From Acidobacteriota bacterium (lineage in GTDB: Bacteria > Acidobacteriota > Terriglobia > Terriglobales > Acidobacteriaceae): a stretch of DNA of 64,000 bases. The translations under genes were made by a program, and so were the position numbers. The notes below the pieces were generated by a model. That model was not told the origin of the DNA and did no database searches. It saw nothing but the letters and a program-made list of their open reading frames with translations. The stretch's first letter is position 1; each line of letters opens with the position of its first letter. This document shows positions 1 through 64,000 of this stretch, one piece after another. The DNA lies in contig JAJZBZ010000004.1 of NCBI GenBank assembly GCA_021846275.1, forward strand, positions 124,001 to 188,000, in the 5' to 3' direction.

Positions 1-184
1 GATGGTCGATGGTCTCTGGCTGGGCGGGGTGGCTGCTGGAATCGTTCTGTGCTTTCTGTGTGGGCGGCGCGGTTGGTGCAGCGGGGTCGGCGACGAGTGA
101 GCCGCCGCAGGCCGGGCAGGCGGGTGCTGCTTTGCTGGCTTCCGGGCTGAGACGCGCGTGGCACTGCTGGCAGGTCTTCGTCAT
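1..184 (-). CDS. Zinc-ribbon protein, N-terminal part (runs off window)
   Basis: The reading frame starts with ATG at 184 on the minus strand and stays open to the window edge, giving 61 visible residues. Cys5, Cys8, Cys23 and Cys26 form two CxxC knuckles (CQQC and CPACGG), the pattern of a short treble-clef or zinc-ribbon metal site. They are followed by an Ala/Pro/Gln-rich linker. Such N-terminal ribbons often precede a membrane or regulatory domain, but that part lies outside the window, so no function can be given. It is divergent from the HAD gene at 267. A GAGG stands a few bases before the ATG. Confidence 0.6.
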   Translation of the reverse strand, partial: MTKTCQQCHARLSPEASKAAPACPACGGSLVADPAAPTAPPTQKAQNDSSSHPAQPETIDH

Positions 185-254
185 AGCCTCAGGATAGCGC
201 CATCCGAGCCAGCGATGCCAAGCTGGCAGACCGGGGGCCGACAGACTGGGCCGG

Positions 255-260
255 TAGACT
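255..260 (+). promoter_or_regulatory. Putative -10 element of a leaderless HAD gene
   Basis: TAGACT lies exactly six bases before the ATG at 267, so transcription would start at or next to the start codon. No convincing -35 is seen. This is an inference from spacing and from the same pattern at other genes in the window. Confidence 0.35.
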
Positions 261-266
261 GGGAGC

Positions 267-1196
267 ATGGCGGAATTTTCTGGGAATGGCGGGACGCGCG
301 TGGCGCAGGAGCCGCTGACGCGGCCAGTGCGTCTGGTCGCGATTGATATGGACGGCACGCTGCTGCCGGATTTCAGCACGGTGGTGAGCCGACGCAATCG
401 CGAGGCGTTGCGCGCGGCGCAGCAGGCCGGGATTCAGATTGTGATTGCGACGGGGCGCAGGCAGGCGTTTACGGCGCCGCTGCTGGAGGGCGTTGGCCTT
501 GATCCGGAGACGCTGCTGGTGACTTCGAATGGAGCGGTGACGCGGACGTTTCGCGGAGACAGGATGGATTTTCGCCATTTGCCGGCAGAACTGGCGCGCG
601 GGCTGGCGACGCTGCTGCGCGGCGCGGGGATGACGGTGTTTACGCTGGACCGGGCGGAGCCGCCGGACCTTGTGGTTGAAGACATGGCGATTGCGCGCGG
701 ACGACTGGCGAAGTGGGTGGAGGCGAATCGCGGGTCGATTCGCGCGGTGGAGCCAATTGAGTCGGCGCTGGGCGACGAGGTGGAGCTGATTCAGGGCATG
801 GCGGCGGGCACGCTGCGGGAGATGGCCGAGGCGGCGCGGCGGATTGCGGAGTCACCGCTGGCCGAGCGCGTGGAGGTGATTCGCACAGCGTATCCGGGGC
901 ACGATCTGTCGATTCTGGACCTGCTGCCGCCGGGGGTGAGCAAGCGTTCGGCGCTGGAGCGGATTGCGGCGCGGCTGGGGATTGCGCGCGAGGAGGCGAT
1001 GGCGATTGGCGACAACTGGAATGATGAGTCGATGCTGGATTGGGCGGGCGTGGGCGTGCTGATGGGCAATGCGGAGGGCGAACTGAGGGAGTTGGCTGCG
1101 GAGCGCGGCTGGCGCGTGGCGCCGCGCAATACGGACGACGGCGTGGCCGTGATGCTGGAGTTGGCTGTGGCGAGTGTGGCGGCGGCGGCGCGCTGA
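267..1196 (+). CDS. HAD-superfamily hydrolase, Cof/IIB type
   Basis: A 309-residue cytoplasmic phosphatase-like protein of the HAD subfamily IIB (Cof family), which usually dephosphorylates sugar phosphates, nucleotides or cofactors. Motif I is DMDGTL with Asp27 and Asp29 as nucleophile and acid. Motif II is in VIATGR. A lysine in GVSKRSAL near residue 235 is motif III. GDNWND near 252 is motif IV. The large cap between about 90 and 205 fits the IIB class. The substrate cannot be read from the sequence. The next gene starts 29 bases after the stop. A TAGACT hexamer lies just upstream of the ATG. Confidence 0.85.
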   Translation: MAEFSGNGGTRVAQEPLTRPVRLVAIDMDGTLLPDFSTVVSRRNREALRAAQQAGIQIVIATGRRQAFTAPLLEGVGLDPETLLVTSNGAVTRTFRGDRMDFRHLPAELARGLATLLRGAGMTVFTLDRAEPPDLVVEDMAIARGRLAKWVEANRGSIRAVEPIESALGDEVELIQGMAAGTLREMAEAARRIAESPLAERVEVIRTAYPGHDLSILDLLPPGVSKRSALERIAARLGIAREEAMAIGDNWNDESMLDWAGVGVLMGNAEGELRELAAERGWRVAPRNTDDGVAVMLELAVASVAAAAR

Positions 1197-1225
1197 CTCT
1201 GGTAGAGTTTCACAAGGAATTTGCT

Positions 1226-1996
1226 GTGGAGCGATCTTCCCTTCAATTCGGAAATTGGAGATTGGTGGCGCTGTGTGCCTGCGCGCTCGTGGCGGGTTCT
1301 GCGGCGCGTGCGGCGGAGCGTGTGGAGCTGGCGAACGGGTTTTCGATGCGCTGCGACCATCACGCGCTGGTCGATGGGACGATCCGGCTTTATGCTGACG
1401 CGGGCAGCGAGAATTTTATTGAGATCGCGCCCGCTTCGGTGGTTCGTTTTGAGCGGTTGCCGGAGCAGCCGAGGGCAAGTGCTGAGGCGTTGCCGCAGAA
1501 CGGAGCGCGGCAGGCGATGCCGCAGGCCGGGTCGCGGCAATCGGCGCTCGACCGGCGGCAGTTGCAGCCGATGCTGGCTGCGGCTGGGCGCGAGCATGAT
1601 TTGGACATAGACCTGCTGGCAAGCATTGTGGAGGCCGAGAGCGCGAATCATCCGGGCGCTGTGAGCCGTGCCGGAGCCGAAGGGCTGATGCAGTTGATGC
1701 CGGGGACGGCGCAGTCGCTGGGCGTTGCGAACGCGTTTGCGCCGGAGGAGAATGTGCACGGCGGCGCGGCGTATCTGGACTGGCTGCTGGAGCGCTACCA
1801 TGAGAATCTGGCGCTGGCGCTGGCGCTGGCGGCATACAACGCCGGCCCGGCGGCGGTGGATCGCTGGCACGGCATGCCGCCGTATCGCGAGACGCGGCTG
1901 TATGTGGCGCGCGTGATTCATCTCTTCAACCAGCGTGTGAGAGAGCGCCGCGAGCGACTGGCGGACAGCCGCGCGGCGCTGGGCAGCGGACAGTAA
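1226..1996 (+). CDS. Secreted lytic transglycosylase (SLT domain)
   Basis: A 256-residue protein with a signal peptide (hydrophobic stretch about residues 12-28, ending AARAA) and a C-terminal SLT goose-type lysozyme domain from about 120 to 235. The domain shows VEAESAN, with Glu138 as likely catalytic acid, then GAEGLMQLMPGTA and AAYNAGPAAV, all standard for family 1 lytic transglycosylases that cleave the MurNAc-GlcNAc bond of peptidoglycan. The start is GTG 1226, chosen because AAGGAA lies at 1214-1219 and because the signal peptide begins there. The frame is open further upstream, but that part overlaps the HAD gene. The stop is 13 bases before the next gene. Confidence 0.85.
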   Translation: MERSSLQFGNWRLVALCACALVAGSAARAAERVELANGFSMRCDHHALVDGTIRLYADAGSENFIEIAPASVVRFERLPEQPRASAEALPQNGARQAMPQAGSRQSALDRRQLQPMLAAAGREHDLDIDLLASIVEAESANHPGAVSRAGAEGLMQLMPGTAQSLGVANAFAPEENVHGGAAYLDWLLERYHENLALALALAAYNAGPAAVDRWHGMPPYRETRLYVARVIHLFNQRVRERRERLADSRAALGSGQ

Positions 1997-2009
1997 ATCA
2001 GGAGCGGGA

Positions 2010-3077
2010 TTGAAACGCAAGCGACTTTTTTTCGGCCTCGTTGTCCTGCTCGTGCTGGTTGGGTTGGGCGTGTATGCGCAGCATGAGCATCCGTTCGACT
2101 TTCGCCTCTTCGGGCAGGATTTTCTGCGCGCGGACTGGAAGCTGGCGCTGATTGGCGTGGGCTGCATCTATCTGGGATTTGTGTTGCGGGCGCTGCGTTG
2201 GGCGCTGCTGCTGCGCGCGAACAAGCGGGTGGCTCCGCTGGCGCTGCTGGGTGCGCAGGTGATGGGATACACGGGCGTTGCGTTGATTGGTCGGCTGGCG
2301 GACCTGACGCGGCCGTGGCTGGCGGCGCGCAAGGCAGGGCTGCCGATCAGCTCGCAGCTTGCTGTTTATGTCGTCGAGCGGCTGTTTGATCTGGGCACGA
2401 TGGCGCTGCTGTTTTCCGTGGCGATTCTCTTGGGCGGCGCGAGCCTGCCGCATCCGGAGATATTCCGCCGGGTGGGCGAGTGGAGCATGGCTGCAACGGT
2501 GGCAGGAGCGGTCTTTCTGGTGCTGGTGCGCGTGGCTGGCGGACTTGTGGCGGAGTTTTTTCAGTCCGCGCTCGGCGTAGTTTCCCACTCGATGGCGCAT
2601 GCGGTGGCGGACAAGATTCGCAGCTTTCGCGAGGGACTGAATACGCTGCGGTCGTTCACGGATTTTCTGGGCGCGCTGGCGCTTTCCGTTGCCATGTGGA
2701 TGCTGATTGCGGCGGCCTACATTCTGAGCACGCGCGCCTTTGGCGATCCGCCGCTGCATGGGCTGACGCTGGCGCAGGGGATGGTGCTGATGGCGTCGAG
2801 CGGGGTGGCCAGCGCGGTGCAGCTTCCCGTCGTCGGCTGGTTCACCCAGATTGGCATTGTGGCGGGCGTGCTGATTCGCTTCTTCGGAGCGGACCCCGAG
2901 TCGGCCACGGCCTGCGCGGCAACGCTGCTGGCGGTCACGTTCCTGAGCATTCTGCCGGTGGGACTGGTGTGGGCGCAGGTGGAGCATATCAGCCTGAGAC
3001 AAATTGCCGACGAGAGCACGCACGCGGGCGAAGCCGAGGCTCAACCCGAACCAGTGACGGATGCTGCGCAGTATTGA
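2010..3077 (+). CDS. YbhN/MprF-type integral membrane protein
   Basis: A 355-residue polytopic membrane protein of the UPF0104 family, related to the flippase half of lysylphosphatidylglycerol synthases (MprF). Hydrophobic segments occur at about 7-23, 47-65, 80-100, 125-150, 158-180, 215-245, 255-275 and 285-325. The conserved LRALRWALLLRA stretch follows the second helix. A family role in lipid or polyisoprenoid movement is likely but not proven for this protein. The start is TTG 2010, preceded by AGGAG at about 2000, and no earlier start fits. The stop codon lies inside an eight-base inverted repeat (3076-3083 with 3089-3096). Confidence 0.75.
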   Translation: MKRKRLFFGLVVLLVLVGLGVYAQHEHPFDFRLFGQDFLRADWKLALIGVGCIYLGFVLRALRWALLLRANKRVAPLALLGAQVMGYTGVALIGRLADLTRPWLAARKAGLPISSQLAVYVVERLFDLGTMALLFSVAILLGGASLPHPEIFRRVGEWSMAATVAGAVFLVLVRVAGGLVAEFFQSALGVVSHSMAHAVADKIRSFREGLNTLRSFTDFLGALALSVAMWMLIAAAYILSTRAFGDPPLHGLTLAQGMVLMASSGVASAVQLPVVGWFTQIGIVAGVLIRFFGADPESATACAATLLAVTFLSILPVGLVWAQVEHISLRQIADESTHAGEAEAQPEPVTDAAQY

Positions 3078-3131
3078 GCTTCACGGACTGAAGCTCGGAT
3101 TGCCGACGACTAACCACTGCCGCATCGCGGC
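3076..3131 (+). other. Two hairpins between the membrane protein and nrdR
   Basis: GAGCTTCA at 3076-3083 pairs perfectly with TGAAGCTC at 3089-3096, loop of five. A second stem TGCCGC/GCGGCA lies around 3118-3132. Neither is followed by a T run, so they may slow transcript decay rather than terminate. Confidence 0.35.
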
Positions 3132-3141
3132 ACCGTGCGAC

Positions 3142-3147
3142 TACAAT
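3142..3147 (+). promoter_or_regulatory. Putative -10 element of nrdR
   Basis: TACAAT lies eight bases before the nrdR ATG. No -35 is evident. If used, the 5' leader would be one or two bases or absent. Confidence 0.35.
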
Positions 3148-3155
3148 GAGAGGCA

Positions 3156-3638
3156 ATGAAATGCCCGTATTGTGGATTTGCCCAGGATCGCGTCGTGGAC
3201 AGCCGCGAGAGCAAGGATGCGGATTCGATTCGCAGGCGGCGCGAGTGCGAGAAATGTCTGCGGCGCTTCACAACCTATGAGCGGATCGACGAGATTCCGC
3301 ACATGGTGGTGAAAAAGGACGGTCGCCGCGAGAAGTTCGAGCGGCACAAGGTGCAGAGCGGCCTGTTGAGAGCCTGCGAGAAGCGGCCCGTCTCGTCGAC
3401 GCAGCTGGAGGCGATTGTGGATGCGACGGAGAGCTTCCTGATGGAAGCGCCGGAGCGGGAGCGCAGCACGCGGGAGATTGGCGAGCTGATTATGAAGGAA
3501 CTGCGCACGCTCGACACTGTGGCTTATATTCGCTTCGCCAGCGTCTATCGCGACTTCAAGGACGTGCATGAGTTCAAGGAAGAACTGGAGCAGCTTCTGG
3601 TGACGCGCGAGCGCCGGGGACGACCTCAGAAATCCTGA
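3156..3638 (+). CDS. nrdR: Transcriptional repressor NrdR
   Basis: A 160-residue NrdR, the zinc-finger and ATP-cone repressor of ribonucleotide reductase genes. Cys3, Cys6, Cys31 and Cys34 form the zinc ribbon, with the conserved [16 protein letters not shown] segment between them. The ATP-cone runs from about 49 to 139 ([20 protein letters not shown] and onward), binds ATP or dATP and controls DNA binding. Length and motifs match the family closely. No nrd gene or obvious NrdR box is near, so its targets lie elsewhere. ATG 3156 follows GAGAGG. Confidence 0.97.
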
Positions 3639-3719
3639 CCCTGGGTCTTGAATCCGGAGCGATTCCCGCTCTGGTGCGGCTGGTGCAGCGCGGATCCAAT
3701 GAGCGCAAAAGCCCGTCAT

Positions 3720-3770
3720 TACAGGAGAAAATCCGCTGGCAGCGGTTTTCGCGCTGAGCACTCTCCTGTA
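3720..3770 (+). promoter_or_regulatory. Structured leader before asd
   Basis: TACAGGAGA (3720-3728) is perfectly complementary to TCTCCTGTA (3762-3770). Between them CCGCT (3733-3737) pairs with AGCGG (3741-3745). No T run follows, so it is not a standard terminator. The 3' arm overlaps a TACACT hexamer (3769-3774) that could be the asd -10 element. It may act as an operator or RNA switch; this is inference. Confidence 0.4.
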
Positions 3771-3785
3771 CACTGAAGTGTTCCC

Positions 3786-4907
3786 ATGAATAACTTACAT
3801 TCATTTTCCACCGTCTCCGACCTGAACCAGCCAAATCCTGATCAGCCGGTCTCTGTCGGCATCCTGGGCGCGACCGGAATGGTTGGTCAGCGCTTTATCC
3901 AACTTCTGGAAGGCCATCCGTGGTTTCGCATTACGTGGATCGCGGCCAGCGACCGATCGAGCGGCAAGACGTATGCCGAGGCCGCGAAGTGGCGGCTGGA
4001 TACGCCGTGCCCGAAGCGCGTCGCCTCGATGGTTCTGTCACCAGCAGAGCCGGACCATGCGCCGCGCGTGATCTTTGCCGCGCTGGACGCGGAGATTGCG
4101 CGCGAGATGGAGCCTAGATTTGCGGCGGCGGGTTGCGCGGTGGTCTCAAACTCAAGCGCCTTTCGCATGGCGCCGAGCGTGCCGCTGGTGATTCCGGAGG
4201 TGAACGCGGATCATCTGCACCTGATCGAAGGGCAGAGCTGGCGGCGCGCGTCAGGCGGCTATATTGTGACGAATCCGAACTGCTCGGCCATCGGACTGGT
4301 GCTTGCGCTGAAGCCCATTGAGGAACGATTTGGCATTGAGCAGATTTTTGTTTCGACGATGCAGGCCGTCTCCGGAGCGGGCTATCCGGGCGTGGCGTCG
4401 ATGGATATTCTGGGCAACGTCGTGCCGTATATCAAGAACGAAGAGCAGAAGATGGAAGAGGAGACGCTGAAGCTGCTGGGCCGGTTGGAGGGCGATGCGA
4501 TCGCGCCGCTGGCGGCGCGGATGAGCGCGCACTGCAATCGCGTCGCGGTCGAGGATGGCCATACGGAGAGCGTGTCGATCAAGCTGCGGCGCAGGGCGAC
4601 GCGCGAGGAGATGCTGGCGGCGTGGGCGGAGTTTCGTCCGCTGGCCGGGCAGCATCTGCCGATGGCTCCAGCGCAGCCGGTGGAGTGGCTGGAGGCGGAG
4701 GATCGTCCGCAGCCGAGGCTGGATCGCAATCGCGGCGGCGGCATGGCGGCGTCGGTGGGTCGGCTGCGGCCGTGCGGCCTGCTGGACTGGAAGTTTACCG
4801 TGCTCTCGCACAATACGATTCGCGGAGCGGCGGGCGCGGCTATCCTGAACGGAGAGCTGCTGTATCGGCTGGGCAAGCTGGAAGCTGCCGCGCTGGCTGC
4901 CCGGTGA
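3786..4907 (+). CDS. asd: Aspartate-semialdehyde dehydrogenase
   Basis: A 373-residue enzyme that reduces aspartyl phosphate to aspartate semialdehyde with NADPH, a shared step of lysine/diaminopimelate, threonine and methionine synthesis. The Rossmann motif GATGMVGQ is at 28-35, and the nucleophile is Cys166 in NPNCSAIG. The spacing and sequence resemble the archaeal/fungal-type branch of the family rather than the E. coli type. About 20 residues before the Rossmann core are poorly conserved in character, so a later start is not excluded, but no better ATG is seen. The gene heads the lysC-dapB-dapA block. Confidence 0.95.
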   Translation: MNNLHSFSTVSDLNQPNPDQPVSVGILGATGMVGQRFIQLLEGHPWFRITWIAASDRSSGKTYAEAAKWRLDTPCPKRVASMVLSPAEPDHAPRVIFAALDAEIAREMEPRFAAAGCAVVSNSSAFRMAPSVPLVIPEVNADHLHLIEGQSWRRASGGYIVTNPNCSAIGLVLALKPIEERFGIEQIFVSTMQAVSGAGYPGVASMDILGNVVPYIKNEEQKMEEETLKLLGRLEGDAIAPLAARMSAHCNRVAVEDGHTESVSIKLRRRATREEMLAAWAEFRPLAGQHLPMAPAQPVEWLEAEDRPQPRLDRNRGGGMAASVGRLRPCGLLDWKFTVLSHNTIRGAAGAAILNGELLYRLGKLEAAALAAR

Positions 4908-5006
4908 GGCCGCGAAGAGCGAGTTTGGCAGAGCGATCCGGGTCAGGCAGTCAAATTCTCTGCCGCATTGTTTCAATGTTTCTGCCGCTTCAAGGATGAT
5001 GCCTGT

Positions 5007-6419
5007 ATGAGCCTGGTGGTGATGAAATTCGGTGGCACTTCGGTGGAGGACGCGGCGGCGATTGTCCGCACCGCCGGGATCGTGAGTGGTCGCGTGGCGG
5101 CGGGCAAGCGCCCGGTGGTGGTGGTGAGCGCGATGTCGAAGGTCACGGACCAGTTGCTGACGGCCGCCGCTGCGGCCAGTCGCGGAGACAGGACGGGAGC
5201 GCTGGCGATCAGCTCGCGGCTGCGCAGCCGCCATCGCGACACGGCTGCGGCGCTGCTGAAGGAGGCTGGCGCGCTGGGCGAGTTGCAGACCTGGATTGAG
5301 AGTGAATTTGACGCGCTGGACGAGGTGCTGCGCGGGCTGGCTGCGATTCTGGAGCTGACGCCGCGCATCTCTGATCTGATTGTCAGTTATGGCGAGCGGC
5401 TGTCGAGCGCGATGATTGCGCGCGTCTTTGCAGAGCGCGGGCTGAACGGCGCGCATGTGGACGCGCGGCAGGTGATCCTCACGGACTCGCAGTATCAGAA
5501 GGCCGTTCCGCAGGATGCGCTGATCGAGGCGCGCTGCGCGGACGTGGTGCAGCCGCTGGTGGATGCGGGCAAGGTGCCGGTGATGGGTGGTTTCATCGGC
5601 AGCAACGAGGCTGGGATTACGACGACTCTTGGTCGGGGCGGATCGGATTTCACGGGAGCGCTGGTGGGTGGGGCGATGCACGCCGAAGCCATTGAAATCT
5701 GGACCGACGTGAACGGAATTATGACGACCGATCCGCGCATTTGTCCGGATGCGCTGCGGGTGAAGGTGATCAGTTTCGAGGAAGCCGCTGAGCTGGCCTA
5801 CTTTGGCGCGAAGGTGCTGCATCCGGCGACAATCCTGCCGGCGGTGCGCCGGAACATTCCCGTGCTGGTGCTGAACTCGCGCAATCCGCAGAATGAGGGC
5901 ACGAGGATCATTGCCGTTGCGCCGCATTGCGACAGCCCGTTCAAGTGCATCGCGGTGAAGAAGAAGCTTACGATCATTGACGTGGTGGCGAGCCGGATGC
6001 TGATGACGCATGGGTATCTGAAGGCGATCTTCGATATCTTCGACAAGCACAAGTGTCCGGTGGACATGGTTTCGACCAGCGAGGTGAGCGTCTCGCTGAC
6101 GGTGGACGCGACCGACAAGCTGCCGGCGATTGCCGATGACCTGAGCCAGATTGCCGACGTGAAATACGAGGGTCAGAAGGCGCTGATCTGCATGGTGGGC
6201 GAGGATATTCGTGGGCAGAACGGGATTGCGGCCCAGGTCTTTGCCGCGATGCGGCATGTGAACGTGCGGATGATCTCGCAGGGCGCGAGCGAGATTAATA
6301 TGAGCTTTATGATTGAGGAGTCGGATGTGGAGGAGGCGGTGCGGTCGCTGCACAGCTACTTTTTCCAGAATCCGGATCCCGCCGTCTTTGACGTGGAAGC
6401 GCGGGCTGTGGCGCAGTGA
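5007..6419 (+). CDS. lysC: Aspartokinase
   Basis: A 470-residue aspartate kinase, the first step of the aspartate pathway. KFGGTS at residues 7-12 begins the kinase domain, and LGRGGSDFTGAL near residue 205 is the second conserved nucleotide and aspartate-binding element. The last 150 residues carry two ACT-type segments (MLMTHGYLKAIFDIF and onward; VGEDIRGQNGIAAQVF and onward), expected to bind lysine or threonine for feedback control. ATG 5007 was chosen because AAGGATG lies nine bases upstream and the domain begins there. The frame is open to 4968, adding 13 residues of no family character. It lies between asd and dapB. Confidence 0.95.
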   Translation: MSLVVMKFGGTSVEDAAAIVRTAGIVSGRVAAGKRPVVVVSAMSKVTDQLLTAAAAASRGDRTGALAISSRLRSRHRDTAAALLKEAGALGELQTWIESEFDALDEVLRGLAAILELTPRISDLIVSYGERLSSAMIARVFAERGLNGAHVDARQVILTDSQYQKAVPQDALIEARCADVVQPLVDAGKVPVMGGFIGSNEAGITTTLGRGGSDFTGALVGGAMHAEAIEIWTDVNGIMTTDPRICPDALRVKVISFEEAAELAYFGAKVLHPATILPAVRRNIPVLVLNSRNPQNEGTRIIAVAPHCDSPFKCIAVKKKLTIIDVVASRMLMTHGYLKAIFDIFDKHKCPVDMVSTSEVSVSLTVDATDKLPAIADDLSQIADVKYEGQKALICMVGEDIRGQNGIAAQVFAAMRHVNVRMISQGASEINMSFMIEESDVEEAVRSLHSYFFQNPDPAVFDVEARAVAQ

Positions 6420-6482
6420 GCGAACGGGCGCGATAGCGGCGGAGATCGGGCGGACAGGCGAAGAGAATCCCGGAGGTTTCCA

Positions 6483-7175
6483 ATGCTGATGCTGGTGCTG
6501 GGCAAGGGAAAAACTGGAAGTCTGGTGGCGCAGGTGGCGCGCGAGCGCGGCCACTCGGTGCGCGTGCTGGACTGGAAGGAAAACGCGGGCGCTGGCGCGC
6601 TGACGGCACCGACGATCTCCCAGATGGATGTCATCGTGGACTTTACCAACGCCGAGTCGGCGGTGGAGAATCTGCGCGCCTGCCTGGCGCTGGGCGCGCA
6701 CGTGGTGGTGGGCACGACGGGTTGGTACGATCGGTTGCCGGATATGAAGTCGCTGGCGATTCGCAAGGGCGGCGCGCTGCTTTATGGCAGCAATTTTTCC
6801 ATCGGTGTGCAGAAGTTTTTCCAGCTTGCGGGGCAGTTGGCGCGGCTGCGGGATTACAGCTTTTCCATCTCGGAGACGCATCACGCGACCAAGCTCGATT
6901 CGCCCTCGGGTACGGCGCTGACGCTGCGCGAGATTCTGCAGTCGGCGCATCCGGGCGCGGAGATTCCGATTGAGGCGCATCGCGACGGCGACCACAGCGG
7001 GCTGCATGTGGTGATGGCAGCCGGGGAGTCGGACCGGATCGAGCTGCGGCATGAGGCCGGGGACCGGCGGGGATTCGCGCTGGGCGCGGTGTTGGCGGCG
7101 GAGTGGGTGGCGGGCAAAAGCGGAGTGTGGGATTTCCGCGAGGTGGCCGAACAGGTGCTGGCGGGCTATCTGTGA
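6483..7175 (+). CDS. dapB: 4-hydroxy-tetrahydrodipicolinate reductase
   Basis: A 230-residue DapB, which reduces the dihydrodipicolinate intermediate with NAD(P)H in diaminopimelate and lysine synthesis. ETHHATKLDSPSGT at 131-144 contains the catalytic His pair and lysine (Lys137) plus the SGT substrate loop. VVGTTGW at 75-81 is also conserved. The N-terminal nucleotide loop is GKGKTG, shorter and altered compared with the usual GxxGRMG, and the protein is shorter than typical (about 240-270). This matches a divergent branch rather than a truncation, since both domains are complete. ATG 6483 follows GGAGG. Confidence 0.93.
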   Translation: MLMLVLGKGKTGSLVAQVARERGHSVRVLDWKENAGAGALTAPTISQMDVIVDFTNAESAVENLRACLALGAHVVVGTTGWYDRLPDMKSLAIRKGGALLYGSNFSIGVQKFFQLAGQLARLRDYSFSISETHHATKLDSPSGTALTLREILQSAHPGAEIPIEAHRDGDHSGLHVVMAAGESDRIELRHEAGDRRGFALGAVLAAEWVAGKSGVWDFREVAEQVLAGYL

Positions 7176-7248
7176 GCGGAAACACGCTCTCCTGACCATG
7201 CTTCCGGCAGCGCTTCGGATCGTGTTTTGTGCCGCGCTTTGGGCTGTA

Positions 7249-7276
7249 TTTTCAGCCTGCTGAAAACTTTTCTTTT
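7249..7276 (+). terminator. Weak terminator after dapB
   Basis: TTTTCAG (7249-7255) pairs with CTGAAAA (7260-7266) around a CCTG loop, followed by CTTTTCTTTTT. The stem is A/T-rich, so termination is probably partial. Confidence 0.45.
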
Positions 7277-7435
7277 TCGCCATACATATCCTTTCCCGAA
7301 TCTCGCATCTATCCTTGCATTGCCAGTAGTCCAGGCATCGCTGGTTCTCCAGCGGCAGACGGGGCCAGCGCCCAGTGTCTGCAAGCGACGCACCCCAATC
7401 GGTGTCACGCAAACTCGCAACGTACAAGGAGCTTT

Positions 7436-8506
7436 ATGCGTACAGCAATCCGAATTCTCGCCTGCGGCCTTCTGCCGTTTGCCTCCCTGGCTCTTGCCCA
7501 GAACATGCACTCACCCACGCTGCCCAAGGCGACGACCACCCCGGCGGCTCAGGCCGGGCGCGAGATGCATCTGGATGTGGATGTGGATGCCAAGGATGGC
7601 ACGCCCGTGACTGGCCTGGCGCAGTCGGACTTCACCGTGCTGGACAACAACGCGGCACCGGATGGGCTTACCTTTAAAGCCGTGGGTCCGGGCCAGGGCA
7701 AGCTGGAAGTGATCATCGTCATGGATGCGGTGAACTCGACCTTCCAGACCGTCTCCTATGAGCAGCAGCAACTGGAAAAATATCTGAAAAAGCCGGGGCT
7801 GAAGCTGCCGAATCCGACCTCGCTGGCGTATGTGACGGACAAGGGAGCGGAGATTCAGAAGGGTTTCACGCAGGATGCGGGACAGCTGGAGCTTGCGCTG
7901 GAAAAGATTTCGACCGGGCTGCGCTTCATCACGCGGAACACCGGCTACTGGGGCAACGATGAGCGGTACTCGACTTCGTTCAAGGCGCTGGATCAGATGA
8001 TCAGCTATTGTTCGGGACTGCCGGGACGCAAGGTTCTGATCTGGGTTTCGCCGGGCTGGCCGCTGATGTCCGGCGTGCGCACGGAACTGGACGGAACACA
8101 GGAGAATGAGGTCTTCAAGCAGATTGTAGCCGAGTCGACGTATATGCGCTATGCGCGTGTGACGATGGATGACGTGAACCCGCGCGGGCTGAACTCGTCG
8201 CTGCTGAGCGACTACTACTACCAGGAGTTCACCAAGGGCGTGAGCAAGCTGAGCGATGTGTATCTGGGCGATCTGGGCCTGCAGGTGCTGGCGGTGCAGA
8301 GCGGCGGCAAGGTGGTGGAAGCCGACAACGACATCTCGCGTTCCGTGGCTCAACTGATGGACACGACCAGTTCCTGGTACGAGTTCAATTTTCCGATGCC
8401 GACAGCGGAGAAACCGAATGTATTCCACAGCACGGTGGTGAAGGTGGACAAGCCGGACACGAAGACATACACACGGGTGGGCTACTACGACCAGCCGTCG
8501 AAGTAG
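7436..8506 (+). CDS. Secreted VWFA-related protein
   Basis: A 356-residue exported protein with an N-terminal signal peptide (RILACGLLPFASLALAQ, about residues 5-21). It belongs by appearance to the VWFA-related family common in acidobacteria: an opening beta-rich segment with DFTVLDN, then EVIIVMDAVNS at the position of the first VWFA strand, and GRKVLIWVSPGWPLM in the middle. The perfect MIDAS DxSxS is not present (DAVNST). Ligand and function are unknown. ATG 7436 was chosen because AAGGAG lies at 7426-7431 and the signal peptide begins there. The gene sits between dapB and dapA, where it has no obvious pathway link. A paralogue-like protein is at 54550. Confidence 0.7.
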   Translation: MRTAIRILACGLLPFASLALAQNMHSPTLPKATTTPAAQAGREMHLDVDVDAKDGTPVTGLAQSDFTVLDNNAAPDGLTFKAVGPGQGKLEVIIVMDAVNSTFQTVSYEQQQLEKYLKKPGLKLPNPTSLAYVTDKGAEIQKGFTQDAGQLELALEKISTGLRFITRNTGYWGNDERYSTSFKALDQMISYCSGLPGRKVLIWVSPGWPLMSGVRTELDGTQENEVFKQIVAESTYMRYARVTMDDVNPRGLNSSLLSDYYYQEFTKGVSKLSDVYLGDLGLQVLAVQSGGKVVEADNDISRSVAQLMDTTSSWYEFNFPMPTAEKPNVFHSTVVKVDKPDTKTYTRVGYYDQPSK

Positions 8507-8522
8507 CGTGGGTCGGGCGTTG

Positions 8523-8528
8523 TACACT
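8523..8528 (+). promoter_or_regulatory. Putative -10 element of dapA
   Basis: TACACT lies two bases before ATG 8531 and eight bases before the in-frame ATG 8537. A transcript started seven to nine bases downstream would begin at the second ATG, suggesting a leaderless message and a start at 8537. Confidence 0.35.
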
Positions 8529-8530
8529 GC

Positions 8531-9463
8531 ATGGTGATGGAAACGACAGGTTGCGGCACGGCCATTGTTACGCCCTTCAAGGCGGATGGCCGTGTCGATC
8601 AGAATGCTCTCTACGCGCTGGTGAACTGGCAGATTGACTCCGGCATCGACTTCCTGATGGTCTGTGGCACGACGGGTGAGGCGGCCACGCTGGATGAGGA
8701 AGAATGGCTGGATGTGGTGCGCATGGTGGTCGAAGTGGCCGCCGGGCGCGTGCCGGTGTGGGCCGGTTGCACGCATAACGCGACGCGAACGCTGCTGCGA
8801 CGGGCGGAGAAGCTGGCGCGGATACGCGGGCTGGACGCGGTGCTCTCGGCGACGCCCTACTACAATCGTCCGACACAGGAGGGACTGTTTCGCCACTTTG
8901 AGGCGCTGGCCGCGCAGGTGGCTCCGATGCCTGTGGCGCTCTATAACGTGCCGGGACGGACGGCGGTGAACCTGGAGCCGGAGACGGTGCTGCGGCTGGT
9001 GGAAGCGGCGGCGAATATCGAAGCGATCAAGGAGGCGAGCGGACGGCTGACGCAGATTTCGGCGCTGGTCCACTCGCTGCCGCAGCGGGTGCGCATCTTT
9101 GTGGGCGATGACAATCTGGCGCTGGCGGCGATTGGAGCCGGCGCGCATGGCGTGGCCAGCGTGGCGTCGAACCTGATTCCGACGGAGATGACGCGGCTGG
9201 TGCGGGCGGCCTTGCGGGGCGACTGGGACGCGGCGCGCGAGATTGACCGGAAGTACTCGCGGCTGTTTGAGGCGAATTTCTGGGAGACGAATCCCGGCCC
9301 GGTGAAGACGATTCTCAGCCTGATGGGACGCTGTTCGGCGACGGTGAGGCTGCCGCTGGTGGAGCCGATGAAGTCGACGCAGGTGAAGCTGGAGCGTCTG
9401 GCGGGCGAGCTGGGGCTGCTGCGCGACGCGCCGCTGCCGGAAGGCGACATGCGCATGTTTTGA
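8531..9463 (+). CDS. dapA: 4-hydroxy-tetrahydrodipicolinate synthase
   Basis: A 310-residue TIM-barrel aldolase that condenses pyruvate with aspartate semialdehyde, the committed step to diaminopimelate and lysine. GTTGE at 46-50 binds pyruvate, YYNRP at 110-114 and LYNVPGR at 137-143 supply catalytic Tyr and the arginine, and Lys167 in AIKEASG forms the Schiff base. These favour DapA over other members such as N-acetylneuraminate lyase, and the asd-lysC-dapB neighbourhood agrees. Two ATGs are in frame, at 8531 and 8537. The second (METTGCG) fits the nearby TACACT hexamer better. Confidence 0.95.
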   Translation: MVMETTGCGTAIVTPFKADGRVDQNALYALVNWQIDSGIDFLMVCGTTGEAATLDEEEWLDVVRMVVEVAAGRVPVWAGCTHNATRTLLRRAEKLARIRGLDAVLSATPYYNRPTQEGLFRHFEALAAQVAPMPVALYNVPGRTAVNLEPETVLRLVEAAANIEAIKEASGRLTQISALVHSLPQRVRIFVGDDNLALAAIGAGAHGVASVASNLIPTEMTRLVRAALRGDWDAAREIDRKYSRLFEANFWETNPGPVKTILSLMGRCSATVRLPLVEPMKSTQVKLERLAGELGLLRDAPLPEGDMRMF

Positions 9464-9660
9464 GACGTGTTGCAGCCGCAACTGCCTGATTACCCTAATT
9501 TTCATACATCCCTTTCCGGTTGTGCCGCGTCCAAATGGATAGAGCAACTCGGTCGCGGTTCAGGCGATTCTCGGATGGATTCCAGGAGAATTCCGCCAGG
9601 AATTCTTTAGGAATGGCTCATGGAAGCTTGTCTGCCGCCGATCAACAGAGGAGAGGCTCC

Positions 9661-10161
9661 ATGCAGGCACAAATCGTACGGACACCGAACGGACACTACC
9701 TGTTGCAATGCGCGCTGACGCAGCCCGACGGCTGGACAGTGCCGGATAGCTGGACGCATATCGAGTTGGATCTGGACGCGCTGCGCATTCTTTGCGCGCT
9801 GCCGGAGCATCCGCGACCGCTGGAGTTTACGCTGAGCGACGCGCGGCTGAGCAGTTGGCTGCGGGCAAAGGTTCACTCCGGAAAATTGAGCGCGGATCAG
9901 GTGGTTCGGCTGAACGATGTCTTCGAGGGCGTTTATCGAGTGGAAGCCCTGGAAGCTCCGGACGGTGTTGCGCCGGTGCAGCCGATTCCGCCGGTGCGCG
10001 AGGCCGTGGTTGCTCTGGCCTGCCTGCCGGAGATGACGCGGGCGCGCAAATCGCTGGTCGAAACGCCGAAGGTGCGCGCGATGCGACCGGCGCTGCCGAA
10101 GCTGCTGCCGCGCCCGGTTCGCCGCGAGGGCCGCGCGACGGCGGTCGCTCCGGCAAGCTGA
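9661..10161 (+). CDS. Hypothetical protein
   Basis: A 166-residue soluble protein that I do not recognise. The first 100 residues look folded (MQAQIVRTPNGHYLLQCALT, WTHIELDLDALRILCALPEH). The last 60 are basic and Pro/Ala-rich (RPALPKLLPRPVRREGR), likely unstructured. There is no signal peptide or membrane segment. ATG 9661 is preceded by AGAGGAGAGG, a strong ribosome site, which decides this start over upstream in-frame codons. It is followed by a clear terminator at 10200, so it ends its own transcription unit. Confidence 0.6.
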   Translation: MQAQIVRTPNGHYLLQCALTQPDGWTVPDSWTHIELDLDALRILCALPEHPRPLEFTLSDARLSSWLRAKVHSGKLSADQVVRLNDVFEGVYRVEALEAPDGVAPVQPIPPVREAVVALACLPEMTRARKSLVETPKVRAMRPALPKLLPRPVRREGRATAVAPAS

Positions 10162-10199
10162 ATTCCAGCTACAGATTTGAGATCGGAAAGCGCCTGATT

Positions 10200-10220
10200 C
10201 GCCCGGAATCGGGCGTTTTT
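10200..10220 (+). terminator. Intrinsic terminator
   Basis: CGCCCG (10200-10205), loop GAAT, CGGGCG (10210-10215), then TTTTT. It ends the transcription unit of the hypothetical gene at 9661. Confidence 0.85.
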
Positions 10221-10434
10221 GCGTCGGACGGCTCCTGCCTTCTGTTTTCGGGAGAAACGGGATAAATGGTGGTAAATCATTTGAAAGCTATTGTTTAAGT
10301 CGAATTTTGGCTGTTTATCATTTTGCTATTAACGTGGTTACGGGGGGAGGGGGGTGGTATTTATTTTGTTGCCAACAAAAATCTGGCGAAATGTTGCTGA
10401 ATGAGTAATGGGTGTGCCGCACTTTTTTCCCGCG

Positions 10435-10463
10435 TTGACAGTATGGCACAAAGAGGAATAATT
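10435..10463 (+). promoter_or_regulatory. Sigma-70-like promoter facing a repeat array
   Basis: A perfect TTGACA (10435-10440) is followed after 16 or 17 bases by AATAAT/ATAATT (10457-10463). No recognisable gene lies downstream, only repeats, so it may drive a non-coding transcript or be chance. Confidence 0.4.
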
Positions 10464-10471
10464 GCATGCCA

Positions 10472-10535
10472 GCATTGCATGCAGCAGCCGCGCGCTTTGC
10501 GCGCCACGGACGGTTGCTACCGCTTCCGTTGGGCG
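10472..10535 (+). repeat. Module A repeat, single copy
   Basis: About 64 bases starting GCATTGCATGCAGCAGCCGC, containing the hairpin GCGCGC-TTT-GCGCGC. Near-identical copies are at 12516, 12580, 12644 and 12874. Confidence 0.8.
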
Positions 10536-10582
10536 CAGGTGGAATTGGCTGAGGACGACGGGAAAGCAGGAACAAAGGCAGA

Positions 10583-10940
10583 AGCAGATTCCCTTCGGGA
10601 ATGACAACAAAAATGCAAAGGCAAGGGCAACGGCAAAAGCAACAGGAGTGATGGCGCTGGCATCTGTTTTTCCCACCCAAGCGGAAGCTTGGATGGGGCA
10701 CCCGGCTTTGCTGACGACTGACCCCTGACGACTGAAAAGCAGATTCCCTGCGGGAATGACAACAAAAAGGCAAAGGCAAGGGCAACGGCAAAAGCAACAG
10801 GAGTGATGGCGCTGGCATCTGTTTTTCCCACCCAAGCGGAAGCTTGGATGGGGCACCCGGTTTTGCTGACGACTGACCCCTGACGACTGAAAAGCAGATT
10901 CCCTTCGGGAATGACAACAAAAAGGCAAAGGCAAGGGCAA
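10583..10940 (+). repeat. 155-bp tandem repeat, two copies plus a partial third
   Basis: Copies start at 10583, 10738 and 10893, exactly 155 bases apart; the third diverges after about 48 bases. Each full unit holds module B (hairpin ATTCCC-TTC-GGGAAT or ATTCCC-TGC-GGGAAT), a (GGCAAN)n stretch, module C (CCCACCCAAGC-GGAA-GCTTGGATGGG, a near-perfect hairpin) and module D (CTGACGACTGACCCCTGACG). Confidence 0.9.
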
Positions 10941-10960
10941 GAGCAAAGGCAAGCGCTTTA

Positions 10961-11004
10961 CTGACGACTGACGGCTGACGGCTGACGACTGACGGCTGAC
11001 GGCT
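10961..11004 (+). repeat. 7-bp tandem repeat CTGACGR
   Basis: Six tandem copies of CTGACGA/CTGACGG. This is a simplified form of module D. It ends about 37 bases before the stop of the serine hydrolase gene. Confidence 0.85.
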
Positions 11005-11040
11005 CTGCGGAGGGTTATTTCAGCGGCCTGATTTGACGGC

Positions 11041-12396
11041 CTATTTCGACGGCTGGACGAGTGCGCCGTAGACGATGGAGCGGCTGAGGTACTGGAGGTT
11101 TGGCTGGCCGCCGTTCATGCGCTGGATCATGCCGACGAAGACGATGTCGTTGGCGGGATCGACCCAGAACCAGGTGCCTGCCGCGCCGTCCCAGAGGAAC
11201 GTGCCCTTGCCGTCGGGCAGGTTGGCCAGTTGCGGATTGAACTCGACGGCGCAGTTGTAGCCGTAGCCGAAGCCGGGACGCATCTGTTGCAGGCCGATGC
11301 CGAATTTGCCGGTGAGCAGGCTGGGCGCGAGGTGGTTGGAGGTCATGAGGCGGACGGAAGCCGGCGAGAGGATGCGGTGGCCGTCGAGCGTGCCGCCGTT
11401 GGCCAGCATCTGAGCAAAGCGGTAATAGTCAGCGGTGGTGGAGACCATGCCGCCGCCGCCGGAGGGAACGGCTGGCGGTGCATCGTAAGGGTGGGGGCTG
11501 ACGAAGCCGTGGGGCTGCGCGGTGACGCTCTGGGTGTCGGAATCCCACCAGTAGAGCGTGGCGAAGCGGCTCTGTTTGCTGGCGGGAACCCAGAAGCCGG
11601 AGTCCGGCATTCCGAGCGGCTGGTAGATGTGGTCGCGGATGAAGTCGGGCAGCGACTGGCCGCTGAGCTTCTCGACGATGTAACCCTCGATGTCCATGGA
11701 GAGCGAGTAATTCCACTCGGTGCCGGGCTGATAGAGCAGAGGGAGCTTTGCCAGGCGGTCGATCATGCCCTGGAGATTGGCCGCGCCGAAGACGTCGGCC
11801 TTGACGACCATTTTGTCGACGGGGGTGTTGCCGAAGAAGCCGTAGGTGAAGCCGGCGGTGTGGGACATCAGCTCGGCCATGGTGGGCGGATGGACGGGAT
11901 CGACGAGGATCATGTTTCCGCTGGCGTCGGTGCCGTTGTAGACCTTGAGGTGGGCGAACTCCGGGATGTACTTTGCGATGGGGTCGTTGGGCAGCCACTT
12001 GCCCTGCTCGAAGAGGATCATCATTGCGACGCCGGTGACGGGCTTGGTCATGGAGTAGTCGCGGAAGATGGTGTCCCTGGTCATGGGCGCGGCGGTGGCA
12101 AGGTCGCGGTCGCCGTAGGCGCGGAAGTCGACGATCTTTCCGTGGCGGGCGAGGAGCGTGACCACGCCGGCGACTTCTTTCTTGTCCACGGCCTGCTGCA
12201 TGAGCGCGTGAAGCGGTTCGAGGCGGGCGGAGCTGAAGCCGACGCTTTCCGGCGTGGCTGTGAGCAGGCTGGGCGCGTTGCGCGTGGCGGCGGGCGCATG
12301 GGTCTGGGCGCGCGCGCCGGTGGCCGCTGCGGCGAGGGTGATTGCGGCGAGGGCGATGGAGCAGGGGATTGGCTTGGAGAAGAATCTGGATGGCAT
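11041..12396 (-). CDS. Secreted SxxK serine hydrolase (beta-lactamase/class C esterase-like)
   Basis: A 451-residue exported protein of the beta-lactamase/penicillin-binding-protein-like family. A signal peptide occupies about 1-30 (SIALAAITLAAAATGARAQ). The nucleophile is Ser115 in YSMTK with Lys118, the catalytic Tyr is likely Tyr230 in EWNYS, and WDGAAGTWF near the C-terminus matches the HxG-like strand. Family members include esterases, peptidases and transacylases, and the substrate cannot be told. ATG 12396 was chosen because the signal peptide starts there. The frame upstream runs through repeats and is spurious. The gene is flanked on both sides by arrays of the same repeat modules, which hints at acquisition or rearrangement. 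Confidence 0.85.
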   Translation of the reverse strand: MPSRFFSKPIPCSIALAAITLAAAATGARAQTHAPAATRNAPSLLTATPESVGFSSARLEPLHALMQQAVDKKEVAGVVTLLARHGKIVDFRAYGDRDLATAAPMTRDTIFRDYSMTKPVTGVAMMILFEQGKWLPNDPIAKYIPEFAHLKVYNGTDASGNMILVDPVHPPTMAELMSHTAGFTYGFFGNTPVDKMVVKADVFGAANLQGMIDRLAKLPLLYQPGTEWNYSLSMDIEGYIVEKLSGQSLPDFIRDHIYQPLGMPDSGFWVPASKQSRFATLYWWDSDTQSVTAQPHGFVSPHPYDAPPAVPSGGGGMVSTTADYYRFAQMLANGGTLDGHRILSPASVRLMTSNHLAPSLLTGKFGIGLQQMRPGFGYGYNCAVEFNPQLANLPDGKGTFLWDGAAGTWFWVDPANDIVFVGMIQRMNGGQPNLQYLSRSIVYGALVQPSK

Positions 12397-12515
12397 CGCG
12401 GTGTTTGTCCTGTTCGGTGAGCCGAAGGCTGGCGCGCGCCTGGTTGCGGGATGAAAAGCTGCGCCGGATGCGGCGGATTGTGGTGCGTTGACCACTGTAT
12501 CAGAGTGAGCGAAGG

Positions 12516-12707
12516 GCATTGCATGCAGCGGACGCGCGCTTTGCGCGCTACGGACGGTTGTGGCCGCTTCCGTTGGTCGGCATTGCATGCAGCAGCCGCG
12601 CGCTCTGCGCGCCACGGACGGTTGTGGCCGCTTCCGCTGGTCGGCATTGCATGCAGCAGCCGCGCGCTTTGCGCGCCACGGACGGTTGTTACCGCTTCCG
12701 CTGGTCG
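12516..12707 (+). repeat. 64-bp tandem repeat, three copies (module A)
   Basis: Copies begin at 12516, 12580 and 12644, exactly 64 bases apart, each starting GCATTGCATGCAG and containing GCGCGC-T(T/C)T-GCGCGC. The first copy has CGGA where the others have CAGC. Confidence 0.9.
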
Positions 12708-12744
12708 CGGGCTGGCTGTGGCTGCGGGTGAAGCAAAAAGCCAA

Positions 12745-12870
12745 AGCAGATTCCCTTCGGGAATGACAACCAAAAGAACAACGGCAAGGGCAAAAGCCAA
12801 AACAGATTTCCTTCGGGAATGACAACCACAAGAACAACGGCAAGGGCAAAGGCAGAAGCAGATTCCCTGC
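12745..12870 (+). repeat. Tandem module B repeats, about 56 bp, three copies
   Basis: Starts near 12745, 12802 and 12857. Each has the hairpin ATTCCC(or TTTCC)-TTC-GGGAAT, then GACAACC and a purine-rich CAA/GGCAA stretch. The third is cut short and joins a module A copy. Confidence 0.8.
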
Positions 12871-12873
12871 GGG

Positions 12874-12933
12874 GCATTGCATGCAGCGGACGCGCGCTTT
12901 GCGCGCCCGCCCTTTGTTACCGCTTCCGTTGGT
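12874..12933 (+). repeat. Module A repeat, diverged copy
   Basis: Starts GCATTGCATGCAGCGGACGC and keeps the GCGCGC-TTT-GCGCGC hairpin, then differs in the central third. Confidence 0.75.
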
Positions 12934-12968
12934 CGCGGGTGGGATGGGCTGAGGACGACGCTGTTTTA

Positions 12969-13063
12969 CCCACCCAAGCGGAGCTTCGATGGGGCACCCG
13001 CTTTTGCTGACGACTGACCCCTGACCCCTGACGACTGAAAAGCAGATTCCCTGCGGGAATGAC
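12969..13063 (+). repeat. Modules C, D and B in series
   Basis: CCCACCCAAGC starts module C at 12969, module D (CTGACGACTGACCCCTGAC) runs from about 13007, and module B (AGCAGATTCCCTGCGGGAAT) from 13041. The order matches the 155-bp unit of the left array. Confidence 0.8.
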
Positions 13064-13154
13064 AAAAAAGGATTGCGCCGCCGGGTGTCGGTGTTCGACG
13101 GGTCGGCGGCGCAATTTCTGGTTTCGTTGATGCTGGTTTGGTTTGTCGCGGTTG

Positions 13155-15932
13155 TTACTGGCCCTGCGGCTGCGATGACTGGGCTTCGCGGGCGATGGCT
13201 TCGGCGGCGTTGCCGGCGACGACCCAGCTTGCCGAGCCGGCGACGACGGCTTCGTCTTCAAACCAGAGGAAGCCGAAGTCGTCGATGCACTCCGGGAAGT
13301 CGGGTTTGAGGACGACGTAGCCGGGGATGACGGCTCCTGGGATGTAGGAGTTGTCGCCGCGATTGTTGCTGTAGGTTTTGGTTTTGGAGACGGTGCCGAC
13401 GCCGGCGACGTAGGAGGTGCTGGAGACGGGGTGGGTGCCGAGGATGTAGTTGACGGCGCGCAGGGTGTACTGGGGTCCGACGAGGTCGGGGAATGCCTTG
13501 TGTAGGAAGTACATGCGGATGGCCATGTCCTCGACCGCGCCGGAGCCGCCCCAGCTGCCGAGGCTGGGCGGGACGCCGAATGGGGTGGCGTCGAGGCGTT
13601 TGGTTTCGGTGGCCATGTAGGTTTTGACGGCCTGGCGGAGCTGGTCTTTTGCACTCGGGTCGAGGTAGGGCAGGGCGCGGACGGCGGTCCAGCCACGCAT
13701 GCCCATCTGCGACGGGGTGATGACCTGGGGGAAGAGCGCGGCGAGGCGCGAGCGGTAGGGTTCGGCACCGTGGGTGGCGATGGTCAGCTCAAGCGCGGCG
13801 TTCCATTGGAGGCCGACGGTGAAGGCGCGCGGATCGAAGCCAAACGGCCCGGTGCGGGGTCGCGCGGCGGGACGCGGCGCGGCGGATGGCGAGCCGCCTG
13901 CGTGCGCGGTGTGGGCCGTGCTGGTGGTCGTGCTGGTTGTTGCGCCGGTGGTCGCGCCCTGCGAGGCGGCGAGGATGCCTGCGCTGGAGCGCATGCCGGC
14001 GAAGCCGTCCGGGGTGGGGTGGGCGAGTTCGTCGTTCCAGGCTTTGATGGCGGTCTGGAGGCAGTCCCTGGCCATGGGGTCGTTCCAGCCCCGGAGCACG
14101 TCAGAGGCGGCGGCGAGCGCGGCGATGGCGCTCCACTGGAAGTAGGGCGAGTCGGTGGTGAAGATCCAGCGGTCGTCGGGCTTGCCGGAGTAGTCGCCTT
14201 TGACTTCGTTGGGGCCGAGCTTCGGATCGTAGATGCGTCCGTCGGTTTTGGAGGCACCGTCGCCGATCTGGGTGTATTGGCGGAGGTCCGGCTCGTGGGT
14301 GCCGCGGATGGCGTGGCCGATGTTGTGGAACTGGGCGAGGATGAGCATGGAGCCGTGCTCGACCTGTTCGACAACGTCGGGAACTCCGTCGGGCCGGTGC
14401 ATTTCGACGGAGCGGGCCGGTTCATCGACGGTGAGTTCGTCGTAGTTGAGGTGGAATTCGCGGTAGGCGAGGGCGAGGTTCTGGATGACGCTGAGCTGGG
14501 CGGGTTCTTCGAGGTCGAAGTCGCCGGCGTCGTACCATCCGCCGACGTTCATGCCGGGGATGTGGTCGCCGCCTTTGTATTTGCCGTCGGTGGCGGCGTC
14601 CTGATACCAGCCGTCGAACTGGAGGCCGACGACGGGAGCCATGATGCCGTCGTCGAGGTGAGAGGCTCCGTGCCACATGCGGTAGCCCTCGCGGACGGAG
14701 ACGTGGTCCATCTGTTCGGCGAGGTGGTGGTCGAGGCTGTCCTGCCAGATGTGGGCGTAGACATCGGGGGCGATGGGGAATGGAGCGGTGCGCTGGTTGC
14801 CGTAGGCGATCTCATAGAGGCCGGGCTGGCGGACGGAGGTGAAATCGAATTTCGAGTAGACGTAGCGAAGCCAGGGCTGGGCGGGCGTGACGGGGCCGGT
14901 GAAGACGGGTTTGTAGGAGCCGTCCGGGGCGAGGCGCAGGACGGTGGCGGTTGGCGGCGCGGTGTAGTGGGGGTCCATTTCGATGACGGCGACTTTGGAG
15001 AATTCGGGTGCGTAGCCGACCTGGCTGTGGGCGATCATGGGCGGTCGCGTCCAGTCGGGGATGACGTGGGGGTGGATGTGCCAGACGATGGCGTCGGTGG
15101 TTTTGCCGGCGGGGATGAGCGAGCGGAGGACGAACCAGCCGTTGGGCGCGCGGTCGCGTCCGTCGAAGAGCATGAGGTCGGCGGTGGTGGAGGTGACGCT
15201 GACGCGGGCGAGTGGGTCATCGACGCCGAGGGTGATGGCGCGGCCCTGTGCGAAGGGAAGCGGCTGCATGTATCCCTTGGCCTTGTCCCAGTCTTCGAGG
15301 TAGTAGGCCTTCTTTGGCTCGTTGGCGAGCGGCGGCATCTTGACCATGGGATCGTTGGGCGTGCGCGGGAAGATGCCGGCGTGGGTGCCGTCGACGAGGT
15401 AGGCCTTGCCCATGTAAATGGACGGGAGGAATTCGAGGTTGAAGCCGGCGCGGCCGACGAGACTGGCCGGAAGCGGCTGGTCGAGGTTGACGCTGACGCG
15501 GACGCCGCCCGGCTCGGCGGTGACGTGGACGGTGTAGCTGAGGCCGAAGGTGGGGAAGGCGAGGTTGGCGGAGATGCGGTTCTTTGCCGGGTCGGCGTGG
15601 CGGCTGAGCAGCGTGGCGACGAGATCCCACTGCTCGGGCGTGGGGACGAGGCGGACGTCGCCGTTGGTGGCGATGCGCTGGTCGTGGAGGATCATCTCCA
15701 GGGCGGCGTTTTTCTGGTCAACGAAGACGGGGTTGTAGGTGCTGTCATAGAGCATGACGTTGAAGCCGCGCGTGGCGAGGTAGTCGTCTTTGACGACGGT
15801 CATCCGGATGGGAGCGGCGGAGGGTGCGGGCTTGACCGCGGCGGGTGCGGGCTGGGCGGCATGCGCGGCTGCGGCGGCGACGAGCAGAAGGCATCCGGAC
15901 TGAGAAACTCTAGAAGAAAATCGATTCATCAT
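13155..15932 (-). CDS. Secreted glycoside hydrolase family 9 (cellulase-like) protein
   Basis: A 925-residue exported protein. After a signal peptide (about 1-27) comes a 300-residue beta-rich region I cannot name, then an Ig-like cellulase N-terminal domain (PMIAHSQVGYAPEFSKVAVI, about residues 300-400). The GH9 (alpha/alpha)6 barrel follows from about 430 to 910. GGWYDAGDFD near 465 carries the catalytic-base aspartates, and WFEDEAVVAGSASWV near 892 the acid region. A Thr/Ala/Pro-rich insert (about residues 655-695) interrupts the barrel. The role is probably endoglucanase or related beta-glucan cleavage outside the cell. ATG 15932 was preferred because GAGGA lies ten bases upstream; a second ATG follows at once. 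Confidence 0.85.
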   Translation of the reverse strand: MMNRFSSRVSQSGCLLLVAAAAAHAAQPAPAAVKPAPSAAPIRMTVVKDDYLATRGFNVMLYDSTYNPVFVDQKNAALEMILHDQRIATNGDVRLVPTPEQWDLVATLLSRHADPAKNRISANLAFPTFGLSYTVHVTAEPGGVRVSVNLDQPLPASLVGRAGFNLEFLPSIYMGKAYLVDGTHAGIFPRTPNDPMVKMPPLANEPKKAYYLEDWDKAKGYMQPLPFAQGRAITLGVDDPLARVSVTSTTADLMLFDGRDRAPNGWFVLRSLIPAGKTTDAIVWHIHPHVIPDWTRPPMIAHSQVGYAPEFSKVAVIEMDPHYTAPPTATVLRLAPDGSYKPVFTGPVTPAQPWLRYVYSKFDFTSVRQPGLYEIAYGNQRTAPFPIAPDVYAHIWQDSLDHHLAEQMDHVSVREGYRMWHGASHLDDGIMAPVVGLQFDGWYQDAATDGKYKGGDHIPGMNVGGWYDAGDFDLEEPAQLSVIQNLALAYREFHLNYDELTVDEPARSVEMHRPDGVPDVVEQVEHGSMLILAQFHNIGHAIRGTHEPDLRQYTQIGDGASKTDGRIYDPKLGPNEVKGDYSGKPDDRWIFTTDSPYFQWSAIAALAAASDVLRGWNDPMARDCLQTAIKAWNDELAHPTPDGFAGMRSSAGILAASQGATTGATTSTTTSTAHTAHAGGSPSAAPRPAARPRTGPFGFDPRAFTVGLQWNAALELTIATHGAEPYRSRLAALFPQVITPSQMGMRGWTAVRALPYLDPSAKDQLRQAVKTYMATETKRLDATPFGVPPSLGSWGGSGAVEDMAIRMYFLHKAFPDLVGPQYTLRAVNYILGTHPVSSTSYVAGVGTVSKTKTYSNNRGDNSYIPGAVIPGYVVLKPDFPECIDDFGFLWFEDEAVVAGSASWVVAGNAAEAIAREAQSSQPQGQ

Positions 15933-15958
15933 GGAAGTGCTGTCCTCACAGGGGAGCA

Positions 15959-15988
15959 AGAATACCCCATGGGCGGAGACTTTGCCAA
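15959..15988 (-). promoter_or_regulatory. Sigma-70-like promoter of the GH9 gene
   Basis: On the minus strand TTGGCA (15983-15988) and TATTCT (15959-15964) are 18 bases apart, 27 bases or more before the ATG at 15932, leaving room for the GAGGA ribosome site. Five of six and four of six consensus matches. Confidence 0.5.
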
Positions 15989-16058
15989 GTGGCGGTCGTG
16001 GAGGGTGACGGAGCGCGGGAGATTCGGGCCGGTTGGTTGGGTTTCGTCGCGTGTCTGG

Positions 16059-16064
16059 TAGAGT
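16059..16064 (+). promoter_or_regulatory. Putative -10 element of the M13 peptidase gene
   Basis: TAGAGT lies seven bases before ATG 16072. TTGGGT 16 bases upstream could be a -35. The transcript would have almost no leader. Confidence 0.35.
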
Positions 16065-16071
16065 GGGAGGC

Positions 16072-18201
16072 ATGTTTGGGAAGCGGATTGCTGTCTCTTT
16101 GCTGACTACGGTTGTTGCCGCTGGATTGGCCGCCACGGGCATGGCGCAAACGGGTGAGACGGGTGCCGGTTCGACGAATTCTGGCTCGACGAATCCTGGT
16201 TCGACCAGTTCTGGATCGACGCTGCGGGTCTTTGATCCGACGCTGATCGACCGGACGGTGAATCCCTGCCAGGATTTCTTTCAGTACTCGTGCGGGAACT
16301 GGATGAAGGAGCATCCGCTGCCGGCGGATCGGTCGTATTATGGGCGGTTCAGCGAGCTGTATGACCTGAACCTGCTGCATCTGCGGGGGATTCTGGAGCA
16401 GGCGGAGACGGGTGCGAATCGCACGCCGAACGAGCAGAAGATTGGCGACGAGTATGCGAGCTGCATGGACGTGAAGGCGCTGGACGCGAAGGGGATTGCG
16501 CCGCTGGAGCCGATGCTGCGGAAGATTGACGCGCTGCGCGAGCCGGGCGAGCTGCCGGGGTTGGTGGGCGAGTTGCAGTGGATGGGCGTGCGCGTGTATT
16601 TCGACATGGGATCGAGTCCGGATTATGCGGATGCGAGCCGGGAGATCGGGTACTTTGACGCGGGCGGGAAGGGATTGCCGGAGCGCGGGTTCTATACGCG
16701 GACGGATGCGAAGTCGGCCCAGATTCGACGGGAGTATGTGGCGCACATTGCAAAGATGCTTGCGCTGGCGGGCGAGCCTGCGGACAAGGCGGCGGCGGAT
16801 GCGGCGCGCGTGATGGATTTTGAGACGAAGCTGGCCGAGGCATCGCTCTCGGCGGTGGAGGAGCGCGATCCGCAGGCGGAGAATCATCCGAGCGACGTGG
16901 CGGCGCTGACGGCGGAGATGACGCATTTTTCGCTGGGCGGGTATTGGAAGACCTATGACCGGACGGCGACGGGCGCGGCGGGCGCGCCGATTGCGGGAAA
17001 GATCAATGTGGCGCAGCCGAAGTTTTTTGCGGCGCTGAATGAGCTGATGGCCACGACGCCGATGGAGACGCAGCGGGCGTATCTGCGGTGGCACCTGTTA
17101 CATGCGTTTGCGGGGACGAGTCTGCCGGAGAGTTTTGACCAGGAGAACTGGCACTTCTATGCGCATGTGCTGGGTGGCGCGGAGAAGCAGCAGGACAGGT
17201 GGAAGACGTGCGTGAGCCGCGTGGACCGGGAGATGGGCGACGCGCTGGGCGAGGTGTATGTGGCGCGGTATTTTCCGCCAGCCGACAAGCGGAGGACGCT
17301 GAAGCTGACCGAGGCGATTGAGCAGGCGATGGGGCGGGATATTGAGAGCGTGGACTGGATGAGCGCGGCGACCAAGGCGCAGGCGATGGTGAAGCTGCAC
17401 GGGGTGATGAACAAGATCGGGTATCCGGACAAGTGGAAAAGCTACAGGACGCTGACGATTGTGTTGGGCGACGCGGCGGGGAACCAGATGCGCGTGAGCG
17501 AGTACAGGACGGCGCGTGACCTGGCGAAGATTGGCAAGCCGGTGGATCGCAAGGAGTGGGAGATGACGCCGCCGACGGTGAATGCGTACTACGATCCGCA
17601 GGAGAACAATGTGAATTTTCCGGCGGGGTACTTGCAGCCGCCGTTTTTCAGCGGCAAGGAGGATGACGCGGCCAATTACGGCGACATGGGATCGACGATC
17701 GGGCACGAGCTGACGCATGGATTTGACGACGAGGGGCGGCAGTTCGACGCGACGGGCAACCTGAAGGACTGGTGGACGAAGAGCGACGAGGCGAACTTCA
17801 ATGCGCGGGCCGAGTGCATGGTGAAGCAGTATGACGCGATTGAGGTGGTGCCGGGCGTGCATCTGAACGGGAAGCTGACGCTGGGTGAGAATCTGGCGGA
17901 CCTGGGCGGGCTGAGGCTGGCGCTGATGGCGTGGGTGCTGAAGGCGGACGAGGCGCATGTGGATATGACCGCGAAGATGGATGGGTATACGCCGGAGCAG
18001 CGGTTCTGGATTGCGTATGCGCAGCAGTGGTGTTCGGAGACGCGACCGGAGGCGCTGCGGACGCAGGCGCAGACGGACCCGCATGCGCCGGATAAGTACA
18101 GGACGAATACGATTCTGCAGGATATGCCGGAGTTTGCGAAGAGCTTCGCGTGCAAGCAGGGCGATGCGATGGTGATTGCGCAGCCTTGTCGCATCTGGTG
18201 A
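16072..18201 (+). CDS. M13 family zinc metallopeptidase (neprilysin-like)
   Basis: A 709-residue exported endopeptidase of family M13 (neprilysin/PepO). It has a signal peptide (AVSLLTTVVAAGLAATGMAQ, about 7-26) followed by a Ser/Thr/Gly-rich linker. The zinc site is HELTH at 545-549 with the third ligand Glu606 in GENLADLGGL, and Asp610 completes the ExxxD motif. NAYYDPQENNVNFPAGYLQPP upstream and the C-terminal CRIW are family signatures. It probably digests peptides outside the cytoplasm. ATG 16072 was chosen over the in-frame codon at 16033 because the signal peptide begins there. Divergent from the GH9 gene. Confidence 0.93.
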   Translation: MFGKRIAVSLLTTVVAAGLAATGMAQTGETGAGSTNSGSTNPGSTSSGSTLRVFDPTLIDRTVNPCQDFFQYSCGNWMKEHPLPADRSYYGRFSELYDLNLLHLRGILEQAETGANRTPNEQKIGDEYASCMDVKALDAKGIAPLEPMLRKIDALREPGELPGLVGELQWMGVRVYFDMGSSPDYADASREIGYFDAGGKGLPERGFYTRTDAKSAQIRREYVAHIAKMLALAGEPADKAAADAARVMDFETKLAEASLSAVEERDPQAENHPSDVAALTAEMTHFSLGGYWKTYDRTATGAAGAPIAGKINVAQPKFFAALNELMATTPMETQRAYLRWHLLHAFAGTSLPESFDQENWHFYAHVLGGAEKQQDRWKTCVSRVDREMGDALGEVYVARYFPPADKRRTLKLTEAIEQAMGRDIESVDWMSAATKAQAMVKLHGVMNKIGYPDKWKSYRTLTIVLGDAAGNQMRVSEYRTARDLAKIGKPVDRKEWEMTPPTVNAYYDPQENNVNFPAGYLQPPFFSGKEDDAANYGDMGSTIGHELTHGFDDEGRQFDATGNLKDWWTKSDEANFNARAECMVKQYDAIEVVPGVHLNGKLTLGENLADLGGLRLALMAWVLKADEAHVDMTAKMDGYTPEQRFWIAYAQQWCSETRPEALRTQAQTDPHAPDKYRTNTILQDMPEFAKSFACKQGDAMVIAQPCRIW

Positions 18202-18318
18202 GGCGGGCGCGGGGGGAAACGGTGAGGGCCAGCTGTCAGATAATCAGAGAATAGTTTCCGGCAGTTTGTTTCGATAAGTAGCTGAGTTATTCATCCTCTA
18301 CTCTTTCGGAGTTTCGCC

Positions 18319-18639
18319 TTAAGCGGTGTGCATCCGTAACTCGATACTGACACCTTCACTTCGCTGAAGCGCAGCTATGACACCAAATAGATTTTGAGCG
18401 CTTGGATTCCCACCTGGCCCAAACATTCGCTGCAAGCTGGGTGAGGGAATCTTTGTTTCACGGGCGAGTTCACTGAAACCTATCGTTGCATTGATGTAGT
18501 TGCGCAGGACGGCACGGCCTGTAGCAAAGTCGCCGCTGTTGATGAGTTGGAGTCCTTCACGAAGAAGGCTTTGGCGAAAAGCGGGTTCGCGCTGTGCCCG
18601 TTCGCGGATCGTACAGCGGAAATCTCGTGTAAGCGCCAT
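18319..18639 (-). CDS. Antitoxin, HTH-type, of a RelE/HigB-like system
   Basis: A 106-residue protein with a predicted helix-turn-helix in the second half (TIGFSELARETKIPSPSLQRMFG, about 60-85), followed by NPSAQNLFGVIAALQRSEGV. This is the form of small antitoxins that repress their own operon and neutralise the toxin. ATG 18639 was chosen over TTG 18645 because AGGAGG ends seven bases upstream of it. The toxin gene precedes it, with eleven bases between the toxin stop and this ATG, so this is the reverse (toxin-first) order seen in higBA systems. Confidence 0.75.
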   Translation of the reverse strand: MALTRDFRCTIRERAQREPAFRQSLLREGLQLINSGDFATGRAVLRNYINATIGFSELARETKIPSPSLQRMFGPGGNPSAQNLFGVIAALQRSEGVSIELRMHTA

Positions 18640-18650
18640 TGTCAATCCTC

Positions 18651-19019
18651 CTACTTGCGTTTCGCTCTCTTGCTTTTTGCCTCCGCCTGCTTCAGAGTGT
18701 CCTTCTTAAGCTGCTTGTACTCGCTCCAGGCTGCTTTGGCATCCTCTATATCCTGATTCTGTCGTTTCTTCGTGCCCCCACCAAGCAGGATGACAAGCTG
18801 TTCGCCGTCCTTACCGAAGTAGATCCGGTAGCCCGGACCGAAATCAATCCTGTATTCCGAGACGCCTTGGCCGACAGGCTCAATCGAGGACGTATTGCCA
18901 GCGGCAATACGTTCCAACGCGACGGTGACTTTGGTTGCGACTGAAACATCGAGGCCGTCAAACCACGTCCTGTATTTGTTACGACCACGAGCGTCCAGGT
19001 ACTCACGAACCCTGATCAT
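18651..19019 (-). CDS. RelE/ParE-superfamily toxin (HigB/Gp49-like)
   Basis: A 122-residue protein of the RelE/HigB type, which usually cleaves mRNA on the ribosome. VSEYRIDFGPGYRIYFG and LVILLGGGTKKRQNQDIEDA are the characteristic strands and helix of this branch, with the basic and tyrosine residues expected of the active site. The C-terminus is a lysine-rich tail. It is first in a two-gene unit with the antitoxin and has an A/T-rich near-palindrome upstream (19032-19047) that could be the operator. The pair sits between the M13 peptidase and sucD with no mobile-element gene beside it. Confidence 0.8.
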   Translation of the reverse strand: MIRVREYLDARGRNKYRTWFDGLDVSVATKVTVALERIAAGNTSSIEPVGQGVSEYRIDFGPGYRIYFGKDGEQLVILLGGGTKKRQNQDIEDAKAAWSEYKQLKKDTLKQAEAKSKRAKRK

Positions 19020-19031
19020 CTCAGCTCAATA

Positions 19032-19047
19032 ATAACATATACGCTAT
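19032..19047. promoter_or_regulatory. Possible operator of the toxin-antitoxin unit
   Basis: ATAACATATACGCTAT is a 16-bp imperfect palindrome (six of eight positions symmetric), 13 bases upstream of the toxin start, in an A/T-rich patch unlike its surroundings. Confidence 0.35.
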
Positions 19048-19057
19048 CAAGCTGTGG

Positions 19058-19933
<876 letters not shown>

Positions 19934-19960
19934 TTGCTTATGCTCCTTGCTGAGAAGGGA

Positions 19961-19986
19961 TCAGTCGTCAGCCGTCAGGGATCAGT
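19961..19986 (-). repeat. Left module-D copy
   Basis: Reads ACTGATCCCTGACGGCTGAC on the minus strand. It is related to the repeats at 10711, 10866, 13007 and 20390. Confidence 0.65.
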
Positions 19987-19996
19987 AAAAAGCAGG

Positions 19997-20353
19997 CTAG
20001 CTTTCGAGTGATTCCAACAGTCCGAAGAGCATCCTTCCCACCTCGTGTGACAGACTCTCGACCTCTGCAAGCAGCACTGGGTCGCCAAACTTCAGGGCCT
20101 TTGCAATTTCGAGTTGTGTCTGTAGTTCAAAATTTGACCCGCGCGCTATCGCCACAAAGTGGCGAAATTCGCGAGTGTTCAAACGACCGTGTCCCTCCGC
20201 GATGTTGCTGGGGACGGAAACTGCCGAGCGCCGAATCTGACTGGTAAGTCCATACATCTCTTCCCGAGGGAAATCTTTGGTCAGGCGATAGACGGCAACC
20301 GTTACGTCGATTCCGCGTTGCCAGACGATGAGATCGCGGAATGACCTGACCAT
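19997..20353 (-). CDS. Four-helix bundle protein (S23/23S rRNA-intervening-sequence family)
   Basis: A 118-residue, wholly helical protein of the S23-like four-helix bundle family first seen inside 23S rRNA intervening sequences. The N-terminal FRDLIVWQRGIDVTVAVYRLT, the central YGLTSQIRRSAVSVPSNIAEG and the C-terminal LLAEVESLSHEVGRMLFGLL are diagnostic. The molecular function is unknown; family members form pentamers and show up as stand-alone, scattered genes. Here it interrupts sucCD and is bracketed by inverted repeats. Codon use is less G/C-biased than in sucC and sucD, which agrees with later arrival. It could be carried on the sucCD transcript. Confidence 0.85.
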   Translation of the reverse strand: MVRSFRDLIVWQRGIDVTVAVYRLTKDFPREEMYGLTSQIRRSAVSVPSNIAEGHGRLNTREFRHFVAIARGSNFELQTQLEIAKALKFGDPVLLAEVESLSHEVGRMLFGLLESLES

Positions 20354-20389
20354 ATTTCTTCCCGACAGCTCGCATTCACAGAGTTACTT

Positions 20390-20414
20390 CCTGACGACTG
20401 ACCCCTGACGACTT
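20390..20414 (+). repeat. Right module-D copy
   Basis: CTGACGACTGACCCCTGACG followed by ACT, the same sequence as in the repeat arrays at 10711, 10866 and 13007. It ends three bases before the sucC stop. Confidence 0.75.
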
Positions 20415-20417
20415 CCG

Positions 20418-21590
20418 TCACGCTTTCGCTGCTGCGACGACGAGGTCGGCAGCTTCTTTCATGGTTGCGCCGACCTGGAAGTTGAGGCCGGATTCCTGGA
20501 GGATTTTGCGGCCTTCTTCGACGTTGGTTCCTTCGAGGCGCAGGACGATGGGGATGGTGACGGAGAGATTGCGGGCGGCGGCGACGACGCCGGTGGCGAG
20601 GCGGTCGACGCGCAGGATTCCGCCGAAGATGTTGATGAAGATGGCGCGGACGTTTTTGTCGGAGAGCAGGATTTCAAAGGCGTGTTCGATCTGCTCCTGG
20701 GTGGCTCCGCCGCCGACGTCGAGGAAGTTGGCCGGGCTGCCGCCGGCGTACTGGATGATGTCCATGGTGGCCATGGCGAGGCCGGCGCCGTTGACCATGC
20801 AGGCGATGGAGCCGTCGAGCTTGATGTAGTTGAGGGAGTATTTGCTGGCTTCGACTTCGAGCGGGTCTTCCTCGGCGACATCGCGCAGCGCCTTGACCTC
20901 GGGATGGCGGAAGAGCGCGTTGTCGTCGAAGGTCATCTTGGCGTCGAGCGCGAAGAGCTTGTCGTCGGTGGTGGTGATGAAGGGGTTGATCTCGATGAGC
21001 GAGGCATCGGACTCGACGAAGGCCTTGTAGAGGCTCTGGAAAAAGGCGACGGCCTGGTTGATCTGGGTGGGTTTGAGGCCGAGCGCGAAGGCGAGTTTGC
21101 GGCCCTGGTAAGCGCCGAGGCCGATGGCCGGATCGATGATTTCGCGGACGATGGCGTTGGGGTCTTTGGCGGCGACTTCTTCGATCTCCATGCCGCCGGC
21201 CTGGGAGGCCATGAAGACGTATTTGCCGATGGCGCGGTCGAGGACGATGCCGAGATAGAGTTCGCGGTCGATGGCGGCGGTCTCTTCGATGAGCAGGCGC
21301 TGGACTTTTTGTCCGGCGGGGCCTGTCTGGTGGGTGACGAGCTGCATGCCGAGGATGTTTTTGGCGTGGGTTTCGGCGTCGGCGAGGGTGCGCGCGACTT
21401 TGACGCCGCCGCCTTTGCCGCGCCCGCCGGCGTGGATCTGCGCCTTGACGACGATGCCGGTGGCACCGTTGGCGAGCAGGGTTCGGGCAGCTTCCACTGC
21501 CTCCGGCAGCGTGTTCGCCACCTCACCCCGCGGTACGGGAACGCCGTACCTGGCGAGGATTGCCTTTGCCTGATACTCGTGTATCTTCAT
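20418..21590 (-). CDS. sucC: Succinate-CoA ligase, beta subunit
   Basis: A 390-residue beta subunit of succinyl-CoA synthetase. The ATP-grasp fold begins [20 protein letters not shown], the nucleotide-binding lysine region is [17 protein letters not shown] (about 48-64), SLIEINPF near 200 gives metal and substrate contacts, and [13 protein letters not shown] with [10 protein letters not shown] in the C-terminal half forms the interface with the alpha subunit. Typical length. It precedes sucD in transcription order, but a 484-base gap between them holds the four-helix-bundle gene. A ribosome site before ATG 21590 is not obvious. Confidence 0.97.
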
Positions 21591-21840
21591 AAATGCTGAG
21601 ATGCGCCCTCTGGCGACGAGGGAAATTCCGCTGTCCGGAAAGGTTTCGGAGTGCGGTACGGGGTTCCGGTGAAATGGAACAGCAAGCCTGTCGCGCCTTC
21701 ATCGTATCGGACGAGGCAAGGGACGGGCAAACGGACGTGGGAGCGGAACGAGTGTGACGGGAGATGCTGCGTGTGCGGCGGTTGCATAAGGGGAAAAGGC
21801 AGCAGGACGGAACGGCGGGAGCCGTGAGGGGGATGACGGA
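21591..21840. other. Divergent sucC/trpD intergenic region
   Basis: 250 bases without a gene. It must hold the promoters for sucC (minus) and trpD (plus). No strong -35/-10 pair stands out; a TTGCCC/TACGAT pair with an 18-base spacer on the minus strand (around 21710-21740) is only a weak candidate. Confidence 0.4.
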
Positions 21841-22896
21841 TTGTCGAGGGTGAGGGAACTGCTGAAGCCGGTGGCCGAGGATGGCGCGGTGCTGACGCGC
21901 GAGGAGGCGCGTGCGGCGCTGGTGGAGATGCTGGAGGGTCGTGCGAGCGAGGTGGAGGCTGGCGCGCTGCTGACGGCGCTGGCGACGCGCGGGGAGATGG
22001 CCTCGGAGCTGGCCGGGTTTGTGGAGGAGATGCGCGCGCGGGCGACGGAGATTCCGCTGACGGACGAGGAGCGCGAGGCGCTGGTGGATACGTGCGGGAC
22101 GGGCGGGGGTGGTCCGCAGACGTTTAATATCTCAACCGGCGCGGCGCTGGTGGCGGCGGCGGCGGGCGCGCGCGTGGCCAAGCATGGGAATCGCGCGGTG
22201 ACCTCGCGGTGCGGCTCGGCGGACGTGCTGGAGGCGCTGGGCGTGCCGATTACGCTGGAGCCGAAGCTGGCGGCGGAGTGTTTGCGGGAGACGGGATTTG
22301 TGTTTTTGCATGCGCCGATGCTGCATCCGGCGATGAAGGCCGTGGGCGGGCTGAGGCGCGCGCTGGGATTTCGGACGATCTTCAATCTGTGCGGCCCGCT
22401 GACGAATCCGGCCGGAGCGCGGACGCAGGTGATCGGGGTGCTGTCGCCGAGCCGGGCGCTGCTGGTGGGGCGGACGCTGCTGGAGCTGAGGACGACGCGC
22501 CATGCGTTTGTGGTGCATGGTTCGGATGGGCTGGACGAGCTGACGACGACGACGGAGTCAGTGACGGTGCGGGTGGAGCCGGACTCCGAGCCGGCGATCA
22601 AGGCAGCGAAGGTGACGCCGGAGATGGCTGGCCTGGAGCGGCGCGCGCTGGACGAGCTGACGGGCGGCGACGCGGCGGCGAATGCGGAGATTTTGTATGA
22701 CGTGGTGACGGGGATTCCGGGCGCGCGGCGGGAGATTGTGCTGCTGAATGCGGCGGCGGCGCTGGTGGCCTGCGGGATTGCGGGTGGTCTGCGCGAGGGC
22801 GTGGAGCGCGGCGCGGAGGCGATCGCGTCGGGTGAGGCGGCGGCGACGCTGGCGCGGCTGCGGCAGTTTGGCGAGCGATGGGCGCGGCAGTCGTGA
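21841..22896 (+). CDS. trpD: Anthranilate phosphoribosyltransferase
   Basis: A 351-residue enzyme joining anthranilate to phosphoribosyl pyrophosphate in tryptophan synthesis. CGTGGGG at 85-91 is the PRPP loop, NISTG follows, KHGNRAVTS at 114-122 and the RCGSADVLEALG region line the anthranilate tunnel, and FNLCGPLTNPAGA is a further signature. Length is normal. The start is TTG 21841 after GAGGGGGATG; no ATG fits the N-terminus. No other trp synthesis gene is beside it, but trpS follows after 62 bases, so two tryptophan-related genes sit together. Confidence 0.95.
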   Translation: MSRVRELLKPVAEDGAVLTREEARAALVEMLEGRASEVEAGALLTALATRGEMASELAGFVEEMRARATEIPLTDEEREALVDTCGTGGGGPQTFNISTGAALVAAAAGARVAKHGNRAVTSRCGSADVLEALGVPITLEPKLAAECLRETGFVFLHAPMLHPAMKAVGGLRRALGFRTIFNLCGPLTNPAGARTQVIGVLSPSRALLVGRTLLELRTTRHAFVVHGSDGLDELTTTTESVTVRVEPDSEPAIKAAKVTPEMAGLERRALDELTGGDAAANAEILYDVVTGIPGARREIVLLNAAAALVACGIAGGLREGVERGAEAIASGEAAATLARLRQFGERWARQS

Positions 22897-22921
22897 GAGA
22901 TGGTGTGGCTGCGGGCGCGGA

Positions 22922-22941
22922 TAGAATCGCACGGATAGAAT
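22922..22941 (+). repeat. Duplicated -10-like hexamer before trpS
   Basis: TAGAAT occurs at 22922-22927 and 22936-22941 inside two copies of CGGATAGAAT set 14 bases apart. Either could be a trpS -10 element; no -35 is clear. Confidence 0.4.
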
Positions 22942-22958
22942 AACGACAAGGACCGGAA

Positions 22959-24023
22959 TTGACGACGACGAGTGAAGGAACGGGCAAGGGGATGGGGCGC
23001 GTGCTGAGCGGGATGCGCCCGACGGGCAGGCTGCACCTGGGCAATTACATGGGCGCTCTGGCGAACTGGGTGAAGTTACAGGCGGACTATGAGTGCTACT
23101 TTTTCATTGCGGATTATCACGCGCTGACCACGGATTACGCGAATACGGAGAATCTGCGGCGGAATACGGAGGAAGTGGCGCTGGACTGGCTGGGTGCGGG
23201 GCTGGATCCGGAGCGGTGCGTGTTGTTTCTGCAGAGCGCGGTGCCGCAGCATGCGGACCTGCATCTGCGCTTCAGCATGATTACGCCGGTGAGCTGGCTG
23301 GAGCGCGTGCCGACGTATAAGGAGCAGCAGGAGAACCTGAGCGAGAAAGACCTGAGCACGTATGGGTTTCTGGGCTATCCGCTGTTGCAGGCGGCGGATA
23401 TTCTGCTGTATCAGCCGGGGTTTGTGCCGGTGGGGCAGGACCAGGTGGTGCATGTGGAGCTGACGCGGGAGATTGCGCGTCGGTTCAACCAGTTTTACCG
23501 GCTGGGCGAGCGCGAGGTGCTGCCGGAGCCGCAGGTGCTGCTGACGCCGGCACCGAAGCTGCCGGGGACGGATGGTCGCAAGATGTCCAAAAGCTATGGG
23601 AACACGATTGAGCTGACGGATGCGGAAGCGACGGTGAGGCAGAAGCTGAAGACGATGGTGACCGATCCGGCGCGCGTGCGGCGGACGGACGCGGGCGACC
23701 CGGACAAGTGTCCGGTGGGCGATCTGCACAAGGTTTTCTCCACGCCGGAGCGGATGCGGGAGGTTTACGCCGGGTGCCGCTCGGCGGGGATTGGCTGCAT
23801 CGAGTGCAAGGGATGGGCGGCGGATGCGCTGGTGGAGATTCTGACGCCGATCCAGCAGCGGCGGGCTTCGTTTTCGGCGGCGCAGGCGATGGAGGTGTTG
23901 CGCGCGGGGTCGGAGCGGGCGTGCCGTCGCGCGGAGGCGACGATGAACGAGGTGGACCAGGCGATGCGCATGCCGAAGCTGGGTGCGGCGGCGGAAACGC
24001 TGGCAGCGGGAGTGGCGCAGTGA
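22959..24023 (+). CDS. trpS: Tryptophan-tRNA ligase
   Basis: A 354-residue class I aminoacyl-tRNA synthetase that charges tRNA(Trp). GMRPTGRLHLGNYMGAL (about 19-35) holds the HIGH-type motif, GRKMSKSYGN near 210 is the KMSKS motif, and FFIADYHALT is typical. The start is TTG 22959 with AAGGACC upstream; ATG 22992 would remove eleven residues of no family character and is possible. The stop codon overlaps the scpA start (GTGA), so the two are translationally coupled. Confidence 0.95.
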   Translation: MTTTSEGTGKGMGRVLSGMRPTGRLHLGNYMGALANWVKLQADYECYFFIADYHALTTDYANTENLRRNTEEVALDWLGAGLDPERCVLFLQSAVPQHADLHLRFSMITPVSWLERVPTYKEQQENLSEKDLSTYGFLGYPLLQAADILLYQPGFVPVGQDQVVHVELTREIARRFNQFYRLGEREVLPEPQVLLTPAPKLPGTDGRKMSKSYGNTIELTDAEATVRQKLKTMVTDPARVRRTDAGDPDKCPVGDLHKVFSTPERMREVYAGCRSAGIGCIECKGWAADALVEILTPIQQRRASFSAAQAMEVLRAGSERACRRAEATMNEVDQAMRMPKLGAAAETLAAGVAQ

Positions 24024-24949
24024 GCGAGGAGCCGGTGTTGCATTTTCCCGAGCCGCACGGCGGCGGCGAGGCTGCGGCGAAGCAGCCAGAGACCGGGCCG
24101 ACGAAGAAGCCTGCCGCGATGGATCGTGCTGCTGCGGATCGTGCTGCCGCGGAGCGCGCGAAGCAGGAAGAGTTTCCGTTTTCGGTGACGGTGGGGAAGG
24201 TTTACGACGGGCCGATGGACCTGTTGCTGGACCTGATCCGGAAGCAGGATATTGATGTTTACGATATTCCGATCGCGCGGATCACGGCGCAGTTTCTGAG
24301 CTATGTGGAGCAGTTGCGGGCGTCGGATGTGGATGTGGCGGGCGAGTTTATTTACATGGCCTCGCTGCTGATTCACATCAAGAGCCGGATGCTGCTGCCG
24401 CGCGTGGCGGCGGGCACCGACGACAGCGCAGGCGAAGACCCGAGGCGCGAGCTGGTGGAGCGGCTGCTGGAGCATGAGCGATTCAAGAATGCGGCCCAGA
24501 TGTTGCAGCAAAAACAGGTGCTGGAAGCGGCGACGTGGACGAATCCTGGGATGCGGGAGTTTCGCGAGGTGGCGGCGGAGGATCGCGAGATTGCGGCGGA
24601 CACGGTGGACCTGGTGCGGGTGTTTCGCGAGGTGATGGAGCGGCTGAAGCAGAGGCCGGTGCTGTCGATTGAAGAGGACAGCGTGACGGTGAGGCAGATG
24701 ATGGATTTTGTCGCGCGTCGGCTGAGCTTTGAAGACAAGCCCATTTCGCTGCGGCGGATGCTGGCGCAGAGCCGGTCGGAGCGGGCGCTGATTGCGACGT
24801 TTCTGGCGCTGCTGGAGCTGGTGAGGATGCAGGCGGTGCTGCTGCTGCAGAAGCAGGTGTTTGGCGACATTCTGATAAAGAAAAACTCTGGCTTTGATGC
24901 GGCGATGGATGAGATTGCCCGCAGCAGGACTGCGGAAGACTGGCGCTGA
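24020..24949 (+). CDS. scpA: Segregation and condensation protein A
   Basis: A 309-residue kleisin ScpA, which links the SMC heads and acts with ScpB in chromosome condensation and segregation. YDGPMDLLLDLIRKQDIDVYDIPIARIT (about 60-87) is the N-terminal SMC-binding helix region, YMASLLIHIKSRMLLP follows, and the C-terminal winged helix contains FLALLELVRMQAVLLLQ. About 50 Ala/Glu/Lys-rich residues precede the domain. The start is GTG 24020, overlapping the trpS stop. No scpB is adjacent in this window, unlike many genomes. Confidence 0.9.
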   Translation: MSEEPVLHFPEPHGGGEAAAKQPETGPTKKPAAMDRAAADRAAAERAKQEEFPFSVTVGKVYDGPMDLLLDLIRKQDIDVYDIPIARITAQFLSYVEQLRASDVDVAGEFIYMASLLIHIKSRMLLPRVAAGTDDSAGEDPRRELVERLLEHERFKNAAQMLQQKQVLEAATWTNPGMREFREVAAEDREIAADTVDLVRVFREVMERLKQRPVLSIEEDSVTVRQMMDFVARRLSFEDKPISLRRMLAQSRSERALIATFLALLELVRMQAVLLLQKQVFGDILIKKNSGFDAAMDEIARSRTAEDWR

Positions 24950-24989
24950 CGCGCGGCTGCGTTGCTGTGCGGCGGATGCGCGGGTCGGA

Positions 24990-24995
24990 TATGCT
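24990..24995 (+). promoter_or_regulatory. Putative -10 element of the M24 peptidase gene
   Basis: TATGCT ends six bases before ATG 25002, the spacing expected for a leaderless transcript. No -35 is evident. Confidence 0.35.
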
Positions 24996-25001
24996 GTCCT
25001 C

Positions 25002-26201
25002 ATGCAAGTGGACGAGATGCAGGCGGCGATCCGCGAACAGGGCGTGGACGGGTGGCTTTTCTACGATCATCATCATCGCGATCCGATTGCCGGGCGCGTG
25101 CTGGGGATGGACCCGGCGGCGCATGTGACGCGGCGTTGGTACTACTTTGTGCCGGCGGTGGGCGAGCCGAGGAAGCTGGTGCATCGGATTGAGAGCTTTC
25201 GTCTGGACGGGCTGCCGGGCGGGAAGCGCGAGTATTCGTCGTGGCAGGAGCTGGCGGCGGAGCTGGAGCGGATGCTCGAAGGCGCGCGGCGGATTGCGAT
25301 GCAGTATTCGCCGGGGAATGCGATTCTGTATGTTTCGATGGTGGATGCCGGGACGGTGGAGTTTCTGCGCGAGCTGGGCAAGGAGATTGTCAGTTCTGCG
25401 GACCTGGTGAGCCGGTTTGAAGCGGTGCTGAGCGAGGAGCAGATGGCCTCGCATGCGCTGGCGCAGCGGGCGATTGACCGGATTCTGGTGGCGGCGTGGC
25501 GGGAGATTGCGGCGCGGGTGCGGTCGGCGTCGGGTGGAGCGGGCGCGTTCACCGAGTACGCGATGATGCAGTGGCTGGCCGGGGCGCTGCGGCGCGAGGG
25601 ACTGGAGTGGGAGAACGGGCCGAATGTGAGCGTGGGGCCGAATAGCGCGGATTCGCATTATGAGCCGACGGCGGAGCGTTCGCGGGCGATTCGCGAGGGG
25701 GATTTTCTGCTGATCGATATATGGGGCAGGCAGGCGAAGCCGCTCGCCGACGGTCGGGCGGCGATTCACTATGACGTGACGTGGACGGGCGTGATTGGGC
25801 GCGAGCCGAGCGAGCGGGAGCGGACGATCTTTGCCGCCGTGGTGGCGGCGCGCGATGCGGCGATTGCAGCGGTGGAGCGGGCGTTTGCCGAGCGGCGGGA
25901 GATTCGCGGTTTTGAGGCGGATCGCGCGGCGCGGCGTGTGATCGACGAGGCCGGGTTTGGCGCGTATTTTACGCATCGGACGGGGCACAATATCGCGGCT
26001 GATCTGCATGGGACGGGCGCGCATCTGGATGATCTGGAGACGCATGACGAGCGGCGGATTCTGCCGCGAACGTGCTTCAGCGTGGAGCCGGGAGTTTATC
26101 TGCCGGGCGAGTTTGGCGTGCGCAGCGAGGTGAATATGCTGACGGTGGAGGATCGGGCGTGGGTGACGGGAGCGCGGCAGACGGAGCTGGTGCGGATTTG
26201 A
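25002..26201 (+). CDS. M24 family metallopeptidase (Xaa-Pro aminopeptidase-like)
   Basis: A 399-residue cytoplasmic protein with a creatinase-like N-terminal domain and a C-terminal pita-bread M24 domain. The five metal ligands are visible in order: Asp in LLIDIWG (about 238), Asp in HYDVTW (about 257), His in RTGHNI (about 328), Glu in FSVEPG (about 361) and Glu in RSEVNM (about 375). The family includes Xaa-Pro aminopeptidases and dipeptidases. The ATG 25002 start is 52 bases after scpA. The stop overlaps the next start (TTGA). Confidence 0.85.
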   Translation: MQVDEMQAAIREQGVDGWLFYDHHHRDPIAGRVLGMDPAAHVTRRWYYFVPAVGEPRKLVHRIESFRLDGLPGGKREYSSWQELAAELERMLEGARRIAMQYSPGNAILYVSMVDAGTVEFLRELGKEIVSSADLVSRFEAVLSEEQMASHALAQRAIDRILVAAWREIAARVRSASGGAGAFTEYAMMQWLAGALRREGLEWENGPNVSVGPNSADSHYEPTAERSRAIREGDFLLIDIWGRQAKPLADGRAAIHYDVTWTGVIGREPSERERTIFAAVVAARDAAIAAVERAFAERREIRGFEADRAARRVIDEAGFGAYFTHRTGHNIAADLHGTGAHLDDLETHDERRILPRTCFSVEPGVYLPGEFGVRSEVNMLTVEDRAWVTGARQTELVRI

Positions 26202-26644
26202 CGGCGGAGACGGGAAAGCGGCTGGGCAACAAGCGGCATGGCGGCGGACGGCTGCGGAACGGGCTGGTGATTGCGACGGTGCTGTGCGTTTTTCCGGCGC
26301 TGATTCTGGGCGCGCTGAGTTGGTTTCTGGCCAGCGCGCGACGGCAGGCGGCGGCCGAGCCGGCGATCTTTCTGGCGCAGAGTTCCGAGGCTGTGATTGC
26401 GCGGCTGGGCGAGCCGATTTCGGCGGGATGGCCGGTGCGCGGATGGCTGCAGGCGAAGAACGGCGAAGGCGCGGCGCGGCTGAGGATTCCGGTGAGCGGG
26501 CCGAAGGGCAGTGGCGTTCTGGAAGAGACGGCCGAGCAGCGCGAGAAGCTGTGGACGGCCTGCGCGGTGGAGTTTGTGGCTGCGGATGGGGAGCGGCTGC
26601 TGCTGCGCGCGGGCAATGCCGGGAGTTGCAGCGGCGGCAGGTAA
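26198..26644 (+). CDS. Small membrane-anchored protein of unknown function
   Basis: A 148-residue protein with one membrane segment (LVIATVLCVFPALILGALSWFLASA, about residues 18-42) and an exported C-terminal domain containing FLAQSSEAVIARLGEPISAGWPVRG and ending in a Ser/Gly-rich tail. The AVIARLGEPI segment recalls the Coa1-type cytochrome oxidase assembly domain, but this is a weak resemblance and no function is assigned. The start is TTG 26198, overlapping the stop of the M24 peptidase, which implies coupling. It ends before a 387-base gap. Confidence 0.55.
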   Translation: MTAETGKRLGNKRHGGGRLRNGLVIATVLCVFPALILGALSWFLASARRQAAAEPAIFLAQSSEAVIARLGEPISAGWPVRGWLQAKNGEGAARLRIPVSGPKGSGVLEETAEQREKLWTACAVEFVAADGERLLLRAGNAGSCSGGR

Positions 26645-27031
26645 GGTTGCGGACTGCGCTCGCGGCGAACGACGCTCGCGGCCAAGGGCGCAATCGTGGT
26701 ATGCTCCAGCCAGATTCTCCCCGTTTTTCTTCCGGGAATGACAGGGCGGAGAGTGCGAGGCGAGAGTTTGCGGCAGACAGGGACAGCGCGAAACGGAGCG
26801 GCGGTGGCGGACGGGCACTGCGAGCTGCCGCGTCCGTGCCAGAGCCGACCGAATCTCTTCTCCGGCGATTAATTTTCTCCAATCTTCCATGACAGGGCGA
26901 TGCACGCCGCATGCCGTTGTGTTGGCTGCGCGCGGGGCAATCGCAATTCCGCTGTGAATGAGCAGCGGGGATGGCGCGGGCAATCGTCCCGCGCATGCGC
27001 GTCCGGACGACGGGAAGACGAGGAGAAAAGC
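26645..27031. other. Long intergenic/leader region before the aminotransferase
   Basis: No gene seen. TGGTATGCT at 26697-26705 looks like an extended -10 element, which would give a leader of about 320 bases. A perfect stem GCGCGGG/CCCGCGC with a seven-base loop lies at 26974-26994, and GGCAC/GTGCC pairs further upstream. The leader might be structured and regulatory, but no known riboswitch is recognised. Confidence 0.4.
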
Positions 27032-28402
27032 ATGGATCGCAGGAGTTTGCATGAGGCATTTGGGCCGAAACTGAAGGGGAATCTGCCGGGACCGAAGGCG
27101 GCGGCGGTGGTGGAGCGGGACGAGCGGCTGATGTCGCCGAGCTATACGCGCGGGTATCCGCTGGTGGCCAGGCGCGGGCGCGGGCTGCGCATTGAGGATG
27201 TGGACGGGAACGAGTTTCTGGATTTTGCGGCGGGGATTGCGGTGACCTCGACGGGGCACTGCCATCCGGAGGTGGTTGCGGCGATTCAGAAGCAGGCGGG
27301 CGAGCTGCTGCATCTGTCGGGAACGGATTTTTATTACGAGCTGATGCCGCAGTTTGCGGAACGGCTGTCGGCGATTGCTCCGATGAAGGGGCCGCATCGG
27401 TTTTATTTTGGCAATTCCGGCGCGGAGGCTCTGGAGTGTGCGCTGAAGCTGGCGCGGTATCACACGAAGCGGCAGCAGGTGATTGCGTTTTATGGAGCGT
27501 TTCACGGCAGGACGATGGGGGCGCTGAGCCTGACGGCCTCGAAGCCGCAGCAGAAGCGGCGGTTCGCGCCGCTGGTGCCGGGCGTGACGCACGTCAGGTA
27601 TCCGTATACCTATCGCGGCTGCTCGGGCGGACCGCAGGCGGAAGAAGCGTTTGCGCTGGGCTGCGCGCGGTTCATCGAGGAGAAGCTGTTCCGGACGGTG
27701 CTGGCGCCGGAAGAGGTGGCGGCGATCTTTGTCGAGCCGATTCAGGGCGAGGGCGGATATGTGGTGGCTCCAACCGTGTTCATGCAGGAGCTGCGCGCGA
27801 TCTGTGATCGGCATGGGATCCTGCTGGTGGCCGACGAGGTGCAGTCGGGCGCGGGACGGACGGGGAAGTGGTGGGCGATTGAGCATACGGGGGTTGAGCC
27901 GGATATTGTCTGTTCGGCGAAGGGGATTGCATCGGGGATGCCGCTGAGCGTGTGCATGGCGAAGGCGGAGGTGATGGACTGGGTGCCGGGTTCGCATGCC
28001 TCGACCTTTGGCGGGAATCCGGTGGCGATTGCGGCGGCGCTGGCGACGATGGAGATTCTGGAGCGCGAGGGGATTGCGAACGCGGCCAGGGTGGGCGCGG
28101 AGATTCTGGCGCGGCTGGACGGATGGAAGCAGGCGCACCGGAGCGTGGGCGATGTGCGCGGGCGCGGGCTGATGATCGGCCTGGAACTGGTGGCCGACAA
28201 GGCGACGCGGGAGCCGGCGCAGAAGCTGCGCAATCGCGTGGAAGAGCTGTGTTTTGAGAAAGGGCTGCTGGTGCTGGGCTGCGGGGAGTCGTCGATTCGG
28301 CTGTGTCCGCCGCTGGTGGTGCGGAGCGAAGAGGCGACGGTGGCGCTGGATATTCTGGAGGCGGCTTTGAGCGAGGCCGAGGCGGAGCTGCTGGGGAATT
28401 AA
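27032..28402 (+). CDS. Class III PLP-dependent aminotransferase
   Basis: A 456-residue fold type I aminotransferase of class III, the group holding acetylornithine, 4-aminobutyrate and related omega-transaminases. YFGNSGAEALECALKLAR is the phosphate-binding region, FYGAFHGRTMGALSLTASK follows, VEPIQGEGGYVV and LLVADEVQSGAGRTG (with the Asp that holds the PLP nitrogen) are clear, and Lys297 in CSAKGIASGMP forms the Schiff base. GDVRGRGLMIGLEL is also typical. The substrate cannot be settled; length and the missing arginine-synthesis neighbours favour a GABA-type or broad enzyme. ATG 27032 follows AGGAGA. It lies just before the flagellar cluster but is not part of it. Confidence 0.88.
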   Translation: MDRRSLHEAFGPKLKGNLPGPKAAAVVERDERLMSPSYTRGYPLVARRGRGLRIEDVDGNEFLDFAAGIAVTSTGHCHPEVVAAIQKQAGELLHLSGTDFYYELMPQFAERLSAIAPMKGPHRFYFGNSGAEALECALKLARYHTKRQQVIAFYGAFHGRTMGALSLTASKPQQKRRFAPLVPGVTHVRYPYTYRGCSGGPQAEEAFALGCARFIEEKLFRTVLAPEEVAAIFVEPIQGEGGYVVAPTVFMQELRAICDRHGILLVADEVQSGAGRTGKWWAIEHTGVEPDIVCSAKGIASGMPLSVCMAKAEVMDWVPGSHASTFGGNPVAIAAALATMEILEREGIANAARVGAEILARLDGWKQAHRSVGDVRGRGLMIGLELVADKATREPAQKLRNRVEELCFEKGLLVLGCGESSIRLCPPLVVRSEEATVALDILEAALSEAEAELLGN

Positions 28403-28458
28403 GTTTCGCTGAGTTTGCGGGGCAGGTGGCGCGACAGGCCGGTAGTGGGAGCTTTTCA

Positions 28459-28533
28459 ATGAATCTTCCCTTAACGGTCACGGGAGTGGATGGCACGCCA
28501 TCTGCTCCTGCTCCTCGCGCATGGCTCTGGTAA
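28459..28533 (+). CDS. Possible 24-residue leader peptide overlapping fliK start
   Basis: ATG 28459 has a good ribosome site (GGGAG, seven to eight bases upstream) and reads MNLPLTVTGVDG and on to TAA at 28533, ending 13 bases inside fliK in another frame. fliK itself lacks a visible ribosome site at 28521. It may be a translational-coupling leader or the true N-terminus followed by a frameshift. It is too short to judge as a protein. Confidence 0.3.
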   Translation: MNLPLTVTGVDGTPSAPAPRAWLW

Positions 28534-30713
28534 CCAACATAGCCGGTGATGGCGGAGCGGCCTCGGGTGGCGCGGCGGGGAATGGGCTTGGGAATGGGGC
28601 TTCGGTTTTTGCCGGGCTGAATGGGAAGCCCGCCTCGGCGATGGGTCTGGACGGGCTGCTGGCGGCGGCGCTTTCGCGGTCGGGTCGCGCGGCGGGGTCA
28701 GGCGTGGCTACGGTCGCTGCGCGGCAGGCGGGGGCGAGTTCGCAGGCGGGCCAGCGGGCGCTGTGGTCGCAGATGTTTGATCGTGCGCAGCAGGCTATGG
28801 GTGACACGGCGGCGCAGACGGCGACGACGCTTTCGGCAGCGGATGCCAATGCGGGCGGCGCGGTTGCCGGTGAGTTGGCGACGGCGTCTGGAACTCTGAC
28901 GCAGGCAACAGTCGGCGTGGGGCTGCAGCCGGGCGCGGTGTTGGGCGCGGCTGGGCAGAGCGCGACGGAGCCGGCGAATGCGGCAAAGGCAGCTTTGGCG
29001 GGGGCGGTGAGTGGCGCGGCGACGGCTGCTGCGTCGGGGACGGCTGTGAGCGGCGCGAAGGATGAGGCTGCCGTCGCGCGGAGCAAACACAAGACAGAAT
29101 CGAAGACAGGCGCGGCGGCGCGGGCTGTTTCCACACGGACGGTGGCAACGCCGTCTGCGGGCAATGCTCTGGCGCAGGTGGCGCAGAATGCGGCGAAGAT
29201 GGCGGCGGCGAATGTGGCGGCGGCTTCGCAGGGGATGCCCGCGGTCGCGGCGCAGTCGGGCATTGCCGCCGGGGGTGGTCGGAGTTCCCTGGTGGCTGCC
29301 GGGTCCGCGACGAGCTCATTCGCCGGAGCGCAGAAGGATATATTCGCTATCGCGTCCTCGGCGGAACTGGCTGGCGCGGCGCTGCCCGTTGGCGGCTCGG
29401 TTGAGCATGGCGTCGCGAGCAGCCACGCTCCGGAGAGCGCGGCGGTTGCGGCAGATCGAGCGCCGATGGCGGAAGTCCCCGGAGCAGCCGCGCGGTTGAG
29501 CGCTGGAGCGGGCGCGAAGACCGGGGCGGGTGCGCAGGCTGGCGCGGCGGATGCCGTGGACGGCAGCGGCGCAGCGGCTGGAAATCCGGAGGGGAATCCG
29601 GCGCAGACGGATGCGTCGATTCGAGCGGCACAGTCGAATGCGGGCGGCGGTGCGGGCATTGCAGGGAATGAGGCGGCGGCACAGGCGGCGGGCGCGGCGG
29701 GAGCGGGGAAAAGCGCTGCCAGCCAGGCGTTGACGCAGCCGGGGAGCGGAGCCGGTGCGCATGCGGGCAGCGCGGTCGGAGATGGGTCGGCCGGTGCTGT
29801 GAGCGGAGGCGCGGTCACTGGCGGAGCGGAGGCGAGCAGGAGTTCGTCGGCAACGGCGGCTGGAACGGTGACGGTGTCGCATGCTTTGGCGGGCGCGGAG
29901 GCGAACGCCGTGGCATCGGCGGGCGCGGCGCAGGCGGCGGGCGCGGCGGGGATGGCGCATGCGGTGCCAGCGGGACAGATGCCGATGGGGCAGATGACGC
30001 CTGCGTCGGTCGCGTCCGGGAAGATATTGGCGGCTCCGATGCATCCGGGGCAGATCTTCGAGGCGCTGGATGCGTCGGCGTGCGCGGCCTCCGGCGCGAT
30101 GGCCGGAGCGCGGATGAATCCCGCGGCCAGTCTTTCGGTGGGGTATCAGGATGCGCGGCTGGGGTATGTCGAGTTGCAGGCGCGGCAGGTGGCGGGATCG
30201 ATTCAGGCGACGCTGATTCCGAGTTCCGAGTCGGCGCAGCATGTGTTGCAGGGGCAGTTGGGCGCGCTGGGCGGTTGGCTGGCGCAGCGGGCGACTCCCG
30301 TGGAGCGGCTGGCGGTGGCGGCGGCGACGGGAAATCTGACCGGCAATGGGAGCGGGGATGGCAACGCCGGCTCGGCGCGGCAGAGTTTCGCCGATGCGCG
30401 GCCGGGCGGTGGCGGACAGGGCAGTGGTGGACAGGGCGGTGGCGGAAGCGCCTTTGCGGGCAACGGTCGCGGACAGTCGCAGGAGGCAGCGCGGCAGGGG
30501 GGAGCGCGGCAGGAGGCAATTGGCGCCGCCGAGAGCCTGAGCGCTGTCGTGGGTGCGACAGCTTCGGGCGGCGCGGCGGCGTTCGGCGGTGCGGCGGCTT
30601 CCGGCGTCCGGAACTGGCCGGGGAGAACAGCGAGTGCGACGCCGGTGATTCCACCGGGACGGACAAAGGCAGGACTGGCGACGGCTGGGCAGAGGATATC
30701 GGTGCATGCGTGA
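28521..30713 (+). CDS. fliK: Flagellar hook-length control protein FliK (low-complexity)
   Basis: A 730-residue protein extremely rich in Ala and Gly. Most of it is disordered, as expected of a molecular ruler that is secreted to measure hook length. The C-terminal part resembles the FliK substrate-switch domain: ARLGYVELQARQVAGSIQATLIPSSESAQHVLQGQLGALGGWLAQ (about 545-590), the strand-helix region that contacts FlhB. Position directly before flgD and flgE supports the name. The first 540 residues carry no recognisable domain. ATG 28521 has no good ribosome site; see the small overlapping frame at 28459. Confidence 0.75.
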   Translation: MALVTNIAGDGGAASGGAAGNGLGNGASVFAGLNGKPASAMGLDGLLAAALSRSGRAAGSGVATVAARQAGASSQAGQRALWSQMFDRAQQAMGDTAAQTATTLSAADANAGGAVAGELATASGTLTQATVGVGLQPGAVLGAAGQSATEPANAAKAALAGAVSGAATAAASGTAVSGAKDEAAVARSKHKTESKTGAAARAVSTRTVATPSAGNALAQVAQNAAKMAAANVAAASQGMPAVAAQSGIAAGGGRSSLVAAGSATSSFAGAQKDIFAIASSAELAGAALPVGGSVEHGVASSHAPESAAVAADRAPMAEVPGAAARLSAGAGAKTGAGAQAGAADAVDGSGAAAGNPEGNPAQTDASIRAAQSNAGGGAGIAGNEAAAQAAGAAGAGKSAASQALTQPGSGAGAHAGSAVGDGSAGAVSGGAVTGGAEASRSSSATAAGTVTVSHALAGAEANAVASAGAAQAAGAAGMAHAVPAGQMPMGQMTPASVASGKILAAPMHPGQIFEALDASACAASGAMAGARMNPAASLSVGYQDARLGYVELQARQVAGSIQATLIPSSESAQHVLQGQLGALGGWLAQRATPVERLAVAAATGNLTGNGSGDGNAGSARQSFADARPGGGGQGSGGQGGGGSAFAGNGRGQSQEAARQGGARQEAIGAAESLSAVVGATASGGAAAFGGAAASGVRNWPGRTASATPVIPPGRTKAGLATAGQRISVHA

Positions 30714-30716
30714 GAT

Positions 30717-30780
30717 GGGGATCGAGTTGAGGGTCGAGGCGGGGGGTCGAGGCGGGGGATCGAGGCGGGGATCGAGGCGA
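30717..30780 (+). repeat. G-rich short tandem repeat
   Basis: Five degenerate units of GGG(n)TCGAGGC, 10-14 bases each, between fliK and flgD. It has at least five G runs of three to six on the plus strand, so it could fold as a G-quadruplex. Confidence 0.75.
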
Positions 30781-30964
30781 AATATCGGGGCGATGAGCCG
30801 ACGATGAGCTTTGGCTCAGAGCAAACGGGCGCTGGCAGGCCCGGCATGAGAGTTTCTCCATCGCGCCGAGGCCTGGATGGCATCGGAAACGCAACGGAGA
30901 GCATGATCGACAGTCTCGCAGACGGCGGGAGACACCGCCGACGGAAGGATTGAGGGAGCGGCAG

Positions 30965-31630
30965 ATGAGTCAGGCAGCGATGATGGGCATGCTATCGGCG
31001 TGGAATCCGGGCACGAAACAGCAGGGCGCGGTGAATCCGATGACGACCGGCTCCACGTCGGGCGCGGACTCCGCGGCGGACAGTTCTTCGGCGGATGCCG
31101 GGACGGCGATTACGGCGAATGATTTTCTGACGCTGCTGGTGACCGAGATGCAGAATCAGGATCCGACGGCCGATGTCGATCCCAACCAGTACATCGACCA
31201 GCTGGTGCAGATCAACAGCCTGGAGCAGTTGATTTCGATCAACCAGAACATTTCGTCGGCGGTGGGATCGGGCAGCGGCACGGGTTCGGGCGCGGGTTCG
31301 GGAACTGGCTCCGGAACGGGTTCCGGCACCGGAGCGGTGACCGGGGTGACGGGCAGCGCCTTCAACGCCGGTCCGGGCGTGGCGAAGCCGGCGAGTGTTT
31401 CTTCGGCTGCGGCGGATGCGCGGTCGATTCTGAACGGGCAACGGCATCACGGGCATGGCGAGCCGGGCAACGTGGTGCATGGGAATATGAGTGTGCCGCC
31501 GGTCTCGGCCTCGGCCGAGACGGTGGCCGGAGCGCTGGCCGCGCCCCATGCGCAGGTTGGGAATGGGATTGGATACGGGCACGCGATCCGGGATATTCCG
31601 CTGCCGCGCTTCACGGGCGGCTCGCAGTGA
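30965..31630 (+). CDS. flgD: Flagellar hook capping protein FlgD, short form
   Basis: A 221-residue FlgD, the scaffold that caps the growing hook. The conserved N-terminal region is clear: NDFLTLLVTEMQNQDPTADVDPNQYIDQLVQINSLEQLISINQ (about 48-90). After it comes a Gly/Ser/Thr repeat (TGSGAGSGTGSGTGSG, about 100-122) and a low-complexity tail. The usual C-terminal Tudor/Ig-like domains are not recognisable. Order fliK-flgD-flgE is classical. ATG 30965 follows GAGGGAG; the TTG at 30950 is less likely. Confidence 0.88.
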   Translation: MSQAAMMGMLSAWNPGTKQQGAVNPMTTGSTSGADSAADSSSADAGTAITANDFLTLLVTEMQNQDPTADVDPNQYIDQLVQINSLEQLISINQNISSAVGSGSGTGSGAGSGTGSGTGSGTGAVTGVTGSAFNAGPGVAKPASVSSAAADARSILNGQRHHGHGEPGNVVHGNMSVPPVSASAETVAGALAAPHAQVGNGIGYGHAIRDIPLPRFTGGSQ

Positions 31631-31704
31631 GGGACGCGGCATCGGGTCGGTGAAGGGCCGGATGACGAAACGGGCAGGAACGCAAACCAGCAGGAGGAGG
31701 GACT

Positions 31705-32943
31705 GTGGCAAGTTTTTATATTCCGCTTACCGGATTGAACTCGGATGCAACGGCGCTGAACACCATCGCCAACAACCTGTCGAATCTGAACACGACAGCC
31801 TACAAGGACCAGACGGTCAATTTTTCGGACTTCTTCTACCAGCAGATCGGCGAGACGGGCGCGGGGAATCCGATTCAGCAGGGGTCGGGCGTGCAACTGG
31901 CCAATATCGCCTCGAACTTCACGCAGGGCAATGTGGATTCGACGGGGACGGCGAGCAACATGGCCATTGACGGGAATGGAATGTTCGTTCTCAGCTCCGG
32001 CAATGGCAGCAACGTCTACACGCGCAACGGGAACTTCACGGTGAACGCATCGGGCGGGCTGGTCTCGCAGGATGGGCTTTCCGTGATGGGGTATCCGGCG
32101 ACGGGCGGCGTGGTGAATACCAACGCTCCGCTGACGGCGCTGACGATTCCAGTGGGCCAGGTGGAGGCTCCGGCGGCGACCAGCACGCTGAGCATGAATG
32201 CCAACCTGAACTCATCGGCGGCGGTGGGAACGGTGGTTCCCGGCCAGATTCAGGTCTATGATTCGCTGGGCCAGAGCCACACGCTGACGATCAACTACAC
32301 GAAGACGGCGAGCAATACGTGGAGCTACTCGATCTCGCTGCCGGCCGGCGATCAGACGGCGGCGGGAACCACGGCCAACACCACGGGCACGCTGACCTTC
32401 AACAGCAGCGGGAATCTGACGGCTCCGACGGCGAATGTGACCGGCATCAGCTTTACCGGGCTGGCCGACGGGGCGTCGAATCTGAACTTCACCTGGAATC
32501 TCTACGACAGCAACAACAATCCGACGCTGACGCAGGTGGATACGGCCTCGGCGGTCTCGGCGACCAACCAGAATGGCTACGCCAGCGGGCAGTATCAGAG
32601 CTTTGCCGTGAACTCGGATGGAACGATTGTGGCGAGCTTCTCGAACGGGCAGCAGCAGGCGGTGGGACAGGTGGCGCTGGCCTCGGTGGTCAACCAGCAG
32701 GGGCTGCAACTGCTGGGCAACGGCGAGTATGCGACGACGCTGGCCAGCGGAACGGCGGTGACGAATGTTCCGGGAGCCGCGGGCGCGGGCACGATTCAGG
32801 GCGGCGCTCTGGAACAGTCGAATGTCAATATCTCGACCGAGTTCTCGAACCTGATCATCGCGCAGAGGGCCTTCGAGGCCAACTCCAAGGCGGTGACGAC
32901 GTTCGATACGGTGGCGCAGGACACGATCGACATGGTGCGCTGA
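31705..32943 (+). CDS. flgE: Flagellar hook protein FlgE
   Basis: A 412-residue hook subunit. The N-terminal rod/hook signature is FYIPLTGLNSDATALNTIANNLSNLNTTAYK (residues 4-34). Beta-rich central domains follow, and the C-terminal helix is LEQSNVNISTEFSNLIIAQRAFEANSKAVTTFD (about 370-402), matching the axial-protein family. Length is near that of the E. coli protein, and the position after fliK and flgD separates it from FlgF and FlgG. The start is GTG 31705 with AGGAGGAG upstream. A strong terminator follows at 32952, closing the fliK-flgD-flgE unit. Confidence 0.93.
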   Translation: MASFYIPLTGLNSDATALNTIANNLSNLNTTAYKDQTVNFSDFFYQQIGETGAGNPIQQGSGVQLANIASNFTQGNVDSTGTASNMAIDGNGMFVLSSGNGSNVYTRNGNFTVNASGGLVSQDGLSVMGYPATGGVVNTNAPLTALTIPVGQVEAPAATSTLSMNANLNSSAAVGTVVPGQIQVYDSLGQSHTLTINYTKTASNTWSYSISLPAGDQTAAGTTANTTGTLTFNSSGNLTAPTANVTGISFTGLADGASNLNFTWNLYDSNNNPTLTQVDTASAVSATNQNGYASGQYQSFAVNSDGTIVASFSNGQQQAVGQVALASVVNQQGLQLLGNGEYATTLASGTAVTNVPGAAGAGTIQGGALEQSNVNISTEFSNLIIAQRAFEANSKAVTTFDTVAQDTIDMVR

Positions 32944-32951
32944 GCGGGCTG

Positions 32952-32987
32952 ACGGGTCGGCAGGGATTTCCCTGGCCGACCCGTTTT
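32952..32987 (+). terminator. Intrinsic terminator after flgE
   Basis: ACGGGTCGGC (32952-32961) pairs with GCCGACCCGT (32975-32984), an inner AGGG/CCCT extends the stem, and TTTT follows. Confidence 0.88.
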
Positions 32988-33194
32988 GAATCTGGGAAGA
33001 GATGAGGCCGGATGCGCCGGGCGAGACCCTATGGCCTCCCGCTTGCCTGCGGATGGCTTCAGGAAACGGCGACGCTGGCCGGAATGCCGATGCCGCCTGC
33101 GCGGCAGCCTATCTAAAAATTTTCTAATGCGTCTCGCTTCACTCCGGTCCGTCTCTTGCTCGTCTCCGCCTCGAATCTCATCTCCGGACGGTCC

Positions 33195-33656
33195 ATGGCA
33201 TCAGCGGCACCCACCTCCGACACCACGTTTCGCCCGACGCCTCCGGCGCTCGCGGCTGATCTTGCCCGCGCGGACAGGGCGCAGCCTGACGGGGCGAGAC
33301 TGGACGCTGCGGGCACCGGGACGCGGCCGGGCGAATCGGTCACCGACCTGGCGACCCGCGATGCGGCGGTCGAGCGCGCGGTGGTTTCACTGGGGGATGT
33401 CGGAGCCGGGAGCGAACCGGATGAGGACGGGATTCCCGCAAACGTCTTGCCACTGCCGGTGATGGTGGCCGTGGCGGTTCCGGTGCGGAACTTTCGCGTG
33501 CGGAATCTGCTGGCGATGCGCGCGGGCACGGTGCTGGAGTCGCAGTGGGGTCATGGCGAGGATATTCCGCTTGCCTCGGGCGATGTGCCGCTGGCGTGGG
33601 CGGAGTTTGAGGTTGTGGACGCGCAGCTTTGCGTGCGTGTGACGCGGCTGGCCTGA
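33195..33656 (+). CDS. SpoA-domain protein (FliN/FliM C-terminal-like), second copy
   Basis: A 153-residue protein with about 85 disordered residues and a C-terminal SpoA (FliN/FliM C-terminal) domain: VMVAVAVPVRNFRVRNLLAMRAGTVLESQW, then IPLASGDVPLAWAEFEVVDAQLCVRVTRL. SpoA domains build the base of the C-ring and bind FliH. It lies directly before fliO, whereas the main fliN is at 41754 after fliM, so the cluster codes for two FliN-like proteins. It could be a second C-ring subunit or an export-gate adaptor. ATG 33195 is preferred; a TTG at 33156 is in frame. It begins a new unit after the flgE terminator. Confidence 0.75.
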   Translation: MASAAPTSDTTFRPTPPALAADLARADRAQPDGARLDAAGTGTRPGESVTDLATRDAAVERAVVSLGDVGAGSEPDEDGIPANVLPLPVMVAVAVPVRNFRVRNLLAMRAGTVLESQWGHGEDIPLASGDVPLAWAEFEVVDAQLCVRVTRLA

Positions 33657-33672
33657 GGGAGGGCGGGGCGGA

Positions 33673-34308
33673 ATGAAGAGCGGGATGAGGGACGGGGTGG
33701 CGTTTTCGGGCAGTGGCGTGGGGAGGGCTGGCCGAAGGCGGACGACGCGGAAATCGTCGGCGCGTGGCCGAGCGGATTTCCGACTGGTCGCGCGGGCTGT
33801 GTGCGGGAGGCTGGCCGCATGGGCCGGGACGGGGCTGCGCAGCGGCGGTCGTCGCCTGCTGGCCGCCGTCGGCGGGCTGCTGGCTGCCGCGCGGGCGCGC
33901 ATGCTGCGCGAGCCGGGCGGTGGTCGACCGATCACGGTGGTCGATCAGGCCTCGGCGGGCGCGAAGCTGCGCCTGGTGCTGGTGGAGGTGGATGGGCAGC
34001 GCGTGCTGGTGGCAGCCTCGGGCGATCAGGTTCCGGCGATGCTGGCGCTTGCGTCGGCCGCGCCTGCCGTTGGCGGACGGCAGACCGCGAAGCCGCGATC
34101 CGCAAAGCCACGATCCGCGAAGCCACGATCCGCGAAGCCACAAACAGGGCATGCGGCGCGCGAGGCGAAGCCATCCGCCAGGGAATCGATGCTGGACTGG
34201 AGTGAGCCGGGCGTCGCGCTTCCGGCGATGGCTCGCTGCAGGACGGAGTCGGGCAAGGCGGAATCGGGATGGGCAGCGCGAGCCGCGGCAGGAAGCGAGA
34301 TTCAGTGA
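33673..34308 (+). CDS. fliO: FliO-like flagellar export protein
   Basis: A 211-residue protein placed between a SpoA gene and fliP, the usual place of fliO. The FliO-type core is AGAKLRLVLVEVDGQRVLVAASGDQVPAML (about 95-125). The usual N-terminal membrane helix is not clear; the matching region (ARAVCGRLAAWAGTG and LLAAVGGLLAAARAR) is interrupted by arginines. A 15-bp DNA repeat gives (AKPRS)n around 140-155. The stop overlaps the fliP start. The assignment rests on position and one motif, so it is moderate. Confidence 0.6.
   Translation: MKSGMRDGVAFSGSGVGRAGRRRTTRKSSARGRADFRLVARAVCGRLAAWAGTGLRSGGRRLLAAVGGLLAAARARMLREPGGGRPITVVDQASAGAKLRLVLVEVDGQRVLVAASGDQVPAMLALASAAPAVGGRQTAKPRSAKPRSAKPRSAKPQTGHAAREAKPSARESMLDWSEPGVALPAMARCRTESGKAESGWAARAAAGSEIQ
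34090..34134 (+). repeat. 15-bp tandem repeat inside fliO
   Basis: Three units of AAGCC(A/G)CGATCCGC(G/A) at 34090, 34105 and 34120. They encode a repeated AKPRS-type pentapeptide. Confidence 0.85.
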
Positions 34309-35006
34309 CTGCCCTCCTGCTGATGATGCGCGTGGCGCGCGTGGCTCCGGCGTTGCCGGATCTGAGTGCGCGGCTGCGTCCGGGCGACTCGACGCCGTGG
34401 ACGATTCTCTTTGTGCTGACGCTGATCACGCTGCTGCCGGCGCTGGTGATGGCCATGACGCCGATGGTGCGTCTGATGGTGGTCTTTCACTTTCTGCGCC
34501 AGGCGCTGGGCACGCAGACGGCGCCGTCGAATTCAACGCTGCTGGGGCTGGGGCTGGTGATGACGTGGTTTCTGATGCAGCCGGTGCTGGTGCAGATTGA
34601 GCAGCAGTCGGTGACCCCGTATCGCGAGGGACGGGTGACGGGATGGCAGGCGATTGAGCGGGGCGCGACGCCGCTGAAGGCGTATCTGCTGCACTATGCG
34701 CGGGAGAAGGATCTGGCGCTGTTCACGGCCGCCGGACAGATTCCGCGGCCGAATCAGCCGATGGACCTGCCGATGCGCGTGGTGGTGCCGGCCTACATGC
34801 TTTCGGAGCTGAAATCGGGCTTTGCCATCGGGGCCGTGCTGTATCTGCCGTTTTTGCTGATCGACATGGTGACGGCGGCGGTGACGACCTCGATTGGCAT
34901 GTTCCAGCTTCCGCCGGTGGTGATCTCGACGCCGCTGAAGATTCTGCTGTTTGTGATTGTGGACGGATGGAATCTGGTGGCGGGATCGCTGCTGAAGAGT
35001 TTCTGA
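34305..35006 (+). CDS. fliP: Flagellar export gate protein FliP
   Basis: A 233-residue export-gate subunit. Membrane segments run about 22-45 (WTILFVLTLITLLPALVMAM), 60-88, 155-180 and 195-225. MVRLMVVFHFLRQALGTQTAPSNSTLLGL and SELKSGFAIGAVLYLPFLLIDMVTAAVTTSIGM are family signatures. FliP, FliQ and FliR build the pore of the flagellar type III secretion system. The start is GTG 34305, overlapping the fliO stop; no long cleaved signal peptide precedes the first helix, unlike in enterobacteria. fliQ follows after 36 bases. Confidence 0.96.
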   Translation: MTALLLMMRVARVAPALPDLSARLRPGDSTPWTILFVLTLITLLPALVMAMTPMVRLMVVFHFLRQALGTQTAPSNSTLLGLGLVMTWFLMQPVLVQIEQQSVTPYREGRVTGWQAIERGATPLKAYLLHYAREKDLALFTAAGQIPRPNQPMDLPMRVVVPAYMLSELKSGFAIGAVLYLPFLLIDMVTAAVTTSIGMFQLPPVVISTPLKILLFVIVDGWNLVAGSLLKSF

Positions 35007-35042
35007 GATCGCGCGCGCGGGCAAGCGCGACAGGAGGATGGT

Positions 35043-35312
35043 ATGACGCCGGACATGGCCGCCGAGATGGTGCGGCAGTTGCTGAGGGAATCGATGATTG
35101 TGGCCACGCCGGTGCTGCTGGCGACGGTCGTGATCAGTTTTGTGCTGAGCCTGCTGCAGACGCTGACCTCGCTGCAGGACCAGTCGCTGACCTCGGTGCC
35201 GAGATTGTTTGCCGTGGTCGGGCTACTGGCGGTGGCGATGCCGTGGTTCATTCACCGGCTGACGGGATATACGCACGCGCTCTACGACAACCTCGGTCGT
35301 TATACGCACTGA
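35043..35312 (+). CDS. fliQ: Flagellar export gate protein FliQ
   Basis: An 89-residue protein with two membrane hairpin helices (MIVATPVLLATVVISFVLSLLQTLTSLQDQSL and RLFAVVGLLAVAMPWFIHRL), the exact length of the E. coli protein. It is part of the FliPQR export gate. ATG 35043 follows AGGAGG. It lies between fliP and fliR. Confidence 0.96.
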   Translation: MTPDMAAEMVRQLLRESMIVATPVLLATVVISFVLSLLQTLTSLQDQSLTSVPRLFAVVGLLAVAMPWFIHRLTGYTHALYDNLGRYTH

Positions 35313-35313
35313 A

Positions 35314-35347
35314 TGGTTTCACGCACGGATTGGTTTCACGCACGGAT
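35314..35347 (+). repeat. 17-bp exact tandem duplication
   Basis: TGGTTTCACGCACGGAT occurs twice without a gap (35314-35330 and 35331-35347) between fliQ and fliR, just upstream of the fliR ribosome site. Confidence 0.9.
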
Positions 35348-35377
35348 TCGACGCGCACGGGATGGAGATGGACAAGC

Positions 35378-36211
35378 ATGCAGGGGCTGGCAGAGGCCGT
35401 GGCGCAGAGCCGGGCAATCGACGCGGCATCGGTGGCCGACTGGGGTGTTGCGCGCTGGAGCGCGACGCTTCCGGCGCTGGTGCTGATTCTGATTCGCGTG
35501 AGCGTGGTGCTGGCCGTGGGTCCGTTGTTTTCTTCGCGCGTCTTCACGGCGCGCACGAAGATTGTGCTGGCGGTGGCGATGACCTGGCTGCTGCTGCCGG
35601 TGGCCGCGACGCTGCCGGCTCCGGCGCTGGGCGTGACGAGCGTGCTGAGCGAGGCGGCCGTGGGCGGCATCTATGCGCTGACGCTCGGGATGCTGAGCGA
35701 GATGCTGCTGCTGGCCGGACAGGTGGCGGGCGTGCAGTTCAGCTTTTCGCTGGTGAATCTGCTGGATCCGAGTTCGGAGATTCAGACGCCGCTGCTGGCC
35801 GATCTCTTTCAGCTTTTCGGGCTGTGGGTGCTGTTTGCGGCGGGTCTGGACCGGCTGCTGCTGGATTCCGTGATGCGCAGCCTGCGCGCGCTGCCGCCGG
35901 GCGGTTTTGCGCTCCATGCCGACACGGTGGCGCATGCGCTGACGCCGCTGCTGAGCGGCGCGTTTTTCGCCTCGCTGCAACTGGTGGCGCCGCTGCTGGC
36001 GGTGACGGTGCTGGTGGATCTGTCGGTGGCGCTGGTGGGCAGGCTGGCGCCGCAGCTTCCAGTGATCGCGCTGACGATTCCGCTGAAGACGCTGCTGGGG
36101 CTGGCGGTGCTGGTGGGCACGCTCCAACTGTGGCCGCGCTATATGGAATCGCGTTTTGAGGAACTGCTGACGATGGCCGAGCGCCTGCTCTCGCTTGCGG
36201 TGAGGGGCTGA
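35378..36211 (+). CDS. fliR: Flagellar export gate protein FliR
   Basis: A 277-residue protein with about six membrane segments, beginning WSATLPALVLILIRVSVVLAVGPLFSS. It also has GQVAGVQFSFSLVNLLDP, the conserved loop of FliR, and LALTIPLKTLLGLAVLVGTLQ-like C-terminal helices. It forms the export gate with FliP and FliQ. ATG 35378 (MQGLAEAVAQ) follows GGAGATGG; the longer open frame upstream overlaps fliQ in another frame and is discarded. flhB starts two bases after the stop. Confidence 0.95.
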   Translation: MQGLAEAVAQSRAIDAASVADWGVARWSATLPALVLILIRVSVVLAVGPLFSSRVFTARTKIVLAVAMTWLLLPVAATLPAPALGVTSVLSEAAVGGIYALTLGMLSEMLLLAGQVAGVQFSFSLVNLLDPSSEIQTPLLADLFQLFGLWVLFAAGLDRLLLDSVMRSLRALPPGGFALHADTVAHALTPLLSGAFFASLQLVAPLLAVTVLVDLSVALVGRLAPQLPVIALTIPLKTLLGLAVLVGTLQLWPRYMESRFEELLTMAERLLSLAVRG

Positions 36212-36213
36212 CG

Positions 36214-37437
36214 ATGGCTGGCGACCGCACAGAAAAAGCGACACCGCAACGACGCGACAAGGCGCGGCGCGAGGGCGACATCACGCATAGCCGCGAGCTG
36301 ACGTCGGCGGCGGGCACGCTGGCCGGGGTGATGCTGCTGCGCGTGGCCTGGGGCGAGTTTCTTGCGCGGTGGGATGGGTCTCTGGAGACGGTGATGGGGC
36401 TGGGGAATGCGGCGCACTGGGAGAGCGCGGCGATGGCGGGGACGCTGCGCGCGCTGCTGACGGAGATGGGCGCGATGCTGGCTCCATTTGCGCTGGTGGG
36501 CGCGGCGGTGGCGGCCGGGACGCTGGGCGCGGGGCTGCTGCAGACGGGGGGATTGCAGATTCATCCGCAGGTGCTGGCCTGGAAGCTGGACCGTGTGAGT
36601 CCGCTGGCGAATGCGAAGAACATGTTTTCGCTGCGCGCGCTGGCAAGGCTGGGAAAGTCGCTGGTGCCGACAGCGTTTCTGGCGGTCTTTGTGATTGCGC
36701 GGATTGAGCGGCAGTGGACGACGGCGCCGTTTTCGACCGAGCGCATGGCGATCCTGGGCAACGATGTGTGGACCCTGCTGCTGGCCTCGGCGTGGGTGAT
36801 GTTTGGCTGGGCGCTGGTGGACTACATCGTGGAGTGGCGCAGCCGCGAGATGCGCCTGCGCATGAGCCGCGAGGAGATGCGCGAGGAGTTTCGCGACACG
36901 GAGGGCAATCCGCAGATTCGCGGACGCATTCGCAACCTGCAGCGGGCGGCGCGGCGGCGGCGCGTGAAGCAGGATGTGGCGAAAGCGGCGGTGGTGATCA
37001 CGAATCCGACGCACTACGCGGTGGCGCTGGGATTTGACTTCGCGACCATGGAGGCGCCGAAGGTGCTGGCCAAGGGGCGGAATCTGATGGCCGAGGAGAT
37101 CAAGCAGGAGGCGCGCTGGGCCGACGTTCCGGTGATTGAGAATCCGCCACTGGCGCGCTCGCTCTATCGCGTGGTGGAGCCGGGGCAGTCGATTCCGGTG
37201 GATCTGTATGCGGCGGTGGCCTCGATTCTGGCGTATCTCTATCGCCAGCGCGTGGCCGAGAGCGCGCGACAGCGGCAGGCGGCGAAAAATCCGGGCAACG
37301 GGCAGCCGCCCCGGCGGAGTGCCGAGCCGACGCTGGCGCGCATTGCCGGGTCGGGACGGGGAGCGGCGCGCGGGCGACGCGGCGGCGCGAAGAGCGGGCC
37401 GGGGAACGAGGACGGGAAAGGCGGGAAGAACGAATGA
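36214..37437 (+). CDS. flhB: Flagellar export switch protein FlhB
   Basis: A 407-residue FlhB, which switches secretion from rod/hook to filament substrates. The N-terminus DRTEKATPQRRDKARREGDI is diagnostic, and four membrane segments lie between about 30 and 215. The self-cleavage motif NPTH is at 264-267, followed by YAVALGFD and the cytoplasmic domain with APKVLAKGRNLMAEEIK. The last 60 residues are a basic Gly/Arg-rich tail longer than usual. The end overlaps flhA by four bases (ATGA). Confidence 0.97.
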   Translation: MAGDRTEKATPQRRDKARREGDITHSRELTSAAGTLAGVMLLRVAWGEFLARWDGSLETVMGLGNAAHWESAAMAGTLRALLTEMGAMLAPFALVGAAVAAGTLGAGLLQTGGLQIHPQVLAWKLDRVSPLANAKNMFSLRALARLGKSLVPTAFLAVFVIARIERQWTTAPFSTERMAILGNDVWTLLLASAWVMFGWALVDYIVEWRSREMRLRMSREEMREEFRDTEGNPQIRGRIRNLQRAARRRRVKQDVAKAAVVITNPTHYAVALGFDFATMEAPKVLAKGRNLMAEEIKQEARWADVPVIENPPLARSLYRVVEPGQSIPVDLYAAVASILAYLYRQRVAESARQRQAAKNPGNGQPPRRSAEPTLARIAGSGRGAARGRRGGAKSGPGNEDGKGGKNE

Positions 37438-39536
37438 GCAGTGTGGCGATGACTCCGACGATGGGAGCGAACCGGGCGGCGTGGCTGGACCGGCTGCGCG
37501 AGTATCTGTTGCCGATTGGCGCGATCAGCGTGATCTTTGTGATGCTGGTGCCGCTGCCGGCGGCGGCGCTGGACCTGTTGCTGGCGATCTCGATGGCCGC
37601 CTCGATGGTGGTCTTTCTGACCGCCGTGCAGGTGCGCCGCGCTGTGGAACTGAGTGTCTTTCCGACGTTGCTGCTGCTGCTGACGCTCTTTCGCCTGGCG
37701 CTGAATATCGCCTCCAGCCGGAGGATTCTGCTGCATGGCTCGGAGGGAACCTCGGCGGCGGGCAACGTGATCGAGGCCTTCGGGCAGTTTGTGGTGGGGG
37801 GCAATTATGTGGTCGGGTTTGTGCTGTTTCTGGCCCTGATTGCGATTCAGTTCCTGGTGGTTTCGCATGGCGCGGTGCGCACGGCGGAGGTGACGGCGCG
37901 CTTCACGCTGGATGCGCTGCCGGGCAAGCAGATGGCGATTGACGCGGATATGAATGCCGGGCTGATCAACGAGCAGGAGGCGCGCCGGCGCCGCCAGGCG
38001 ATTGCGCGCGAGGCGGAGTTTTATGGCGCGATGGACGGGGCGGCGCGATTCAATCAGCGCGATTCGATGGCGACGATTCTGATTACCGCGATCAACATCA
38101 TTGCCGGGCTGCTGATTGGCACGCTGCAGCAGGGGGTTGCGCTGAGCGAGGCGGTGAGGACGTACACGGTGCTGACGGTGGGCGACGGGCTGGTGACGAT
38201 GATTCCCTCGCTGCTGGTCTCCGTGGCCGGCGGCATTACGCTGACGCGCACGAGCGGCGCGGGCACGCTTTCGGGGGAATTGCGGACGCAGTTGTTCGAG
38301 CGTCCGGCGACGCTCTATATCGCCTCGGGCGTCTGCGCGGCGCTGTGCCTGATTCCGGGGCTGCCGAAGCTGACGTTTTTGCTGGTGGCGGCGGGGCTGG
38401 CTCTGATTGCGCGGACGATGGGCAGAGTCGAGACGACGGCGGCGCAGGCGGAGCCGACGGCGGTGGCGACGGGCGCGGCGCAGCCGGCGGCGCAGGAGAT
38501 GGCGGCGCTGCTGCGGACCGAGGAGCTGACGCTGGAGATCGGCTTCCAGCTGATTCCGCTGGTGGACGAGAAACAGGGCGGACAACTGCTGAGCCGGGTG
38601 CGCACGCTGCGCCGGCAACTGACGCAGGAGCTTGGATTCCTGATTCCGCCGGTGCATATCTCGGACAATCTGCGGCTGAGGCCGCGGGAGTATCTGTTCT
38701 CGCTGCGCGGGATGGAGATCGGCCGCTGGCAGACGGAGGGAACGCAGTTGCTGGCGGTGACCAGCGATGCGGCGCGCGGGGCGCTGCCGGGGCGGGAGAC
38801 GCGCGAACCTGCGTTTGGTGTGCCGGCGCTGTGGATTGCGCCGGGACTGGAGGACCAGGCGATTGCGGCCGGATATACGGTGGTCGATCCGGTGACGGTG
38901 GTCGCGACGCATCTGGGCGAGATGATGCGCCAGCATGCGCATGAGCTGCTGAGCCGGGCCGAGACCAAGCGGCTGCTGGACAGCCTGAATGATTCGCATC
39001 CCAAGCTGATGGAGGAGCTGGTGCCGAAGCTGCTGACGCTGGGCGAGGTGCAGCGGGTGCTGGAACAGTTGCTGCGCGAGCGCGTCTCGGTGCGCGATCT
39101 GGGCGCGATTCTGGAATCGATTCTGGAGACCGCGCCGCAGAACAAGACGACAGTCGCGCTGGTGGAGGCGGCGCGGCACGCGCTGGGACGCAGGATGATC
39201 CAGCCGCTGCTCGATGGCGAGGGCCAGCTGGCGGTGGTGCTGATGGACGCGGCGCTCGAAGAGGAGGTGCTGAGCACGGTGGCGCAGGAGGCGGGGCAGC
39301 GGCAACTGATGGCTCCCGGACGCGGAGGTGTTCCGGTGATTCGACGGCTGGGCGATTCTTTGAGGCAGCTTATCGGTTCCGCGCCCGCAACGGCGCTTCC
39401 CGTGCTTCTCTGTCCGAGTCCGGCGCGCTACCACGTGAAGCGCTGGATTGAGCCGTGGGTGCCGCGTGTGGCGGTGGTGGCGGCAAGCGATATTCCGCCG
39501 GAGATTCGCCTGCGCGCGGTGGGCACGATTCGCTGA
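37434..39536 (+). CDS. flhA: Flagellar export protein FlhA
   Basis: A 700-residue FlhA, the large export-gate protein whose ring of cytoplasmic domains docks chaperone-substrate complexes. The membrane half (about 20-320) contains ELSVFPTLLLLLTLFRLALNIASSR, FLVVSHGAVRTAEVTARFTLDALPGKQMAIDAD, and the proton-path region with LINEQEARRRRQ. The cytoplasmic half carries GPTATTVEL-like and NVLVRERVSIRDL-like segments (here LLRERVSVRDLGAILE). Length matches the family. It starts inside the flhB stop. No flhF or flhG follows, and fliA comes next. Confidence 0.97.
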   Translation: MSSVAMTPTMGANRAAWLDRLREYLLPIGAISVIFVMLVPLPAAALDLLLAISMAASMVVFLTAVQVRRAVELSVFPTLLLLLTLFRLALNIASSRRILLHGSEGTSAAGNVIEAFGQFVVGGNYVVGFVLFLALIAIQFLVVSHGAVRTAEVTARFTLDALPGKQMAIDADMNAGLINEQEARRRRQAIAREAEFYGAMDGAARFNQRDSMATILITAINIIAGLLIGTLQQGVALSEAVRTYTVLTVGDGLVTMIPSLLVSVAGGITLTRTSGAGTLSGELRTQLFERPATLYIASGVCAALCLIPGLPKLTFLLVAAGLALIARTMGRVETTAAQAEPTAVATGAAQPAAQEMAALLRTEELTLEIGFQLIPLVDEKQGGQLLSRVRTLRRQLTQELGFLIPPVHISDNLRLRPREYLFSLRGMEIGRWQTEGTQLLAVTSDAARGALPGRETREPAFGVPALWIAPGLEDQAIAAGYTVVDPVTVVATHLGEMMRQHAHELLSRAETKRLLDSLNDSHPKLMEELVPKLLTLGEVQRVLEQLLRERVSVRDLGAILESILETAPQNKTTVALVEAARHALGRRMIQPLLDGEGQLAVVLMDAALEEEVLSTVAQEAGQRQLMAPGRGGVPVIRRLGDSLRQLIGSAPATALPVLLCPSPARYHVKRWIEPWVPRVAVVAASDIPPEIRLRAVGTIR

Positions 39537-39588
39537 TGGGGCGCGGGCTGGGATGGCGGGAAGGACAAGCGGGGGCTGAGGGAGCGCG

Positions 39589-40683
39589 ATGGCGGAAGAC
39601 GAGGCAAAGAGCGGCGCGGTGCGAAGGGCGAGCGGTTCCGGCGTGGCAGTGGAGGCGACACGGTCGGGCAGGGGACAGAAGGCGCAGTCGCGCGGCGGAG
39701 CCGGAGGTGGGGCGGGTGACGCGGCAACGGAACCGAGGATCGGGAGCGAGGATGAGGAGGAGCTAACGGTTGCCGGGGAGTGCATGGCCGAAGCCGGAAG
39801 CGACGATCGGAACCTGGCGGGTGTCTCCGCGCTGAGCCTGGCGGGCGCCGGTTACGGCGCGGGACGGGCGGAGTTTACGCCGGACGAGGAACGGTTGCTG
39901 CTGGAGCATCTGCCGATCGTGCGTTTTCTGGCGCGAAGGATCCACGAGCGGCTGCCGCAACATGTGGAGATGGAGGATCTGGTCTCGGCCGGGGTGGTGG
40001 GGCTGATGGATGCCTTTGCGAAGTTCGATCCGGCCAAGAAGGTGCAGTTTCGCAGCTATGCGCAGTTCCGGATTCGCGGCGCGATTCTGGACAGTCTGAG
40101 GACGCTGGACTGGAGTCCGCGCGAGCTGCGGCGCAAGGGCCGTGCGGTCGAGGAGGCGATCCGGCTGCTGACGGCGAATCTGGGCCGCGCTCCGTCGGAG
40201 ATGGAGGTTGCGCGTGAGCTGGGAGTCGAACTGGAGGCGTATCAGCAGTTGCTGGGCGAGCTGAAGGGTCTGGAGATCGGCACGCTGCACATGGAGCGCA
40301 ATGAGGACTCCGGCGAGGAGGAGCTGGCCTATGTGCCGGGGCGGACGGAGGACGATCCACTTTTTCGCTGCCTGCGCGGCGAGATGCAGGAGCGTCTGGC
40401 GGAGGCGATCGGCGGATTGCCGGAGCGGGAGCGGCTGGTGATGACGCTCTATTACTTCGAGGAGATGACGATGCGCGAGATCGGGCTGGCGCTGGGAGTG
40501 GTCGAGTCGCGGGTCTCGCAGATTCACGCCTCGGCGGTCTTGCATCTGCGCGCTGCGCTGGCGGACCTGGCGCGGCGCGCGGACAAGCGCGCGACGCGCG
40601 GCACGAGTCGCGCGGCGGCTGCGCTGCCGAACGCCATGGTGCAGCGGGCGCAGGCCAGGGCGAGCGCGCCGATCACGCCCTGA
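39589..40683 (+). CDS. fliA: Flagellar sigma factor FliA (sigma-28) with long N-terminal extension
   Basis: A 364-residue FliA/WhiG-type sigma factor for late flagellar genes. Region 2 is LPIVRFLARRIHERLPQHVEMEDLVSAGVVGLMDAFAKFDPAKKVQFRSYAQFRIRGAILDSLR, region 3 follows, and region 4 is LPERERLVMTLYYFEEMTMREIGLALGVVESRVSQIHASAV. About 95 low-complexity residues precede region 2, and there is an Ala-rich tail. ATG 39784 would give a normal-looking 299-residue protein and has GGGGAG three bases upstream; ATG 39589 has GAGGGAG four bases upstream and lies closer to flhA, so the start is uncertain. Its anti-sigma factor flgM is at 49611. Confidence 0.92.
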   Translation: MAEDEAKSGAVRRASGSGVAVEATRSGRGQKAQSRGGAGGGAGDAATEPRIGSEDEEELTVAGECMAEAGSDDRNLAGVSALSLAGAGYGAGRAEFTPDEERLLLEHLPIVRFLARRIHERLPQHVEMEDLVSAGVVGLMDAFAKFDPAKKVQFRSYAQFRIRGAILDSLRTLDWSPRELRRKGRAVEEAIRLLTANLGRAPSEMEVARELGVELEAYQQLLGELKGLEIGTLHMERNEDSGEEELAYVPGRTEDDPLFRCLRGEMQERLAEAIGGLPERERLVMTLYYFEEMTMREIGLALGVVESRVSQIHASAVLHLRAALADLARRADKRATRGTSRAAAALPNAMVQRAQARASAPITP

Positions 40684-40797
40684 CCGGGACTGGACGGAAC
40701 GGGAAAGCGAGGCGGACGGTGCGAAAACAGGAAACGACGGCGCGGATGCTGAGAGATTTTCAAGCATCCGAGCCGGTGAAACAGAGAGAGTGAGGGA

Positions 40798-41757
40798 ATG
40801 GAAAAAACACTCAAACAGGATGAGATTGACGCCTTGTTTCAGGCCGCGCGCGCGACGACGCCGGAGCCGGGTGCCGAGATCAGGGCGCGGGTCCTCCCGT
40901 ATAACTTCGCCTCGGCGGGACAGATTTCCAATGAGCAGTTGCGCGCGATCAGCATGCTGAATGATCTGTTCGCGCGCAACCTGACGCACAATCTTTCCGC
41001 CTGGCTGCGCACGCGGTTGCAGGTGAATCTGGTCTCGGCCGAGCAGATTCCATTCAATGAGTTTCTGTTGCGGATTCCGGAGATTTCCTATATCTCGACG
41101 GTGCGGCTGGAGCCGCTGGGCGCGCTCTCGGTGCTGCAACTGGACCTGGGCATCGCTCCGGCGATGATCGACCTGCTGCTGGGCGGCGAAGGGCAGCCGG
41201 GCGATCTGCGCGAGCTGACGGATATTGAGGAGGCGATCGTGGCCAGCGTGGTGGAGATTGTCTGCCGCGAGCTGACGACGGCCTGGCAGACGGTGGGGCT
41301 GAGCTTCAACTTTGAGCGGCGGCAGATGCAGACACAGACGGCGCGGATCATGCCGGTGACGGAGAAGACGCTTTGCCTGAGCTTTGAGATTCGCATGCAG
41401 GAGTCCTCGGGCCTGCTGAACCTGGCATTTCCGGCCGTGGTGGCCAACACCATCCTGCGGCGGCTGACCGGGGAGTGGGGCGGGCGGCGTCGCCACGCGG
41501 GCGAGACGCGGCGGCGGCTGGAGCAGTCGGTGCGCAGATTGAACTTTGGAGCGGCTTTGCAGCTTCCCTCGGTGCGCATCGAGGCGCGCGCGCTGGAGGA
41601 CCTGGCCGTGGGCAAGCTGATTCGCCTGGACCTGCCCGTGAACCGGCTCTCGGAGCTGCGCGTGGGCGGGCGGAAGCTCCATGACGCGCAGCCGATCCGC
41701 CTTGGCGTGCATCGCGGCGCGCGGCTGGAGCGGGAGATGGAAGGAGCGGAGCGATGA
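40798..41757 (+). CDS. fliM: Flagellar motor switch protein FliM
   Basis: A 319-residue C-ring switch protein. The N-terminal EKTLKQDEIDALFQAA is the CheY-binding segment, with the LSQDEIDALF-type motif. The middle CheC-like domain runs about 45-230 (LRAISMLNDLFARNLTHNLSAWLRTRL; SYISTVRLEPLGALSVLQLDLGIAPAMIDLLLGG). The C-terminal SpoA domain (LPSVRIEARALEDLAVGKLIRLDLP) is short but present. The stop overlaps the fliN start (ATGA). ATG 40798 follows GAGAGTGAGGG. Confidence 0.95.
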   Translation: MEKTLKQDEIDALFQAARATTPEPGAEIRARVLPYNFASAGQISNEQLRAISMLNDLFARNLTHNLSAWLRTRLQVNLVSAEQIPFNEFLLRIPEISYISTVRLEPLGALSVLQLDLGIAPAMIDLLLGGEGQPGDLRELTDIEEAIVASVVEIVCRELTTAWQTVGLSFNFERRQMQTQTARIMPVTEKTLCLSFEIRMQESSGLLNLAFPAVVANTILRRLTGEWGGRRRHAGETRRRLEQSVRRLNFGAALQLPSVRIEARALEDLAVGKLIRLDLPVNRLSELRVGGRKLHDAQPIRLGVHRGARLEREMEGAER

Positions 41758-42560
41758 GCGAGGCGGTGCGTTTTCTGGATTGCTGGACGCAGGTGGCGAC
41801 GAGCCTGCTGACGCAGGCGCTGGTCGGCGAGCCGGTGCTGGAAGAGGCCTTGCCGAAGCCGCTGCCGGAAGGCTCGTTCGGCTTTGCGGCGACGGTCGAT
41901 GGCGAGGAGTCGGGACGGCTGGTGATTCTGCTCGAAGCCGGGTTGCTCGACGCCGCGTTGTTTGGCGAGGTTCCGGATGCGCGCGCGGCCTGGGGCGAAC
42001 TGCTGCGCGAGACGGTGGAGGCGGCCGCGGGTGAGCTGCTGGCGCGAAGCGGAGCGAAATGTCAGGTGACAGGCTTTGGCGAGGCCGAGCCGGAGAGCGC
42101 GATTGCGCGGTCCTTCGAGTTGAAGGCCGGCGAACGGAGCTGGACGGTGCTGGTGGCCAGCGATCTGAAGCCCGTGGGGAGCGAGTCGGCGAAGCAATCC
42201 GCAGCCGGGGCGAGGAAGGCGGCGGCCGAGTCGGCGACTCCCGCGCCGAAATCGAATCGTTCGGAGGCGGTGACGGATACTTCGATGCTTTCTGACGGCT
42301 TGCAGCTTCTGCTCGATGTCGAACTGGAGGCGTCGCTGCGATTTGGCTCGCGCGAGATGCCGCTGGGCGAGATTCTCGACCTGGGTCCGGGCGATGTGGT
42401 GCAACTGGACCGTCATGTGAGCGACCCGGTCGATCTGGTGGTGGGCGACAAGATTGTGGCGCGCGGGGAAGTGGTGCTGGTGAATGGAAACTTCGGGTTG
42501 CGGGTGACCCAGGTGGCCGAGCCGCAGCGCAGACTGGAGAGCATACGATGCCTGTTTTAG
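41754..42560 (+). CDS. fliN: Flagellar motor switch protein FliN with N-terminal extension
   Basis: A 268-residue protein, about twice the length of E. coli FliN. The C-terminal 80 residues are a standard SpoA domain: LLLDVELEASLRFGSREMPLGEILDLGPGDVVQLDRHVSDPVDLVVGDKIVARGEVVLVNGNFGLRVT. The first 140 residues (TQVATSLLTQALVGEP, SGRLVILLEAG, WGELLRETVEAAAGELLA) look like a partial CheC/FliY-type domain but without the ExxN phosphatase motif. A Lys/Ala-rich linker joins the two. It overlaps fliM by four bases and the next gene by 13 bases. Confidence 0.92.
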   Translation: MSEAVRFLDCWTQVATSLLTQALVGEPVLEEALPKPLPEGSFGFAATVDGEESGRLVILLEAGLLDAALFGEVPDARAAWGELLRETVEAAAGELLARSGAKCQVTGFGEAEPESAIARSFELKAGERSWTVLVASDLKPVGSESAKQSAAGARKAAAESATPAPKSNRSEAVTDTSMLSDGLQLLLDVELEASLRFGSREMPLGEILDLGPGDVVQLDRHVSDPVDLVVGDKIVARGEVVLVNGNFGLRVTQVAEPQRRLESIRCLF

Positions 42561-43489
42561 AGCCGCGGAGCGGCGTCTCCGCCGCGCAGAAATCCGCTTC
42601 GTCGAACGACGCGGCCACGCAGGCCGTGTCGTCGGTGGCCTCGCGCCGGGAGGGCATCTTTGGCAACTGCGCCAATCCCGATTGCTCGACCGGATGGCTG
42701 CATCTGTTTCGTCGGCGCGGCGCGCCGATCTTTGAGGGCGGATGGTCGTGTTCGACCGCCTGCACGGAGCGGCGCGTGGAGCAGGCCGTGCTGCGCGAGA
42801 TGGAGGGCCATGGACAGGCGGCGCATGGACAGGGGGCGCGCGCCTATCGGCATCGGATTCCCCTGGGGCTGCTGATGCTGGAGCAGAGATGGATCGACGC
42901 CGGACAACTGCGGCGGGCGCTCGAGGCGCAGCGCAATGCGGGCGAAGGCCGACTGGGAAGCTGGCTGGTGCGTCAGGAGGGGGTATCGGAGCAACTGGTG
43001 GCGCGTGCGCTGGGATTGCAATGGAGCTGCCCGGTGGTTTCGCTGCCGTTTCATGATCGCGAGGCGATGGCTCCGGCGATGCCGCGGCTGTTTGTGGATG
43101 CCTTTGCAGCGCTGCCGCTGCGCATGGCGACCGCAAGGCTGTTGTATCTGGGATTTGAGGACAGGCCGGATCCGGTGGTGGCGCTGGGGCTGGAGCGGAT
43201 GCTCGAGCTGCGCGTGGAGCCGGTGCTGGTGCCGGATGCGGAGTTTCGGCTGGCGCATGCGGAGATGTTGACGGCGCGGTTTCCGCGCGTGGAGCTGCTG
43301 GAGGTTTCGAGCCTGTCGCAGTTGGCGCGCGCGGTCAGTCGTGTGATTGAAAAGGTGAGGCCGGTGGAGTCGCGGCTGGTGCGTCTGCATGATTTCCTGT
43401 GGCTGCGGATGTGGCGTCGCGCGGGCGAGGGAGTGCCGGCGGAGATCGCCGGGGTGGAGGACGTGGTCTGCGCGCTGGGACGGGACTGA
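42548..43489 (+). CDS. Zinc-finger/MshEN-like protein coupled to fliN
   Basis: A 313-residue soluble protein. Cys41, Cys46, Cys68 and Cys72 (NCANPDC and SCSTAC) form a likely zinc site. From about 100 to 240 there is a region like the GspE/MshE N-terminal domain: LGLLMLEQRWIDAGQLRRALEAQR, then LGSWLVRQEGVSEQLVARALGLQWSCPVVSL, the pattern that binds cyclic di-GMP in some type II and type IV pilus ATPases. There is no ATPase domain. The gene starts inside fliN (13-base overlap, GGAG upstream), so it is co-translated with a C-ring subunit. A c-di-GMP or localisation adaptor for the motor is a plausible inference; no known flagellar protein of this build is recognised. Confidence 0.6.
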   Translation: MPVLEPRSGVSAAQKSASSNDAATQAVSSVASRREGIFGNCANPDCSTGWLHLFRRRGAPIFEGGWSCSTACTERRVEQAVLREMEGHGQAAHGQGARAYRHRIPLGLLMLEQRWIDAGQLRRALEAQRNAGEGRLGSWLVRQEGVSEQLVARALGLQWSCPVVSLPFHDREAMAPAMPRLFVDAFAALPLRMATARLLYLGFEDRPDPVVALGLERMLELRVEPVLVPDAEFRLAHAEMLTARFPRVELLEVSSLSQLARAVSRVIEKVRPVESRLVRLHDFLWLRMWRRAGEGVPAEIAGVEDVVCALGRD

Positions 43490-43504
43490 GGGCGCGAGGC
43501 AGGC

Positions 43505-43531
43505 TCATGTTTTTTCCCGGCGCACCGATAC
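43505..43531 (+). promoter_or_regulatory. Sigma-28-like promoter before cheY, with dyad
   Basis: TCATGTTT (43505-43512) and ACCGATAC (43524-43531), eleven bases apart, each match six of eight positions of the FliA consensus (TAAAGTTT, GCCGATAA). A perfect inverted repeat CCGATAC/GTATCGG (43525-43531 and 43537-43543) covers the -10 and start site and could be an operator. Confidence 0.45.
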
Positions 43532-43568
43532 ATTCCGTATCGGGCGGATGAGGGGAAGGAGAAGTCGG

Positions 43569-43949
43569 GTGAGCGAGATTCGCGTCTTGATCGTGGATGA
43601 TTCGTCGGTGATGCGCAAGATTGTGGAGCGCGCCCTGCGACAGGCCGGGCTGGAGCCGATGGTGGTGCTGGAGGCCGCCAGCGGCGTGGAGGGTCTGGAT
43701 GCGCTGCGCGGCGGCGCGGTGCAGTTGATTCTCTCCGACATCAACATGCCGTCGATGGATGGGCTGGAGTTTCTGCGCCAGTTGCGCGCGCAGAAGCTGG
43801 CAGACGGCGTGCCGGTGGTGATGATTACCACCGAATCGAGCGAGGAGCATGTGCGGCAGGCGATCGAGGCCGGCGCGCAGGGATATATTCGCAAGCCGTT
43901 CACGGCCGAGCAGGTGAAGGAGCGGGTGTTGCCGCTGCTGGCGGCCTAG
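43569..43949 (+). CDS. cheY: CheY-like single-domain response regulator
   Basis: A 126-residue receiver domain alone. Asp10 and Asp11 (LIVDD) bind Mg2+, Asp57 in LILSDINMPSMDG is the phosphorylation site, Thr87 (MITTES) and Lys109 (YIRKPF) complete the switch. It has no output domain, as for CheY, which binds FliM to change rotation. Its place between the C-ring genes and cheX supports a chemotaxis role. No cheA, cheW or receptor gene is in the window. The start is GTG 43569 with AAGGAG upstream. Confidence 0.85.
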   Translation: MSEIRVLIVDDSSVMRKIVERALRQAGLEPMVVLEAASGVEGLDALRGGAVQLILSDINMPSMDGLEFLRQLRAQKLADGVPVVMITTESSEEHVRQAIEAGAQGYIRKPFTAEQVKERVLPLLAA

Positions 43950-44114
43950 CGCGGGAGTCTGGATCCGCATCCGCTACACAAAAGACCGGGCGATGGATTG
44001 GCGCAGGGACGCATCGGCCAGGAGGAATCTGCGAGCTGGGACGGCAGACAAGTGGCGCAGGCTCCTGGGCGCGGGGATTGGGGCAAAAGGCGGCAGCAGG
44101 GAGGCAGGACGATT

Positions 44115-44600
44115 ATGGCGCAGTCGCTGCGTGAGAATCTTCAAACGATTGCGGATCCAAGGCATCTGCAATCGAGCGTCGAAGAGGTCTTTGAGACGAT
44201 GCTGGGCGTGCGGTGCGAGATGGTTCCGTGTTCCGGAGCAAGCTCGCCGGAGACGATCACCTCGGTGGTGGGTTTCGGCGGCATGCTGACGGGCGCGTGT
44301 GTCTTCCGCTCCGACGGCGCGACGGCGCTGGCGATTGCCGCGCGGCTGACCGGCATGAGCTTCACGGAGATGGACGATACGGTGAAGGATGCGATCGGCG
44401 AGATATGCAACATGCTGGCCGGCGCGTGGAAGGGCAAGGTTCCGAACCTCTCGGCCAACTGCGGACTTTCCATTCCGGCGGTGATTACCGGACGGGACTA
44501 CAGCATTCACGTGCTGGCGCCGGAGTTTCGCCTGCATCAGTGTTATCGTTTCGACGGATCGGGCTTTGAAGTGACGATCATCTGCGACGGCCTGCGCTAG
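44115..44600 (+). CDS. cheX: CheX-like CheY-P phosphatase
   Basis: A 161-residue protein of the CheC/CheX/FliY phosphatase family. The catalytic motif ExxN is DAIGEICNMLAG, with Glu96 and Asn99. VVGFGGMLTGACVFRSDG and ALAIAARLTGM are the flanking strands and helix. There is only one motif, as in CheX rather than CheC. It would remove phosphate from the CheY-like protein encoded 165 bases upstream. ATG 44115 was chosen since GGGAGG lies upstream and the domain begins there. Confidence 0.82.
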   Translation: MAQSLRENLQTIADPRHLQSSVEEVFETMLGVRCEMVPCSGASSPETITSVVGFGGMLTGACVFRSDGATALAIAARLTGMSFTEMDDTVKDAIGEICNMLAGAWKGKVPNLSANCGLSIPAVITGRDYSIHVLAPEFRLHQCYRFDGSGFEVTIICDGLR

Positions 44601-44734
44601 CCGACAGAGGAAAACCGCGCGCCTGTGGCATCGGTTCGCGGGCGGATCCTCCCTCTCATTCATTCTCTCTAATCCACCCTCCCCTTCTTTGGTTCTTCTG
44701 CTGCAACTCGTCCGCATGCAGGGGGAAATCATCG

Positions 44735-45469
44735 ATGGACAGTGGATACTATGCCGCGTATGCCGGATATGTTGCGCGGATGCAGGCGCTCGATACGGCG
44801 GCCGATAACCTGGCCAATGCGCAGACGGTCGGCTACCGTGCGGAGCGGGAGAACTTTCGCTCGGCCTTACTGGATCCGCTGAATGGCAACTCGCAGCTCG
44901 GCTCGACGGTGAACAACTACGGCGTGGTGCATGGCGACCAGCTGGATATGAGCCAGGGCGCGCTGACGGCGACGGGCAATCCGCTGGATCTGGCGATTCA
45001 GGGCGAGGGATTCTTTGCGACGCAGACCGCCTCCGGCGTGCGCTACACGCGCAATGGCGCCTTCCATCGCAGCAGCACCGGGATCCTGCTCAACGGCAGT
45101 GGCGATCCGGTTCTCTCCACGCAGAACAAGCCGATCATGATTCCGCCGGGCGAGATTGCGGTCGGCGACGATGGCGTGCTTTCGGTGGACGGCGGCGCGG
45201 TGGCCGTCGTGGGCGTCTTCCAGTTTCCGAAGGGAACGCGGCTGACGCCGGAGGGAACGAACCGCTATCGCGCGCCGGACAAGGTGAAGACGACGATCGC
45301 CGCGGTGCCGATTCATTCGCATGCGCTGGAGGAGTCGAATCAGGACACGATCACCGGCAGCATGAAGCTGATCCTGATGCAGCGCCAGGCGGAGACGATG
45401 CAGAAGGCGCTGACGATCTTTCACATGGATTTCAACAAGACTGCGGCGGAAGAACTGCCCCGCGTGTAA
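44735..45469 (+). CDS. flgF: Flagellar basal-body rod protein FlgF
   Basis: A 244-residue proximal/distal rod component. The N-terminal axial motif is YYAAYAGYVARMQALDTAADNLANAQTVGYRAERENF (4-40), then GNPLDLAIQGEGFFATQT and, at the end, LEESNQDTITGSMKLILMQRQAETMQKALTIF. It is shorter than flgG and precedes it, as usual. ATG 44735 has AGGGGG upstream. The 134 bases before it hold C/T-rich sequence but no clear promoter. Confidence 0.9.
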   Translation: MDSGYYAAYAGYVARMQALDTAADNLANAQTVGYRAERENFRSALLDPLNGNSQLGSTVNNYGVVHGDQLDMSQGALTATGNPLDLAIQGEGFFATQTASGVRYTRNGAFHRSSTGILLNGSGDPVLSTQNKPIMIPPGEIAVGDDGVLSVDGGAVAVVGVFQFPKGTRLTPEGTNRYRAPDKVKTTIAAVPIHSHALEESNQDTITGSMKLILMQRQAETMQKALTIFHMDFNKTAAEELPRV

Positions 45470-45531
45470 GGCCGCGCGGCCTGGTGCGGAGGGCGGGATG
45501 ATTTCGACGGGCGACACAAGGAGACAAGGGG

Positions 45532-46320
45532 ATGATACGAGCGCTTTATACGGCGGCCAGCGGCATGATGGCGCAGCAGATGAATCTGGACACGATTGCC
45601 AACAATCTGGCCAACTCATCGACGACGGGCTTTCATCAGCTTCGGCTACAGTTTCAGGACATGCTCTACGAGAACCTGATTACGCCGGGCGCGGCGCAGA
45701 CCGAATCGACGATCTCGGCGGGCCTGCAGATCGGCCTGGGCACGCTGCCGGCGGCGACCGAGGTGATCATGACGCAGGGCGAGCTGAACCAGACGAACAA
45801 TCCGCTGGATGTGGCCATTGAAGGCGCGGGATTCTTTCAGGTGCAGCAGTTGAACGGGCAGATCGCCTATACGCGCGCCGGCCAGTTTCAACTCAACAAC
45901 CAGGGAACGATCGTGACCACGAACGGGGACATTGTGATTCCGACGATCACCGTGCCGGCGAATGCGACTTCGGTGACGATCACTCCGTACGGAGCGGTGA
46001 ATGCGACGCTGCCCGGGCAGACGAATCCCTCGCAGCTTGGGCAGCTTCAACTGGCGACCTTTCCCAATCCGGGCGGTCTCGAAAGCATGGGCGGCAACCT
46101 GCTGACGCAGACGCTGGCCTCGGGGAATCCGATTGTGGGCAATCCGGGTGGAGTCGAAGGCCTGGGCATGCTGCAGCAGGGGTATCTGGAGAACTCGAAC
46201 GTGGATGTGGTCACGGAGTTCGTGCAGATGGTGCTGGCGCAGCGGGCCTACGAGTCGAACTCGAAGGTGATCAAGGCCGCCGACCAGATGTACTCCCAGG
46301 TGAACAACATGACGCAGTGA
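45532..46320 (+). CDS. flgG: Flagellar distal rod protein FlgG
   Basis: A 262-residue distal rod subunit. IRALYTAASGMMAQQMNLDTIANNLANSSTTGFHQLRLQFQDMLYEN (2-48) is almost the family consensus, including the FlgG-type FQDMLYE. NPLDVAIEGAGFFQVQ and the terminal LENSNVDVVTEFVQMVLAQRAYESNSKVIKAADQM complete it. Length equals E. coli FlgG (260). The stop overlaps the flgA start. Confidence 0.97.
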   Translation: MIRALYTAASGMMAQQMNLDTIANNLANSSTTGFHQLRLQFQDMLYENLITPGAAQTESTISAGLQIGLGTLPAATEVIMTQGELNQTNNPLDVAIEGAGFFQVQQLNGQIAYTRAGQFQLNNQGTIVTTNGDIVIPTITVPANATSVTITPYGAVNATLPGQTNPSQLGQLQLATFPNPGGLESMGGNLLTQTLASGNPIVGNPGGVEGLGMLQQGYLENSNVDVVTEFVQMVLAQRAYESNSKVIKAADQMYSQVNNMTQ

Positions 46321-46919
46321 GGGCGGGGATGAGACGGAATCGGGCGGGAATCAAATCCAGACTGAGATTGTTGTGCGTGGTGTGGCTCATGCCTTTTGCC
46401 TTTCGCAGCGCGGCTCGCGCCGCCGATACGGAGCCAGTGGCGGCGCAACAAAAATCCGCTTCCGAGTGTGTGCGCGTTGTGGAAGATCGTGCAACGGGGC
46501 TGCGCTGGCGCGTAGAGCGGCAGGGCGGCGGCAAACCGAATCGGATGGTTCTGATCGAGGGTTCGTCGAAGCAGGAATGCGCGTCCTCGTCGGCGGGGCG
46601 CGGGACTGAGGAGCAAGGTGCGAAGGCTGCGCAGTCGGCGGCGGGAAATTCGGCGCGAAGCAGCGCCGCGACCGAGGCCGCGCCGGTGATTCAGGTGGGG
46701 GAGCGGATTGTCGTCGTGCAGAAAGGAGCCGCGCTGGAAGCTCGATTTCCGGCCGTGGCGCTGGCGGCGGCGGTGCCGGGCGGTCCGGTGCTGGCGCGGC
46801 TGGAGATCGGGAACGGCGATTTTGGAAAACGAGCCGGGCGCGTGGTGCGGGCAACGGCGGTGGCAAGGGGTTTGGCGCAATGGGACGGGGAATCGCAGCA
46901 GAATGGAGCGGGATGGTGA
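46317..46919 (+). CDS. flgA: FlgA-like P-ring assembly chaperone, reduced form
   Basis: A 200-residue exported protein with a signal peptide (RLLCVVWLMPFAFRSAARAA, about 17-36). The C-terminal 65 residues resemble the SAF-type end of FlgA: VIQVGERIVVVQKGAALEARFPAVALAAAVPGG, then RLEIGNGDFGKRAGRVVRATAVA. The N-terminal half is Ser/Ala-rich and not recognisable as the FlgA SAF domain. The position between flgG and flgH is that of flgA, and FlgA helps build the periplasmic ring from FlgI. GTG 46317 overlaps flgG; ATG 46329 is an alternative. Confidence 0.65.
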   Translation: MRAGMRRNRAGIKSRLRLLCVVWLMPFAFRSAARAADTEPVAAQQKSASECVRVVEDRATGLRWRVERQGGGKPNRMVLIEGSSKQECASSSAGRGTEEQGAKAAQSAAGNSARSSAATEAAPVIQVGERIVVVQKGAALEARFPAVALAAAVPGGPVLARLEIGNGDFGKRAGRVVRATAVARGLAQWDGESQQNGAGW

Positions 46920-47683
46920 CACGAAGTCTTTCAGCCAATCGGAGTAGTTTTTCGGCATTGCCCGCCGCGCTGCTTGCCGTCGTGCTTGCATGCGCATTTG
47001 GCGCGATGCCGACTGCCGCGGCGCTGGGAGCGAAGAAGCAGAAGACAGCGACGGCGCCGAAGCAGACGCCGCCGGAACAGTCGCTGACCGCCTACATCAA
47101 GCGCGTTCGAGAGGAGCATGCGGCGGAAGTGCTGAGCGACGGCTCGATCTGGACGGATCAGGGATTGCTGGTGCGCCTGTCGGACGACGTGAAGGCGACG
47201 AAGCTCCATGACGTGATTCAGATTGTGGTGACCGAGAGCCTGGCCGCATCGACCGACGGGCAGGTGAAGAACTCACGCGCGAGCACGGCCAACAGCGGTT
47301 TTACAGGTCTGTTGGGTGTGCCCAAGAGCACCAGCACGCTGGCCAATCTGCTGGGACAGAATGCTTCTTCGTCGCTGGCCGCGCAGGGGCAGAGCGTGAC
47401 CAACTCCAGTTTGCAGACGATCTTTGGCGGCGAGGTCGTGGACATGCTGCCCAACGGAATGCTGGTCGTGCAGGCGACGCGGCAGTTGACATTTTCTCAG
47501 CAGACGCAACTGTATCGCCTTCGCGGACTGGTGCGGCCGGAGGATGTGAATTTTCTCAATCAGGTGGATTCCTCGGCGATGACCGATCTGGAAATCGAGG
47601 TTGTCGGCAAGGGAATTGTGAATGATTCGACCTATCGGCAGAATCCGGTCTGGAGATTCGTGCAGAAACTTCTGGTGTTCTGA
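46913..47683 (+). CDS. flgH: Flagellar L-ring protein FlgH
   Basis: A 256-residue outer-membrane ring lipoprotein. The signal ends at a lipobox VLAC with Cys27. LSDDVKATKLHDVIQIVVTESLAAS, SLQTIFGGEVVDMLPNGMLVVQATRQLTF and LRGLVRPEDVNFLNQVDSSAMTDLEIEVVGKG are standard FlgH segments. ATG 46913 overlaps the flgA stop by seven bases and follows GGAGCGGG; ATG 46880 is also in frame. An L ring means the cell has an outer membrane. Confidence 0.95.
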   Translation: MVTRSLSANRSSFSALPAALLAVVLACAFGAMPTAAALGAKKQKTATAPKQTPPEQSLTAYIKRVREEHAAEVLSDGSIWTDQGLLVRLSDDVKATKLHDVIQIVVTESLAASTDGQVKNSRASTANSGFTGLLGVPKSTSTLANLLGQNASSSLAAQGQSVTNSSLQTIFGGEVVDMLPNGMLVVQATRQLTFSQQTQLYRLRGLVRPEDVNFLNQVDSSAMTDLEIEVVGKGIVNDSTYRQNPVWRFVQKLLVF

Positions 47684-49053
47684 TGGCGATCGAGCGAAAA
47701 CATTTCAGCAATGGTTCTGTGGCGAGGCGACGGATGGCTGCTCTGGCGCTTGTTGCGCTGCTCCTGCAGATGGTGTCAGAGCCGTTGCATGGCCAGGCGA
47801 ATGCTCCGGGGACGACTCCGGGGACGGGCATCGGTCGTCCGCTGGTGGTTGTGCCGGTCAATGCGGGCATCAACACCCCGGCGCCGATGCAGACCGGGGT
47901 GTCACAACCGCCTCCCATGAACGCGGGTGGGCAGCCCGCTGCGCAGGCCGGTCCGCCGCCAGCGCCGATTGCCGCAGGCCTGGATACCTCGGCCGGACCG
48001 CAGCGTCGGGCGCTGATCAAGGACGTTGCTTCGATTGAGGGGATTCGAGACAACCAACTGGTTGGTTATGGGATTGTGGTCGGACTGCGCGGGACGGGGG
48101 ATTCGCAGTTGACGATCTTTCCCATGCAGTCGCTGCTTTCGGTTCTGTTGCGCATGGGCGTGAACGTGCCGCAGACGGGCACGCTGAGCGCGCAGAATAT
48201 GCAGGTCAAAAACATGGCGGCGGTTTTCATTGAAGCCACGATGCCACCCTTCAGTCACACGGGTGAGAAGATCGACGTGACGGTTTCGTCGGCGGGTGAC
48301 GCGCGTTCTCTTGAAGGCGGTCTGCTGCTGCTGTCTCCGCTCTACGGTCCCGATGGCCAGATTTACGCGCAGGCCGAGGGGCCGCTGGTGATTGGCGGTT
48401 ATCGCGTCTCGGCGGGAATGAACACGACGGAGGTGAATTTCCCGACGACGGCGCGGATTCCCGGCGGGGCGCTGGTGGAACGCACCGTTCCCTTTCATCT
48501 CAAGCAGCTTCAGAAGATTGATGTCGAGCTTCAGGACGCGGATTTCCATACGGCGGACCGGATGGCGCAGGCGATCGATGTCTCGCTTGGCGCGCCGCGC
48601 GCGCATGTGGTGGATAGTCGCACGGTGGAGCTGATTCCGCAGGCCGGGGAGGATGTGCCGGAGTTGCTGGATCGCGTGGAGTCGACGGAGATCGATGTCT
48701 ATCCGAGGGCCAAGGTGGTGGTCAATGAGCGGACCGGAACGGTGGTCATTGGCGGCAAGGTTCGTTTGCAGCCGGTGCAGATTCTGCACGGAGGTTTGTC
48801 GGTCAATATCGTGACCCAGTTCGAGGTGTCGCAGCCGAATGCCTTTGGCCAGGGAACGACGGAGGTTGTGCCACAGACCACCGTGCAGGCGAATGACAAG
48901 CCGGTGAATCGGATTGAGCTGAAGCAGGGGGCGACGGTGGAGGATCTGGTGAGCGAGTTGCAGAAGATTGGGGCGACGGCGCGGGACGTGATCTCGATTC
49001 TGCAGGCGATGAAGGCGGCCGGAGCGCTGGAAGCCGATCTGGAGGTGTTGTGA
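47683..49053 (+). CDS. flgI: Flagellar P-ring protein FlgI
   Basis: A 456-residue periplasmic ring protein, about 90 residues longer than E. coli FlgI. A signal peptide (MAALALVALLLQMVSEPLHGQ, about 18-38) is followed by a Pro/Gly/Ala-rich linker to about 105. The core then begins RALIKDVASIEGIRDNQLVGYGIVVGLRGTGDS and shows NMAAVFIEATMPPFSHTGEKIDVTVSS and a conserved C-terminal LKQGATVEDLVSELQKIGATARDVISILQAMKAAGAL. It starts on the last base of flgH and overlaps flgJ by one base. Confidence 0.95.
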   Translation: MAIERKHFSNGSVARRRMAALALVALLLQMVSEPLHGQANAPGTTPGTGIGRPLVVVPVNAGINTPAPMQTGVSQPPPMNAGGQPAAQAGPPPAPIAAGLDTSAGPQRRALIKDVASIEGIRDNQLVGYGIVVGLRGTGDSQLTIFPMQSLLSVLLRMGVNVPQTGTLSAQNMQVKNMAAVFIEATMPPFSHTGEKIDVTVSSAGDARSLEGGLLLLSPLYGPDGQIYAQAEGPLVIGGYRVSAGMNTTEVNFPTTARIPGGALVERTVPFHLKQLQKIDVELQDADFHTADRMAQAIDVSLGAPRAHVVDSRTVELIPQAGEDVPELLDRVESTEIDVYPRAKVVVNERTGTVVIGGKVRLQPVQILHGGLSVNIVTQFEVSQPNAFGQGTTEVVPQTTVQANDKPVNRIELKQGATVEDLVSELQKIGATARDVISILQAMKAAGALEADLEVL

Positions 49054-49562
49054 TGCTGGCGGCGAGCGGATTGGCGCGGGGAGTTCCGGTGGAGGGCGCT
49101 GTGGCGATGACGCAGTTGCGTTCCGCGGCGTCGGCCCTGGCGGCGGCGCAGAAGACCGCGGCTTTCGGGCTGCCCATTGAGACGGGCGCGACAGGGCTTC
49201 CGGCAACCGATCCGAGGCTGGAGACGGCGGCGCATCAGTTTGAGGCGGCGATGATGCAGGAACTGCTCGGCCCGCTGACGAAGCAGATGGAGGGAATGGA
49301 CGGCATGACCGGAGATGAGGACGATGACGGAACGAATCAGGCGCTGACGTCGTTTGCCTCCGAAGCGCTGGGCGAGGCACTTTCTCTGCATGGCGGATTC
49401 GGGATTGCGAGCAGTGTGTTGAAGAAGCTGCATGCCGAGGTGGCTGAACGGGACCGGAGTGTCTCAGGGGCGGGCAAGGGGATTGGAATGGGACTTGCGA
49501 AGCGGAAAAGAACGACTGTGGGAATTCAGAACAGAATTTCCTCAAAAACGCTTCACGAATGA
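49053..49562 (+). CDS. flgJ: Rod-binding protein FlgJ, N-terminal domain only
   Basis: A 169-residue protein matching only the rod-binding half of FlgJ: LETAAHQFEAAMMQELLGPLTKQMEGM (about 53-80) and LTSFASEALGEALSLHGGFGIASSVLKKL. The muramidase domain of enterobacterial FlgJ is missing, as is common outside the gammaproteobacteria; the lytic transglycosylase at 1226 or another enzyme may open the wall. ATG 49053 follows GGAGG at 49041 and overlaps the flgI stop. A sigma-28-like promoter follows. Confidence 0.88.
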   Translation: MLAASGLARGVPVEGAVAMTQLRSAASALAAAQKTAAFGLPIETGATGLPATDPRLETAAHQFEAAMMQELLGPLTKQMEGMDGMTGDEDDDGTNQALTSFASEALGEALSLHGGFGIASSVLKKLHAEVAERDRSVSGAGKGIGMGLAKRKRTTVGIQNRISSKTLHE

Positions 49563-49564
49563 CT

Positions 49565-49591
49565 GAAGTGATTAAAGAACTGGCCGATACT
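49565..49591 (+). promoter_or_regulatory. Sigma-28 (FliA) promoter for flgM-flgN-flgK-flgL
   Basis: TGAA (49565-49568) and GCCGATAC (49584-49591) are 15 bases apart, matching TAAA-N15-GCCGATAA at all but two positions. It fills the short gap between flgJ and flgM, exactly where a class 3 promoter is expected. Confidence 0.65.
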
Positions 49592-49610
49592 GCTGAGTGG
49601 GAGAACTGGA

Positions 49611-49925
49611 ATGAACATTGGCAATGGCATTGAAAACTCGAATCTGACGCGAGCTACGGCAGCCTCGCCGGAGACCGCTGCGCAGTTGCGAACCTCGCCG
49701 TCTTCCGGAGGGAGTGAAGCCAGTGGAGCGGCAGGCGTCGATCAGGCGCGGGTGAGCACTGCGGCGGCTCAACTGGCGCAGACGCTGGCGACGGGTGGAG
49801 CCAACTCCGAGGTGCGCACCGGGCTGGTGCAGAGGGTGCGGGGCGCGCTGGCTGCCGGCACGTACAGCGTTTCGGCCTCGCAGGTGGCGGGCAAGCTGAT
49901 GCAGAGCATGATGGTCAACGATTGA
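49611..49925 (+). CDS. flgM: Anti-sigma-28 factor FlgM
   Basis: A 104-residue protein with a disordered Ser/Ala-rich first half and a C-terminal FliA-binding helix region: RVSTAAAQLAQTLATGGANSEVRTGLVQRVRGALAAGTYSVSASQVAGKLMQSMM. The VRxxLVxxIxxxIxxGxYxVxxxxVAxKL pattern is the FlgM signature. It holds FliA until the hook is finished, when it is exported. A FliA-type promoter sits directly upstream. Confidence 0.92.
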   Translation: MNIGNGIENSNLTRATAASPETAAQLRTSPSSGGSEASGAAGVDQARVSTAAAQLAQTLATGGANSEVRTGLVQRVRGALAAGTYSVSASQVAGKLMQSMMVND

Positions 49926-49984
49926 GTTCTGTCCCCGGGCGGCGAAGCGGGGCAGGGTCTGGAAATCAGGAAAAGGGCGGATCG

Positions 49985-50383
49985 ATGAACGGCAGAGTGT
50001 TTCATACGGAGACAGGCGGGTCGCCGCGGGGTGATGGCTGGCACGAACTGTTGCAGGAAGCGACAGACGCGCTGGTGCGCATGGATGCGGATCGTCTGGA
50101 GGAGCTGGTGCGCTGCTGCGAGGACCTGAATCGTCAGCAGCAGGCATCGCCGCGCAAGGTTGCGACCGCGCTGGCAAATCGCGCAACAGTGCGGCAAATG
50201 CAGGAGGAGCTGGCATCGCTGGCGGTGATGGGGCGGTTGCTGGAGGAGACACGGGCGAATCTGCGCGTGCTGACACATCTGCATGTGCTGCGGCTGAAGG
50301 AAGCAGCAGGCGACGCTGAGAAATGGTCTGCGTGGCGACACAGTGCGAGCGGAGCGGCGGGGGTGGGATATGGGGACAATTAG
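49985..50383 (+). CDS. flgN: FlgN-like export chaperone
   Basis: A 132-residue helical protein (WHELLQEATDALVRMDADRLEELVRCCEDLNRQQ and MGRLLEETRANLRVLTHLHVLRLKEA). The gene lies between flgM and flgK, the standard place of flgN, and its size and coiled-coil character fit the chaperone for FlgK and FlgL. Sequence motifs alone are weak. ATG 49985 was chosen as the start of the helical part. The end overlaps flgK by 14 bases. Confidence 0.72.
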   Translation: MNGRVFHTETGGSPRGDGWHELLQEATDALVRMDADRLEELVRCCEDLNRQQQASPRKVATALANRATVRQMQEELASLAVMGRLLEETRANLRVLTHLHVLRLKEAAGDAEKWSAWRHSASGAAGVGYGDN

Positions 50384-51776
50384 CAATGCATTGAACGTAA
50401 TTTCCAGCGGCCTGAACGCGGATCAGGCGGCGCTGGACGTGGTTTCCAACAACGTTGCCAATGCTTCCAATACGGGCTATACCCAGCAGGTTGCGAACTG
50501 GCAGGAGAATTCGCCGGTTTATGTGAACGGCGTCGGGTATGGAACGGGCGTGACGATGACGGGTGGCGTGTCGCAGCGGGACCGTGTGCTGAACCAGCAG
50601 CTCTATCAGCAGCAGCAGGCGAGTGCCTCGGCCAGTGCGATGGAGTCGGCGCTGACGACGTTGCAGACGAACTTTACCGTGGCCAGCAGCAGCACGAGTA
50701 CGGGGAACATTGGAACGGACATTACGAATTTCTTCACGTCACTGTCTCAACTGGAGACCTCGCCGACGAGCAATGCGCTGCGGCAGCAGGTTCTGTCTTC
50801 GGCGACGATGCTTGCCGGGGATGTTTCGGGAGCGGCGAACAGCCTGAATGCGCAGCAGTCCTCGCTGGATCAGTCGATTACGACGGAAGTGACGCAGGTG
50901 AATACGCTGGCGGCTTCGCTGGCGCAGGTGAGCCAGCAGATTCAGTCGACATCGCCGACGCAGGATGCGGGAGCGCTGGAGGATCAGCGGCAGAATGATC
51001 TTTCGCAGCTTTCGCAGTTGATCGGGATCAATCTGGTGACGACGGAGAACAATGGGATGAGCGTGACTGTGGCTGGCGGGCAGATGCTGGCTACGAATGG
51101 GCAGTCCTTTCAGCTGACGACGAGCGTTATTGGCGGCGTCAGCCATATTTTCCTGAATGGGACGGACATTACCAGCGCACTGGCCTCTGGCGGCGGACAG
51201 ATTGGCGGGCAGCTTACGGTGCGGGACCATACGATCCCGAGCACGCTGGCGTCACTGGATCAGCTTGCTTACAGCATTTCGACGCAGGTGAACACGGTGA
51301 ACAATGCGGGCACGGACATGGCCGGGGACAATGGCGGTGCGGGGAATATTTTCAGTCAGCCGACAGTGGTGAGTGGCAGTGCGGCGGCGATGAGCGTGGT
51401 GATGACGGATCCGAACCACATTGCCGCGGCCGGGCTGGGCAATGGGACCGGCGACAACTCCAACATGGTGACGATGGCGAATCTGGCGAACCAATCCATT
51501 GTCAGCGGATATACACCGTCCATCGCGTACTCGAATCTGGTGAGCACAGTGGGGAATGCGGTTTCCACGGCGACGACGGAAAGCACGGCGCTGAGCGCTT
51601 CGGTGACGCAGTTGCAGAACCAGGTGAGCGCGCTCTCTTCGGTGAATCTGGACAATCAGGCGAGCCTGATGCAGGAGTATGAGCGGTCGTATCAGGCTGC
51701 GTCGCAGGCGTTCACGATTTTGAATACGGTGATGGCTTCCGCGCTGAATATCGGCGTGGAGACCGCGGTCGCATAA
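50370..51776 (+). CDS. flgK: Hook-filament junction protein FlgK
   Basis: A 468-residue hook-associated protein 1, shorter than E. coli FlgK (547). The N-terminal motif is ISNALNVISSGLNADQAALDVVSNNVANASNTGYTQQVANW. LGVEIDELNNQ-type sequence is replaced by SLDQSITTEVTQVNTLAASLAQVSQQIQ. The C-terminus VNLDNQASLMQEYERSYQAASQAFTILNTVMASALNI is the standard axial helix. ATG 50370 overlaps flgN. A hairpin follows the stop. Confidence 0.94.
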   Translation: MGTISNALNVISSGLNADQAALDVVSNNVANASNTGYTQQVANWQENSPVYVNGVGYGTGVTMTGGVSQRDRVLNQQLYQQQQASASASAMESALTTLQTNFTVASSSTSTGNIGTDITNFFTSLSQLETSPTSNALRQQVLSSATMLAGDVSGAANSLNAQQSSLDQSITTEVTQVNTLAASLAQVSQQIQSTSPTQDAGALEDQRQNDLSQLSQLIGINLVTTENNGMSVTVAGGQMLATNGQSFQLTTSVIGGVSHIFLNGTDITSALASGGGQIGGQLTVRDHTIPSTLASLDQLAYSISTQVNTVNNAGTDMAGDNGGAGNIFSQPTVVSGSAAAMSVVMTDPNHIAAAGLGNGTGDNSNMVTMANLANQSIVSGYTPSIAYSNLVSTVGNAVSTATTESTALSASVTQLQNQVSALSSVNLDNQASLMQEYERSYQAASQAFTILNTVMASALNIGVETAVA

Positions 51777-51782
51777 ACGCTG

Positions 51783-51826
51783 GTCCGCTGCCGAGATTCG
51801 GTTGTCGGTGGCGGACTGATTTTCTT
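51783..51826 (+). terminator. Hairpin between flgK and flgL
   Basis: GTCCGC (51783-51788) pairs with GCGGAC (51811-51816) and CCGA (51791-51794) with TCGG (51805-51808), with a symmetric TG/TG internal loop, then TGATTTTCTT. It may be a weak terminator or attenuator that lowers flgL relative to flgK. Confidence 0.45.
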
Positions 51827-51848
51827 CCCTGATGTACGAAAGTGGGGC

Positions 51849-52748
51849 ATGACGATGCAGGTGAATCCGTTTTTCATCACGAATCTGAGCAGTGCGCTGG
51901 ACCAGACGCAGGCGACGGAGCAGCAACTGAGCACGGAGCTATCGAGTGGTCTTGGCGTGACGACGATTGGGCAGAATCCGGTGGCGGCGTCGCAGAATGC
52001 GCAACTGTTGAATCAGATTGGAGTCGAGGATTCGTTCACGCAATCGTCGAATCTTGCCCTGGGCGGGCTGAACGTTACCGACTCCGCGCTGGGCGGCGTG
52101 GTGACGCAGTTGAATCAGGCAATCTCGCTTGGTTCAGAGGGCGCGAACGGGACACTGACTCTGGCGCAGATGCAGGCGATCTCAAACCAGCTTTCGGGCA
52201 TCCGGGATGAAGTGCTGTCGCTGGCGAACACGAGCTATCAAGGGCAGTATGTCTTTGGCGGGAGCCAGACGAGCGGTCCTCCGTTCACGCTGAACACGAG
52301 CACTTCGCCGGCGACGGTCACCTATAACGGGGACAGCATTGTGAATCAGCTTCAGCCGCCGACGGGTCAGCCGATCGCGATGAATATTCCCGGGAATCAG
52401 ATATTCACTTCGTCCACGGCCAATGTGCTGGGCGCGCTCAATACCATTGTTGCGGATTATGCCAGTGGAGATTCGGCAGCGGGTGCTGCGGACACCGCCG
52501 CGCTGAATTCGGCGCTGAACTTTGTGAGCCAGCAGCGTGTTACGCTCGACAACTCGATCAATCGGCTGAATACAGCGACGGCGGCGGCAACAAGCGAGGC
52601 CACGCAACTGACCACGGTTCAGACGAATCTGATGCAGGCGGACATTCCTTCGATTTCGACACAGCTTTCGCTGGTGAAGTCGCAGCAGACGGCACTGATC
52701 AATGTGATTGCCGCCCTCGGCTCCGGCAGTCTCTTTGACAAGCTGTAA
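51849..52748 (+). CDS. flgL: Hook-filament junction protein FlgL
   Basis: A 299-residue hook-associated protein 3, flagellin-like at both ends. NPFFITNLSSALDQTQATEQQLSTELSSGLGVTTIGQNPVAASQNAQLLNQI (6-58) and the C-terminal VTLDNSINRLNTATAAATSEATQLTTVQTNLMQADIPSISTQLSLVKSQQTALINVIAAL are typical. It joins FlgK to the filament. No csrA, fliW or flagellin gene follows, so the cluster ends here. Confidence 0.94.
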   Translation: MTMQVNPFFITNLSSALDQTQATEQQLSTELSSGLGVTTIGQNPVAASQNAQLLNQIGVEDSFTQSSNLALGGLNVTDSALGGVVTQLNQAISLGSEGANGTLTLAQMQAISNQLSGIRDEVLSLANTSYQGQYVFGGSQTSGPPFTLNTSTSPATVTYNGDSIVNQLQPPTGQPIAMNIPGNQIFTSSTANVLGALNTIVADYASGDSAAGAADTAALNSALNFVSQQRVTLDNSINRLNTATAAATSEATQLTTVQTNLMQADIPSISTQLSLVKSQQTALINVIAALGSGSLFDKL

Positions 52749-52923
52749 TTCTGCGAGCTTCCCGCGCGATTCTTCACGGCGCGAATTTTCGCGCAAGGAG
52801 GCGGGTGCGCTCGGTCTTTGCTTTTCGCGCATCCATTTTCTGCGGGCAATCCGGAGTTTCTGTTGAAGTGCGCCGCTGCGCCCTATACTTGTAGGGCGAG
52901 GGATTCCCGGCGGGAAACGACGC

Positions 52924-53157
52924 ATGCTCGAAGCCATACGATTTCTGTGGAACGCGACGCGCGGCCATCGGCTGGCACCGTGGCGCAGCGATTATGTGAA
53001 GTGGCGCATTGAGACGTTTTCCGGGCAGAAGGCGGAGACGATTCGCGCGGCGGATGTCTGGCGATTTACATGGTCCACGCGCGGAGAACTGATCGCGTTT
53101 TTGCTGTGGACGGGCAGGATGCGGAAGCTGGCGCGGGAGCGCGAACGGCCTTCGTGA
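52924..53157 (+). CDS. Small conserved-looking hypothetical protein
   Basis: A 77-residue protein rich in Trp and Arg (AIRFLWNATRGHRLAPWRSDYVKWRIETFSG, and ELIAFLLWTGRMRKLAR). I recall similar short proteins in acidobacterial genomes, but no function is known to me. It has no signal peptide and one weakly hydrophobic stretch near the C-terminus. The codon use matches its neighbours, which supports a real gene. It stands alone between flgL and the xylanase. Confidence 0.55.
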   Translation: MLEAIRFLWNATRGHRLAPWRSDYVKWRIETFSGQKAETIRAADVWRFTWSTRGELIAFLLWTGRMRKLARERERPS

Positions 53158-53207
53158 AGCGGATCGAGCGGAGCTGAAGGCGATTCCGCTGAAAGGTGAG
53201 CACGGGG

Positions 53208-54494
53208 ATGAATCGGAGGGAGTTTTCCGCGAGTGTCGCCGCGTGGCTGCTGGCATCGGGCGGCACGTCGGAAGCGTGGTCCTACTTTCGCAAGAAGAAA
53301 AAGAATCAGCCCGCCGCTGCAACTGCGCAACCAGCCGCGCCCGGCTTTACCGGCGCGGATTCTCTGCGCGCGCACGGGGTTCTTGCCGGGTTGCTGGTTG
53401 GCTGCGCGGTGATCCCGGAGATACTCGATCTGGAGGGCGCGCAGGCGGGCAACAGTGCGGACGAGTATACGCGGACGGTGCTGGCGCAGGCGGGGATTCT
53501 GGTGGCGGAGAATGCGATGAAGTGGTCGTCTCTGCGGCCCACCGCTTCTGGTTATAACTTTGTGGCGAGCGATCGGCTGTTTGATTTTGCACGCATCGGC
53601 GGACAGCTTGTGCGCGGGCACAATCTGTGCTGGCATCAGCAGCTTCCGACGTGGTTTGCGTCGGTGGCGACGGCGGAGAATGCCGCGTCGCTGCTGACGG
53701 AGCACATCGAGACGGTTGCCGGTCGCTACGCGGGACGGGTGCAGAGCTGGGATGTGGTGAATGAGGCGGTGAATCCGGACGATGGCCGACCGGATGGGCT
53801 GCGCAATTCGCCGTGGCTGCGGCTGATCGGTCCGGGTTACATTGAGCTGGCTTTTCAGACGGCGGCACAGGCTGATCCGCATGCGCGGCTTGCTTACAAC
53901 GACTATGACATCGAGCTGGACACGCCGGAGCAGGAGATGAAGCGCGGCCAGGTGCTGCTGCTGCTGCGCCGCCTGCATGCGCGCGGGATTCCGGTGAGCG
54001 CGGTCGGCATTCAGAGTCACTTGCAGGCCACGGGGCCGCTGCCGGGGGTTGGCCTGATTCGCTTCATTCGCGAGGTGGCATCGATGGGCCTGGAGGTGTA
54101 CATCACCGAGATGGACGTGAACACGCATGCCCTGCCGGGCAATGCGGCGGCGCAGGATGCGGCGGTGGCGCGGGTTTACGATCACTATCTGCGGCTGGTG
54201 CTGCCGGAGCCGAATGTGAAGGCCTGTCTGACGTGGGGCATCACGGATGCGCATACCTGGCTGAACGAGACGCACAGGCCGGAGGCTGAGCGCGCGGACG
54301 GAACGCCGCAGCGGCCGCTGCCGTTTGACGATCATTACCAGCCGGTGCAGGCATTTTTTTCGATGCGCGATGCGATCGACGCCGCGCGCGCGGCGGCGAC
54401 GCGCAGTCCGATGCAGAATGAACCGCCGACGCAGCAGCAGCCATTTGTTCCGTTCGCCGTGCCGGGCAGCCCAGCGCCGACTTCTCCGCACTGA
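53208..54494 (+). CDS. Exported GH10 endo-1,4-beta-xylanase
   Basis: A 428-residue glycoside hydrolase of family 10. Residues 1-24 begin NRREFSAS, a twin-arginine-like signal followed by a hydrophobic stretch, so Tat export is likely. The GH10 barrel has GHNLCWHQQLPTWF (near 135), DVVNEAVNP with the acid/base Glu186, and VYITEMDVN with the nucleophile Glu301. LTWGITDAHTWL near 345 is also standard. It would cleave xylan outside the cytoplasm. ATG 53208 was chosen over GTG 53196 because AAGGTGAG is correctly spaced before it. The C-terminal 35 residues are Pro/Gln-rich. Confidence 0.92.
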   Translation: MNRREFSASVAAWLLASGGTSEAWSYFRKKKKNQPAAATAQPAAPGFTGADSLRAHGVLAGLLVGCAVIPEILDLEGAQAGNSADEYTRTVLAQAGILVAENAMKWSSLRPTASGYNFVASDRLFDFARIGGQLVRGHNLCWHQQLPTWFASVATAENAASLLTEHIETVAGRYAGRVQSWDVVNEAVNPDDGRPDGLRNSPWLRLIGPGYIELAFQTAAQADPHARLAYNDYDIELDTPEQEMKRGQVLLLLRRLHARGIPVSAVGIQSHLQATGPLPGVGLIRFIREVASMGLEVYITEMDVNTHALPGNAAAQDAAVARVYDHYLRLVLPEPNVKACLTWGITDAHTWLNETHRPEAERADGTPQRPLPFDDHYQPVQAFFSMRDAIDAARAAATRSPMQNEPPTQQQPFVPFAVPGSPAPTSPH

Positions 54495-54549
54495 AGCCGC
54501 GATCTCTGAGGTTCCGCGTGTTCAACGGCTAAACTATGTTTGTTGCCCG

Positions 54550-55611
54550 ATGCGATTGCCGCCGCCGTACAAGCTGAAGGATCGACGCCGCTCAGTGAGC
54601 CGCCGAAGCGCGTGGCTGGCTTTGTGCGGGTTATGCTGCGGCACTCTTGCGATGGCGCAGCAGCTTCCGCCGGCGGAGCCGCCAGCGGCCTTGCCGGGCA
54701 GTGATCAGCCGGTGGAAACGCTGCATGTGACGACGAACGAGGTGCTGGTTCCCACGCTGGTGGAAAACTCCGGCAATGTTGTCTATGGGCTGAAGCCGAG
54801 CGACTTTGCGCTTACCGATAACGGCGTGCCACAGAAGCTGCGAGTGGAAGAGGATATGGACACGGCGCCGGTTGCGCTGGTGGTGGCCGTGCAGCAGGGA
54901 CGCAGCGCGGCGCTGGAGATGGAAAAGGTTGCGCGTCTTGGTCCGCTGCTGTCGATTTTCACCGCGAACGGCAAGGGAGAGATTGCGCTGGTTGGTTTTG
55001 ACAGCACGCCGCATCTGTTGCATGACTTCACCGGATCGCTGGACGAGATTGAGGGCAGCCTGAACCAACTGCGACCGGGCGATGGCGGAGCGGCAATTCT
55101 GGATACGGTGGGCTATGCGGTGGACCTGCTGCATTCCGAGCCGGAGCGGTATCGGCGTGTGCTGCTGCTGATCAGCGAGCGGCGGGATCACGGCAGCCAC
55201 CATGTGAAGCCGGAGGCGCTGGTCCAGCGCATCGGAGCCAGCAATGTGCTGGTGCTGAGCATCAGTTTTTCGCCTTCGGCGGCGGAGTTTCTGCATGATC
55301 TGGCTGACGGCAGCGGCAATCGAACGATGAACATGCTGAGCACGCTGCTGATGGCCGCCCAGGCGATGAAGAAGAACGTGGCGCGGGAACTGGCCCAGCT
55401 CAGCGGCGGCGAGTATGCGACGTTTACGCGCGACAAGGCGCTGGAAGAGCACCTGTCCGAGCTGGCGCAGCGCGTACACAATCGGTATATGCTCAGCTTC
55501 CAGCCGCAGAATCCGGCACCGGGTCTGCATACGCTGCATGTGACGCTGACGCGGGACTACGACGCGAAGGTGATTGCGCGGACGAACTACTGGGCCGAGC
55601 CGAATCCCTGA
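54550..55611 (+). CDS. Secreted VWFA-related protein, second copy
   Basis: A 353-residue exported protein with a basic N-terminus and signal peptide (AWLALCGLCCGTLAMAQ, about 21-37). The opening strand region is VLVPTLVENSGNVVYGLKPSDFALTDNGVPQKLRVEEDMDTAPVALVVAVQ, the arrangement of acidobacterial VWFA-related proteins, followed by GEIALVGFDS and RRVLLLISERRDHGSHH. The metal-site serines are altered (VQQGRSA), so a functional MIDAS is doubtful. The C-terminus ends in a beta segment (LHTLHVTLTRDYDAKVIAR). Function unknown. ATG 54550 fits the signal peptide. Confidence 0.68.
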   Translation: MRLPPPYKLKDRRRSVSRRSAWLALCGLCCGTLAMAQQLPPAEPPAALPGSDQPVETLHVTTNEVLVPTLVENSGNVVYGLKPSDFALTDNGVPQKLRVEEDMDTAPVALVVAVQQGRSAALEMEKVARLGPLLSIFTANGKGEIALVGFDSTPHLLHDFTGSLDEIEGSLNQLRPGDGGAAILDTVGYAVDLLHSEPERYRRVLLLISERRDHGSHHVKPEALVQRIGASNVLVLSISFSPSAAEFLHDLADGSGNRTMNMLSTLLMAAQAMKKNVARELAQLSGGEYATFTRDKALEEHLSELAQRVHNRYMLSFQPQNPAPGLHTLHVTLTRDYDAKVIARTNYWAEPNP

Positions 55612-55766
55612 GCTTGTCTTCTGCCGGAGCGCCATCGGCTTCGCGCGCAGCCTTGCAGCCTTCGGTCCGTGGGCCTGGGCGGGCTGGCATGCAATTTCGC
55701 TGTCTTCGTGGTAAACTTGTGAAAGATATTGTGATGGAACTGAGAAACTGAGGAGCAACTGAAGCT

Positions 55767-56033
55767 GTGTTGGCAACTGCAACGAAGACCGAACTGATCG
55801 AACGCTTTCGTACCCACGACTCTGACACCGGATCGCCCGAGGTCCAGATCGCAATCCTGAGCACCCGCATCCGTGAGTTGAACGAGCACTTCAACACGCA
55901 CAAGAAGGATCACGCTTCGCGCCGCGGACTGCTGATGCTGGTCAGCAAGCGCCGTCGTCTTCTGGATTACCTGAAGATGCACGATGCGGACCGTTATCGT
56001 GATGTGATTGGCAAGCTGGGTATCCGCAAGTAA
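55767..56033 (+). CDS. rpsO: 30S ribosomal protein S15
   Basis: An 88-residue S15, which binds the central domain of 16S r[55 protein letters not shown] is nearly the family consensus. The start is GTG 55767 with GAGGAG upstream; the next codon is TTG. Codon use is less biased to third-position G/C than in the surrounding genes, as expected for a highly expressed gene. pnp follows after a terminator hairpin, the usual rpsO-pnp order. Confidence 0.98.
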
Positions 56034-56144
56034 CCTCATTTGAAACGATTCAGTCGAGACCGGGAAGTGGTCCAGACTGCTGTAGATTTCTCACCAGCAG
56101 TCGGCGACCACCCGTCTGGCAGTTTCACCCGATCGAACCAGAGG

Positions 56145-56183
56145 CAGCCTGAGGCAGCAGCGAATGCGGCTCAGGCTGTTTTT
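56145..56183 (+). terminator. Terminator/processing hairpin between rpsO and pnp
   Basis: CAGCCTGAG (56145-56153) pairs with CTCAGGCTG (56170-56178), followed by TTTTT. It probably ends part of the rpsO transcripts. The corresponding leader in E. coli is the RNase III site for pnp autoregulation, so a similar role is possible. Confidence 0.7.
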
Positions 56184-56295
56184 GCAGCCATTCGCCGGAG
56201 CCGGTTGCTCCGGATGGTCCCGCGCCCCGGTGGAGCGCCAGGACTCTGACAGGTTTCCCAAGAAGAGAAAACAAGAAAACGAAAAGAGGACAAAC

Positions 56296-58731
56296 ATGAA
56301 ACAGGAAGTAACCGTGGAACTGGCCGGAGGCAAGCGCCTGGTTTTCGAGACCGGACGCGTGGCCAAGCAGGCCTCAGGATCGGCACTGGTCACGCTGGGC
56401 GACAGCGTTGTGCTGGCCACAGCCGTGGCGTCGCCTGACCCGAAGGAAGGCATCGATTTCTTTCCCCTGACCGTGGATTATCGCGAGTACGCCTATGCGG
56501 GCGGACGCATCCCCGGAGGATTCATCAAGCGCGAAGGACGCCCAAGCGAAAAGGAGGTTCTCACTTGCCGACAGATCGACCGCCCGATTCGCCCGCTCTT
56601 CCCGGAGGGTTTCCGGAACGAGACACAGGTGATCGCGCTGGTGTTTTCCGCGGACAAGGAAAACGATCCTGACGTGGTGGCGATCAACGCGGCTGCGGCT
56701 GCGCTGGCGCTTTCCGACATTCCCTTCATGGCCACTGTGGGCGCTGTGCGCGTCGGTCGGCTGAATGGCGAGTTTGTGATCAATCCCAGCTATTCCGAGC
56801 GCGCCGCCAGCTCCATGAACATCATGGTCGTCGGCCACAAGGACGGGATCGTGATGATCGAGGCTGGCGCAAAGCAGGAGTCCGAAGAGAACGTGCTGGC
56901 GGCGATTGAATTTGCGCACGGCGAGATTCGCAAGATTACCGCTGCGATTGACGATCTGGCTTCGCGTTCCGGCAAGAAGAAGCGCGAGTTTACCGCGCCG
57001 GTCGAGGACGTGGAGTACTATCAGGCGCTCTATGCGAAAGCGGGCGACCGACTGAAGGACGCACTGGACACGCACAAGCACACGAAGACGGAAAGCTACG
57101 CGCTGGTGAAGGCGATCAAGCAGGAGCTTGGCGCGGAGATTCCGGCCGAGGATGGGGCGGCGAAGAAGAAGCTGTCGCAGTACTACGAGCTGATGCGCGA
57201 GCGCATCTTCCGTGAGCAGGTTACGCGGGATCGCATCCGTCCGGATCGTCGCGCGTTTGACCAGATTCGTCCGATCAGCATCGAAACGGGAGTCCTGCCG
57301 CGCACGCACGGCTCATCGCTCTTTACGCGCGGGGAAACGCAGGCGCTGGTGACGGCGACGCTGGGCACGACGGATGATGGACAGCGGCTGGAGACGTTTG
57401 AAGGCGAGATGAAGAAGCCCTTCATGCTGCACTACAACTTTCCGCCGTTTTCGGTGGGCGAGGTGGGCCGCATGACGGGCGTTGGCCGCCGCGAGGTGGG
57501 CCACGGAGCGCTGGCCGAGCGCGCGATCAGCGCGGTTCTGCCGTCGCCGGACGAGTCTCCTTACACGATCCGCATCGTCTCCGACATTCTGGAGTCGAAT
57601 GGCTCTTCATCGATGGCTTCTGTGTGCGGCGCGAGCCTGGCGTTGTTTGACGCAGGCATCGCGCTGAAGGGCGCAGTGGCTGGCGTGGCGATGGGGCTGG
57701 TGAAGGAAGGCGACGACTACGCGATCCTGACCGACATTGCCGGAGCCGAGGATCACTACGGCGACATGGATTTCAAGGTTGCCGGAACGCGGAACGGGAT
57801 CACGGCTCTGCAGATGGACATCAAGATCAGCGGACTGACGCGCCAGATTCTGCAGGAGGCGATGGAGCAGGCTCGCAGGGGACGGATTTTCCTGCTGGAT
57901 ACGATGGACGCCGTCATCGACGGGCCGCGCACGGAGCGTTCGCGCTATGCGCCGCAGATTCGCACGGTGCAGATTCCGACGGACAAGATTCGCGATCTGA
58001 TCGGACCTGGCGGCAAGACCATTCGCGGGATCATCGAGCAGACCGGCGTCAAGATTGACGTGGATGACACGGGGCGCGTGAATGTGGCGTCTGCTGACGC
58101 CGACGGACTGGCGCAGGCGCTGGCGATCATCAGCAACCTGACCGCGGTGCCGGAGGTGGGCAAGACCTATCTGGGCAAGGTGGTTCGGCTGGCCGAGTTC
58201 GGCGCGTTTGTCGAACTGTTCCCGGGCACCGACGGCCTGCTGCATATCTCCGAGATTGCCGAACATCGCGTGAAGGAAGTGAAGGACGAGCTGCGCGAAG
58301 GCGATCAGGTGATGGTGAAGGTGCTGGCGATCGAAGGCAACCGCATCAAGCTGAGCCGCAAGGCGCTGATCAGGGAGCAGAAGGCGAAGTTGGGAATTGT
58401 GGATGCACCGGAGGCTCCGGCGGCAACACCGTCGTCGGCTTCAGCGCCGACTTCAGCGCCGCGCGCTCCGCGCCATGAGTTCGACGGGCGTCAGCCGAGT
58501 TCCAACGCCAGCACGATCCTGATCGAGGGTGGCGAGGACTCCGACGAAGCCGAGGAGTTCGACGAGGAGAACGAGCCGAACTTCAACGTTGCCGATGGCA
58601 TGCCAGCGCCGAATCCGGCGGGTGGTGCGCCGGGACGCGGGGTGGGAGCAAACGGGAACAACCGCCGTCGCCGTCGTCGCGGACGTCCGGGTGGTCCGGG
58701 CGGAAATCGCGGACCCGGTTCCAATGCGTAG
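56296..58731 (+). CDS. pnp: Polyribonucleotide nucleotidyltransferase (PNPase)
   Basis: An 811-residue 3'-5' phosphorolytic exoribonuclease of the RNA degradosome. It has two RNase PH domains (about 1-230 and 310-545; FFPLTVDYREYAYAGGRIPGGFIKREGRPS and RTHGSSLFTRGETQALVTATLG), an all-helical linker, a KH domain (IRDLIGPGGKTIRGIIEQTGVKIDV, about 560-585) and an S1 domain (YLGKVVRLAEFGAFVELFPGTDGLLHISEI, about 622-652). The C-terminal 110 residues are unusual: acidic (GGEDSDEAEEFDEENEP) then NNRRRRRRGRPGG, a likely RNA- or partner-binding tail. ATG 56296 follows AGAGGA. A strong terminator follows. Confidence 0.98.
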   Translation: MKQEVTVELAGGKRLVFETGRVAKQASGSALVTLGDSVVLATAVASPDPKEGIDFFPLTVDYREYAYAGGRIPGGFIKREGRPSEKEVLTCRQIDRPIRPLFPEGFRNETQVIALVFSADKENDPDVVAINAAAAALALSDIPFMATVGAVRVGRLNGEFVINPSYSERAASSMNIMVVGHKDGIVMIEAGAKQESEENVLAAIEFAHGEIRKITAAIDDLASRSGKKKREFTAPVEDVEYYQALYAKAGDRLKDALDTHKHTKTESYALVKAIKQELGAEIPAEDGAAKKKLSQYYELMRERIFREQVTRDRIRPDRRAFDQIRPISIETGVLPRTHGSSLFTRGETQALVTATLGTTDDGQRLETFEGEMKKPFMLHYNFPPFSVGEVGRMTGVGRREVGHGALAERAISAVLPSPDESPYTIRIVSDILESNGSSSMASVCGASLALFDAGIALKGAVAGVAMGLVKEGDDYAILTDIAGAEDHYGDMDFKVAGTRNGITALQMDIKISGLTRQILQEAMEQARRGRIFLLDTMDAVIDGPRTERSRYAPQIRTVQIPTDKIRDLIGPGGKTIRGIIEQTGVKIDVDDTGRVNVASADADGLAQALAIISNLTAVPEVGKTYLGKVVRLAEFGAFVELFPGTDGLLHISEIAEHRVKEVKDELREGDQVMVKVLAIEGNRIKLSRKALIREQKAKLGIVDAPEAPAATPSSASAPTSAPRAPRHEFDGRQPSSNASTILIEGGEDSDEAEEFDEENEPNFNVADGMPAPNPAGGAPGRGVGANGNNRRRRRRGRPGGPGGNRGPGSNA

Positions 58732-58759
58732 TTCCAGGGACAAAGGAAAGCTGCGCGGA

Positions 58760-58788
58760 AAAGCCCGCTCCGGATGGAGCGGGCTTTT
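58760..58788 (+). terminator. Strong intrinsic terminator after pnp
   Basis: A 12-bp perfect stem AAAGCCCGCTCC/GGAGCGGGCTTT with GGAT tetraloop and TTTT. It probably works from both strands, and so also ends the diguanylate cyclase gene. Confidence 0.93.
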
Positions 58789-58846
58789 CTGTGGGTGAAT
58801 GGCTGACTGGAACGCGTTCGGCTCAGCAGCGATTTTGTTTTGGCTC

Positions 58847-60154
58847 TCAGGCGGAAAGACCGCGACGAACCTCTTTTTCCTCGTACATGCGCAGGTCTGC
58901 GGCGATGTAAAGAGTGGAGGCGTCCTGCGCATCCTGCGGGTAGACGGCGGCGCCGATGCTGGCACCGATGAACAGCGTGTGGCCGGAGACGGAAAACGGT
59001 GCGCGCAGCAGATCGGTGAGCGCATCGGCCACGATGTGGATGTCGCGTGGCGAGTTGGGTTGCGCGAGAATGAGCGAGAACTCGTCGCCGCCAGTACGCG
59101 CCAGCAGGTCGCCGCGCCGAATCCGCCCCTGCATGCGCTCGGCCACCCGCTGCAGCAGCAGGTCTCCGATGTGATGGCCGTAGGAGTCGTTGACCTGCTT
59201 GAAGCGGTCGAGATCAATCTGCAACAGGCCCAGGCTTTCGCCGGTCCGCATGCAGGCTTCAATGCGCTCCGAGAGCTGGCTCTGGAATTTCCGGCGATTG
59301 GGCAGGGAAGTGAGATCGTCGTGAAGCGCGAGATACTGGGAGCGCTCAATCTGGTTCTCCAAAAGAAGCACCAGCATGCCGACGGCGACGACGTACTTGG
59401 GCAGATTCCAGACTTCGCTTTCGATGTGGATGGCGGGCAGCTTCGCCTGTATCAGCGGGCCAAGAACGAAGACCAGCGCCCAGGCCAGGAGTCCGCCGAT
59501 GGTGATGATGGAGCCGGAACTGGTGCGCCCGCGATAGTTGGTCCAGAAGACCAGGCAGCAGCCGAAGTAGACGGTGAAGAGAATGGCATTCAGCGCCATA
59601 TCTCCGCCGTTTGCATTGCGCGGCGGACCCCACAGGAGCATTGCCGTGCCAAGCGCGAAGTAAAGCGTCACGGTGATGTATCGCGGCGCAGCCAGCAGAT
59701 TGCGCGGCGATAGCAGCACGACGAGCAGCGGGCCGAGGGCTGTGAGGATCGCGGTTGCGGCGAGGCTCCAGCCAGGAGCCGCCGGCAGCAGAACGAGCAG
59801 GATATAAACCGACGGGGGCACGCTCAGAGCGGCGGTCATCCAAAGCGAGGAGGGATGGTTGCGGTAACGCACCGAGGCGCGCATGAAAATGATCGCGGTG
59901 GCGACGAGGGTGACCAGGGTGACGGCTGCCGCGAAGTAACCGGCCCAGCCATTCCATTGCTCGCCCATGCTGGCGGCGAAATGGAGGAGAATCAGAATCC
60001 AGCCGTAGAGCCAGAGGCGCGAGTCGGCAACCGGACTGTCTTGCTGCTCCAGTTGTTCGGGTGGCTCGCGGCGCAGAATGGAGGCAAAGGCCAGGACCAG
60101 TGCGGTGATTGCCAACAGGTCGGGGATTTTTGTCCAGTCCATCCGCTGCTCCAT
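58847..60154 (-). CDS. Membrane-bound diguanylate cyclase (GGDEF)
   Basis: A 435-residue protein with about eight membrane segments in residues 10-275 (for example LLAITALVLAFASIL, WILILLHFAASM, FAAAVTLVTLVATAIIFM, YVVAVGMLVLLL) and a cytoplasmic GGDEF domain from about 280. The active site is TGGDEFSLIL near 353, and RRGD five residues before it is an intact inhibitory I-site, so the enzyme is probably active and product-inhibited. It would make cyclic di-GMP from two GTP. No EAL domain is attached. The neighbouring flagellar cluster and the MshEN-like protein at 42548 make a motility link possible. Confidence 0.92.
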   Translation of the reverse strand: MEQRMDWTKIPDLLAITALVLAFASILRREPPEQLEQQDSPVADSRLWLYGWILILLHFAASMGEQWNGWAGYFAAAVTLVTLVATAIIFMRASVRYRNHPSSLWMTAALSVPPSVYILLVLLPAAPGWSLAATAILTALGPLLVVLLSPRNLLAAPRYITVTLYFALGTAMLLWGPPRNANGGDMALNAILFTVYFGCCLVFWTNYRGRTSSGSIITIGGLLAWALVFVLGPLIQAKLPAIHIESEVWNLPKYVVAVGMLVLLLENQIERSQYLALHDDLTSLPNRRKFQSQLSERIEACMRTGESLGLLQIDLDRFKQVNDSYGHHIGDLLLQRVAERMQGRIRRGDLLARTGGDEFSLILAQPNSPRDIHIVADALTDLLRAPFSVSGHTLFIGASIGAAVYPQDAQDASTLYIAADLRMYEEKEVRRGLSA

Positions 60155-60240
60155 TGGAACGAGTCAAGCCTGCAACTGCATCTACTGGAAGTTATCGGCT
60201 TTCATATAGTTTCGCTTACTTTCGAGAAGAAAAAATAAAT

Positions 60241-60269
60241 CTTTTGTGTATCCCAAAGTAACACAAAAG
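60241..60269. other. Inverted repeat between murA and the cyclase
   Basis: CTTTTGTGT (60241-60249) and ACACAAAAG (60261-60269) are perfectly complementary with an eleven-base loop, in an A/T-rich patch just upstream of the cyclase start on the minus strand. It could be an operator or hairpin. Confidence 0.4.
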
Positions 60270-60300
60270 GGTGTTCCAAAAGCTGACGCGCGAAAAGGAA

Positions 60301-60332
60301 AAAGCCAAATGGGAAAGCTCCATTTGGCTTTT
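60301..60332 (-). terminator. Bidirectional terminator after murA
   Basis: AAAGCCAAATGG (60301-60312) pairs with CCATTTGGCTTT (60320-60331) around a seven-base loop; T runs flank both sides. It ends murA on the minus strand. Confidence 0.82.
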
Positions 60333-60369
60333 GCGGAAGGCAGGCCGGAAGGATAAGACAACTTCGGAG

Positions 60370-61668
60370 TTATTCGTCGGTCGTCGACTTCGCCGCGAAA
60401 ACGTTACCCATGCGTCGAATCTGAGCGCCGATCCCGCGCAGCTTTTCTTCAATGCGTTCGTAGCCGCGATCCATGTGGTAGACGCGATCCAGAATAGACT
60501 CGCCCTCGGCGACGAGCGCGGCCAGCACCAGCGAGGCCGACGCGCGCAGGTCGCTGCACATGACGGCGGCGGCGGAAAGTCGGGATACGCCCTGCACGGT
60601 GGCCGTGCGACCGTCCACGGCGATATTCGCGCCCATTCGCACCAGCTCCTGGACGTGCATGAAGCGATTTTCGAAGATATTCTCAGTGACGCGCGAGACG
60701 CCTTCGGTTTGCGTGGCGAAGGCCATGAACTGCGCCTGCATGTCGGTGGGGAAGCCGGGATATTCGCGCGTGGAGATATCCGCGGCGCGCAGCTTGTCCT
60801 CGGCGCGGACGCGGATGGAATCCTCACTGAGCAGGTCGATGCGCGCGCCGGCCTCGCGCAGCTTTTCGATGACCGCGCCGAGGTGAGCGGGGTTGCAGTT
60901 GGTCACGATGAGGTCGCCGCGCGTGATGGCTCCGGCGATCAGGAAAGTGCCAGCTTCGATGCGGTCGGGATTGATGCGATGTCGCGCGCCGTGGAGCCGC
61001 TCGACGCCTCGCACGCGGATTGTGGGCGTGCCCGCGCCTTCGATCTGTGCGCCCATCGCGGTCAGCATCGCGGCGAGGTCGGTGACCTCCGGCTCGCGCG
61101 CGCAGTTTTCCATCAATGTTTCGCCATCGGCCAGGACGGCGGCCATCAGGAGGTCTTCGGTGCCGGTCACGGTGATCTTGTCAAAGAAGAGATGGGTGCC
61201 GCGCAGCCGCTCGGCGCGGGCTTCCAGATAGCCGTGCTCCTGGGTGATGGTCGCGCCCATTTTTTCCAGACCCTTCAGGTGCAGGTCGATGGGGCGGCCA
61301 CCAATCGCGCATCCGCCGGGCATGGCCACGCGGGCCATGCCGCAGCGGGCGACGAGCGGGCCAAGCACGAGCGAACTGGCTCGCATCGTCTTGACAATTT
61401 CGTACTTCGCGACGGGGTCGGAGAGGTGATGGCAACTGATGGTGGTGCGATGCTGGGCGCGTCCGTAGCCAAGTTCGACCTGGGCACCCATCGAGATCAG
61501 CAGCTTCTGCTCGGTCTCGATGTCGCGCACCTGGGGAATGTTCTCCAGAATGACTTCGTCTTCGGTGAGAATGGCGGCGGCCATGCAGGGCAGAGCCGAG
61601 TTTTTAGCGCCGGAGACGCGAATGCTGCCCACCAGCGGATTTCCGCCGCGAACCACGAATTTATCCAT
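60370..61668 (-). CDS. murA: UDP-N-acetylglucosamine 1-carboxyvinyltransferase
   Basis: A 432-residue MurA, which adds enolpyruvate to UDP-GlcNAc in the first committed step of peptidoglycan synthesis. GAKNSALPCMAAAILT (20-35) holds the conserved Lys22-Asn23, and Cys120 in MPGGCAIGGRP is the catalytic cysteine that fosfomycin would modify. AKYEIVKTMRASSLVLGPLVAR and YPGFPTDMQAQFMA are further signatures. Length is typical. It is transcribed away from murQ's terminator and has its own terminator at 60301. Confidence 0.97.
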   Translation of the reverse strand: MDKFVVRGGNPLVGSIRVSGAKNSALPCMAAAILTEDEVILENIPQVRDIETEQKLLISMGAQVELGYGRAQHRTTISCHHLSDPVAKYEIVKTMRASSLVLGPLVARCGMARVAMPGGCAIGGRPIDLHLKGLEKMGATITQEHGYLEARAERLRGTHLFFDKITVTGTEDLLMAAVLADGETLMENCAREPEVTDLAAMLTAMGAQIEGAGTPTIRVRGVERLHGARHRINPDRIEAGTFLIAGAITRGDLIVTNCNPAHLGAVIEKLREAGARIDLLSEDSIRVRAEDKLRAADISTREYPGFPTDMQAQFMAFATQTEGVSRVTENIFENRFMHVQELVRMGANIAVDGRTATVQGVSRLSAAAVMCSDLRASASLVLAALVAEGESILDRVYHMDRGYERIEEKLRGIGAQIRRMGNVFAAKSTTDE

Positions 61669-61763
61669 GAGGATGCGATGCTCCTGAATCCACAGTGTAA
61701 TCGGCTGGGGCTGTGAAGCGCAGGGCGGGAATCCTGTCAGTCACTGCTGTTTCCGCGATGGGA

Positions 61764-61798
61764 GAAAAAAGAAAAACGCGGACCAGAACAGCCCGCGT
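61764..61798 (-). terminator. Intrinsic terminator after murQ
   Basis: On the minus strand ACGCGG (61793-61798) pairs with CCGCGT (61776-61781), loop eleven, followed by TTTTCTTTTTT. It separates murQ from murA. Confidence 0.72.
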
Positions 61799-61837
61799 CT
61801 CACTCGATGCTTCCGCGTGGTACTCGTTTTTGACGAG

Positions 61838-62824
61838 TCAGAGTTCAAGTACCGTGTCTTCGATGGCGCGGCGCACATTGCCGTCCGAGCGAGCCAGACG
61901 CCGCACGGCCTCCGGCTTGTCCACTTTGGCCTTGAGCATGACCAGCGCGACGGGCACGCTGCGCCCGGCGCTCTTGATCGTGTTCACGGCGGTCTCGCGA
62001 TCAATTTTGCAGGCCTGCATGAGGATGCGGATGCCGCGCTCGACGAGTTTCGAGTTCTGCATGTGGACGTTGACCATGAGGTTTTCGTAGACGTATCCGA
62101 GCCGTGTCATGGTGCCGGTGGTGATCATGTTGAGCACCATCTTCTGCGCCGTGCCCGCCTTCATGCGCGTGGAGCCGGAGACGACTTCCGGGCCGACCTC
62201 GGCTACGATGGCAATGTCTGCCGCCGCTGCGAGCGGAGTGCCGTGGTTGCAGGTGACGGCTGCGGTCTTTGCACCGCGCGCGCGGGCGTAAGCCACGGCG
62301 GCGACGACGTAGGGGGTGCGTCCTGAGGCGGACAACCCGACGACCACATCCTTGCGCGTGGGTCTGCGCCGGGCGATGTCGCGCTGGCCGAGTTCTTCGG
62401 AGTCTTCGTTGACCTCGACTGCGGAGGCCAGGGCCTTCGGTCCGCCGGCCATGATGTACTGCACCTGGCCCGGCGCCGTGGAGTAGGTTGGCGGACACTC
62501 GGAAGAATCGAGCGCGGCGATGCGTCCGCTTGAGCCTGCTCCGATGTAGATGAGTCGCCCGCCATCACGCAGGCTGCGCGCCACCTGATCGATGACCTGC
62601 GCAATCTCCGGCAGGGCTTTCTTCACCGCCGCGGCAACCTTTGTGTCTTCCTGGTTGATGATGCGCGCAATCTCCAGCGCGGACTTGATGTCCAGACCTT
62701 GCGATGCTTCATTCTGGCTTTCCGTGGTCAGTTTCTGCAGGAACGCCGCCTGATCGCGGCTGGAGGTGGGTTCGGCTTTGGAACCGGTCTGGTTGGGTTC
62801 GGTCATAGTCAAGCTGCTGAGCAT
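61838..62824 (-). CDS. murQ: N-acetylmuramic acid 6-phosphate etherase
   Basis: A 328-residue SIS-domain etherase that converts MurNAc 6-phosphate to GlcNAc 6-phosphate and lactate during cell-wall recycling. GGRLIYIGAGSSGRIAALDSSECPPTYS (about 87-114) and VVGLSASGRTPYVVAA are the sugar-phosphate-binding SIS segments, EVGPEVVSGSTRMKAGTAQKMVLNMITT (about 206-235) contains the conserved catalytic region. The start is ATG 62824; ATG 62806 (MTEPNQTG) is an equally good alternative since neither has a clear ribosome site. The next gene upstream is a SxxK hydrolase. Confidence 0.96.
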   Translation of the reverse strand: MLSSLTMTEPNQTGSKAEPTSSRDQAAFLQKLTTESQNEASQGLDIKSALEIARIINQEDTKVAAAVKKALPEIAQVIDQVARSLRDGGRLIYIGAGSSGRIAALDSSECPPTYSTAPGQVQYIMAGGPKALASAVEVNEDSEELGQRDIARRRPTRKDVVVGLSASGRTPYVVAAVAYARARGAKTAAVTCNHGTPLAAAADIAIVAEVGPEVVSGSTRMKAGTAQKMVLNMITTGTMTRLGYVYENLMVNVHMQNSKLVERGIRILMQACKIDRETAVNTIKSAGRSVPVALVMLKAKVDKPEAVRRLARSDGNVRRAIEDTVLEL

Positions 62825-62944
62825 GGCGTTTCAGTCTCGCAAATATGATTGTAGACCTTGAAAGCCCACTCTGGTGGCAGAAATCTTTGCATGAGCGGAA
62901 GGCTTTTCGGTTCCGTGAACGCGGGGCCGTTGATTTTGCCCACG

Positions 62945-64000
62945 TCAGGAATTGAGAGCCTTTCGCACAGCATCATGGAAGATCGGGCGCAGTTGGCGGA
63001 TGGCGTCGTTCGCGCGATCCGGCCAGGTGCGGTTGGTGAGCAGGACAATGCCAGTTTGTGCCTCGCGATCCAGCCACAACGAGCAACCGGAGTAGCCGAG
63101 ATGGCCGATGGAACTGGCGCTGAAATGTGTCCCGCTGGATGAAGGAGCCGATGGCGTATCCCAGCCGAGCGCGCGCGAACTGCCTGCGGGCGGTTGACGC
63201 CGGCTGAAGAGGTCGAGTGTCTGGCGCTGGACGATTCCAGATTGCGAAGGGTCGAGCATCGCGGCGGAAAATCGAAGCATATCGGGCACGCTGCTGAACA
63301 GCCCGGCATGGCCGGCGACGCCGCCCATGCGATAGGCGTGCTCGTCCTGCACTTCGCCCTGGATGATTCGCTGGCGCAGAGTCCGGTCGATCTCAGTGGG
63401 CGGAATTGCAGAGCGTTTTGCGCGAGGAGGACAGAACTCTGTGCTGCGCATACCAAGCGGCGCGAAGATCTCTCGCTGCGTCCAGCGGTCGAGCCTGTTC
63501 TGCGTGAGCACTTCGAGCGCCTTGCCGAGCAGGATGAATCCGTGGTCGGAGTACTCGGCGCGCTCGCCGGGAGCGGCTTCAAGCGGCATGGCGAGGCAGG
63601 CGCGCAGGATTTCGGCTGCGTTTCGCGCCTCGCGAAAGAGCGGGCGATAGCCGGGCAATCCGGAGTTGTGAGCAAGCAGATGGCGAAGCGTGACGGCGCG
63701 TGCCCACTGCGTGTCTGCGCGACCGACGACGAAACCGGGCAGAACCTCGCCGAGCGGCATTTCCAGATCGAGCCTGCCGCGTTCGCAGAGGAGCATGGCC
63801 ATGGTTGTCGTGGCAACAACTTTTGTCAGGCTGGCCACGTCGAAGACTGTGTCCGCCTCGACGCGCGGCGCGTCCGATTCATGGGTGAATTGACCCAGGC
63901 CCTCGCAGGCGACAACAGCGCCCTGGGCGATGACGCCGTAAGCGCAGCCGGGAAAGACGCGCTCCGCGATGGCTTGATCGAGGATTGCGCGCGCCGTCTC
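62945..64000 (-). CDS. SxxK serine hydrolase (beta-lactamase family), N-terminus outside window
   Basis: 351 residues are visible; the reading frame is open to the window edge, so the start is missing. DVASLTK (Ser57-Lys60 of the visible part) is the nucleophile motif, YSDHG (EYSDHGFILLGKAL) takes the place of YxN, and HLLAHNSGLPGY, GGVAGHAGLFSS and GHLGYSGCSLWLD (an HxG-like strand) fit class C beta-lactamase-like hydrolases and peptidoglycan peptidases. No signal peptide can be judged. Placement directly before murQ on the same strand suggests a part in muropeptide recycling. A ribosome site and promoter are not visible. Confidence 0.83.
   Translation of the reverse strand, partial: ETARAILDQAIAERVFPGCAYGVIAQGAVVACEGLGQFTHESDAPRVEADTVFDVASLTKVVATTTMAMLLCERGRLDLEMPLGEVLPGFVVGRADTQWARAVTLRHLLAHNSGLPGYRPLFREARNAAEILRACLAMPLEAAPGERAEYSDHGFILLGKALEVLTQNRLDRWTQREIFAPLGMRSTEFCPPRAKRSAIPPTEIDRTLRQRIIQGEVQDEHAYRMGGVAGHAGLFSSVPDMLRFSAAMLDPSQSGIVQRQTLDLFSRRQPPAGSSRALGWDTPSAPSSSGTHFSASSIGHLGYSGCSLWLDREAQTGIVLLTNRTWPDRANDAIRQLRPIFHDAVRKALNS

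Follow-up and report, generated by a model that had tools for sequence, protein, structure and literature searches.

The gene at 42548-43489 (forward strand) of the window, by which we mean the whole stretch of 64,000 nucleotides of Acidobacteriota DNA that was analysed, encodes a protein with a four-cysteine (Cys4) element in front of an MshEN domain, and this build, read from sequence and structure model, together with its place in a flagellar operon suggests a direct link between c-di-GMP and the flagellum. It appears fairly probable that the flagellum of Acidobacteriota has in this protein, here called P0001, a dedicated c-di-GMP receptor that is translated together with the gene upstream. 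Control of flagella by c-di-GMP is known chiefly from PilZ proteins, and the Acidobacteriota are very common soil bacteria. MshEN domains have so far been described in the ATPases of pili and secretion systems, in signalling fusions including those with CheA and CheX (PMC5013675), and in glycosyltransferases (PMC12943098). Hence, a tie of MshEN to chemotaxis is not new in itself, since the CheA and CheX fusions are on record (PMC5013675). If, however, c-di-GMP binding holds true for the present protein, MshEN would be a receptor of the flagellum too. Our literature search of titles and abstract openings found neither a description of an MshEN protein from a flagellar operon nor any report on the coupling of c-di-GMP to swimming in Acidobacteriota.

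The gene codes for 313 aa between an ATG start and a TGA stop. It overlaps the upstream fliN/fliY-like gene by 13 nt (42548-42560, forward strand), with the ATG lying in the sequence CGATGC within the last codons of that gene, and a GGAG at 42536-42539 (forward strand), which reads as a possible ribosome-binding site, is situated 8 nt 5' of the ATG. Thus, the gene start 13 bases within fliN that the initial annotation had proposed was borne out (42548-43489 against 41754-42560). The conserved first residues MPVL are no sign of function, because their codons are shared with the 3' end of the gene before. The G+C contents at the three codon positions (0.74, 0.50 and 0.80) resemble those of the neighbouring genes and dN/dS amounts to 0.19-0.26 in comparison with four congeners, which together indicate that 42548-43489 is a real gene; it occurs in single copy in its own genome. 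The possibility of a chance open reading frame in a G+C-rich genome was excluded by the conservation among relatives and across the phylum. A broken or mis-called pilB remnant was also excluded, by the same dN/dS range and by full-length family matches that are well separated from the next rows: in 299 genomes of the class the lowest full-length match reached 188.9 bits, with a model span from position 30 or earlier to position 278 or later, while the next rows had 97.5 bits at most and in most cases covered the MshEN part of frames 550-730 aa long.

Residues 103-245 are an MshEN domain by profile, fold and most of the motif residues. They comprise the MshEN_N subdomain (residues 103-160; 42854-43027, forward strand), which is supported by profile and fold, and an MshEN_C-like alpha/beta subdomain (residues 161-245; 43028-43282, forward strand), which is supported by the AlphaFold2 model and structure matches. 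The NCBIfam model c-di-GMP_motif (NF053729) matched P0001 with E 2e-9 and 37.1 bits, just below its curated cut-off of 38. The closest NCBIfam match was NfrB (E 2e-11), which covers model positions 481-611 of 723, i.e. the MshEN stretch alone, and the PilB match (E 2e-4) covers just the first 137 model positions. Pfam returned no family for P0001 even at E 10, PilZ and ATPase families included, and the protein stops at 313 aa, so the absence of an ATPase stated in the initial annotation was corroborated. Using P0001 as single sequence, phmmer found MshE (5htl) with E 4e-5, and the family profile did so with E 6e-17. Alignment A3, which comprises the window protein and 71 of 77 loci (L110, L118, L135, L141, L149 and L161 were left out), contains 72 rows, all of which matched NF053729 at E<=1e-5 and 41 of which matched PF05157 at E<=0.01. 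Among ten tested of the 18 remote members, nine were above the Pfam cut-off and all ten above the NCBIfam cut-off. The AlphaFold2 model of P0001 has a mean pLDDT of 85.6, with block means of at least 93 for residues 111-290 and of 88 for residues 101-110, and shows, in this order, the short Cys4 element, a long helix, the helical MshEN_N, the alpha/beta part and a C-terminal beta-alpha-beta-beta-beta domain. Foldseek gave 19 matches to solved structures at E<=0.001, all of them MshEN-type domains, led by the c-di-GMP-bound PilF GSPII-B (E 2e-8), and MshE followed with E 9e-8. Alignment with VIA-align resulted in Z 12.4 (rmsd 2.9, 135 residues) for PilF GSPII-B 9glg, Z 12.2 for PilF 8pdk and Z 11.4 (rmsd 3.0, 135 residues) for MshE 5htl. 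The MshEN-like region that had been noticed from the sequence was therefore recovered by the profile searches (NF053729 as well as the family profile to 5htl) and by structure prediction.

The ligand in MshE is contacted by R9, L10, G11, L25, L29 and Q32 of motif 1 and by R38, L39, G40, L54, L58 and Q61 of motif 2 (PMC5013675). When P0001 is mapped onto these residues (PMC5013675), motif 1 corresponds to residues 105-128 (42860-42931, forward strand) with the equivalents P105 (in place of R9), L106, G107, L121, L125 and Q128, and motif 2 to residues 135-158 (42950-43021, forward strand) with R135, L136, G137, V151, L155 and Q158. Over the 72 rows of A3, the motif 1 places are occupied by P (72), L (65), G (72), L (72), L (64) and Q (70), and the motif 2 places by R (67) or K (5), L (55) or I (16), G (72), V (61), L (71) and Q (72). 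In a phylum-wide alignment of 56 rows, the eleven contact columns had a mean entropy of 0.65, whereas the remaining MshEN_N columns had 2.13 and the other hydrophobic or small columns 1.90, and no permutation out of 100,000 gave so low a value; the column at the place of R9 (entropy 1.52) was kept out of this test. For this position, the extended motif consensus lists Arg, Lys or Leu (PMC11731258), while all 72 rows of A3 carry Pro, and this feature is missing in the class. In 17 remote members, the same position is occupied by Arg (8), Lys (6), Leu (2) or Thr (1). Lys at this place is reported to bind tighter than Arg and Leu tighter still, and the KD values of the third PilF domain and of MshE are similar (PMC11731258). 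In our alignment, one of the motifs of this third PilF domain starts with PLG. Further deviations are a linker of six instead of the usual five residues between the motifs, Leu at the place of MshE D12, mostly Trp at the place of I19 in the class, and, in P0001 itself, the replacement of the motif-1 Gly by R114 and of the motif-2 Gly by E144. Taken together, sequence and model make it quite likely that the MshEN domain binds c-di-GMP.

The four-cysteine site announced in the initial annotation could be located to C41, C46, C68 and C72 (42668-42763, forward strand), which are spaced as C-x4-C-x21-C-x3-C and lead into the long helix (residues 70-95 in the AlphaFold2 model). All four cysteines are present in each of the 72 rows of A3 and in all 17 remote members showing that region. 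The element, which we take to resemble treble-clef fingers, very likely binds zinc, as judged from its sequence. The C-terminal domain (residues 246-313; 43283-43486, forward strand) is the beta-alpha-beta-beta-beta unit of the model and includes the invariant W285-x-R287, of which W285 and R287 are kept in every one of the 72 rows of A3 and the 18 remote members. As modelled, the domain is without clear known fold, since its best structure matches are only glyoxalase-like half-modules with Z of about 3, too weak to use. A search of PHROGs gave no match, and Pfam DUF4388 was matched in six of the 72 rows of A3, with E 0.001 at best.

The gene is embedded in a flagellar run, for which Pfam supports flgD, flgE, a short FliN-type SpoA gene, fliO, fliP, fliR, flhB, flhA, a sigma factor, fliM, the fliN-like partner, a CheY-like receiver, cheX, two FlgE/F/G-type genes, flgH, flgI, flgK and flagellin. 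All the features with a given orientation are on the forward strand. Upstream are flhA (37434-39536; PF00771, E 3e-234), the sigma factor gene (39589-40683; sigma-70 regions 2, 3 and 4), which was named fliA by position, fliM (40798-41757; PF02154, E 4e-38) and the gene for the FliN/FliY-like partner of 268 aa (41754-42560; PF01052, E 1e-23). Downstream follow the cheY-like receiver gene (43569-43949; PF00072, E 1e-30), for which a GTG start is assumed, cheX (43998-44600; PF13690, E 1e-17 on 44106-44597) with a provisional start, flgF and flgG (44735-45469 and 45532-46320), which have FlgE/F/G-type domains and were told apart by position, and a flgA candidate (46317-46919), named by position and with no Pfam match. 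The partner combines a CheX/CheC fold in residues about 1-145 with a SpoA/FliMN_C domain in residues 185-255. Its model has a mean pLDDT of 76.6, which reaches 89-98 in residues 1-140 and is poor in the SpoA part. The N-terminal domain fits CheX best (6vpw; Z 13.1, rmsd 2.8, 130 residues) and less well the FliM middle domains (Z about 9-10, best 10.1) and FliY (Z 9.8), although the build of a CheC-type domain plus SpoA is the same as in FliY. Sequence and model identify the partner as FliY-like, with a CheX fold and a SpoA domain, rather than as a plain FliN. The short SpoA protein of 166 aa encoded 5' of fliO-fliP (33156-33656; PF01052, E 7e-9) is an ordinary FliN. Hence, the proposed coupling to the C-ring subunit FliN stands as far as the gene overlap is concerned, but this partner, with its 268 aa, is FliY-like and not an ordinary FliN. 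Alignment A4 of such proteins takes in 54 of the 75 FliN-like open reading frames of the collection loci.

The survey of fliM-fliN neighbourhoods found the gene beside fliN or among flagellar genes in the relatives (77/77, 45/45 and 18/18). The contig scan across GTDB yielded 77 loci, all with Acidobacteriota-type titles, with search patterns that were drawn from close relatives and cannot show absence in other phyla. Flagellar genes stand beside the match in all 77, among them loci of Acidipila rosea, Paracidobacterium acidisoli and Edaphobacter modestus, and in two of them the gene runs off the contig. Terracidiphilus gabretensis (now Occallatibacter gabretensis; Terriglobia, Acidobacteriaceae) is also among the relatives from the scan. 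The exact 13-nt overlap is present in 71 of the 73 scan loci having both genes when this start is tested directly, whereas the mechanical choice of starts gave 58. In the class-genome set it was found in 23 of 43 cases, and 12 of the other 20 permit an overlap of 4 nt. The scan loci and the class-genome set are not independent, since 15 of the 77 scan loci are the same contigs as class-genome loci. Within the class, each of the 45 members, the own genome included, lies among flagellar genes (alignment A1 takes in 38 of them), and 43 are placed directly 3' of fliN. One of the two others (L052) starts near a contig end, in L072 (genome G057) the gene comes after fliA and fliM-fliN are on another contig (L083), and in two loci (L037 and L044) fliM is elsewhere and the gene is still with fliN. 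Outside the class, 18 of 18 members are situated among flagellar or chemotaxis genes, 17 of them before flgF and one before cheX and cheY. There, fliM and fliN are found upstream in 16 of 18 loci, the other two being short contigs, and the gene does not adjoin fliN, with other open reading frames in between, which in L168 include an HDOD protein and a small open reading frame. The initial annotation had named beforehand two outcomes that would speak against it, no MshEN match and no gene near fliN in relatives, neither of which occurred.

Comparison with known systems places P0001 close to the MshEN domains of MshE, PilB and PilF (GSPII/T2SSE_N, PF05157, NF053729), with which it shares the fold, the two tandem 24-residue motifs and most ligand-contact residues. 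In contrast to these proteins it has no ATPase domain, it carries the Cys4 element in front and a different C-terminal domain behind, it belongs to a flagellar and not to a pilus or secretion operon, and it shows Pro at position 1 of motif 1 in the class; being without the ATPase domain, it is not a GspE/PilB/MshE secretion-pilus ATPase. NfrB, a c-di-GMP-activated glycosyltransferase, likewise uses MshEN as a regulatory module outside pilus ATPases, but P0001 lacks the glycosyltransferase part. With regard to its proposed job as a c-di-GMP receptor acting on the flagellar motor, P0001 would be alike to the YcgR/FlgZ brakes, which have PilZ where P0001 has MshEN and no PilZ. MotI is another flagellar c-di-GMP brake with a PilZ domain. 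By analogy, P0001 may work like a c-di-GMP motor brake. The CheY-like effectors of the Caulobacter motor are also non-PilZ c-di-GMP effectors but have a different fold (PMC5677366). The MshEN-CheA and MshEN-CheX proteins similarly employ MshEN as a signalling module tied to chemotaxis; as described, these are fusions (PMC5013675), while P0001 is a separate Cys4 protein in a flagellar operon.

In the mechanism we favour, the MshEN domain would bind c-di-GMP between its two 24-residue motifs, and the Cys4 element and the C-terminal domain with W285-x-R287 would anchor the protein at the flagellar base, where the switch ring of FliY-like protein, FliM and FliN, made from the same message, would be the most likely site. 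Binding of c-di-GMP might then shift the pose of the receptor domain and thereby alter motor output or switching as c-di-GMP rises. We give the docking on the C-ring about an even chance, and an effect on flagellar rotation slightly less than that. The own genome contains nine GGDEF matches, one of them in the window at 58847-60154. A search of 61 relatives for the YcgR-type N-terminal domains PF12945 and PF07317 gave no match to either, while the positive controls did match, so that there is scope for another receptor. PilZ domains, on the other hand, occur in the genomes of 52 of the 61 relatives, and the four PilZ matches in the own genome make another c-di-GMP route to the motor possible.

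Other roles of the protein have to be weighed against this mechanism. It might be a c-di-GMP-sensing assembly or placement factor, which acts on flagellar export, number or position and not on rotation. This reading draws on the loci outside the class, where the gene overlaps the preceding open reading frame by 8-20 nt in 10 of 18 cases (mechanical start choice). Four such upstream frames were viewed; they are small, with a hydrophobic start that was read as a membrane anchor, and three of them show a weak likeness to DUF2802/DUF6115. FipA, a DUF2802 protein, recruits FlhF in polar flagellates (PMC11620751). SpoA proteins, moreover, have FliH from the export apparatus as another binding partner (4yxc). 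However, all these DUF2802/DUF6115 matches are below the cut-off and the fourth protein has none, one of the four frames (L170) is 201 nt away instead of overlapping, and within the class the FliY-like gene and the P0001 gene leave no space for such a frame between them, so that we regard an assembly or placement role as unlikely. Regulation of flagellar gene expression, with the Cys4 element binding DNA or a sigma factor and c-di-GMP as signal, would be in line with the presence of the four cysteines and with a sigma factor gene three genes upstream, but neither Pfam nor NCBIfam gave a DNA-binding family above cut-off and the translation is coupled to a structural switch gene, which makes this role very improbable.

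The loss of ligand binding would lead to a different picture, in which the MshEN fold is kept as a protein-binding module and P0001 serves as a structural adaptor, as in XpsE/GspE. The invariant Pro at the first position of motif 1 in the class would agree with it, as would the solved protein complexes in which MshEN-type domains take part (EpsE-EpsL 2bh1 and PilB-PilZ 7lkm). XpsE carries the exchanges G11V, I19R, L29R, R38G, G40L, L54H, L58C and Q61V (PMC5013675). Unlike XpsE, the family keeps G11, R38 (as R or K), G40, L58 and Q61 nearly throughout, with L29 retained in most members, L54 present as Val or Ile, and Trp as the usual residue for I19 in the class. Furthermore, R, K or L is found at the first position of motif 1 in 16 of 17 remote members, and the contact columns are better conserved than the other hydrophobic columns. 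A purely structural adaptor is therefore quite unlikely in our opinion.

The reading of P0001 as a c-di-GMP receptor might be extended to the whole phylum: tentatively, a non-PilZ receptor built into the switch could hold throughout the Acidobacteriota the position that YcgR-type brakes occupy in other bacteria, so that the pilus and the flagellum of one cell would be read by the same fold. In our samples, the family is restricted to FliM-bearing genomes. Of the 100 relatives surveyed, 43 carry both gene and FliM, nine FliM alone, none the gene alone and 48 neither, with presence defined by matches of at least 54 bits in frames that are not PilB-like and with a contig-end fragment in G012 excluded. 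The 299 genomes of the class divide into 79 with gene and FliM, 77 with FliM alone, none with the gene alone and 143 with neither, and the Fisher P of 1e-28 for the link between gene and FliM is merely indicative, the genomes being related. In the phylum sample of 396 genomes, 53 contain the gene at a threshold of E 1e-30, each of them with a FliM match, and 60 have FliM alone; ten of the 113 FliM matches in this sample are below the cut-off. The class and phylum samples have at least 47 genomes in common, and 35 of the 53 gene-bearing genomes of the phylum sample are also in the class sample. As expected for a flagellar accessory gene, FliM thus accompanies it in 79 of 79 and 53 of 53 genomes, and all the loci that were read lie in flagellar gene clusters. 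Many FliM-bearing genomes lack the gene, namely 77 of 156 in the class sample and 60 of 113 in the phylum sample, which implies that the protein is not required for every flagellum. The 77 genomes of the class with FliM alone comprise 62 of family f6, six of f4, one of f13 and eight scattered ones, and one congener (G001) has neither gene nor FliM. When 12 genomes were searched again with lax thresholds, the eight FliM-bearing ones gave PilB-type matches only (four) or nothing (four), and the open reading frames downstream of fliN in G062, G068 and G084 included no family member, with the contig of G068 ending about 440 nt past fliN. The lax search returned a PilB-type match plus a scrap of 24 positions in G173. 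Finally, three genomes (G042, G058 and G324) possess two FliM and two family members each, and a fourth one, G257, combines two FliM with a single family member.

Within the Terriglobia sample, flagellated genomes that lack the family mostly gave a much stronger FliM match, about 170-210 bits (families f6, f4 and f13), whereas the match was 160 bits or less in genomes encoding the Cys4-MshEN protein. Because FliM scores differ in this way with presence of the family, two flagellar lineages may exist within the class. In family-bearing genomes outside the class, FliM scored 186-213 bits. Among the named loci from the GTDB-wide contig scan, one (L127, JASHSS010000643.1) carries the family gene in the usual operon under a record title naming Bryobacteraceae; nearly all others are Acidobacteriaceae or unplaced by title.

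The window encodes two SpoA proteins, a short FliN upstream of fliO (33156-33656) and a 268-aa protein with a CheX fold and SpoA downstream of fliM (41754-42560). The phosphatase signature of CheX is ExxN, and the helix at this place in the 268-aa protein, read by eye, seems to be E-T-V-E, hence its CheX-like domain may be non-catalytic.

At four loci outside the class, the family gene is preceded by a small ORF with a hydrophobic start (L168:4586-5008; L170:6012-6470, minus strand; L181:4534-4995; L177:4652-5041), three of which show a weak, below-cut-off likeness to DUF2802 (FipA) or DUF6115. At L168, a gene for an HDOD protein also precedes it.

The gene at the flgA position of the window (46317-46919) had no match in the Pfam search and is weakly conserved, with 25-47% identity in those relatives in which it was found. 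A GGDEF diguanylate cyclase (58847-60154, minus strand; PF00990, E 1e-44) is encoded about 15 kb from the family gene.
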